Source: Candidatus Omnitrophota bacterium
GTDB taxonomy: Bacteria > Omnitrophota > Gorgyraeia > 2-01-FULL-45-10
DNA length: 33,972 bases
NCBI GenBank assembly: GCA_018823705.1
Contig: JAHJHP010000050.1
Span: forward strand, 1 to 33,972
Direction of reading: 5' to 3'
The position numbers were made by a program, and so were the translations under genes. Positions 1 to 33,972 of this stretch are shown here, piece by piece (the stretch's first letter is position 1; each line of letters starts with the position of its first letter). The notes below the pieces were generated by a model, which ran no database searches, had not been told where the DNA came from, and saw only the letters and a program-made list of their open reading frames with translations.

Positions 1-2879
1 AGATACGCCGGTGTAGTCATGACCTGATCGGCTAATGCTATCTTGTACATGGTTTCGAAGTCGGTCCTTAAGGTGCCTGAGTTTAAAGCCAGGTCTATCT
101 GGTTGGCTAAGTCTGCCGCTGTGAGCGTAGCGATATAACCGGCCAGGGTGTAGCCTGCGCCGTTAACCACTCCCGCGAGGTATCCCTTGTATTCGGAGGT
201 CACGCTCGTCTGGTCGGCGACAGAGATGCCTGATACTATCTCAAGAGCCGCTCCCAGGTTTCCGGAGATGATGGCGCTGTGAAGCGCAGCTGTTTTAGTG
301 AGTTCGTAGATAAAATCTGTCTTCGTGAAATAGCCAGGCTCCGTATAGTCGGCATGCTCGTTTATATACGAAGCGATGCCGCTCAGAGTATCTTTATAGG
401 CCGCATTATCAAGGCTCTGGTTCGCTACTAGAGTGCCGTACATAAGCTGAAACTGGTTCTGGAGACTGTTATCAACTATTGCCTGATGTATCTGCAGGAT
501 CATAGCTGTGCTATCGCCGCCGGAAAGCACTATAGGCAGTTGGACGGTGCCCACACCGGTGATCGTCACGCCGGTGACCTGAGAGCCGCTGGTCGTAACG
601 GTGATATAATTTTTTGCGATCCATTCCGCACGGAAACCAGTATTGGTTAATATGAGGAATGCCGCCTCTATGGCCGTATTGTCGCTGACGTCGGCCATGC
701 CCCTGAAGCTGCCAACTAGAGAATTAATAATTCCGAACGCCGTCTGGCCGTAGGCGGTAACAGTAATAGCATCGGTGCCTATCGAATAACCGGGATCTAG
801 AGCGCCCGTAGCGAACATCTTCTGCAGGTAAACATATGTCCTATCCTGGATAGCGAAACCGTTCGCCGAATAAGCCTTGTTATCGATAACAAGGTTCGGC
901 ATGAGCGCTTCGAACATCGTGCCTTCCCACGTCGGTATATAACGAAAATCGCTGCCGCCGGTATTATATGTATAGGCTCCGTTCACCGGAATTTGAGATT
1001 GCCATGTCCAGTCGTCGGGATAGACGGTGACCATACGGTCCCATACAGCCGCCGGAATGTCGCCTTTGCCTATAGCTATAAGGACGGTAGGCCTGATCTC
1101 GGTATAGATATTGCCGTAGTACGAATTTGTGAGCGCTCCCCCGACGACATCGTATCCGGTCGCCAGAAGGCCAATACCTGAGTTATAAAGCTCTCCGAAA
1201 TCCATCGCGTTATAGAGGGTATCAGCATCGGTCCTGATGCTTCCGTCGTACGCTTGCCGCACGACTTGAAGCGCGGAGGCCAGCCAGCCGTTGTCGACCG
1301 TGGAGATGAATTTATCGTCCAGGGACGGTGACGCGAGCGTCGCGACCTTGTAGTAGTTGTGAAAGAGCCCATTCCATTTATCCAGGGTTACGAGCGTTGC
1401 CAGCGTATCGGTGATCCTCTGCTGCGCGGTCGCGGCATCGATAATACCTAGCTTTTCGGCGCTAACCACGCTCATCATGTAGAGCGCAATGTCGGTAATG
1501 GACGTGTAGTCGGCGATGGTGCCGCTAACGGTGCGCCCGTTGGGCGGAAGCCAGTTCGTCCCGGAAGTAGTCATGCTCGAGAAATAGCTCCACGTACTCT
1601 GTGCGATGGCCCTCAGGGCCGTCTTCTGATCGACGGTAAGCGCAGTCGTATCGAGCTGCGCAAAAGTCGGATCTGCGATAATACCGGAAAAATTATCGTT
1701 AAGGTTTTCCCTGGAAATGATAAGCGGGACGCTGTCCATAAAATAGCTTTGAATGCAACCGTTCTCGACCGCATTCGCTATAGATATAAGAATGCTGCCC
1801 TGCGCCATGCTCAGGTAAGCCTGGGCCACGTCGCCATTATCTGTATCCACAGAATCGAGAAAACCATACGCGCCTGTGATAGCGGTGTAGTTAGTCATGA
1901 GGTTATCAATATTCTGCATCGCGGCTGCCGGAGCGACATCGAGCGCAAGGAACGAGGCATACGGAGCGATAACGCCAGCCTCGTTCATAACCCATGCGCC
2001 ATGACTCATGCCGAGCGGAGCGCAATAGTCGCGGTAAGTCAAATCGTCCGCGGGATCGGTGGCTGAAGAGATGCCCCATACGCTGCGGCCCTGTGATGAT
2101 GTCGCGACTTTAATAATGTCCTCCGCGACGAATATAGTCCGGATGCTCGCGTCACCAAAAAAATCGAGCGCCATCTTCTCCGCGGCCCATTGATCGACAT
2201 TTGCCAGCCTGAGAGCCTGAATAAGACGGTACATATCGCTTACCGCTATCTGGGCATATTCGGTAAGGATGACATTAGTGACGATCGTGCCTGTCTTTGT
2301 GACTGTAATAAAATTCGCGTCAAGCCAGGCCTTGCGGAAATTAGAATCGGTAAATATATAATCCGCATATGCATCGGAGACTCCGGAAGGGATACCGGCC
2401 GATTTGAGCGCGGCATTAAGCGCTTCCATATTGGGTATAGCGACGACACCATCCGGCAGGACAGTTATCTGGACAGGTTTGGTCGTAGATCCGTAAGTGA
2501 CGGTATTTAAATAATTCGCCGCTATCCATCGTTGGCGCTTAATCTCGTCATAGTACAGATATTCGCCGATATAAGAACCAACGCCGATGCTAGTTAAACT
2601 GTTAGCAAGGGTAATGAGCATATCAAAAACAGATAACTGCCCGTAATCGTTAAGCACGATATCCAGCGGGTCACTGGTAACATCAATAAACCCGGAGGCT
2701 ATCCACTTTGAGCGTGTATCCGGATCATAGAATAGCTGATCGGCCCAGTAACTGGCATCCCCTTCGGAAATTCCGATTCCGTCCAATTGTAATCTTAAGG
2801 TATCCCAATCGGCGAAGACCTCTCGCGATCCCATTAATACTGTGACGCATAATAGTAAGATGGTCAATAATCTCTTCAT
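1..2879 (-). CDS. Giant secreted protein with permuted glucoamylase-like domain (3' end outside window)
   Basis: I checked this frame triplet by triplet: it is open from an ATG at 2879 to the window edge, at least 959 codons, with no stop. Residues 1-24 form a signal peptide (basic start, Leu-rich core, VFA before the likely cut). A repeated module of about 60-70 residues follows, with a W-I/L-x-A/S-N-like core at Trp59, Trp118 and Trp185; it returns at Trp753 as EWIAKNYITVTTSG. Between the copies lie segments that resemble the Glycoamylase-like family (PF10091). WGISSATD (from residue 268), APYASFLALD (about 305-314) and YGFLDSVD (338-345) normally belong to the C-terminal half. SRENLNDN (about 386), STVDNGWL (526-533) and WEGTMFEALMP (651-661) normally belong to the N-terminal half. 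The order is therefore reversed. A motif I remember as DQG reads AQG at residues 359-361. A Shine-Dalgarno AGGAG lies at 2893-2897. Length, substrate and activity are unknown. Family assignment is from memory of motifs. Confidence 0.85.
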   Translation of the reverse strand, partial: MKRLLTILLLCVTVLMGSREVFADWDTLRLQLDGIGISEGDASYWADQLFYDPDTRSKWIASGFIDVTSDPLDIVLNDYGQLSVFDMLITLANSLTSIGVGSYIGEYLYYDEIKRQRWIAANYLNTVTYGSTTKPVQITVLPDGVVAIPNMEALNAALKSAGIPSGVSDAYADYIFTDSNFRKAWLDANFITVTKTGTIVTNVILTEYAQIAVSDMYRLIQALRLANVDQWAAEKMALDFFGDASIRTIFVAEDIIKVATSSQGRSVWGISSATDPADDLTYRDYCAPLGMSHGAWVMNEAGVIAPYASFLALDVAPAAAMQNIDNLMTNYTAITGAYGFLDSVDTDNGDVAQAYLSMAQGSILISIANAVENGCIQSYFMDSVPLIISRENLNDNFSGIIADPTFAQLDTTALTVDQKTALRAIAQSTWSYFSSMTTSGTNWLPPNGRTVSGTIADYTSITDIALYMMSVVSAEKLGIIDAATAQQRITDTLATLVTLDKWNGLFHNYYKVATLASPSLDDKFISTVDNGWLASALQVVRQAYDGSIRTDADTLYNAMDFGELYNSGIGLLATGYDVVGGALTNSYYGNIYTEIRPTVLIAIGKGDIPAAVWDRMVTVYPDDWTWQSQIPVNGAYTYNTGGSDFRYIPTWEGTMFEALMPNLVIDNKAYSANGFAIQDRTYVYLQKMFATGALDPGYSIGTDAITVTAYGQTAFGIINSLVGSFRGMADVSDNTAIEAAFLILTNTGFRAEWIAKNYITVTTSGSQVTGVTITGVGTVQLPIVLSGGDSTAMILQIHQAIVDNSLQNQFQLMYGTLVANQSLDNAAYKDTLSGIASYINEHADYTEPGYFTKTDFIYELTKTAALHSAIISGNLGAALEIVSGISVADQTSVTSEYKGYLAGVVNGAGYTLAGYIATLTAADLANQIDLALNSGTLRTDFETMYKIALADQVMTTPAY

Positions 2880-2979
2880 ATATTTTCTCAATCTCCTGCG
2901 TTTTGTGTGGTCAGTATCCTTAAATCTATATATTTCTATAAACATAAACAAGAAGCCCGATCGCCTAACTCGTTTGTTT

Positions 2980-3089
2980 CGGCAACCAGGCTGTCTGATA
3001 CAACGCCAGACCCTTGGTTTTGCTACGGCCGCTATGCACTCAGGCCGTAATCCCATTTGGGACGTCACCGCATCACAGCGGCTTTGCCA
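2980..3089 (-). promoter_or_regulatory. Structured 5' leader resembling a c-di-GMP-I (GEMM) riboswitch
   Basis: Read on the minus strand, the leader is closed by GGCAA (3088-3084) pairing with TTGCC (2985-2981). Inside are CCGC/GCGG followed by GACG, then two further hairpins (TCCC/GGGA and ACGGCC/GGCCGT). After these come GCAAAACC, GGGTCTG pairing with CAGAC, and AGCCTGGTTGCCG. The 3' half matches what I recall of GEMM aptamers (GCAAAGCC, GGGTCT, AGCC-GGTTGCCG). The two extra hairpins between GACG and GCAAA are not canonical, and the GNRA tetraloop is absent. It starts about 11 bases after the predicted transcription start and lies about 100 bases before the giant-protein ATG. A second helix (AAACAA/TTGTTT, about 2975-2944) follows it and could be the switching part. 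The class is uncertain; an unclassified structured leader is the alternative. Confidence 0.5.
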
Positions 3090-3106
3090 TTTCGACTTGA
3101 ATTAAG

Positions 3107-3135
3107 ATAATATCATGTGACAAAGACATTGTCAA
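3107..3135 (-). promoter_or_regulatory. Sigma-70-type promoter for the riboswitch leader and giant protein
   Basis: TTGACA (3135-3130), a 17-base spacer and TATTAT (3112-3107) make a near-perfect housekeeping promoter. The start would be near 3100. This separates the giant-protein transcript from the upstream HD-GYP gene and gives a 5' UTR of about 220 bases. Confidence 0.8.
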
Positions 3136-3177
3136 GATATTATAACTACCTATTTTATACTCTAACAAATCATGCTG

Positions 3178-4287
3178 CTACTTACTCCAGATTTCAGGGT
3201 GACTTTTGTATGATGTTACAAATGCGGAAACGATTTGCGGATCGAATTGCGAAGACGCTTCATCCTGTATTTTGCGAAATACCTCCTCTTTAGAATAGCC
3301 TTTCTGATAGGGTCGATCCGTGGTGAGCGCATCGAAGACATCAGCCACAGCTATTATCCTGCCTTCCTTGGATATCCGAACTCCCTTCAAGCGATTGGGA
3401 TATCCTTTGCCGTCATAACGCTCATGGTGCTCAAGAATTCCGCGTCGTATTATATCAGAATCATCCATCGACTCTATTATCCTCGCGCCTATACTCGGAT
3501 GCAACCTCATCTGCCGACGTTCATAACCGAGAAGCTTTGCCGGCTTCATCAGGATGCTCTCCCTTACGCCTATTTTGCCTATATCGTGCAGAAGGCTTGC
3601 CAGCCTGAGGCTCTCCAGGGCCTCTTCATCGAGAGCCAACTCACGGCCTATGGCAACGGTATATTTCATCACACGTTCGGAGTGGCCGCTGGTGTAACTG
3701 TCTTTCGCGTCTATCGCTCTGGTCAGAGAAGTGATAGTGCTTAAAAAAAGGCTCTTCATCTTCTGATATAGCCTGGCATTCAAAAGCGCTATCGCTATAT
3801 TATTGGAAAGCGTGAGCAGCAGGTCTTTATCTTTTTTAATAAATTTATGCCCTGGACGCCCTCTGTTACTTACCATCAGAGCGCCCACAACTTTTCCCCG
3901 CGTCTCAAGGGGAACCGCCAGAAAAGATTCCATCGGGAACTTTTCACCCGAAAACGGAATTTTTTTAAATTTAAATGCCGCGTTTTTGTGGATATCATCT
4001 ACGGCGAGAGGCCTTTTGCGCTTCGCCATATAGTCGATGATCACTTCCCATCCGCCCATAAGCCTGAGATTGTCCATTTCATCTTCGCTGAAACCGTCCG
4101 CGGCGGACAATATAAAACGTTCCGAGGGCTCGTCCATTAAAAATAAGGCGGAGTGATCAGAACCCGTCGATTTGCGCAGCTCTCTCAATACAAGCTTGCT
4201 GACCTCATCCGGATCCATCGATGAATTCACAACCCGGCTCACTTCGAGTAATATCTTACCTGCCTCGTACTTACGCCTCTTTATCAT
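3178..4287 (-). CDS. GAF-HD-GYP cyclic-di-GMP phosphodiesterase
   Basis: This 369-residue protein has an N-terminal GAF sensor domain (about 15-175) and a C-terminal HD-GYP domain (about 180-365). The HD-GYP signature is intact: His202, HDIGK at 234-238, a conserved His at 263, and HHERYDGKGYP at 287-297. In this family these residues hold the metal centre that hydrolyses c-di-GMP to pGpG or GMP. No membrane segment or receiver domain is seen, so a cytosolic ligand or partner bound by the GAF domain probably controls it. The start lies 4 bases after the stop of the phosphatase gene upstream, so the two are likely co-transcribed. The next element downstream is a possible c-di-GMP-sensing leader, which makes a local signalling circuit plausible but unproven. 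Confidence 0.93.
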   Translation of the reverse strand: MIKRRKYEAGKILLEVSRVVNSSMDPDEVSKLVLRELRKSTGSDHSALFLMDEPSERFILSAADGFSEDEMDNLRLMGGWEVIIDYMAKRKRPLAVDDIHKNAAFKFKKIPFSGEKFPMESFLAVPLETRGKVVGALMVSNRGRPGHKFIKKDKDLLLTLSNNIAIALLNARLYQKMKSLFLSTITSLTRAIDAKDSYTSGHSERVMKYTVAIGRELALDEEALESLRLASLLHDIGKIGVRESILMKPAKLLGYERRQMRLHPSIGARIIESMDDSDIIRRGILEHHERYDGKGYPNRLKGVRISKEGRIIAVADVFDALTTDRPYQKGYSKEEVFRKIQDEASSQFDPQIVSAFVTSYKSHPEIWSK

Positions 4288-4291
4288 TCTC

Positions 4292-6211
4292 TTATGCCAC
4301 CTTTACGACTATGATCGTTATATCATCGTGCTGGATGGACCTGGGCTCAAAGCGCCGCACATCCTTCTCTATTTCGTCCATTATCTTATCTGCCGATAAT
4401 AACCTGTTCCTTTCAGCCGCAAGTAAAAGCCTCTCTTTGCCGTACATATCGGCCTTCGAGTTCATAGCTTCAGTGACGCCGTCAGTGTAAAATATGAACG
4501 TGTCACCCGAGCCAAAATTCGTCCGGCCTCCGGAGTACGGGCCTTCAATAAGGCCGAGCGGCGCCCCGTCGTCCACATCCAGAAATCGCGCCTGGCCTTC
4601 CTTCTTAAGGTATAACACGGGAAGATGGCCGCCGTTACCATAAATAAAAACCTTATTTTTCATATCAAATACCGAATAAAAGACCGTGACGAAAAGATTC
4701 GAGGTCGATTCCTTCATGAGTTTTATGTTAAGATTTGCCAGCACCTCCTCCGGTTTCGCGCCCGGTGAAGCGAATGTGCGAAACGCTCCTACAGACATCG
4801 CCATGAAGAGACTTGCCGGCACGCCTTTGCCGGAGACATCGCCTATCATCACGCCAAGTTTATCATCCGCAAAAGATATAAAGTCATAAAGATCCCCTCC
4901 CACCTGACGGGCGGTGAACATCGCTACAGATACGCTCAAACCCCCGATCGACGGCGTCGATTTCGGAAGAAAACTATCCTGTATTTTTTTAGCTATCTGA
5001 AGTTCGCTTTCCATCAGGAGCCCCTTTTTCCATTCAGACACATACTTGTATAGCGTAACTGAAAGGTTCAGCATGACAATAATAATGACGGGATACATAA
5101 CATCGATCCAGAATCCGTAAATATTGAATAGGAGCATGCTTGCCAGCGCCAGCAGAAATAATACGGAGAATAGATAAATAAGGCCTTTCATGGGCTTTGT
5201 CTTGAGGATAAGAACCGTCATGAGGGCGGATAAAAATATCAGTATCGCCAGATTGGCTGTCTGTGAAGCTCTCCGTATGAAACTATTTTTTATCAGAGAA
5301 TTGATAACGTCAGCATGCATACCCATAGCCGGATACATCGGATCGAACGGGGTGGGATGCAGATCGACCGTACCTATGGCGGACAAACCGACTATACAGA
5401 TCTTATCTTTCAGTAAGGAAAGATCGATAATGGGTTTGTCACCGTTAATCTTAGCCAGATACGATTGGATTATATCAACGTAAGAATAGTGCCGGTAGCT
5501 CTTCCCCCATCCGGCCGAGTAATTGACTATTATGGCTGAATCCTCGTCAAGAGGCACTTCGATTTCACGTCCCAGGGCAAGATATCTACCCGGCGCAAAC
5601 TTCATATCCTTCTGCGATATGCCGAGATAATCACACCCTGCCAGAAGCGACAGGTAGGGCGAAAGCGCATTGTCGTTATGCCGGATGAATGCGCTTGCTC
5701 GTCGGAATTTGCCATCTATGTCCGGTATGATATTTATGTGGCCGATGCCTTTGGCGGCAGAGTTAATGCCTTCGAGACACCGGGCCGCGTAAGCGCCGGC
5801 GTAAGGAATCGTCCTGAGGGCCTTCACGTCAAGATCAAATACCACCGGAAAATAAACGTTACCGGCTTTCGCTATCGCTCTGACAAATTCCGCATCTTTG
5901 TCAGAGGGTTCACTGAAAAACAAGTCAAAGAGTATGATCGACCCGCCGGATTCTGAAATAGCTTTTACGAGGAGGGTGTGATAACTTCTATCGAAAGGAA
6001 AACGTCCGAGTTTTTGTATCGTGTCATCGCCGATCTCTATTATCACTATCTTATCCGAAGCGGGAATGTTCCCGCGGATAAGAAATCTAAGGTCGAGCGT
6101 CTCGAGCTCATAACTATCCAGGATACGAAAGTATGAACCGGCAAGAATAGCGAACGCTATTACAGCGAGGGAGATGAAGCCTGTTATTTTTCTAAAGGAT
6201 TCTGTCTTCAC
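4292..6211 (-). CDS. CHASE2-domain PP2C (SpoIIE/RsbU-type) serine phosphatase
   Basis: Residues 10-30 are a membrane anchor. About 35-310 form a CHASE2 extracytoplasmic sensor. Three membrane helices follow at about 322-338, 345-362 and 368-388, then a cytoplasmic PP2C domain of the SpoIIE type (about 405-639). Metal-binding motifs are visible: GGDLYDF from 438, GDVSGKGVPAS from 457, FYTDGVTEA, and QHDDIT near the C-terminus. In partner switching such phosphatases remove phosphate from a STAS antagonist. The likely partner is the STAS protein at 8601-8936, with the kinase at 8950-9399. The start codon is GTG at 6211; no strong Shine-Dalgarno is seen before it. The gene follows mlaD after a 103-base gap that holds a perfect palindrome. 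Confidence 0.93.
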   Translation of the reverse strand: MKTESFRKITGFISLAVIAFAILAGSYFRILDSYELETLDLRFLIRGNIPASDKIVIIEIGDDTIQKLGRFPFDRSYHTLLVKAISESGGSIILFDLFFSEPSDKDAEFVRAIAKAGNVYFPVVFDLDVKALRTIPYAGAYAARCLEGINSAAKGIGHINIIPDIDGKFRRASAFIRHNDNALSPYLSLLAGCDYLGISQKDMKFAPGRYLALGREIEVPLDEDSAIIVNYSAGWGKSYRHYSYVDIIQSYLAKINGDKPIIDLSLLKDKICIVGLSAIGTVDLHPTPFDPMYPAMGMHADVINSLIKNSFIRRASQTANLAILIFLSALMTVLILKTKPMKGLIYLFSVLFLLALASMLLFNIYGFWIDVMYPVIIIVMLNLSVTLYKYVSEWKKGLLMESELQIAKKIQDSFLPKSTPSIGGLSVSVAMFTARQVGGDLYDFISFADDKLGVMIGDVSGKGVPASLFMAMSVGAFRTFASPGAKPEEVLANLNIKLMKESTSNLFVTVFYSVFDMKNKVFIYGNGGHLPVLYLKKEGQARFLDVDDGAPLGLIEGPYSGGRTNFGSGDTFIFYTDGVTEAMNSKADMYGKERLLLAAERNRLLSADKIMDEIEKDVRRFEPRSIQHDDITIIVVKVA

Positions 6212-6255
6212 ATATTTATTTTAACAGATCAGCAAGAGAAGCATCTCTATGATAA

Positions 6256-6283
6256 CGTAGCGCACCTTTAAAGGTGCGCTACG
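6256..6283. repeat. Perfect 28-base palindrome (14-bp arms, no loop)
   Basis: The arms CGTAGCGCACCTTT and AAAGGTGCGCTACG meet without a spacer. It lies between mlaD and the phosphatase gene. It could act as a weak or processed transcript end, a protein-binding site or an intergenic repeat. There is no U-tract directly after it on either strand, so I do not call it a terminator. Confidence 0.85.
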
Positions 6284-6314
6284 ATAGGAGGGTCTTCTGT
6301 GGCTAAACTGTTAT

Positions 6315-6938
6315 CTACTCCTTACCTTTCATTAAAAGCTTCCACGGATGCTGCTTGATATCCGAGCTGAAGTCTTTAAAGTTCACGGCCGTCTCTTCCA
6401 GATTTCCCGCTATGGCATTTATGCGCGAAGCGTTATCTTCTATCACACCATTGACATTCTTCGTAAGGGATTTGACCTCGGCCAGCATCTTGTCAAGATT
6501 CTCGGCTATGCCTTCAGCCTTCTTCCAGATATTTCTCGCTTCTACGGGATCCTCGCTCGCCACGGTGCCGCCTTCTTTTATATAAGGTTTGTCCGCGGAG
6601 CCCGGCGTGATACCCAGATAAGCATCGCCTATCATGCCCGATGTGGCTATAAAGGCTACAGAATCCTCATGTATCCTTGCCTTATCACTGACAGCGATAA
6701 TCATCTCGACCTTCGTTTCCGGAGTATATTGAAATTGTATCTTCTCGACGCGCCCGACCTCAATTCCGGCAAGCTTCACTATGGCGTCCTGTTTTACGCC
6801 TTCGGCGTAATTGAAACTCGTTTTTATCCTGTACAGCTTGCCGGCGGTGGAATCGGTCGTCTTATAGTAAAATAAGACTACTACGGCTATAGCGGAGGCT
6901 ACTATTATCCCTGCTTTGATCTCATTATTCATCTTCAT
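6315..6938 (-). CDS. mlaD: MCE-domain phospholipid-transport periplasmic protein, MlaD-like
   Basis: This 207-residue protein has one N-terminal membrane anchor (about 8-25), a single MCE/MlaD domain (about 35-120, with VKLAGIEVGRVEKI and IGDAYLGITPG) and a helical, coiled-coil-like tail (about 135-195). In known systems MlaD forms a hexameric ring at the inner membrane that passes lipids between the MlaFE transporter and periplasmic carriers. The start has AGGAGAGAG upstream. It is the last gene of the accA-to-mlaD run and directly follows mlaF. The product is slightly longer than E. coli MlaD (about 183 residues). Confidence 0.9.
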   Translation of the reverse strand: MKMNNEIKAGIIVASAIAVVVLFYYKTTDSTAGKLYRIKTSFNYAEGVKQDAIVKLAGIEVGRVEKIQFQYTPETKVEMIIAVSDKARIHEDSVAFIATSGMIGDAYLGITPGSADKPYIKEGGTVASEDPVEARNIWKKAEGIAENLDKMLAEVKSLTKNVNGVIEDNASRINAIAGNLEETAVNFKDFSSDIKQHPWKLLMKGKE

Positions 6939-6968
6939 ATCATTCTCTCTCCTCTTAACGTTTCATAT

Positions 6969-7766
6969 TTAAGCGATCAGGCGCTCCAGATAGTCGTCCT
7001 TCTGCCGGAAGAACTTGATCGGTCCGTCCGGGCTTCCGCTTATGAACTGCCGCACCATCGGATTCTTTGAATTTTTTATCTGCTCAGACTGCCCGACCTC
7101 GAGGACTTTACCCTCATAAAACATCGCGACTCTGTCAGCGATAGAGAAGACGCTCTTCATGTCGTGGGTCACGACCACGCTCGTTATATTTAACTTCTTT
7201 GACAGATCCACTATCAGCTTATCGATCACACCGGCTACTATAGGATCCAGGCCGGCTGTCGGTTCGTCGTAAAATATGATCTCCGGATCCATCGCTATCG
7301 CCCGCGCAAGCCCCACCCTCTTTCTCATGCCGCCCGAAAGCTGGCTCGGCACCATATCTTCAAATCCCCTGAGCCCCACCATCTCAAGCTTCATCTTCAC
7401 CACTATATCTATAACGCTCTTATCCAGTTTCGTATGCTCTCTCAAGCCGAGGCTTACATTATCTCCGACGGACATCGAATCAAAAAGGGCGGAAGATTGA
7501 AAGCACATCCCTATCTTCATCCTTAATTTATCCATTTCGTCCTCATTTAAAGAGCTCAGGTCTTTTCCAAGAAGATGCACTTTCCCTGAATCCGGCTTAA
7601 GGGCTCCTATGATGTGACGCAGAAACGTGCTCTTACCGCAGCCGGAACCGCCCATTATTACGAATGTCTCGCCCTTGTATATATCGAGGCTTATTCCGCT
7701 CAGGATCGTCCTGTCGCCGAACTTCTTAACTATATTATCCGCCCTTATTATCACTTCTCTATCCAT
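6969..7766 (-). CDS. mlaF: Mla ABC-transporter ATPase, MlaF-like
   Basis: The gene encodes an ABC ATPase of about 265 residues. Walker A (GGSGCGKST), the signature LSGGMRKRVGLARA, Walker B with DEPTAGLDP, and the switch His in VVTHDM are all intact. Together with MlaE it would power lipid movement across the inner membrane. The open frame extends up to 7829, but that start would overlap mlaE by 44 bases and add residues that the family lacks. I therefore place the start at the ATG at 7766 (MDREVII). The neighbours mlaE and mlaD confirm the assignment. The C-terminal tail after the ABC fold (GSPDGPIKFF and on) resembles the extension that contacts MlaB in characterised complexes. Confidence 0.93.
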   Translation of the reverse strand: MDREVIIRADNIVKKFGDRTILSGISLDIYKGETFVIMGGSGCGKSTFLRHIIGALKPDSGKVHLLGKDLSSLNEDEMDKLRMKIGMCFQSSALFDSMSVGDNVSLGLREHTKLDKSVIDIVVKMKLEMVGLRGFEDMVPSQLSGGMRKRVGLARAIAMDPEIIFYDEPTAGLDPIVAGVIDKLIVDLSKKLNITSVVVTHDMKSVFSIADRVAMFYEGKVLEVGQSEQIKNSKNPMVRQFISGSPDGPIKFFRQKDDYLERLIA

Positions 7767-7785
7767 ATGCTCCGGGATCCGTCCT

Positions 7786-8580
7786 TTACTGGTTGGCAAA
7801 GAAGAATATGCCCGTAAGTATGCAATCAAAAAGAATTATCAGTATAAAACTGGTCACGACGCTAAGGGTGGTAGCCCTGCCAACGCCTTCAGCTCCGCCC
7901 CTGGCCTTCAACCCCATATAGCAACCGATCATCGATATTACAACCGCAAATGTCACGCTCTTTACAAGGCCGGTCCAGACATCCTTCCATGCCATGTACT
8001 TAAACGTAAAAGTCATATATCTGTAAGGATCGAGCTTGAGATTGAATACTCCGACCAGGAATCCGCCGAATATGCCTACGATATCGGCCAATATAGTCAG
8101 GCACGGCAGCATTATAAGGAGGGCCAGAAAACGCGGCACGACGAGATATCTGATGGGATTAAGCGCCATGGTCTCAAGCGCTTCGATCTGCTCGCTAACC
8201 TTCATAGTTCCCAGCTCAGCAGCGATCGCGGCTCCAACCCTGCCGGCTACTACGAGAGCCGTCAGGACGGGGGCAAGCTCCCTGGCGAGGCTAACGGCAA
8301 CCATGGGCGCCACATATATATTCGCGCCGAATTTACCGAGCTGATAAGCACTCTGCATAGCGATCACAATGCCGGTGAAGAAAGCCACGAAGCAAGTTAT
8401 TATAAGGCTACCGGCCCCTACAAATACCATCTGATAAAATATACCCGCGCGCTTGGCCGATTTGCGTTTGACGGGGCCTATGATCAGCCAGGCTATGGTA
8501 TCAAAAAAGAGCGCCGTCACATCTACGATGTAACTGTACACGCTCAGCACCACGGCGCCTATCTTTTCAAAAAAATTCAT
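7786..8580 (-). CDS. mlaE: Mla ABC-transporter permease, MlaE-like
   Basis: This 264-residue integral membrane protein has about five hydrophobic segments and the MlaE/YrbE core: VVAGRVGAAIAAELGTMKVSEQIEAL, given here only by position at about residues 110-135, followed by NPIRYLVVPR. In the family it is the dimeric permease that joins MlaF, MlaD and, where present, the STAS subunit MlaB. A Shine-Dalgarno AAGGGA precedes the ATG closely. The gene lies 20 bases after the STAS gene, which fits a shared transcript. Confidence 0.92.
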   Translation of the reverse strand: MNFFEKIGAVVLSVYSYIVDVTALFFDTIAWLIIGPVKRKSAKRAGIFYQMVFVGAGSLIITCFVAFFTGIVIAMQSAYQLGKFGANIYVAPMVAVSLARELAPVLTALVVAGRVGAAIAAELGTMKVSEQIEALETMALNPIRYLVVPRFLALLIMLPCLTILADIVGIFGGFLVGVFNLKLDPYRYMTFTFKYMAWKDVWTGLVKSVTFAVVISMIGCYMGLKARGGAEGVGRATTLSVVTSFILIILFDCILTGIFFFANQ

Positions 8581-8600
8581 GTCCCTTACCTGTTAATGAG

Positions 8601-8936
8601 TTATACGAACGTCGAGACGGCCTCTTTCTCATCGGCTATTATCTCAAATAATTTCTCAAGCTTTGTTATTTCAAACAGGCTCTTTATCTTTGAAGACATA
8701 TCCGAAAGCCTGAGCCTCCCCCCGTATGATCTCATATTCTTTAATATCTCCACAAGAGTCGCCAGGCCCGATGAATCAACATACGTTACCTTCGATAAGT
8801 TCACCACTATCCTGGGTGTCTTAGAGCTGATCAATTTATCAAAAGACTTCTTTACCCCGGGACTTGTATTGATATCAATCTCGCCCTCGACATAACAAAC
8901 GGTCAATCCGTTTTTTATCTCTGTCTTCATCTGCAT
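8601..8936 (-). CDS. STAS-domain protein: anti-anti-sigma (RsbV-like) or MlaB-like transporter subunit
   Basis: This single STAS domain has 111 residues. It begins with the strand pair LTVCYVEGEIDI and carries YVDSSGLATL, in which Ser56 is the usual phospho-acceptor position of RsbV and SpoIIAA. Two readings compete. Next to the histidine-kinase-like ATPase gene 13 bases upstream it looks like the antagonist of a partner switch. Directly before mlaE it occupies the place of MlaB, the STAS subunit that binds MlaF. The sequence looks closer to RsbV in its intact phospho-acceptor motif, but one protein could serve both roles. GGGAG lies 8 bases before the ATG. Confidence 0.9.
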   Translation of the reverse strand: MQMKTEIKNGLTVCYVEGEIDINTSPGVKKSFDKLISSKTPRIVVNLSKVTYVDSSGLATLVEILKNMRSYGGRLRLSDMSSKIKSLFEITKLEKLFEIIADEKEAVSTFV

Positions 8937-8949
8937 ATTATCATCTCCC

Positions 8950-9399
8950 TCATTTTAATATCTTCGTCATAGTTATTTTATTGCCTTTTTCATTATATTC
9001 GATTTTATCCATAAGCTTTTTGATAAGATAAACCCCTCTGCCGGAATTTTTCAGCATATGGGGTTCGAGCGTGGGGTCGGCCACGTCCGTGCTATCGAAG
9101 CCGGGACCCTCATCGGCTATCTCCACGTTTAGCACGCCGTTATCTACCCAGTACACGGTCCTGACCGGTAATTTCTTATCGCAATGGTTCCCGTGGACCA
9201 TCGCATTTCTTACGGCTTCCTCGACACACAACCTTATATCGAATAACCTGCTCTCATCCACACCATACCGGGCGAGACCCGATAGGATCTCCGAAGATAC
9301 TTTATTTATGTATCTCGTTTCGCTCGGAACCTTTATAAGGGTCTTTCCGGACGGTTCTTTATGCCTCTTTAAAAACTCCAATGGACCTGATCTTGTCAT
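8950..9399 (-). CDS. RsbW/SpoIIAB-like anti-sigma serine kinase (HATPase)
   Basis: This 149-residue GHKL ATPase has an N box [15 protein letters not shown] (about 58-72), a G1 box DEGPGF (96-101) and a G2-like [11 protein letters not shown] (119-129). Such proteins phosphorylate a STAS partner on Ser and otherwise bind a sigma factor or another target. No sigma-factor gene is visible in the window, so the target is unknown. The ATG at 9399 overlaps accA by 41 bases. The domain proper begins near residue 21 ([10 protein letters not shown]), so a downstream non-ATG start is possible; I see no clear one. Confidence 0.88.
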
Positions 9400-10321
9400 A
9401 TCTCATCTTTATCAGTTTGTCTTTTGGAATAACAGACAGATTCGCCAGTTCTTTCTTTATGACCTTCTTTATGTTATCGGCCGTCTCGTGCGGGTCTCTG
9501 TGAGCTCCACCGAGAGGCTCTTTCACCATACCGTCGATTATTTTCATTTCGATAAGATCTTTAGCTGTCAGTTTTAATGCGGCGGCAGCATCCGGTGAGC
9601 GGGAGCGCTCTTTCCATAATATGGCCGCACAACCCTCGGGTGATATGACCGAATAGTAAGCATTTTCGAGAACAAATATCCTGTCGCCGACACCTATACC
9701 AAGCGCCCCGCCCGAACCGCCCTCACCTATAACAAAGACTAATATCGGCGTCTTCAAGTCGGCCATCTCTCTCAGATTATACGCGATCGCTTCGGCCTGG
9801 CCACGCTCTTCAGCGCCTATGCCGGGATACGCGCCGGGCGTATCTATAAAAGTTATCACCGGCAGGTTGAACTTCGCAGCCAGATACATCACTCTCATCG
9901 CTTTTCTATAACCTTCAGGATTGGCGCAACCGAAATTCCTATTGAGATTCTCTTTTGTATCCCTTCCCTTTTGATGGCCGATCACGGCCACATTCTCACC
10001 ATCTATCCTGGCAAGACCGCATATCATCGCCTTGTCGTCAGAAAAATGCCTGTCACCGTGGATCTCAATAAAATCCGTCATCATCATCTCGATGTAGTCG
10101 AGCGTATATGGCCTCTTTGGATGACGGGCTATCTGTACGCGCTGCCATGGAGTGAGATTTTCGTACACGTCCTTCTTTATCTGATGGAGTTTACTCTCCA
10201 GCGTCTTTATCTCGCCTGCAATGCTGATATCCTTATGGGATGTCAGGGACTTAAGCTCCTCTATCTTTCTCTCTAATTCTATAATGGGCTTTTCAAATTC
10301 AAGCCCGGGCATCATCGCCAT
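9359..10321 (-). CDS. accA: Acetyl-CoA carboxylase carboxyltransferase subunit alpha
   Basis: The 320-residue product has the usual AccA length. It carries the N-terminal helical region with [10 protein letters not shown], the [11 protein letters not shown] segment, [11 protein letters not shown], and the crotonase-fold oxyanion region [18 protein letters not shown] followed by [12 protein letters not shown]. It transfers carboxyl from carboxybiotin to acetyl-CoA together with AccD, the first step of fatty acid synthesis. The ATG at 10321 has AGGAG 7 bases upstream. The 3' end overlaps the kinase gene, placing fatty acid synthesis next to the lipid-transport block. Confidence 0.97.
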
Positions 10322-10337
10322 AATACCGCTCCTAAAG

Positions 10338-11141
10338 TCAATCGACTATAACAACTTCTGTGCCTATAGGCACTATCGAGTATAACTCTTCGACTTCTTC
10401 GTTCTTCATTCTGACACAGCCATCGGTCACGCTCTTACCTATGGATTGCGGATCTATCGTGCCGTGTATACCGTAACTGGGTTTGGATATCCCCAACCAT
10501 CTCGAACCCAGAACATTCTTCGGGTCGCCGGACGGAATGACCTTGCTGCCTGCCGGATACCACGGCGGGTCTACTATCCTGGTGATGATCTTAAATTTAC
10601 CCGTCGGGGTCGAGGAATTCTTCCCCGTAGATACCCTGTATGTCTTAAACATCTTTCCATCTGCCTTTAACGTCAATATATTCTGCGACTTATCTATGGC
10701 TATGCTGAATTTGAGCTTCGTTATCTTCAGCTTCCTTCCATATTTCAGTCTCCCGTTTTTTAACGCGTTAGCCCTGGCTATAAGTCCGATTGTAGTATTG
10801 AATTTTTTGGCTATCCTGGATAATCCATCGCCTTTTTGAATTGTGTAAATAAACGATCCGGGGGTCTCTATGCCGGAAAATAAAAGTTTTATATTGGAAT
10901 TTTCCGAAGCTTCCTGAGCTTTCAGAATATTACTTGAAGAAGGAAATTTTTCTATTATCTTTTTATAGGTATCATTTGATTTTAAAAGGTCCTGCTCTCT
11001 ATCGTATTTGGAGGCGAGGCGCCAGTATGCGTCCTCTGAATCGTCCGATCCGGAGTTCTTCGTAATCATCTGATAGAGCGCGATGGAGAAGAAACATAAG
11101 AGCGCAACCAACACCGCAATAAGGGCGATCTTTTTATTCAC
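10338..11141 (-). CDS. LysM and YkuD L,D-transpeptidase, membrane-anchored
   Basis: An N-terminal membrane helix (about 5-25) is followed by a short helical, TPR-like stretch (about 40-80), a LysM domain (about 95-140, [16 protein letters not shown]) and a C-terminal YkuD catalytic domain (about 148-267). The catalytic motif is intact: GIHGT, then SVTDGCVRM with the nucleophilic Cys. Such enzymes form 3-3 cross-links in peptidoglycan or attach proteins to it. I choose the GTG at 11141 because AAGG lies 8 bases upstream; the GTG at 11150 would overlap that site. Gene order places it just before accA in the same direction. Confidence 0.92.
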
Positions 11142-11158
11142 AGTGAGCACCTTATCCC

Positions 11159-11605
11159 CTATTTATAAAGGAGTAGCGATACTACTATGCCAAGGCCTGC
11201 TCCTACAAAGACCTGAATGGGCGTATGGCCCAAAAATTCCTTTAGTTTCTCTTCATCCAGCTTATGTTTCCAGTATATATCGTCAAGCATTTTGTTCAAT
11301 ATCTCAGCCTGCTTGCCCGACGAAAGCCTTGTTGTCTGCGCATCGAACATGATTATAATGGTAAATGTAAGAGCAATCGCGAATAATGCCGAATCGAAAC
11401 CATATGTGATACCTACCGAGGTTGATAGCGCAGTTACGCTTGCCGCATGGGCGCTCGGCATGCCGCCGGTTCCGACAAACCATCTGAAGTTAAAGCGCTT
11501 CTCTCTGAATATTCCGAGAACAACCTTTATGGTCTGGGCTATCGCCCAGGCCGCAAAAGATGTCAGGAATATGTAATTCTTACTGAATTCCACCAGGGGG
11601 TTCAT
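11159..11605 (-). CDS. Divergent PAP2 family protein (DUF212)
   Basis: This 148-residue membrane protein has several hydrophobic helices and the family pattern RWFVGTGGMPSAHAASVTAL, with PSAH as the phosphatase-like motif, then MFDAQTTRLSSGKQAEILN and a C-terminal LGHTPIQVFVGAGLGI. Relatives are membrane proteins related to PAP2 lipid phosphatases; the substrate is not known. It ends 18 bases before the L,D-transpeptidase start, so the two are likely co-transcribed. Confidence 0.9.
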   Translation of the reverse strand: MNPLVEFSKNYIFLTSFAAWAIAQTIKVVLGIFREKRFNFRWFVGTGGMPSAHAASVTALSTSVGITYGFDSALFAIALTFTIIIMFDAQTTRLSSGKQAEILNKMLDDIYWKHKLDEEKLKEFLGHTPIQVFVGAGLGIVVSLLLYK

Positions 11606-11669
11606 AGTAGCTTTATATTATATTATACGGAATGGGGTAATTCAACGATAATATTCGGGTGAGTTGATC

Positions 11670-12227
11670 TCAGCCGCGGATAAGGGCGAGCGCCTCGGAC
11701 CTGGTCTTCTCATTCTTACGGAATACTCCCCGCACAGCGCTCGTTATGGTCATAACGCCTGGTTTTTTAACGCCCCTCATGCTCATACACAGGTGCTCTG
11801 CCTCTATGACCACCAGAACGCCTTTCGGCTTCAATTTATTCATCATCAAGTCCGCGATATCCGTAGTAAGGCGCTCCTGCACTTGCAGGCGCCTGGAGAA
11901 TGTATCTACCACTCTTGCGATCTTGCTTAAGCCCGTTACCCGGTTATTGCTAGGTATATAAGCGACATGCGCGCGGCCTATGAACGGCAAAAGATGATGC
12001 TCGCAGATCGAATATAGCGGGATGCCTTTCAGGAGCACTATTTCGTCATGTTCTTTCTCAAACACGACCTCGAGCTCTTTTTCCGGATTAACTTTGGTGC
12101 CTCCCAATATCTCCTCATACATATCGGCAACTCTGGCGGGCGTATCTTTTATATCATGGCGGGTTATATCTTCTCCTATAGCCAGCAGAATCTCTTTAAC
12201 CGCCTTTTCTATGCGTCTCTTATCCAT
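11670..12227 (-). CDS. folE: GTP cyclohydrolase I
   Basis: At 185 residues the protein has the length of the compact FolE form. Zinc ligands are visible: Cys75 and His78 in [11 protein letters not shown] and Cys147 in EHLCMSMRG. The GTP-binding stretch [20 protein letters not shown] is complete. It converts GTP to 7,8-dihydroneopterin triphosphate, the first step of folate and related pterin synthesis. GGGGG lies 5 bases before the ATG. It sits between mnmE and the DUF212 gene and in the same run as folC, another folate gene. Confidence 0.97.
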
Positions 12228-12239
12228 TAAATCCCCCTG

Positions 12240-13634
12240 TTATTTCCCTATACAGAACCTTTCGAAGATCCTATCGAGGATATCATCCGAAATGTCTTTG
12301 CCTGTCACGAGCCCCAGCGCCATTATCGCTTCTTTCAGGTCGATCGCCGCGATCTCATACGGCTCATCCGCTTTAATCGCTTTTTTAACTGATAGCATAC
12401 TCATCAGAGCTTTGTCAAGAAGCTCCTTATGACGCGCGTTACTGAGTATCGCCGATTCTCCCTGAGTAAATCCTCCCGACCATACCGCATCCACCATCTC
12501 TCTTTCCAGGAGATCTATGTTTTTTCGCTTTTCCACGGATATCTCGATTGGTTTATATCCGCTTAAAGACCCCAGGATCTCCTTTGTATCGATCTTTTTG
12601 GCAAGGTCCGTCTTGTTTATTACCACGATTTTCTTCTTACCGGCGCACATCTTTATGATATTACGGTCGGCATCATCTATCTTCATGGAATGGTCCAGAA
12701 CCAATATCGCGATATCCGCCGCCGCGAGATACTTCCCGCTTCTGGCCATACCCTCTTTTTCCAGTGGATCTTTCGTGGTAATTATTCCCGCCGTATCAAC
12801 GAGCCGCATGGGTATGCCTCTTAAGGCTATCATCTCCTCGATCGCGTCACGGGTAGTACCGGGTATCGAGGAAACTATGACCCTGTCCCTTTTTAGGAGC
12901 AGGTTCATAAGGCTCGACTTTCCTACATTGGGCTTACCGCATATTACCGCGAGCACGCCTTCCCTGAGTATCGATCCTTTGTCGTAAGTGCCGATCAGCT
13001 TTTCCAGCCCGGTAATCGTTCTATCAATACTCTCCGAGAGTTTAGCTTTGTCGGGAACGCCTGTATCTTCTTCGGAAAAATCTATGGCTGCCTCGAGCTC
13101 TGACGCCATGTTCAGGGCCTCTTCCCTGATAGCGTTTATCCTACCGGAAAGCCCGCCTTCGAGCTGAGTTATCGCGACCTTCAGCGACTCTTCCGTTTTG
13201 GAGCGTATGAGATCGAGCACAGCTTCCGCCTGAGTCAGATCTATCCTGCCGTTCAGGAATGCCCTCTTTGTAAACTCTCCGGGGGCGGCTACACAGGCGC
13301 CATTTTGTAAAACAAGCTCCAACGTCCTCTTTATCGGCTGAAGCCCGCCGTGGCAGTTTATCTCCACTACATCTTCTCTGGTATAACTCTTCGGACAGCG
13401 CATAACTGTAACTATGACCTCATCGATGATCTCCTGAGTCTTTGGGTCTCTGATCTTTCCGTAATGCGTTGTAAACGGCGCGCTTCCGGAAAGCTTTTTA
13501 CCCGAAGCCGGATAAAATATCTTATCCGCTATCGCGATACTTAAAGGGCCGCTTAAACGCACTATACCTATTCCTCCCTCACCCACAGGCGTAGATATGG
13601 CTGCTATCGTGTCGACCGCGTTTATCTTAATCAT
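12240..13634 (-). CDS. mnmE: tRNA modification GTPase MnmE
   Basis: This 464-residue protein has an N-terminal folate-binding (TrmE-N) domain (about 1-125, DTIAAISTPVGEGGIGIVRLSG split across its start), a helical domain, and a G domain inserted at about 220-380 with GKPNVGKSS, DTAG and NKTD. The C-terminus is FCIGK, the conserved CxGK tail with the catalytic Cys. With MnmG it makes the cmnm5 modification of U34 in tRNAs. The ATG overlaps the 3' end of folC by 8 bases, indicating translational coupling. Confidence 0.97.
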   Translation of the reverse strand: MIKINAVDTIAAISTPVGEGGIGIVRLSGPLSIAIADKIFYPASGKKLSGSAPFTTHYGKIRDPKTQEIIDEVIVTVMRCPKSYTREDVVEINCHGGLQPIKRTLELVLQNGACVAAPGEFTKRAFLNGRIDLTQAEAVLDLIRSKTEESLKVAITQLEGGLSGRINAIREEALNMASELEAAIDFSEEDTGVPDKAKLSESIDRTITGLEKLIGTYDKGSILREGVLAVICGKPNVGKSSLMNLLLKRDRVIVSSIPGTTRDAIEEMIALRGIPMRLVDTAGIITTKDPLEKEGMARSGKYLAAADIAILVLDHSMKIDDADRNIIKMCAGKKKIVVINKTDLAKKIDTKEILGSLSGYKPIEISVEKRKNIDLLEREMVDAVWSGGFTQGESAILSNARHKELLDKALMSMLSVKKAIKADEPYEIAAIDLKEAIMALGLVTGKDISDDILDRIFERFCIGK

Positions 13635-14952
13635 AGTCTTGATCTTTTACTAAAATTTTCCGAGCCTGGCCTACAACGAATAAAGAGCCTGTAACCAGTA
13701 CCAGGTCTGACGGGCCCGCCTTTTGAATGGCTTTGTCAATCGCATCTTTAACATCCCGGGTTATGATCACATCCTTGGACTTGGGAGTTATTAACCCGTG
13801 TATGGCCGCCGGATCCATCGCCCGCTCGGCTATTTCAGACTTCGTCAATATGATAGTATCCGATATAGGCACCAGCTCTTTCAATATGCCTTTTATATCC
13901 TTGTCCTTCGAAACTCCCAGCACCAGAATGAGCTTACCGTATTTGAATAACTTTCTGACCGACCGCGCCAACGCGTCAGCGCTGGCTTTATTCTGCGCGC
14001 CGTCCAGGATTATACGCGGGCTTCTCTTTCTAACCACCTCGAGCCTACCCGGCCACGTTACGGATCCTATCCCTCTCCTTACAGCGGATTTTCCCACAGA
14101 TACTCCGCTTAGACGCAAGCCCTCAATGACGCCTATAGCCACCGTCGCGTTGACCACCTGATGAAATCCCAGCATCTTCATGTGCAGATTATCATATTTT
14201 TCAAATAGCGCAGTGACGTTAAAAACTTCCCCTTCGTCGCTTGCGCTAAGTTCATTGAATTTGATATCACGGCCTACGAGCACAAGCTCGGCATTTTTCT
14301 CTGTGCATACTTTTTCTATTACCGAAAGCGCCTCAGCCTCCTGCGGCGCCGAGACGCAGATGCTGTCATTCTTTATTATTCCGGCCTTTTCGTATGCTAT
14401 CTTCTCCAGAGTATCTCCAAGCATGCCTGTGTGATCAAAACTTATCGAGGTAATAGCGCATACCAGCGGCTCTACCACGTTGGTGGCGTCGAGACGCCCG
14501 CCCAATCCGGTCTCATATACTGCAAAGTCCACGTTCTCGGACTTAAAATGGATGTACGCAAGCACGGTATATATTTCAAAAAAAGAAGGCTCGTCATCGC
14601 GCATCTCGTCCACCGCCGCCTTTATAGTATCAAGAATACTGCCCAAATCGCCCTCGGATATCAGCTCATCATCTATCCGTATCCTCTCTCTGAAAGACGC
14701 AAGATGCGGAGACGTATAAAGGCCCGTCTTGAAACCCGCATTCTTAAGAATAGACTGTATCATCACGGAAGTTGAGCCTTTGCCCTTTGTGCCGGCGACA
14801 TGAATAGCTCTTACCGCATCTTGAGGATCACCCAAAAGAGAGCATAGCCTTCTCATCCTATCGAGTTTACAGGAGAGATTGTAGTCGTAAGAGTCCTTCT
14901 TTTCGAGATTGACGAAGCGATTGAGATATTGTAGGGCTTCTTGGTAGGTCAT
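13627..14952 (-). CDS. folC: Folylpolyglutamate synthase / dihydrofolate synthase
   Basis: This 441-residue Mur-ligase-type enzyme has the P-loop AGTKGKGSTS (about 52-61), the ligand-binding SPHLASFRERI, the central EVGLGGRLDATN-like motif (here YETGLGGRLDATN) and SFDHTGMLGDTLEKIA. It adds glutamate to folates, and the bifunctional form also to dihydropteroate; the sequence does not settle which. It ends inside mnmE and starts 2 bases after the purH stop, so it sits in the middle of a tightly packed operon with folE further down. Confidence 0.95.
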   Translation of the reverse strand: MTYQEALQYLNRFVNLEKKDSYDYNLSCKLDRMRRLCSLLGDPQDAVRAIHVAGTKGKGSTSVMIQSILKNAGFKTGLYTSPHLASFRERIRIDDELISEGDLGSILDTIKAAVDEMRDDEPSFFEIYTVLAYIHFKSENVDFAVYETGLGGRLDATNVVEPLVCAITSISFDHTGMLGDTLEKIAYEKAGIIKNDSICVSAPQEAEALSVIEKVCTEKNAELVLVGRDIKFNELSASDEGEVFNVTALFEKYDNLHMKMLGFHQVVNATVAIGVIEGLRLSGVSVGKSAVRRGIGSVTWPGRLEVVRKRSPRIILDGAQNKASADALARSVRKLFKYGKLILVLGVSKDKDIKGILKELVPISDTIILTKSEIAERAMDPAAIHGLITPKSKDVIITRDVKDAIDKAIQKAGPSDLVLVTGSLFVVGQARKILVKDQDYD

Positions 14953-14954
14953 GC

Positions 14955-16529
14955 TTAATGCTTGAAGTGCCTGACTCCGGTAAAGACCATCGCGATGCCG
15001 AGCGAATCGGCCTTTCTGATGACCTCGGCATCCCTTATCGAACCACCCGGCTGTATTATGGCTATTACGCCGGCTCGGGCTGCAGCCTCAATGCCGTCCT
15101 CTTTGGGAAAGAAAGCGTCACTGGCCAAAACCGAGCCGTTTGAGCGGCCTCCGGCTTTTTGCGCGGCGATCATCACCGAGTCCACTCTCGACATCTGGCC
15201 GGCGCCCACACCGACGGTCTTTGTGCCGCGGCAGAGCACGATCGCGTTCGACTTTACATGCTTTGCGACGATCCATCCAAAAAGAAGCGACTCGAGCGCT
15301 TCTTTCGTCGGCCTGGCTTTGGTAACATATTTAAGATCGGACTCTTTAAGAACGCACATATCCCTATCCTGAACAAGGATCCCGCCTGCGACTTTTTTCA
15401 TATCCGGACACGCCTTACCGGTACTCTGTCTGAAATTTTTCATTTCAAGCAGCCTGAGGTTCTTCTTCTTCTTTAAAGCTTCGAGCGCATCGGCGGCATA
15501 AGACGGCGCTATTATGCATTCTACAAAATCAGCCTCTGCCAGAATGGTATTTGCCAGATTCAGGTCAAGAGGCGCGTTAAACCCGACTACGCTTCCGAAA
15601 GCGCTCAAGCGGTCACAGTCCAGAGCATCCATATACGCTTGCTTAAGCGTCAATGCCTGCGCCGCTCCGCAGGGATTGGTATGCTTCATTATGACCGCCG
15701 CGGGAGAATTAAATTCTTTTACCATTTCAAGCGCCGCATTAAGATCGATTATATTATTGAATGACAATTCTTTTCCATGCAGTTGCGCCGCCGAGGGCAT
15801 GCCGGGCTCATCTGCTGCCATATCTTTATAAAAAGCCGCTTTCTGATGCGGGTTCTCGCCGTATCGCAGATCCTGGATCTTCTTGTAATTCAGCGTGATT
15901 GAATCCGCAAAAACACTGTCTTTACCGGAATGGGAATCCGGGACCCGTGATTTTAAATGATCGTAAATCGCCGCATCATACGTCGAGGTCCTCGCGAATA
16001 CTTTCATGCCCAGATCGGCAAGAAGTTCATCCGAAATATTGCCGGACGTCTTCTCCATATCCTCTATGACCCTCGTATAATCGGCGCTATCGCATATGAC
16101 ACAGACAGACCTATAATTCTTTGCCGCGCTTCTGAGCATCGACGGCCCGCCGATATCGATATTCTCTATGACCTCTTCGAGCTTTACATGCGGCTTAGCC
16201 GCAGTCTTTTCGAACGGGTATAGGTTCACGACCACCATATCTATCAGGCCGATTCCGTTTTTTTTCACTGTCTCCATATGCTCTTTATTGTCCCTTAGCG
16301 CGAGAAGTCCGCCATGGATCTTTGGATGAAGCGTCTTTACTCTGCCATTCAGCATCTCCGGAAAACCGGTATAGTCCGACACATCCTTTACGGGGATACC
16401 AAAGCCTGCTATAGCCTTTGATGTTCCACCCGTAGATATGATCTCTACCGCGAATTTATTCAAAGTTTTCACAAGGCCTTCCAGTCCGGCCTTATCGGAT
16501 ACGCTTACGAGAGCCCTCTTTACCTTCAT
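14955..16529 (-). CDS. purH: Bifunctional AICAR transformylase / IMP cyclohydrolase
   Basis: The 524-residue length is usual for PurH. The N-terminal IMP cyclohydrolase (MGS-like) domain (about 1-195) shows [10 protein letters not shown] and [18 protein letters not shown]. The C-terminal transformylase domain includes [42 protein letters not shown] and [10 protein letters not shown]. It catalyses the last two steps to IMP using 10-formyl-tetrahydrofolate, which links it to folC and folE nearby. The ATG overlaps the gpmA stop by 4 bases (ATGA). Confidence 0.97.
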
Positions 16530-17275
16530 CTTTTCGCCTTCCCCTGGTTAGCTACCGCTTCCATCGCTTTCTTAACTTCTTCCGGATCACCTATATAATA
16601 ACTCCTGAGCGGCTTCAGATCGTCCGTCAGTTCGTATACTAACGGCAGCCCGGTGGGAATATTCACTCCCACTATCTTGTCATCCGGTATGTTGTCCAGG
16701 TATTTAACGAGTGCTCTTAAGCTGTTGCCGTGGGCGGCGATTATCACCCGCTTGCCCGACTTGACCACCGGAGCGACCGTTTCATGCCAGTACGGTAAGA
16801 ATCTCTCCACAGTGTCCTTCAGGCATTCCGTTAATGGAAGCTCTTTATCGGACAGGTCTTTATAGCGCGGATCGTTACGAGGGTTTCGAGGATCACCCTT
16901 TTCAAGGACAGGCGGCGGAATATCATAACTTCTTCTCCACGCCAGTACCTGATCTTCGCCAAATTTCGTAGCCGTCTCGGCCTTATTCAGCCCCTGCAGA
17001 GCCCCATAGTGCCGTTCATTGAGCCTCCATGAATTATTTACGGGTATCCATGCAAGATCCATCTTATTGAGAACGGTCCATAGTGTATATATGGCTCTCT
17101 TCAATACCGATGTGTAGGCCACGTCAAAGGTAAAGCCCTCTCTCTTTAGCGCTTCGCCGGCTTTAAGGGCCTCTTCCCTGCCTTTATCGGAAAGGTCGAC
17201 GTCGGTCCAGCCCGTGAACCTATTCTCTTTATTCCAGGTACTCTCACCGTGACGCAACAGCACAAGTTTCTTCAT
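16526..17275 (-). CDS. gpmA: 2,3-bisphosphoglycerate-dependent phosphoglycerate mutase
   Basis: The 249-residue protein matches dPGM. It has the catalytic phospho-histidine motif [18 protein letters not shown] at its start, then [15 protein letters not shown] and [14 protein letters not shown] near the C-terminus with the second active-site His. It interconverts 3- and 2-phosphoglycerate in glycolysis. I place the start at the ATG at 17275 because AAGGAG lies 8 bases upstream. The GTG at 17284, which opens the frame, overlaps that site. Confidence 0.96.
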
Positions 17276-17346
17276 CGTTCTCACTCCTTGGAATTTATCT
17301 TAACATAAAAGAGCCCCAAGCGCCAGCGCATCTGCCATGAATTCTT

Positions 17347-18072
17347 TTACACGCCCCGGGCAGCGCTTTGCAGCTGTCCGCGCACCAGATCTCTAAGGCC
17401 GGCGTAATCGGCGATCTTTAAATTTGACGTATCGACCGGAGGAAGCACTTCCAGCTTTCCGACTACTTTTGTATTAAAGATGAAGCCGCCTTTAGGAATA
17501 GCTTCTCTGGTACCGCCGATTAATATGGGCAATACGGCCTTGCCCTCTTTTATGGCGAGCTTAAAAGCTCCATTTTGGAATTCGCCTATCTCGTCGGTAA
17601 TACTGCGCGTACCTTCCGGAAAGAAGAGCATTGAAGTGCCGCCTTTAAGACGCTCAGCGGCTTTTCGATAAACTTCCTTTATGCTGCCAAAATTTCCCCG
17701 GGAGATCATAATATGTTTATTGACCCAGAGCAGGCCGCCGATAAACGGCACCCTGAGAAGTTCCTCTTTGGCCACCCACTTAAAGTACATACGCGTCTGG
17801 TATATTATGACTATGTCGGCAAGGCTCTGGTGGTTGGCTACTATAACGTATGTCTTGAGAGGATCTATATTTTCCAAACCATTTACTTTTATAGTCCAAT
17901 ATGGGTTTAAAGCTATGATCGCATTCGACCACCAGAAACACTGCGCGTGGATTATCTTTTCTTTATCGGGAAACGGAAAGAGCGCAATAGACAGGATAAA
18001 GCTTACAAGAAATGCGGCTATCGTAATTATAACGCCCGCGATCCATATCAATATCGATATAGCCAGTCTCAT
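17347..18072 (-). CDS. plsC: 1-acyl-sn-glycerol-3-phosphate acyltransferase
   Basis: About 241 residues. Two N-terminal hydrophobic helices are followed by the acyltransferase motifs NHQSLADI (block I, HxxxxD), block II around KWVAKEELLRVPFIGG, and block III FFPEGTRS. It makes phosphatidic acid from lysophosphatidic acid. The frame is open to 18138, but the ATG at 18072 (MRLAISIL) has AGAGGA 8 bases upstream and avoids overlap with the pilin-like gene, so I use it. It begins 13 bases after that gene. Confidence 0.93.
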   Translation of the reverse strand: MRLAISILIWIAGVIITIAAFLVSFILSIALFPFPDKEKIIHAQCFWWSNAIIALNPYWTIKVNGLENIDPLKTYVIVANHQSLADIVIIYQTRMYFKWVAKEELLRVPFIGGLLWVNKHIMISRGNFGSIKEVYRKAAERLKGGTSMLFFPEGTRSITDEIGEFQNGAFKLAIKEGKAVLPILIGGTREAIPKGGFIFNTKVVGKLEVLPPVDTSNLKIADYAGLRDLVRGQLQSAARGV

Positions 18073-18085
18073 GCAGCCGATCCTC

Positions 18086-18436
18086 TTATATGGTGTGATC
18101 GATGTTGACGGCAGCGTTCGGACATACCGGTACCGCATATATCGTAGCCGGTAAAGGATAATCCATCATGTCCTCTTTTGGCCATGCCTTAATGTAATCG
18201 GGCACAAGATCTGACATTGTAAGCACAGCATTCGCATTTGAGCCCGTATCTAGCACCCATGTATTGGTAACTATCTGGATCTGTTTCAGATTTGCTATGC
18301 AGGCGTTCCTTCGGGCAACGCGCCGCGCGGCCATAAAATTGGCGATAGCTATGGTTGCTAATAATCCTATGATCGCGACAACGGTTATTATCTCAATAAG
18401 AGTAAAGGCCCGTCTATCATCCCGCCTGATGACCAT
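18086..18436 (-). CDS. Type IV pilin / type II secretion pseudopilin-like protein
   Basis: This 116-residue protein has a class III signal: a short basic leader (MVIRRDDRRA), then FTLIEIITVVAIIGLLATIA, the hydrophobic N-terminal helix with Glu at position 5. The residue before the cut is Ala instead of the usual Gly. The small C-terminal domain has the NACIANLKQIQ motif common in short Omnitrophota- and Planctomycetes-type pseudopilins. No other pilus or secretion gene is near, so it is an orphan copy. It begins 1 base after the cyclophilin stop. Confidence 0.87.
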   Translation of the reverse strand: MVIRRDDRRAFTLIEIITVVAIIGLLATIAIANFMAARRVARRNACIANLKQIQIVTNTWVLDTGSNANAVLTMSDLVPDYIKAWPKEDMMDYPLPATIYAVPVCPNAAVNIDHTI

Positions 18437-18437
18437 A

Positions 18438-18998
18438 TTATCGCGCTGTCTTCACGTATGCTTTTATTATCTTCTGATCTACCGTGGGTTTACTTCCTGA
18501 ATCAGCCGGCGACTTCTCTATCTTTTGCACCGCTTCATATCCGGAGGTGACGCTTCCGAATATCGTGTGGCGCATATTGAGCCATGAAGTTTCGGCGGTA
18601 GTTATAAAAAATTGACTGCCGTTCGTGTTCGGCCCGGAATTTGCCATAGCCAGGATCCCCGGCTTGTCAAAACGGACATCGGAACGCACCTCGTCGCCAA
18701 AAGGCTTACCCCAGATCGATGACCCTCCTCTGCCGGTTCCTGTAGGATCACCCCCCTGGATCATGAATTCCGGTATGACGCGATGAAAGATTATGCCGTC
18801 ATAATAACCCTTTTCGACCAATTTTACAAAGTTTTCACATGCCTTAGGAGCAATATCCGGCATCAGAGTAAGCTCTATGATGCCTTGTGTAGTTTCTAAT
18901 ACGACGACTGTGTTTTCCATAGCCGAGAGATCTCCGTAATGGTTAGCGCTCATGAGCGCGAATAATAAAAAAGAAAGTACAAGTAAACATTTTCTCAT
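18438..18998 (-). CDS. Exported cyclophilin-type peptidyl-prolyl isomerase
   Basis: About 186 residues with a signal peptide (MRKCLLVLSFLLFALMS) and one cyclophilin domain. Active-site motifs are intact: FHRVIPEFMIQGGDPTGTGRGG, NTNGSQFFITT and TIFGSVTSG. It would speed proline isomerisation during folding in the periplasm or cell envelope. The frame opens at 19076, but the ATG at 18998 has AAGGAG 11 bases upstream and starts right at the signal peptide. A weak promoter (TAGAAT near 19028) may lie upstream, after the terminator at 19060-19090. Confidence 0.93.
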   Translation of the reverse strand: MRKCLLVLSFLLFALMSANHYGDLSAMENTVVVLETTQGIIELTLMPDIAPKACENFVKLVEKGYYDGIIFHRVIPEFMIQGGDPTGTGRGGSSIWGKPFGDEVRSDVRFDKPGILAMANSGPNTNGSQFFITTAETSWLNMRHTIFGSVTSGYEAVQKIEKSPADSGSKPTVDQKIIKAYVKTAR

Positions 18999-19059
18999 AA
19001 ATCGGCCGGCTCCTTTCTTGCTGCTCCACAATTCTACCACAGATCGCGTCACAAATAAA

Positions 19060-19090
19060 GGGCTCTGTCTATGCACATAAGACAGAGCCC
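19060..19090 (-). terminator. Intrinsic terminator after the 19117-19419 gene
   Basis: An 11-bp perfect stem (GGGCTCTGTCT with its complement) and a 9-base loop are followed on the minus strand by CTTTATTTGT. It separates the small secreted-protein gene from the cyclophilin operon. Confidence 0.85.
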
Positions 19091-19116
19091 TTAAACACTT
19101 AAATACTGTGAATCAG

Positions 19117-19419
19117 CTACTTCGTACGCAGGGATTCGCCCTTTGCTTTGGCGGAACCCTCAGCGATATCAGTAGCCATATCCTGGAAGACCGTTACTTT
19201 ACTGTCACCGAGGTACTTCACCGCTTTGGTCGAATCAGCGGCCACGGGTTTTACAGCAAACCTTGCAGGCATCTTGCTGCCATTGATCTCATCGCTCAGG
19301 ATCTGGAAAAACGACTTTTCCTGGGCCTTTGGCGTTTTCGAAGCGTCAACGGCAAACGCCGGCATCGCGTATAGCGCGATCGCCGCTATCACTACTGCTA
19401 CTACTGCTATTTTCTTCAT
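19117..19419 (-). CDS. Small secreted protein of unknown function
   Basis: I do not recognise a family. The ATG at 19419 has GGGAGG 9 bases upstream and starts a clear signal peptide (MKKIAVVAVVIAAIALYAMPAFA), leaving a mature protein of about 77 residues. The mature part is mixed in charge, has no Cys, and ends in the basic ESLRTK. The gene has its own strong promoter and terminator, so it is a single-gene transcript and may be highly expressed. Upstream in-frame sequence to 19482 overlaps the promoter and is not coding. Confidence 0.8.
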   Translation of the reverse strand: MKKIAVVAVVIAAIALYAMPAFAVDASKTPKAQEKSFFQILSDEINGSKMPARFAVKPVAADSTKAVKYLGDSKVTVFQDMATDIAEGSAKAKGESLRTK

Positions 19420-19453
19420 AATTGCATACCTCCCTTTTAACTGGTTATAGGTA

Positions 19454-19482
19454 ATTATACACTCACAATCGTAAATTTGCAA
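19454..19482 (-). promoter_or_regulatory. Sigma-70-type promoter for the small secreted-protein gene
   Basis: TTGCAA (19482-19477), a 17-base spacer and a perfect TATAAT (19459-19454) lie 34 bases before the ATG. Confidence 0.75.
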
Positions 19483-19523
19483 GATTATTATATATGCAAC
19501 AACATAAAGCTGTAAAGTTGCGT

Positions 19524-21470
19524 TTATTCTTCATTATATTTCCGCTCTTCAGCATCGTATGCTTTCATAGCCAGGTCGAGTTGGGTATAACAGGACTCTA
19601 TCTTTTCCGCCAGTTCTTTTAGCTCCCTTGAAAGCTCGCTCCTTCGGATCGCTCCGAGGCCGCCCATTTTGCGCGAATCCTTCATCAGCTCCTCGTTCAC
19701 CGATAACACTCTGGCCTCGAAAGAGATTATCTCATCCTCCAGGCCTTTGACCTTCGTTTTAAGAAACTTCAAGGATCTCGATCTCATCACGACAAACTCC
19801 GCGCGGGCTTTTCTTGTCATTTTTTTATTGTGTCCTTTTACCGCTCGTCCGGGGTCGGCATCCGGCTGGGAGGTATGCGCCGGCTGCGATGGAAGCACCG
19901 GCGCGCCTGACGGTCTGGACGAGGCCTCCTGAACGGAATGATGTTCAATCACCGGACCTCCAGGAGCCGCAGTAAGCTTATCATCATCTTCCCACCCGAT
20001 ACTCTCCAAAAAATCCCGATAATTGCCGGGATAAAAAAAGACCTTGTCATTCTTAAATACAACAAGCTTCGTCGCCACTTCATTCAGAAAATGCTCATCG
20101 TGCGCCACCACGAGCGCCGCGCCCTCGAAGTCTCTCACGGCATCCATCATCGCCTGACAGGATTCAATATCAAGATGGTGCGTAGGCTCATCTAAAAAAA
20201 GTATATTGGACGGCGCCACAAGGATCTTCCCCAGAAGGACACGGCTGCGTTCGCCGCCGGAAAGGACCTTGATCTTCTTTTCGGCATCATCTCCCGAGAA
20301 CATCATAGCGCCGCATATTCCGCGCACGCGCGATTTATCGATAAATGCCCTGCCTAAAGCTATCTCCTCTTCTACGCTAAGATCATCGTTAAGATCTGCC
20401 GTATTCGCCTGTTCATAATAATCGGGCACCGCCGCCGTGTGCGTCTTAACGCTGCCGCTGACAGGCTTAAGCCTTCCGGAGAGTAACTTCAGGAGAGTGG
20501 TCTTTCCCTGGCCGTTCTTGCCTATGACGCAGATCTTGTCGTGTCTATTTACGGTAAAATTCAAACCGCTGATCAGATACGGCTCTTTGCCGTCGTATGA
20601 GAACGCGAGGTCATTCACATCCATGATCTGCTGGGCGCGGAATGGCTCATAATTGAACGCGAATGAAAGCGTGCGGATATTTTCAAGCTTATCCAGTTTA
20701 TCCATCTTTGCAAGCTTCTTGATACTTGATTGTACTCCCTTGGCATGGCTTGCCTTTGAGCGGAATGTGTTGACGTACTCCATGACCTGCTTACGCTTCT
20801 TTTCATCCTGTATGCGCCTCTTCTCGTGAATCTCTTCGTTTTTGTATAACTGGGCGTAATATTTTCCGGTCGATCCCCTGGCCTTCCGCACCAGGCCTCG
20901 GTGTATTCCCACGATGTGCGTCGTCACACTGTCAATGAGATCCCTGTCGTGACTTATCACTATCAACTCATTCTTCCATAACCGAAGAAATTTCTCAAGC
21001 CATCGTATCGAGAGTATATCGAGAAAGTTCGTAGGCTCGTCCAGTAGGAGCATATTGGGTTCGGAGACCAGCGTCTTGGTCAGGGCAATGCGCATCTGGA
21101 ACCCTCCGGAAAATTCCGATGGGTTACGGCTGAAATCCTCTTCACGGAAACCAAGCCCTGAGAGGATCTTCTCCACCTTCCATTCAGAGCCCATCTCTTC
21201 AGGGGCCAACCCAACGCAGCCTTCCTCCAGTACGGTAGGTTTGGTAAATTTAAGGTGCTGCCCGAGATATCCTATGGAGTAATTATTAGGCCGAAAGACC
21301 TTGCCGTCATCAGGATATTCTTCGCCTGTAATAATCCTGAATAGCGTAGTCTTGCCATGGCCGTTACGGCCCACGAGCCCGATCTTTTCACCGGCGAGGA
21401 CATCAAAGTTTACGTCCGAAAACAGTTCCCGGGTGGCATATCGCTTGGATACGTTCTTTATCGATATCAT
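19524..21470 (-). CDS. ABC-F family ATPase (Uup/EttA-like)
   Basis: About 648 residues with two ABC domains in one chain and no membrane segments. The first has GRNGHGKTT, SGGFQMRIALTKTL and LLLDEPTNFLD; the second has GKNGQGKTT, LSGGERSRVLLGK and LFLDEPTHHLD. A linker (about 230-310) carries the ABC-F interdomain helices. The C-terminus adds a Pro-rich linker and a coiled coil (about 560-648), as in Uup-type members. ABC-F proteins act on the ribosome or on nucleic acid; the subfamily role cannot be fixed here. I choose the ATG at 21470 (MISIKNVSK); the ATG at 21497 falls in the T-tract of a terminator. Confidence 0.93.
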   Translation of the reverse strand: MISIKNVSKRYATRELFSDVNFDVLAGEKIGLVGRNGHGKTTLFRIITGEEYPDDGKVFRPNNYSIGYLGQHLKFTKPTVLEEGCVGLAPEEMGSEWKVEKILSGLGFREEDFSRNPSEFSGGFQMRIALTKTLVSEPNMLLLDEPTNFLDILSIRWLEKFLRLWKNELIVISHDRDLIDSVTTHIVGIHRGLVRKARGSTGKYYAQLYKNEEIHEKRRIQDEKKRKQVMEYVNTFRSKASHAKGVQSSIKKLAKMDKLDKLENIRTLSFAFNYEPFRAQQIMDVNDLAFSYDGKEPYLISGLNFTVNRHDKICVIGKNGQGKTTLLKLLSGRLKPVSGSVKTHTAAVPDYYEQANTADLNDDLSVEEEIALGRAFIDKSRVRGICGAMMFSGDDAEKKIKVLSGGERSRVLLGKILVAPSNILFLDEPTHHLDIESCQAMMDAVRDFEGAALVVAHDEHFLNEVATKLVVFKNDKVFFYPGNYRDFLESIGWEDDDKLTAAPGGPVIEHHSVQEASSRPSGAPVLPSQPAHTSQPDADPGRAVKGHNKKMTRKARAEFVVMRSRSLKFLKTKVKGLEDEIISFEARVLSVNEELMKDSRKMGGLGAIRRSELSRELKELAEKIESCYTQLDLAMKAYDAEERKYNEE

Positions 21471-21497
21471 ATATTCATAGTTCCCTTGCTTTCCCAT

Positions 21498-21532
21498 AAA
21501 AATAGGGCTGAACGGTTAAGTCCAGCCCTATT
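21498..21532 (-). terminator. Intrinsic terminator after the 21557-21928 gene
   Basis: On the minus strand a 10-bp stem (AATAGGGCTG with CAGCCCTATT) is followed directly by a T run. It ends the small secreted-protein transcript just before the ABC-F gene. Confidence 0.82.
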
Positions 21533-21556
21533 CTGAAAGCCAACGAGACTAAAAAC

Positions 21557-21928
21557 CTATTTTACGACTTTTATAGTCTGCGCTTCGCCGCCTTTTTCCG
21601 TTACACCGACTTTATCACCGATCTTTAATTGATTTAAGGTCAGCGCATCCATGGTATAAGCCACGATCTTGGCTGTGCCTTTTACCGTGAACTTAGCGGT
21701 CTTTCCGACTTCATCGACAACAGTCACTGAACCATCGGCAATGCCCTTCGCGGGCTCTGCCACAGTAACGTTTACCACTTTACCGACAAATTCGCCGCTT
21801 TTTTCCACGATCGCCTTGCTTGCCTCACCTATGCCGCAAACTCCGCAATCAGCAAACGAAACCGCCGCAAATAGAGCAACTATACTGAATATAGCTACTC
21901 CCACAACTGCATAACGCACCAATTTCAT
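21557..21928 (-). CDS. Small secreted protein of unknown function with one Cys pair
   Basis: 123 residues. A signal peptide (MKLVRYAVVGVAIFSIVALF) with a likely cut at about SFA leaves a mature start with CGVCG, a CxxC pair. The rest is rich in Val, Gly and Lys and predicted to be beta-stranded (GKVVNVTVAEPAKGIADG, KIGDKVGVTEKGG), like a small beta-barrel fold. I do not recognise the family. AAGGAGG precedes the ATG. A promoter and a terminator flank it, so it is a single-gene unit. Confidence 0.83.
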   Translation of the reverse strand: MKLVRYAVVGVAIFSIVALFAAVSFADCGVCGIGEASKAIVEKSGEFVGKVVNVTVAEPAKGIADGSVTVVDEVGKTAKFTVKGTAKIVAYTMDALTLNQLKIGDKVGVTEKGGEAQTIKVVK

Positions 21929-21954
21929 ACAACCCTCCTTGGTTAATTAGGCAT

Positions 21955-21983
21955 ATAGTACCCTATTTAAGGGCAGGTGTCCA
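21955..21983 (-). promoter_or_regulatory. Candidate promoter for the 21557-21928 gene
   Basis: TGGACA (21983-21978), a 17-base spacer and TACTAT (21960-21955) stand 26 bases before the ATG. The -10 matches the consensus at four of six bases. Confidence 0.5.
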
Positions 21984-21991
21984 TTCGAAAA

Positions 21992-22759
21992 TCACTTATG
22001 AGAAGACCGGAGACATGTTATTTTACTCCTTATTTCACCGCATTTTTCACATTCTACCCTGATATTGAAATTGTACGCATCGCATTTTTTGCATACCCAC
22101 ATGCCTTCCGGAGGGTTATTGATATGCCGTAATCTCTTAATATACGGAATAACTCCGTAAGCCATGACCGCATATCCTGATCCAAGTATTACAAGCGCGA
22201 TCAATAGTTTTAAAAAACCCGGCATAGTGTAAAAAGGCTGCACGACGGCCAGGTCTATCCCATGATCTTTTAACCGATGCTGAACATATGCGTAAGCATC
22301 ATCATAGTCTTCGATGCGGTAAGGGGTTATTCCCCGTATGAGAGGAGCGGATATCCTATAGCTTCCTTCGGATAAAGCCTTGAGTTTATTCAAATAACTT
22401 TTATAAAACTGCGCGGATAATTTATAATTACCGGTGTCTTCATTCGCCCTTGCCAGAAGAAAATCCGTCCCAAAATATTCCGGCCATATCGCGCGCGCCT
22501 TCAAAAGTTTCACTTTAGCTTTTTTCAGATCGTCCGCGGATATAGCGTATATGCCGGCCGCGAGGTTACGCACAAAAGCTTTTATATCGTTACGTATATT
22601 TTTGTCATCAGATACGTCATTCAATATGTCCAATTGTAAATAAAATCTTTTATACGAAAAAAACGGATCTTCAATATCAAGATATTTTGCAAAAGCGTTG
22701 ATCGAGAACGCCAGGCATAACGCTATGATCCATACGGCTACCAATCGGTTTTTTTTCAT
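21992..22759 (-). CDS. Membrane protein with helical-repeat domain and C-terminal zinc ribbon
   Basis: About 255 residues, unrecognised as a whole. An N-terminal membrane helix or signal (KKNRLVAVWIIALCLAF) is followed by a helical stretch (about 35-170) that looks TPR-like (LLKARAIWPEYFGTDFLLAR, NYKLSAQFYKSYLNKL). A second membrane helix follows at about 180-203. A zinc ribbon closes it (CKKCDAYN, then CEKCG). The zinc ribbon would face the cytosol and the repeats the periplasm if the first helix is uncleaved. I take the ATG at 22759, with GAGG 6 bases upstream; the longer frame to 22846 overlaps the glycosyltransferase gene. It lies at the end of the glycan operon. Confidence 0.82.
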   Translation of the reverse strand: MKKNRLVAVWIIALCLAFSINAFAKYLDIEDPFFSYKRFYLQLDILNDVSDDKNIRNDIKAFVRNLAAGIYAISADDLKKAKVKLLKARAIWPEYFGTDFLLARANEDTGNYKLSAQFYKSYLNKLKALSEGSYRISAPLIRGITPYRIEDYDDAYAYVQHRLKDHGIDLAVVQPFYTMPGFLKLLIALVILGSGYAVMAYGVIPYIKRLRHINNPPEGMWVCKKCDAYNFNIRVECEKCGEIRSKITCLRSSHK

Positions 22760-22799
22760 ATCCGCCCTCGACATCCTTAGCGCTTCCAATGATCCTGCT

Positions 22800-24242
22800 T
22801 CATGTACTACCCGAACTGCTCTCCATTCCTTCCTGTATGATTTCAAGATGTTTTTTTAAGTCGTCCGTGGAAAACGGCCATGCGGTCCTGCCGTACAGGG
22901 CCTGTTCTATCTCTTTATAAGCCAGTTTATTGATCCGGAAGTCGGGGATTTTGTTATCTATCTCCAGGCAATACCTCATAAGCGCAAGCTCTTTCTTTAA
23001 CATGTGAGGCAGAAGAAACTGCTGTCGAACGGTCTTCCGGGCATTTTCGGAAAACGTTTTCCGCACAACATCATCATCCAGAATATGCCTGATCGCTTTT
23101 GCTATGCCAGGCACGTCATGCGGCTCAACCAGGTAGCCATTATGGCCGTCTATAACCTGCTTCACTATACCTCCCACCTTGCTGCCTATAACAGGCGTCC
23201 CCTGCCACATAGCTTCGGTGACAACGAGTCCGAAACCTTCCCGCGTAGAAATATGTATAAAACAATCGGCAACGCACATAAGCGACCCGATGACCTCATC
23301 GTTGTTCTCCACGTTAAGCAAGAGACGGATATCTTTTTCATCTTCCGCAAATTCTCTTATTTCTTCGTATGTTTTCATTCCCTCCGGATCATCGGTCGCG
23401 GAGTTCCCCACTATGACAAGGATGGGGTTCACCCCTTTCTTCAGGCCTGTCTTCGCGGCCTTAAAAGCCTCTATTATGGTCTTCTGGTTCTTATGGATAT
23501 CGTACCTCGATATCGCGGCTACTATAGGCCTTTCGGGATCTATGTCATTCTCGTTAAATATCTCAGCGAGCGAGGCAAGCGCTTCTTCCCTGGTACGCTG
23601 CCTGTTCTTTTTTTTCAAAGGGTCTATAGATGGGCTTATTTCGTAGGCAGGTATCTGCACATTTTCCTTCATGAATTCTTTGGAGGAAAAGATCGCGCCC
23701 TCATATTGGTTGATATACGGCAGCAGGAAACGCCATATCCTGCGGCTGGCATGGGATGTATCTATATGACACCGCCATATAGTATGCCCATAAACGTTCC
23801 CGTTCATGATTATCGCCGCCGGCTGCGGATCGTGTATGGTAACCATGTGGCCCACCACCCTCACGTCACGCGTGTTCTGATCGATAGTATCAAGATAAGC
23901 GTGAAAGATCTCTTCAAGGGTTATTTTCTGGTTAAGGCCCTGCAGCAGGTTATGGAATTTTTTAGTCACGCTGAAAAACTCGTCGTTGCCCTCTATGACA
24001 AACCATCTGGCGTCGACCCCCAGCCCTCGCGCAAACGGGATCACGCTTTGCAGCATTTCGGCAACTCCTCCGCCTATAACCGTAGAATTCACATTGGCCC
24101 AGACCTTGTTCTTTAACGGATCTGCCATGAATCTGAGCTCTTCCAGGAGCTCTTTGTCAACGAACGGCTTATACTCGTTAATATCTACCGGCTCAAGCGG
24201 TACATATGTGTTTATATATTTTTTACTTTTGTCGTCAAACAT
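22800..24242 (-). CDS. GT4 glycosyltransferase, trehalose synthase (TreT)-like
   Basis: The 480-residue GT-B fold has the N-terminal region typical of TreT and trehalose phosphorylase relatives: VWANVNSTVIGGGVAEML, LGVDARWFVIEGNDEFF, then HDPQPAAI and WRCHIDTSH. The C-terminal half has SRYDIHKNQ and the GT4 nucleotide-sugar motif EGFGLVVTEAMWQGTPVIGS. TreT enzymes make trehalose from NDP-glucose and glucose; a related linkage or acceptor is possible. GGAGG lies 10 bases before the ATG. It is the third gene of a set with the GH130-like and GT4-fusion genes. Confidence 0.9.
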   Translation of the reverse strand: MFDDKSKKYINTYVPLEPVDINEYKPFVDKELLEELRFMADPLKNKVWANVNSTVIGGGVAEMLQSVIPFARGLGVDARWFVIEGNDEFFSVTKKFHNLLQGLNQKITLEEIFHAYLDTIDQNTRDVRVVGHMVTIHDPQPAAIIMNGNVYGHTIWRCHIDTSHASRRIWRFLLPYINQYEGAIFSSKEFMKENVQIPAYEISPSIDPLKKKNRQRTREEALASLAEIFNENDIDPERPIVAAISRYDIHKNQKTIIEAFKAAKTGLKKGVNPILVIVGNSATDDPEGMKTYEEIREFAEDEKDIRLLLNVENNDEVIGSLMCVADCFIHISTREGFGLVVTEAMWQGTPVIGSKVGGIVKQVIDGHNGYLVEPHDVPGIAKAIRHILDDDVVRKTFSENARKTVRQQFLLPHMLKKELALMRYCLEIDNKIPDFRINKLAYKEIEQALYGRTAWPFSTDDLKKHLEIIQEGMESSSGST

Positions 24243-24310
24243 CGTTCCGGCGACCTCCTTTTTTCAAAAAACCGCATAAAAAACATATCTTGTCTTTTGG
24301 ATGCCTTCTC

Positions 24311-25753
24311 CTAAGACAATTTGTCCAGGATCGAGCCGAGCGACACCAGCGCTACAGTCGTCTGTTGATCGGATAATGCGTAGGGTATTATAACCGTATC
24401 GCCATGGACCATTGAGCCGCATGAATAGACTACGTTTGGGACATACCCGGAACGGCTTTCATCTATCCAATGGATAAGAGGCTCTTTCAATCGGCCGAGT
24501 ACGCGCGAAGGATCCTCGCGGTCAAGCAGGGCCGCCCCGATCGAATATTGACGCATCGGCCCCACTCCATGCGTCAGCAAAAGCCACCCGCGTTCAGTCT
24601 CAATAGGAGATCCGCAATTTCCGATCTGCACAAACTCCCAGGGATATAAAGGCTCCATGATCGGAACAGCTTCATGCCAGAAATGGACATTATCGGAATA
24701 CATGAGGAAAAGGTTCTCGTTATCGTTGCGGGAGATCATCGCATAACGGCCGTTTATCTTACGCGGAAACAAAGCCATTCCTTTGTTGACAGCCGCGCGG
24801 CCGTTCAAAGTGATCATCTTGAAATGGGTAAAATCTTCCGTCTCCATTAATTGCGGAAGGATGAACTTCCCGTCATACGCCGTATATGTGGCATAGTATC
24901 GTCCGCTACCGTTATCATCTCTAAAAAAGACGAAACGCGCATCCTCTATGCCATTCTGCTCGCTCGGGGAGAACGGGAATAGAACACGCTCTGAGAGAGG
25001 CGGCGACGGATCGAAGGATGCCTCGTAATTACATCTGGCAAGCCACATGATCTTTTCGCAGGTAAGCCTGTCCGTCTGAGTTATAGGATCATGTCCGGCT
25101 TCATAGACCCCGACATTATCCTGCAAGGTGCCCATCTTAAATTCGTCCGGCAACGTATCCATAATACTGCTTGAGCAGTCGTTCGCCAGCCCCATTTCGT
25201 AGAGCTTCCCGATGAAACATATCTTGTCGTAAAGCGCACTGGGTTTCAGTTTGGCGGTACAAGCTAAGCCGGAATCCTTGTCAATTATGACAGACCCGCC
25301 TTTATCTATTATCCCGGAACGGAATGTCAACGCAGAGATATGCCCTTCGCCTGTTGCGCGCAAAGAAATAATAAAACGCAAGGATCCTGCGGGAAGATCG
25401 GATTGATCGGGATGCGCCACAATGGAAGGATTGAAGAGGGCCGTTGATTCGTATGAACGCTCGCCGATGAAATACGCCCCGATGAGAAGTATGCGCATTT
25501 TTGAAGGCGCGAGATCAGGAGGCATATATGCCCGGATGATCTCATATTGGCGCGCGAGGATAGCATCGAGATTATGATGTCTGGAGGAAAAATCGCGCTC
25601 AATTTTAGTTAATTCTTTTTCGGCGGCGGATTCATCGAGCGCCATCACGCGCGAAACGATCTTTGGGATGCGCGAGTGATCACCGGGGATATACGGCCTG
25701 ATGATGACACATTCACGATCCGGACTGATGACCACGCCGGTATTCTTTATCAT
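24311..25753 (-). CDS. GH130-like glycoside phosphorylase/hydrolase
   Basis: This 480-residue protein has a five-bladed-propeller pattern of GH130. Visible motifs are NGIEDARFVFF (about 272-282), KGMALFPRKINGRYAMI, GNCGSPIETERGWLLLTHG, and VVYSCGSMVHGDTVIIPYA. Known members phosphorolyse or hydrolyse beta-mannosides, often beta-1,2-linked. An extra N-terminal region of about 150 residues precedes the propeller. Its ATG overlaps the stop of the preceding gene by 4 bases, so the two are translated together. Which sugar it acts on cannot be told from sequence alone. Confidence 0.87.
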   Translation of the reverse strand: MIKNTGVVISPDRECVIIRPYIPGDHSRIPKIVSRVMALDESAAEKELTKIERDFSSRHHNLDAILARQYEIIRAYMPPDLAPSKMRILLIGAYFIGERSYESTALFNPSIVAHPDQSDLPAGSLRFIISLRATGEGHISALTFRSGIIDKGGSVIIDKDSGLACTAKLKPSALYDKICFIGKLYEMGLANDCSSSIMDTLPDEFKMGTLQDNVGVYEAGHDPITQTDRLTCEKIMWLARCNYEASFDPSPPLSERVLFPFSPSEQNGIEDARFVFFRDDNGSGRYYATYTAYDGKFILPQLMETEDFTHFKMITLNGRAAVNKGMALFPRKINGRYAMISRNDNENLFLMYSDNVHFWHEAVPIMEPLYPWEFVQIGNCGSPIETERGWLLLTHGVGPMRQYSIGAALLDREDPSRVLGRLKEPLIHWIDESRSGYVPNVVYSCGSMVHGDTVIIPYALSDQQTTVALVSLGSILDKLS

Positions 25754-28029
25754 TCCTCCAGGGGCTCCTTAAGGCTTTCGAGGACATTTCCCATCTGCGT
25801 CATCTCGGCCAGCGACAAAAAAAATGAAAGCGTGGATTCAGCGCCTTGATTACGGTTTACCCTATTTACATGAAGCCCGTCACAGCAACCCCCGGTCACC
25901 GGGTCGTACAAGGAAATGCCGAGATCGTTGCTTCCGAGGAACCATTGAAATACTTTTGAGGCCTCATCACGCCACATCTTGTCTTTTGTGATGCGATAGG
26001 CTTCGAGACATGCCGAAATAGTAGCGTGGGCTTCTATCGGCTGCTGATCAAAGAGAGGCTTTACGTCGCCACGAGTGTACGTGCCGTCCGTACCTACCGG
26101 CTCAAAATGGCCGCGAGCAGAAGTCTGCACATTTACAAGCCACTTTAGCGCCTCCAGCCCGGCTTTTAGTATTTCCTCGTTATTCAGGTCGTGTCCGCTC
26201 GCCAGGAGCGCGTGAGGTAATTTGGCGTTGCAATACGCCAAAGATGATTCAAACCATAGCCATTGCGCATTACCATGCGCCTTATAAAGATCATGAAGCC
26301 GCGCAGCGAGTGTCTGCAGATAACTACGGACAAGCCTGTCTCCGGGGAAACGCTGTAGGTACTCATGTATACCGAGCAATATGAAAGCCCATGCGCGCGG
26401 CGAAGTGAATGACACTGAAGACGCAAGGGCCTTTTCAAACAGCTCAACCGACATCTGAGAAAATCCTTCGTTTTTAAATTGGCCGATGCAGGAACCGAGA
26501 GCCCATAGCGCCCTGCCATGGCAATCTTCGCTGGGCACCCCTTCTTTCCAATTTCGCTGGAAAGTAAGGAAATTCCTAAACCGGAGGATAGACGGGTCCC
26601 AGGCATACATGACAAATCCAAGGTATCGGCTCGCGAGATCGCTGATCTTAATAGGATTTATGGTACCTAACCCCTCGAGTAAAACCGTCAGGATGAGCGC
26701 CCGGGCATTGTCATCCGTGCAATACCCTTCTGAAAAGTTCGGGACATTGAACGTGGCGTGCTGGAAGATCCCGATGGAATCGGTCATCCTCATGAGATGG
26801 TCGAGCTTTATATCCGGTAATTCGGGAAACTGCTGTTCAAGAGAATGCATTGTTATCTTTTTTTGCGTCACGATAGGGCTCTTCATCTTCGCGTCTTTGA
26901 ATACCGACGCGTATTTTGACACCACATTGTTCCATGTCATCTCGCGGCCCAATATATAAGCGTTCTTGCGCATCGAGTTACGTTCGTTTTCGTTCATGAT
27001 AAGCTTTTTAATCGCTTGTCCTGTCTCTTCCGGATTGTTGAAAGACACAAGGATACCCTTGCCGTCACCGAGCAATTCGGCGGCATGCCAATAGGGAGTT
27101 GAAATAACCGCATTTCCTACGCCGAATGAATAGGCAAGCGTCCCGGAAGTTATCTGCGCTTCCTGCAAGTACGGAGTGATATAGATATCAGCGATTACAA
27201 GCAGTTCCTTAAGTTCTTCAGGGGACACAAACCGGTTATGGAAAATGACATTCCGCGAGATCTTTAGCTCATCGCAAAGACGCTGCAATAAAAGCCTGTA
27301 CGCTTCACCTTCATGCCTTAACAGATTTGGATGCGTAGCGCCGACGACTATATATACGGCGTTAGGATGATCTTTTATAATTTCGGGAAGCGCCCGCAAT
27401 ACAACCTCAATGCCCTTGTGCGGAGCAAGCAGCCCGAACGTCAGGAGGACGGTCTTGCCTTCCACCCCATATTGTTCTTTGTAAAAACTGGGATCGATAA
27501 AAGGAATGTCGGGTATTCCATGGGGGATCAATAATATTTTCGAATTATCTACCGTGTATTCAGACTGAAGAATATCTACAGCCTTTTGCGTCATTACAAC
27601 CACGTAATCAGACAGGCCAAGCAACTCGTTCTTTACGCGTCTCTGGCGCGAAGATGGATTCTGCAATATTGTATGAAGGGTCGTCACAATAGGCATCTTC
27701 AACTGGCGTAATAATGTCAATATGTAACTGCCCGCGTCTCCTCCGAAAATGCCAAATTCGTGTTGAAGGCAAACGACATCGATATTGTTAAGGTTCAGGA
27801 AATCCGCTGCCGCTTTATACGAGTCTATATCCTGCTCTTTGATCTCGAAACGTACGCGGTCCGGATAATTGTAGCCTTCCTCGATATCTGTTACGGGTAT
27901 AGCGAGTACCTGCACAGAGGGATGAAGGGCTGCGAACGTCTCGCAGATATCTGTGGTAAACGTAGCTATACCGCAACGCCGCGGGAGATAATTACCTATG
28001 AATGCTATTTTCTTGATCTCATTGGCCAT
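25750..28029 (-). CDS. GT4 glycosyltransferase fused to a C-terminal six-hairpin-like domain
   Basis: Two parts make up this 759-residue protein. Residues 1-375 are a GT4 glycosyltransferase (NYLPRRCGIATFT, VCLQHEFGIFGG, FGLLAPHKGIE, ITPYLQEAQITSGTLAYSFG). Residues about 400-750 are a helical domain with PNFSEGYCTDDNARAL near 435, resembling alpha/alpha six-hairpin glycosidases. The pair suggests a transferase coupled to a domain that binds or trims the product. It is the first gene of the glycan operon, overlapped by the GH130-like gene. The Shine-Dalgarno is weak (AAGGAC about 17 bases upstream). Confidence 0.88.
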   Translation of the reverse strand: MANEIKKIAFIGNYLPRRCGIATFTTDICETFAALHPSVQVLAIPVTDIEEGYNYPDRVRFEIKEQDIDSYKAAADFLNLNNIDVVCLQHEFGIFGGDAGSYILTLLRQLKMPIVTTLHTILQNPSSRQRRVKNELLGLSDYVVVMTQKAVDILQSEYTVDNSKILLIPHGIPDIPFIDPSFYKEQYGVEGKTVLLTFGLLAPHKGIEVVLRALPEIIKDHPNAVYIVVGATHPNLLRHEGEAYRLLLQRLCDELKISRNVIFHNRFVSPEELKELLVIADIYITPYLQEAQITSGTLAYSFGVGNAVISTPYWHAAELLGDGKGILVSFNNPEETGQAIKKLIMNENERNSMRKNAYILGREMTWNNVVSKYASVFKDAKMKSPIVTQKKITMHSLEQQFPELPDIKLDHLMRMTDSIGIFQHATFNVPNFSEGYCTDDNARALILTVLLEGLGTINPIKISDLASRYLGFVMYAWDPSILRFRNFLTFQRNWKEGVPSEDCHGRALWALGSCIGQFKNEGFSQMSVELFEKALASSVSFTSPRAWAFILLGIHEYLQRFPGDRLVRSYLQTLAARLHDLYKAHGNAQWLWFESSLAYCNAKLPHALLASGHDLNNEEILKAGLEALKWLVNVQTSARGHFEPVGTDGTYTRGDVKPLFDQQPIEAHATISACLEAYRITKDKMWRDEASKVFQWFLGSNDLGISLYDPVTGGCCDGLHVNRVNRNQGAESTLSFFLSLAEMTQMGNVLESLKEPLEE

Positions 28030-28078
28030 AATGTTTATTTTAGGCTGTCCTTTTTTATTACATGTACCGATTATAAAT

Positions 28079-28108
28079 AAAAAGCCATCCGACTACACGT
28101 CAGATGGC
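28079..28108 (-). terminator. Intrinsic terminator upstream of the glycan operon
   Basis: GCCATC and GATGGC pair, extended inward by GAC/GTC after one mismatch. TTTTTATTT follows on the minus strand. It stands about 50 bases before the GT4-fusion start, so it ends the short transcript or attenuates the operon. Confidence 0.78.
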
Positions 28109-28186
28109 GGCCCGACCACCTTACATAACACCTCCAGAGAATCACCTCTGAACCCAATTATCGTATCAGCTCACAATATTTATACT
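28079..28186 (-). ncRNA. Short structured transcript (sRNA or attenuator leader) before the glycan operon
   Basis: A promoter at 28220-28193 and a terminator at 28108-28079 bound about 108 bases with no coding frame of note. The minus-strand RNA can fold CAGAG/CTCTG around a GTGATT loop (about 28150-28135) and GGTGG/CCGCC just before the terminator. The second helix ends where the terminator stem starts, so the two could compete. I recognise no known riboswitch class. Either a free small RNA or a leader that controls read-through into the glycan genes would fit. Confidence 0.5.
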
Positions 28187-28192
28187 GCTCCT

Positions 28193-28220
28193 ATTATACG
28201 GACAATTAACGTAAAAGCAA
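28193..28220 (-). promoter_or_regulatory. Promoter of the short transcript
   Basis: TTGCTT (28220-28215), a 16-base spacer and a perfect TATAAT (28198-28193) are placed just after the rubrerythrin stop codon. Confidence 0.6.
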
Positions 28221-28250
28221 GGTTTATAAGTAGAAATCCTGATTCTCCGC

Positions 28251-28901
28251 CTATCTTACCCTCTTAAATTTTTTCGTATCGGTTAAACAGATAGGACACA
28301 TCGCGCTGGTGACAGCATCCACAGCATTCCCGCAGACCGGACACACGTAAAAATCTTTCGAGAGACCTCTGGATATCGTCAGGTTCTTTAGCATCCCGGC
28401 ATATAATTCGGCGTGAACACCTTCGGCGGCGCCGGCGTCTTCAAAAGCATCGATCGCATCTTCGATCTTTTCCTTTTCAGCTTGCTTAAGGAATGCGGGA
28501 TACATCAGATCTTTTTCGTATACTTCTCCCCTGAATGCCGATTCAATGTTCTCAGTCGTGCTATTCACCACCGGAGTCTCAATAATGGCATTCGGTGTTC
28601 CTCCAAGCTTCTTGATTACTTCGCCATGACGCTCATAGTGCACCTGCTCTGCCGCCGCGGTCGCCCTGAAAAGACTGGCAGCTATGTCATATCCTTCCTC
28701 GTTAGCTTTTTTGGAAAAGGCTATATAACGCGCATTGGCATTGACCTCTGCATTATACGCGGTCATAAGGTTATCGAGTGTCGTTGCTGAATTGTCAACA
28801 GGCTTTTCCTGGGCATACACACTGGTAATACTTATACATACCGGCAATAAAAATAACATCACTCCGAATACCACCGCAAAACCGCTCTTCTTTGTCAGCA
28901 T
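28251..28901 (-). CDS. Exported rubrerythrin-like protein
   Basis: About 216 residues. A signal peptide (GFAVVFGVMLFLLPVCISIT, cut near VYA) precedes a ferritin-like diiron domain. Iron-ligand motifs are EVNANARY, EQVHYERH, RGEVYEKDLMY and AEGVHAELY, each with the expected Glu or His. A C-terminal rubredoxin-like domain has CPVCG and CPIC. Rubrerythrins reduce hydrogen peroxide; nearly all known ones are cytosolic, so the signal peptide is unusual. I use the ATG at 28901, with GGGAGG just upstream; an ATG at 28913 would overlap that site. Its own promoter lies upstream, and a Fur-family gene is two genes away. Confidence 0.9.
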   Translation of the reverse strand: MLTKKSGFAVVFGVMLFLLPVCISITSVYAQEKPVDNSATTLDNLMTAYNAEVNANARYIAFSKKANEEGYDIAASLFRATAAAEQVHYERHGEVIKKLGGTPNAIIETPVVNSTTENIESAFRGEVYEKDLMYPAFLKQAEKEKIEDAIDAFEDAGAAEGVHAELYAGMLKNLTISRGLSKDFYVCPVCGNAVDAVTSAMCPICLTDTKKFKRVR

Positions 28902-28949
28902 ATCCCCTCCCATGTTATTTTGGCCGCTTTTTGGGCACCGGCAGAGAGC

Positions 28950-28978
28950 ATGTTACAACTTAACTTGTTTTATGTCAA
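28950..28978 (-). promoter_or_regulatory. Promoter of the rubrerythrin gene
   Basis: TTGACA (28978-28973), a 17-base spacer and TAACAT (28955-28950). The spacer end and -10 contain an imperfect GTTAA-GTT-GTAAC dyad that could be an operator. Confidence 0.65.
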
Positions 28979-28985
28979 GGGATTA
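28952..28985. repeat. 34-base repeat, copy 1
   Basis: This stretch matches 32289-32322 at 30 of 34 positions by eye. It includes the TTGACA box and the GTTA/TAAC dyad of the rubrerythrin promoter, so the repeat may be a shared promoter-operator module. Confidence 0.75.
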
Positions 28986-29015
28986 CCCCAAAATGTTCTC
29001 TGAAACATTTTGGGG
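28986..29015. terminator. 12-bp inverted repeat, possible terminator after the beta-barrel gene
   Basis: CCCCAAAATGTT and its exact complement flank a 6-base loop. It lies 65 bases after the 29080-29814 gene and just before the rubrerythrin promoter. There is no U-tract on the minus strand, so termination is only suggested. Confidence 0.5.
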
Positions 29016-29079
29016 TTTCCATAGGTACTGTTTAGGCGCCGAATTAAATATTACAGCGACCATCGTTCGCCAACCAATC

Positions 29080-29814
29080 TTAAAATAGATACCCTACTAT
29101 CAACCTTGTTTGCATGTCATCCGTCTTTTCATTAAGACCAAAGACTGCGCCTAAAGCAATATAGGCTTTTTTCGGTTTGATCGTATAGGATATGGTCGGT
29201 CCGACAGAATATTCACCATCCGTATAATTACCCTTTGTCTCGGCCCCGATCCTGAACATAGGTGTTATTGCGTAACTTATGCCGGCTGTATATCCATACT
29301 CCGCCTTGCCGCCTGATTCAAGCTCCTGTTCAAATATCTGATTATAGGATATATTGAATCTGCCTATGTCTTTTGCAAGGACCAACTTTTCCTCAAGCTC
29401 GTTAGGCTCCTTGAAATCGCCGGGCCGTATATATTCGAGATACAACAAGATGTCAATAGGTAAGCTGTCCTTTTCAAGGACTCTATACCTTCCCCTTATT
29501 TTGAAACCGTCATATTCGAAAGTGCTAGATTCATAAATGTTAGATTGTTTAAACATCTGATACATACTTACATCAAAATGATCTGTTATTCCATACTCCA
29601 GCTCAATCTGTGGCTTCCAGTAATTTGGAACCGCTCTATCGAGATTCGGCTGCTCCTCAGTTAAATAAAACTCTGTTTCGAACCATCCTTTGGGCATGGT
29701 CTGATACTCATATGTCCAAACATAGCTTCTTTTATCCGCATAACTGTTTCCAGTAACCAGCAAAATCAAACAGATCGTTAACACCGCCAAGCAAATCGCT
29801 TTGAATTTTGACAT
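29080..29814 (-). CDS. Outer-membrane beta-barrel candidate under Fur-like control
   Basis: About 244 residues, family not recognised. A signal peptide (AICLAVLTICLILLVTG, cut near SYA) is followed by alternating polar and hydrophobic strands rich in Tyr, Glu and Phe. The C-terminus ends RLIVGYLF with a final Phe, typical of barrel proteins inserted by BamA. FETEFYL, QIELEYGITDHFDVSMY and FKIRGRYRV are typical strand pairs. I prefer the ATG at 29814; the ATG at 29823 directly abuts the AAGG site. A Fur-like box lies 16 bases before the start, and the gene is next to the fur-family gene, so metal-dependent expression is likely. Confidence 0.8.
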   Translation of the reverse strand: MSKFKAICLAVLTICLILLVTGNSYADKRSYVWTYEYQTMPKGWFETEFYLTEEQPNLDRAVPNYWKPQIELEYGITDHFDVSMYQMFKQSNIYESSTFEYDGFKIRGRYRVLEKDSLPIDILLYLEYIRPGDFKEPNELEEKLVLAKDIGRFNISYNQIFEQELESGGKAEYGYTAGISYAITPMFRIGAETKGNYTDGEYSVGPTISYTIKPKKAYIALGAVFGLNEKTDDMQTRLIVGYLF

Positions 29815-29830
29815 ATTACTCATCCTTTCT

Positions 29831-29851
29831 TATTGAAATACATTTTCAATA
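29831..29851. promoter_or_regulatory. Fur-family box upstream of the beta-barrel gene
   Basis: TATTGAAA, five bases, TTTCAATA: perfect 8-bp arms. A nearly identical site stands before the regulator gene at 30320-30340; the difference is in the central five bases. Confidence 0.75.
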
Positions 29852-29868
29852 ATAGTTCAAAAAAAACA

Positions 29869-30303
29869 CTACTTATGCACCGAGCATTTGCTGCATATAC
29901 CGAATATCTGTAATTTATGCCTGAGCGGGATAAATCTATTTTCCTTTGCTAGCCTTTCCTGGAGCGCTTCTATTTTAGGCTTCACAGCTTCTGTATAATT
30001 GCCGCATTTAACACAGACAAGATGATCGTGATGTTCATGCCCGTATTGATGTTCATATCTAATTATGCCATCTCCGAAATCCACTACATTACAGAGTCCT
30101 GCCTCCGAAAAAAGCTTCATCGTTCTGTATACGGTAACGTATCCTATGTTTGGATTCTTCTTCTTCACAATTTTATGTAATTCATCGACTGAAAGATGTC
30201 GCTCCACAGACAGGAAGATTTTAAGTATCTCTTCCCTCTGAGGCGTATATCTTAAGCCCTTTTCTCTTATATGTTTTTCGAGTATATCAAACTCGTTTTT
30301 CAC
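29869..30303 (-). CDS. Fur-family metal-dependent repressor (Fur/PerR/Zur)
   Basis: About 144 residues. A winged-helix DNA-binding domain (about 15-80, with RYTPQREEIL and IGYVTVYRTMKL) precedes a dimerisation domain with EHHDHLVCVKCG and a terminal ICSKC. The two CxxC pairs form the structural zinc site. His-rich HEHHDH supplies regulatory-metal ligands. Which metal or peroxide signal it reads cannot be told safely; the nearby rubrerythrin hints at PerR. The start is GTG at 30303, with GGAGG 5 bases upstream; the longer frame to 30315 runs over that site. Its promoter carries a matching box, so it is probably autoregulated. Confidence 0.93.
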   Translation of the reverse strand: MKNEFDILEKHIREKGLRYTPQREEILKIFLSVERHLSVDELHKIVKKKNPNIGYVTVYRTMKLFSEAGLCNVVDFGDGIIRYEHQYGHEHHDHLVCVKCGNYTEAVKPKIEALQERLAKENRFIPLRHKLQIFGICSKCSVHK

Positions 30304-30319
30304 AACTACCTCCACATGC

Positions 30320-30340
30320 TATTGAAATGTATTTTCAATA
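30320..30340. promoter_or_regulatory. Fur-family box in the regulator's own promoter
   Basis: The same TATTGAAA-N5-TTTCAATA dyad as at 29831-29851. It overlaps the last bases of the -10 box at 30338-30343, so a bound repressor would block RNA polymerase. Confidence 0.78.
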
Positions 30341-30366
30341 ATATCAAGACGGATAATATTTGTCAA
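30338..30366 (-). promoter_or_regulatory. Promoter of the Fur-family gene
   Basis: TTGACA (30366-30361), a 17-base spacer and TATTAT (30343-30338), close to consensus. Confidence 0.8.
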
Positions 30367-30512
30367 GGAAATATTTTAGTTTTGAGTTTCTGGGGTCAGG
30401 TCCGAAAGGGACGGATCTCAAGTTTTAGTCGTCCTGCTGTGCCTCTGCTGTGCTTTTAAAGGAATACCAGGGCCATTCTACCTGTTATCCCCTGCTTTCC
30501 CCTATTAGGTCT

Positions 30513-30534
30513 GGACATTTTTCTTGAAATGTCC
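30513..30534. repeat. 8-bp inverted repeat
   Basis: GGACATTT and AAATGTCC flank a 6-base loop, 4 bases from the next inverted repeat. Confidence 0.65.
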
Positions 30535-30538
30535 GACC

Positions 30539-30561
30539 ATCCCGTGCCTCTGGCACGGGAT
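30539..30561. repeat. 10-bp perfect inverted repeat
   Basis: ATCCCGTGCC and GGCACGGGAT flank TCT. The hairpin would form on either strand. No U-tract follows, so it may be a transcript-stabilising or REP-like hairpin. Confidence 0.7.
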
Positions 30562-30660
30562 ATGCTGTAGCTTCGCTTTAGTTGTCTGCCCTACGAAGCA
30601 CCATGTTGTCTAAACATTGATTGCGAAGTAGGGAGGGCAAAGGATGGGCACAAAAAATGA

Positions 30661-32100
30661 TCAAGTATTGTTTACGAATATGCGTTTCAGGGAGTTGCCG
30701 AACCTCTTTTTTTTCATTTCTCTGAATATTACACTTTTTAACAAACTCGGGCCTGCTACTATAAATATGGCGATTTCATTAAAAGTAAAGAATTTCACTA
30801 CCAGGAATTTTTTCACTATTTTTAAGATCTGGAGCGGCGTATAGAATGAAAATTTAATTTGTCTGCCTATTTTTTTCAGAGATGCGTGGCTAAAGGTGTC
30901 TGAATAGAGCTCACCCCTAGCGGTAACGTGATACCCTGGTGTATTTTCCGCAACTTTCCTGAGTGGAGAAAACTTCTCAATGCGAAGCTTCTGGAATGTG
31001 ATAGAGTCTAGGCTTATCTCCCTTGCGAACTTGGCTATATAGAGCATCTCTTTCTCAGTCTCTCCTATGTTGCCATAGATAAAGTAACCATGATAGTATA
31101 TCGGATATTTTTTTAATACCTCAAAGCATCTTCTTATCTCAGCCGAGTTAAAGCCTTTATTGAGCTCAACCAGTATATGATCATGCGGAGATTCTATGCC
31201 CATAAAGAGCATCTTGAACCCCGCCTTGACCATTTTGTCCAGGAGTCTGGGGTACTTGGCTATTTCGATACGAGCTTGCGCGATGAAACGCTTTTTTATT
31301 TTACGGGCTATTATCAGATCGCAGATCTCTTCCGATCTTTTTATATCCGTAAAAAAGTTATCGTCACTGAATAGTATGGTGTTGGCACTGATCTGGCCTA
31401 TCTCAGTTACAACAGACTCAACACTACGTGCGGCATAGTCTCTTTTTTGACCCAGCGGGTTTAGATTGAATGTACAGAATTTGCAGTTATAAGGGCAGCC
31501 TCTGGCGCTTAAAACCGAATCAAACGTCAAGGCTGCCATGGCAATACCGTTTATTCTCATGTAATATTTATTTCGTCTTAGTGAGCGATCAGGCGAGCCT
31601 ATAATATCCACATCCGGCAATGGCCTGTTTGCATTATGGACTATTCCCTGACTACCCTTGTAAGAAATACCTAAGATATTTTCACGAGATGTGCCTTTTA
31701 GTATCTCCTTTATAGTCTCCTCGCCCTCGCCCCTGACAATAATATCTATCCTCGGGCAAGCTCGGAACAGCTCTTCAACCTCTACTGTGGCCTTATAGCC
31801 ACCCACGATTAAAGGTACGTTCTCCGGCAGCAGGTTCAGCAGTTCGCAGATCTTTTCAAATTGGCGATCCCACCCGACACTGACACATAAGATATCGATT
31901 TGGCTGCGTATAAAATCAATCAGCTTACCGGAGTCACATAGCTCTGTTTCGTATCGCAGGTCAAGAAGGGTCAATTTATCCACAAGGCCTTTGGCGCTGG
32001 AAGCCACATACTCAAGACCTGTAGGCGGAAATAGCCCCATGACACTTGTTGCCGTGTTTTCGATATAGGGGTTTAGGAATAGGGCATGTTTATATTTCAT
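30661..32100 (-). CDS. B12-binding radical SAM protein
   Basis: 479 residues. An N-terminal Rossmann-like B12-binding domain (about 5-150) lacks the canonical DxHxxG, as in many family members; VSVGWDRQFE and VGGYKATVEVEELF are seen. The radical SAM barrel follows with SARGCPYNCKFCTFN at about 198-212, the three-Cys iron-sulfur motif. A C-terminal DUF4070-like or SPASM-free region remains. Members do methylations and rearrangements, for example on hopanoids, lipids or tetrapyrroles. The substrate here is unknown and no biosynthetic neighbours help. The ATG at 32100 has only a weak Shine-Dalgarno. It has its own promoter, about 110 bases upstream. Confidence 0.9.
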   Translation of the reverse strand: MKYKHALFLNPYIENTATSVMGLFPPTGLEYVASSAKGLVDKLTLLDLRYETELCDSGKLIDFIRSQIDILCVSVGWDRQFEKICELLNLLPENVPLIVGGYKATVEVEELFRACPRIDIIVRGEGEETIKEILKGTSRENILGISYKGSQGIVHNANRPLPDVDIIGSPDRSLRRNKYYMRINGIAMAALTFDSVLSARGCPYNCKFCTFNLNPLGQKRDYAARSVESVVTEIGQISANTILFSDDNFFTDIKRSEEICDLIIARKIKKRFIAQARIEIAKYPRLLDKMVKAGFKMLFMGIESPHDHILVELNKGFNSAEIRRCFEVLKKYPIYYHGYFIYGNIGETEKEMLYIAKFAREISLDSITFQKLRIEKFSPLRKVAENTPGYHVTARGELYSDTFSHASLKKIGRQIKFSFYTPLQILKIVKKFLVVKFFTFNEIAIFIVAGPSLLKSVIFREMKKKRFGNSLKRIFVNNT

Positions 32101-32216
32101 CTTTATTTCCGTGCTTTTTAGGGTTACCCTGTTTGGATGGACATGTCTGGAATTATGGCGAGAACTATGCCCGAAGCCTGCTATACGGTGAACCTCATCG
32201 CCTAAAAACTGTGTAG
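32101..32216 (-). other. 5' leader of the radical SAM gene
   Basis: From the promoter at 32244-32217 about 110 bases are transcribed before the ATG. GGCGA (about 32192) can pair with TCGCC about 40 bases on, and AGGGTAACCCT (about 32125-32135) is a short palindrome. I recognise no riboswitch class, and cobalamin-riboswitch hallmarks are not seen. Confidence 0.4.
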
Positions 32217-32244
32217 ATTATATCACTTTATTATTAAAAATCAA
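32217..32244 (-). promoter_or_regulatory. Promoter of the radical SAM gene
   Basis: TTGATT (32244-32239), a 16-base spacer and TATAAT (32222-32217) with an upstream TG (extended -10). Confidence 0.65.
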
Positions 32245-32248
32245 TATA

Positions 32249-32283
32249 ATCCGGCTCGGAGAATATCAGGCTCTCCGCCGGAT
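32249..32283 (-). terminator. Terminator-like hairpin after the hipBST operon
   Basis: ATCCGG/CCGGAT and CGGAGA/TCTCCG stack with a 2-base bulge; T-rich DNA follows on the minus strand after a few bases. It separates the toxin operon from the radical SAM promoter. Confidence 0.6.
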
Positions 32284-32288
32284 AATAG

Positions 32289-32322
32289 GTTACAACGTAA
32301 CTCTTTTTATGTCAAAGGATTA
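32289..32322. repeat. 34-base repeat, copy 2
   Basis: Matches copy 1 at 28952-28985 at 30 of 34 positions. Here the dyad is perfect (GTTAC-GTT-GTAAC). TTGACA is conserved, but the base 17 downstream is TAACCT, a poor -10, so this copy may be an operator without an active promoter. Confidence 0.75.
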
Positions 32323-32419
32323 AGGTGTCTGGATGTTTACCGATGCTTCTATTTGTTACTCGATGTTTTGGACTTGGATGGTCACAAGATGAACACAAAA
32401 AATGTTCACCTTTTCATTA

Positions 32420-33295
32420 TCACATCGCTAAGTTCATGCGCAACAGGCGTTCTTTAATAATGTTAATAAATCGCTCTTTAGCCTCTTTCTTAATTTCTGA
32501 TTTTTTAATTATTGTTTCCATTAAAGCTAAGTTCTTTTCAAATTTTTCATATCGAATTTTTACTGGTATATTTAAATACTCCGCCAATTTGTCAAAATCG
32601 TCTCTTTTTAATCCGTTCTTTTTACCGTTGATGGATAAGGCAGAGTCTTCTTCATCTGAAATCACCAATTTTGAGCAAATAATATCATAGGCTGGTGTTA
32701 AGCGAATGGTTTCCCTGTCCTTGCATGCAATTGAATAGTTCTTTAGGTGGGCGTCTCCATTCCCAATAATAAAATTAAAAACAACTCTCTCAAAAAATAA
32801 TTGCACATCATATCCCGGCGCTGAAGATATTTCTTTTAACCTGCGTCCGATTTGCTCAACGGAACCTTTGTATTTATCTCCTGATTCTAGTATTTGAAAG
32901 AACTCTTCCTGGTGTATTTTAATACCAGATTCCCTGTCAAATCTTTTCACAATATATGCCCAACTTCCATCTTTTAAGGATAACAAACAATGGGGAGGAA
33001 CATCGATCGTAAACTCTCCCGCCATATCCATACAACACTGCTCATTCTCAGGAATATTCGAAAAGGCTGCAGTTTGCGGTTTTAAAATATATTCTCCCCC
33101 TTCAGCAACAGAAATTAACGAATTATTTTTCCTGTCTAGCTTCATGGATAATTTCGGCTGAACCCCAGAAATAGACAACTTACCCGTGGTTTTCTGTGCC
33201 TTCAGGGAAACATCTTCCAGGCTAAATTCTATTGATGGAAGTTCAGTCTTATTAAACATCCCCTTAATAAGCTTCTCGTTCATTCTCATATTCAT
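32420..33295 (-). CDS. hipT: HipT-like serine/threonine kinase toxin (HipA-family core)
   Basis: About 291 residues from the ATG at 33295, which overlaps the hipS stop by 4 bases. It has the HipA kinase core but lacks the N-terminal subdomain, which is encoded by the separate upstream gene. Visible motifs are SISGVQPKLS (Ser41, Ser43 in the Gly-rich loop, the autophosphorylation pair of the HipT type), the lysine in YIVKRFDR, NGDAHLKNYS with catalytic Asp181, and TPAYD with metal-binding Asp204. In characterised HipBST the kinase phosphorylates tryptophanyl-tRNA synthetase; the target here is not known. The frame extends to 33346 but that part overlaps hipS. Confidence 0.9.
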   Translation of the reverse strand: MNMRMNEKLIKGMFNKTELPSIEFSLEDVSLKAQKTTGKLSISGVQPKLSMKLDRKNNSLISVAEGGEYILKPQTAAFSNIPENEQCCMDMAGEFTIDVPPHCLLSLKDGSWAYIVKRFDRESGIKIHQEEFFQILESGDKYKGSVEQIGRRLKEISSAPGYDVQLFFERVVFNFIIGNGDAHLKNYSIACKDRETIRLTPAYDIICSKLVISDEEDSALSINGKKNGLKRDDFDKLAEYLNIPVKIRYEKFEKNLALMETIIKKSEIKKEAKERFINIIKERLLRMNLAM

Positions 33296-33615
33296 TTTAT
33301 CTTTCGAACGGTTACAGCGCCAATTGTGTCTCCACTGGTAGCGCAAAGTAGAAGGCCGAACGAATCTTCCTTATCAACTTTTTGGGTAGCAGCAACGATA
33401 TCTAAATACCAACCTTCCGGTAAGAGGCCTTTAAAAAAAGAAAACAACTCTTTAGACTCATAAGGCCTTTCCCTGGGAGGTAACGATACCGAAATAGGTA
33501 TATTCTTTTTTAAAAATTCTTTATCATATTCAAAAAGATAGCCGTCTGCCGTTTCACTAATGTATCCGGCCAAATCCTTATCGAAATAAACCTGTCCTCT
33601 TCTAAAGTCTCTCAT
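33292..33615 (-). CDS. hipS: HipS-like protein (HipA N-terminal subdomain), antitoxin
   Basis: 107 residues corresponding to the HipA N-terminal subdomain 1 only. Typical motifs are GQVYFDKDLAGYI, ISVSLPPRERPYES and FFKGLLPEGWYLD, then SFGLLLCATSGDTIGAV. In fused HipA this part is covalent; in HipBST it is a free protein that neutralises HipT. The size (about 100 residues), the stop before the kinase, and the 4-base overlap argue for a genuine split system and not a frameshift. It overlaps hipB by 14 bases and has AGGCAGG upstream of its ATG. Confidence 0.9.
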   Translation of the reverse strand: MRDFRRGQVYFDKDLAGYISETADGYLFEYDKEFLKKNIPISVSLPPRERPYESKELFSFFKGLLPEGWYLDIVAATQKVDKEDSFGLLLCATSGDTIGAVTVRKIK

Positions 33616-33868
33616 AATCCTGCCTCAAATTTGAATTATTATTTGCGGATTCGGATTTCGCTTGATCATTGCGCTCTATTTCCAAATGATAGCCCAAAAA
33701 ATCCAAAACTTGATTAACTTTATCTAGTCGAACAGTGGGCTTACCCTCTTCCAGCTTTCTTAGAAAACGCAAGCCCACTCCTGCCCTTTTTGCAAAATCA
33801 ACTTGAGTCAAGTGCAGTTTTTTTCGTAGATTCTTAATCTGTAAATTTATTGGAGTTTGTGTGGTCAT
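33602..33868 (-). CDS. hipB: HipB-like helix-turn-helix antitoxin/repressor
   Basis: About 88 residues. A Cro/C1-type HTH domain (about 10-62) shows LRKKLHLTQVDFAKRAGVGLR over the recognition helix region (given by position: 14-34) and FLRKLEEGKPTVRLDKVNQVL. In the family it binds the operon's operator and the toxin complex. I place the start at the ATG at 33868 (MTTQTPIN); the longer frame to 33946 runs over the promoter and operator. The ATG is only about 7 bases from the -10 box, so the mRNA may be leaderless. Confidence 0.9.
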   Translation of the reverse strand: MTTQTPINLQIKNLRKKLHLTQVDFAKRAGVGLRFLRKLEEGKPTVRLDKVNQVLDFLGYHLEIERNDQAKSESANNNSNLRQDYERL

Positions 33869-33874
33869 GATAGA

Positions 33875-33903
33875 AATATACCACCTTTCGGGTATAATTG
33901 CAA
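33875..33903 (-). promoter_or_regulatory. Promoter of the hipBST operon
   Basis: TTGCAA (33903-33898), a 17-base spacer and TATATT (33880-33875). The -10 ends 6 bases before the hipB ATG. Confidence 0.68.
33877..33896. promoter_or_regulatory. HipB operator candidate
   Basis: TATACC, eight bases, GGTATA: a perfect dyad with the same N8 spacing as the E. coli hip operator (TATCC-N8-GGATA). It overlaps the -10 box and spacer. Half-sites recur at 33920-33925 and 33962-33967. Confidence 0.72.
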
Positions 33904-33972
33904 GTATTATTTCATTTTTTATACCTGATAGGGAATATATAAACACTAATGGTCCTGAAAGGGTATAATATA

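Follow-up and report, generated by a model that had tools for sequence, protein, structure and literature searches.

A predicted c-di-GMP-I riboswitch with two hairpins inserted beside the ligand pocket precedes an exported-protein gene in Omnitrophota

Introduction

The c-di-GMP-I aptamers are among the best-studied riboswitch classes. In the related GEMM-Ib cGAMP riboswitches of Geobacter, position 20 is an A. Vc2 of Vibrio cholerae (GEMM-I, Rfam RF01051) is built of the helices P1, P2 and P3, with P2 capped by a GNRA tetraloop; its ligand is contacted by G20, A47 and C92, and C44 forms an interhelical pair with G83 (PMC4744006). A47 intercalates between the two guanines of the ligand (PMC4744006, PMC3764141), while A49 contacts the G45-C22 pair beneath it (PMC3764141). 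The models c-di-GMP-I-UAU (RF03168) and c-di-GMP-I-GGC (RF03167) belong to the same clan, and their consensus has no tetraloop receptor in P3. Tandem c-di-GMP-I riboswitches such as Bc3-5 repeat whole aptamers (PMC4759541). In the library models of c-di-GMP-I, P2 is known only in its compact form.

Here, a leader on the minus strand of a 33,972 nt contig from a Candidatus Omnitrophota bacterium was analyzed (the window, meaning this whole stretch of DNA). It resembles Vc2 in the arrangement of P1, P2 and P3, in the GNRA-capped P2, in the GAC segment that includes C44, in G83 and in the three ligand contacts. Unlike in Vc2, two hairpins (40 nt) are inserted between C44 and G45, giving a predicted four-way junction, and P3 is without the 11-nt tetraloop receptor. 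The latter is shared with RF03168 and RF03167, neither of which includes inserted hairpins. With the Geobacter GEMM-Ib riboswitches the leader has the aptamer scaffold in common but not the A at position 20, which is a G. It falls into the ligand family of Bc3-5, whereas it consists of one aptamer with extra helices and not of repeated aptamers.

Results

The leader is situated between two genes that are both read from the minus strand. Upstream lies a GAF + HD_5 gene (3178..4287), which carries the motifs HD and HHExxDGKGYP and putatively encodes a c-di-GMP phosphodiesterase of the HD-GYP type. A CHASE2-SpoIIE phosphatase gene (4292..6211, domain match) is located 5' of it. The order SpoIIE-type phosphatase, HD-GYP, riboswitch and exported-protein gene is kept in a genome of the same genus (G001) and in one of the same family (G015), so that the phosphatase gene has this position in all three genomes. 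By motif match, a sigma-70-type promoter was found at 3107..3135 (minus strand), with a -35 box TTGACA at 3135-3130, a spacer of 17 nt and a -10 box TATTAT at 3112-3107 that is preceded by TG; 11 of 12 box positions correspond to the consensus. The aptamer starts 8 bases past the -10 box, and a similar TTGACA-N17-TATACT was seen at the equivalent place of the orthologous G001 leader. The gene downstream (3..2879, minus strand, ATG at 2879) encodes an exported protein in which the domains Glycoamylase (PF10091) and DUF3131 (PF11329) were matched and whose N-terminus was judged by eye to be signal-peptide-like. The gene is interrupted by the edge of its contig, which is the window (C43). An exact 51-base match to the beginning of contig C44 suggests that, once C43 and C44 are joined, the full protein has about 1,730 amino acids. 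The orthologues have at least 1,435 (G001, contig edge) and 2,971 (G015) amino acids.

A reading made earlier from the sequence only had proposed a consensus promoter ahead of the leader and an HD-GYP gene upstream of it, both of which were recovered here. Its giant secreted protein was retained as a protein with a signal-peptide-like N-terminus, while "giant" has to be qualified, given the suggested length and the gene running off the contig. Relatives of the central region of the exported protein are included in open frames of 10,168 amino acids (L050, G000:C89) and 11,305 amino acids (L036, G003:C12). Elsewhere in the window, an nhaA-I RNA (RF03057, 45.1 bits) was detected at 28155-28102 (minus strand), 5' of a glycosyltransferase gene (25750-28029); no obvious Na+/H+ antiporter gene is found there.

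Infernal searches with the Rfam c-di-GMP-I models and with a model built from homologous leaders (R2) were performed, as the sequence-only reading had proposed for its GEMM-like aptamer. RF01051 matched a 122-nt aptamer at 2977..3098 (minus strand) with 40.5 bits, above its gathering score of 35 (E 9.5e-05 over the whole window), and R2 matched this aptamer with 92.4 bits. On the level of sequence this confirms the leader as a c-di-GMP-I aptamer, and we infer c-di-GMP as its ligand. The match to RF03168 (39.7 bits) stayed below the cutoff of 65.9; RF03167 did not appear among the window matches listed, where weaker matches from one clan are masked, and reached 30.1 against 59 in the orthologous G001 leader. 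Weak Rfam matches to Plastid-psbM, Pestivirus SLI and isrK in the leader were at chance level and were discarded.

The conserved parts were assigned on the minus strand, with Vc2 numbering placed on the window by our own alignment. The upper P2 hairpin GCCGCU-GUGA-UGCGGU (3067..3082) was supported by folding and by homologues: it is 98.9% paired in 76 homologues, all 76 of which have a GNRA loop. In the window this tetraloop is GUGA (3076-3073), closed by a U-U mismatch. It is followed by the conserved GAC (3064..3066), which reads GAC or GGC in 67/76 homologues and includes the C44 equivalent at 3064. Together with G2991 as the G83 equivalent, C3064 is predicted to form the interhelical Watson-Crick pair. 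The G20-equivalent ligand contact, in the RF01051 alignment, is the G at 3088 (G in 71 of the 76), the A47 equivalent is 3021 (AAA at A47-A49 in 75/76) and the C92 equivalent is 2982; the ligand-binding elements are thus retained.

P3 (2984..3019, minus strand) is continuous, and its 3' strand is common to the terminator described below. The CUAA half of the tetraloop receptor occurs in 9/40 canonical and 21/76 variant aptamers of the phylum (Fisher p 0.66), so that the junction as a substitute for the missing receptor was rejected. Since this half is missing in 31 of the 40 canonical relatives, the receptor does not discriminate within Omnitrophota. A motif near GAUCGCCGAGCGCACCGACAACG recurs in the distal P3 of several aptamers (L022, L031, L085, L151, L239).

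Between the GAC and GC-AAA, i.e. between C44 and G45, lies the 40-nt insert, which interrupts P2. It is formed by the hairpins H1 (GUCCC-AAAU-GGGAU, 3050..3063) and H2 (UACGGCC-N12-GGCCGUA, 3024..3049), both on the minus strand and both supported by folding and covariation. The P2 internal loop (AAA/GAC) under the ligand pocket would thereby become a four-way junction of P2 base, upper P2, H1 and H2. Since the aptamer folded alone as a single sequence was not significant (z -1.5), the evidence is comparative. A first model (R1) was made from three sequences, with the long H2 loop of G001 excised for the alignment, and was applied to 384 genomes from the class; the inserts aligned were repeatedly two hairpins between GAC and GC, with unrelated sequences. 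In 76 homologues the 32 pairs were 96.9% paired, with a covariation score of 0.772 compared to 0.226 in shuffles (0/500 reached the observed value) and a maximum of 0.155 in slid controls. H1 was paired in 99.5% of cells with two-sided changes at 5/5 pairs, and H2 in 95% with two-sided changes at 7/7 pairs. The two hairpins between GACG and GCAAA that had been read from the window were thus found again in its homologues with strong covariance, the lack of which would have spoken against them.

In the leaders L034:1220-1435 and L167:984-1199 of G001, about 110 nt including a CATTCTGAGCGA-type repeat are accommodated in the H2 loop, and the H2 stem is retained. L087:1001-1130 (G056) is a different insertion, in which one aptamer carries two hairpins in the P2 loop and not at the C44/G45 site.

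The 76-sequence alignment was fitted to the structure model and is biased toward that structure. Therefore, pattern scans of 197 genomes, which specified nothing beyond the P2 hairpin, GRC, a gap (0-30, 31-60 or 61-90) and GCAAARC, and separate folding of the inserts served as an independent check. All 55 distinct complete inserts from the scans folded into exactly two helices, with a mean folding-energy z of -4.8, and 45 of them left no base unpaired outside the helices, compared to 0.4% of shuffled inserts. Of the 150 matches listed for the 0-30 gap, 141 had no insert at all and none had a one-hairpin insert; the other nine, read by eye, were a 1-base insert or stopped inside a two-hairpin insert. 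Three-hairpin inserts were not found in the scans of the 197 genomes, L256 being an overshoot past the true GCAAA. Accordingly, in the scans made the C44/G45 site of the aptamers is either empty or holds exactly two flush hairpins.

How the insert is to be parsed was further considered for the window itself. The Rfam alignment treats the leader as an ordinary c-di-GMP-I aptamer with a longer P2, in which the partner of GCCGCU is AGCGGC, at the distal end of the insert, and 42 bases become an elaborated loop. Constrained to this form, the window alone is slightly more stable (-40.3 kcal/mol, compared to -38.2 for the full four-way model), and the longer P2 appears in the centroid; the pair probabilities of upper P2 (0.35) and H2 (0.46) are low in the window. 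As these energies leave the four-way junction unsettled, the case rests on the homologues, which, as well as the minimum-energy fold, disagree with the assignment by Rfam. The short GNRA-capped P2 before the GAC is kept in 76/76 homologues and in the leaders of G001 and G015, every pair of H1 and H2 shows covariation, and upper P2, H1 and H2 all exceed a pair probability of 0.5 in 64/76 homologues. The extended-P2 parse was hence rejected on comparative grounds despite its slight energy preference, and an ordinary aptamer with a longer P2 appears quite unlikely. An apparently simple 79-nt c-di-GMP-I aptamer in the G015 orthologue was a mis-parse as well, since R1 and R2 both give the full variant aptamer.

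With the four-way junction, the insert might still do something else than shape the aptamer. A role of H1 and H2 as an additional sensor, responding to another metabolite, a protein or a base-pairing partner and giving the switch two inputs, would fit the fixed site on the pocket side, the constant number of two helices, hairpins of up to 49 nt and the repeat-like sequence in the H2 loop of G001. A shared ligand site would, however, need a conserved loop or internal-loop sequence, and none is visible across the set, which makes this unlikely. It is very unlikely that the junction reshapes the site for another cyclic dinucleotide such as cGAMP: the insert does adjoin G45, and A49 contacts the pair of this residue beneath the ligand (PMC3764141), but the equivalents of G20, A47 and C92 are kept in the window, and the G at position 20, kept in most homologues, argues against cGAMP. 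The CATTCTGAGCGA element in the G001 H2 loop could also point to a mobile repeat that landed in the leader by chance. This reading, of next to no probability, is already contradicted by the identical nucleotide position across many families and more than one class, by the flush stems and by divergent sequences with compensatory changes.

An intrinsic terminator (2940..2992, minus strand, fold z -3.8) overlaps the 3' strand of the aptamer. Its 12-bp stem AGCCUGGUUGCC / GGCGAUCGGGCU is followed by UUCUUGUUUAUGUUU. AGCCUGGUUGCC is the 3' strand of P3/P1 and doubles as the 5' arm of the terminator. Because 46% of shuffles passed a first, too permissive terminator test, a stricter overlap score was used; it is 27.5 in the window, a value reached by about 0.03% of shuffled controls. 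A score of at least 22 was obtained for 26/77 homologous leaders compared to 0.23% of shuffles, i.e. a clear overlapping terminator is found in only about one third of them; the arrangement is kept in G001 and G015. When the leader was extended past the terminator, the predicted fold traded P2 base and P3 for the terminator. Several canonical and variant leaders (L105, L109, L111, L132, L237, L238) contain a second copy of the aptamer 3' strand (e.g. GAUAGCCGAGCUACCGAA) 20-60 nt downstream, which is able to pair with the terminator and may be a strand-exchange platform.

The second model gave matches in further classes of Omnitrophota. When 84,980 species genomes were scanned with a pattern, 35 matches were obtained, of which 33 loci were also matched by the model and two (L182, L191) were not. 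Nearly all species-genome matches belong to Omnitrophota, and the complete genome of Candidatus Velamenicoccus archaeovorus is among the genomes matched. Two matches deposited as Clostridia belong to a six-genome phylum distinct from Omnitrophota, and one comes from a MAG labeled, as deposited, Vampirovibrionales. Judged by these matches, the variant has a wide distribution in Omnitrophota and extends to one other small phylum. In this six-genome phylum (L286, L287, L288, L291), partly deposited as Clostridia, 10-12 c-di-GMP-I model matches per genome were obtained in three of the six genomes, and the variant is present too.

Canonical c-di-GMP-I aptamers are also frequent in the class: matches to c-di-GMP-I were obtained in 51 of 57 relatives, and a single canonical copy is present in the host genome. 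In L116, one strand carries a canonical (1353-1431) and a four-way-junction aptamer (1501-1625) in tandem. Of 40 sampled loci that had been fetched for the variant, Rfam at gathering cutoff called 18, with the 5' half misplaced in some of these, and c-di-GMP regulons are therefore under-called in Omnitrophota. In Rfam 15 and the open-access literature, no description of the two-hairpin variant or of Omnitrophota c-di-GMP riboswitches was found. The two-hairpin four-way-junction build is thus apparently undescribed, in line with the new aptamer variant that the sequence-only reading had put forward.

Discussion

Taken together, we consider the leader to be a transcriptional ON riboswitch for c-di-GMP, in a variant form with two end-to-end stacked hairpins between C44 and G45, and give this reading, which is drawn from sequence comparison, a probability of about 0.82. 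Without ligand, AGCCUGGUUGCC would pair with GGCGAUCGGGCU in the nascent RNA and transcription would stop ahead of the gene. Binding of c-di-GMP would keep the AGCCUGGUUGCC strand in P3 and P1, so that the terminator is blocked and the exported protein is made. Since ligand binding and termination would be mutually exclusive, the predicted direction of control is most likely ON with c-di-GMP. The seven GGDEF genes of the host genome and the HD-GYP neighbor would be the signal side, the neighbor, if active, lowering the same signal.

The role of H1 and H2 is most likely structural, since they have no conserved sequence while their geometry is conserved. They would set or stabilize the pocket or the folding kinetics and would not be a second sensor. 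Two flush helices beside the pocket, never one or three in the scans, are a clear rule that wants a structural reason. Two helices bring the chain back near its start and one does so less easily, which would explain why there are two or none.

A strongly hydrophobic segment at the N-terminus was counted in 58 of 77 downstream reading frames and a prepilin-like motif in 11, both by simple heuristics and without a background rate. By these predictions, the genes under control appear to encode exported and surface proteins, which c-di-GMP also controls elsewhere. It is possible, though tentative, that the flush junction has been selected separately, as a c-di-GMP aptamer architecture that differs in its binding or folding behavior (affinity, kinetics, ligand choice or a second input via H1/H2), used phylum-wide in Omnitrophota for the control of exported surface and pilin-like proteins. 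The riboswitch proposed here would offer a concrete model of how large exported proteins are switched on in this uncultured phylum.
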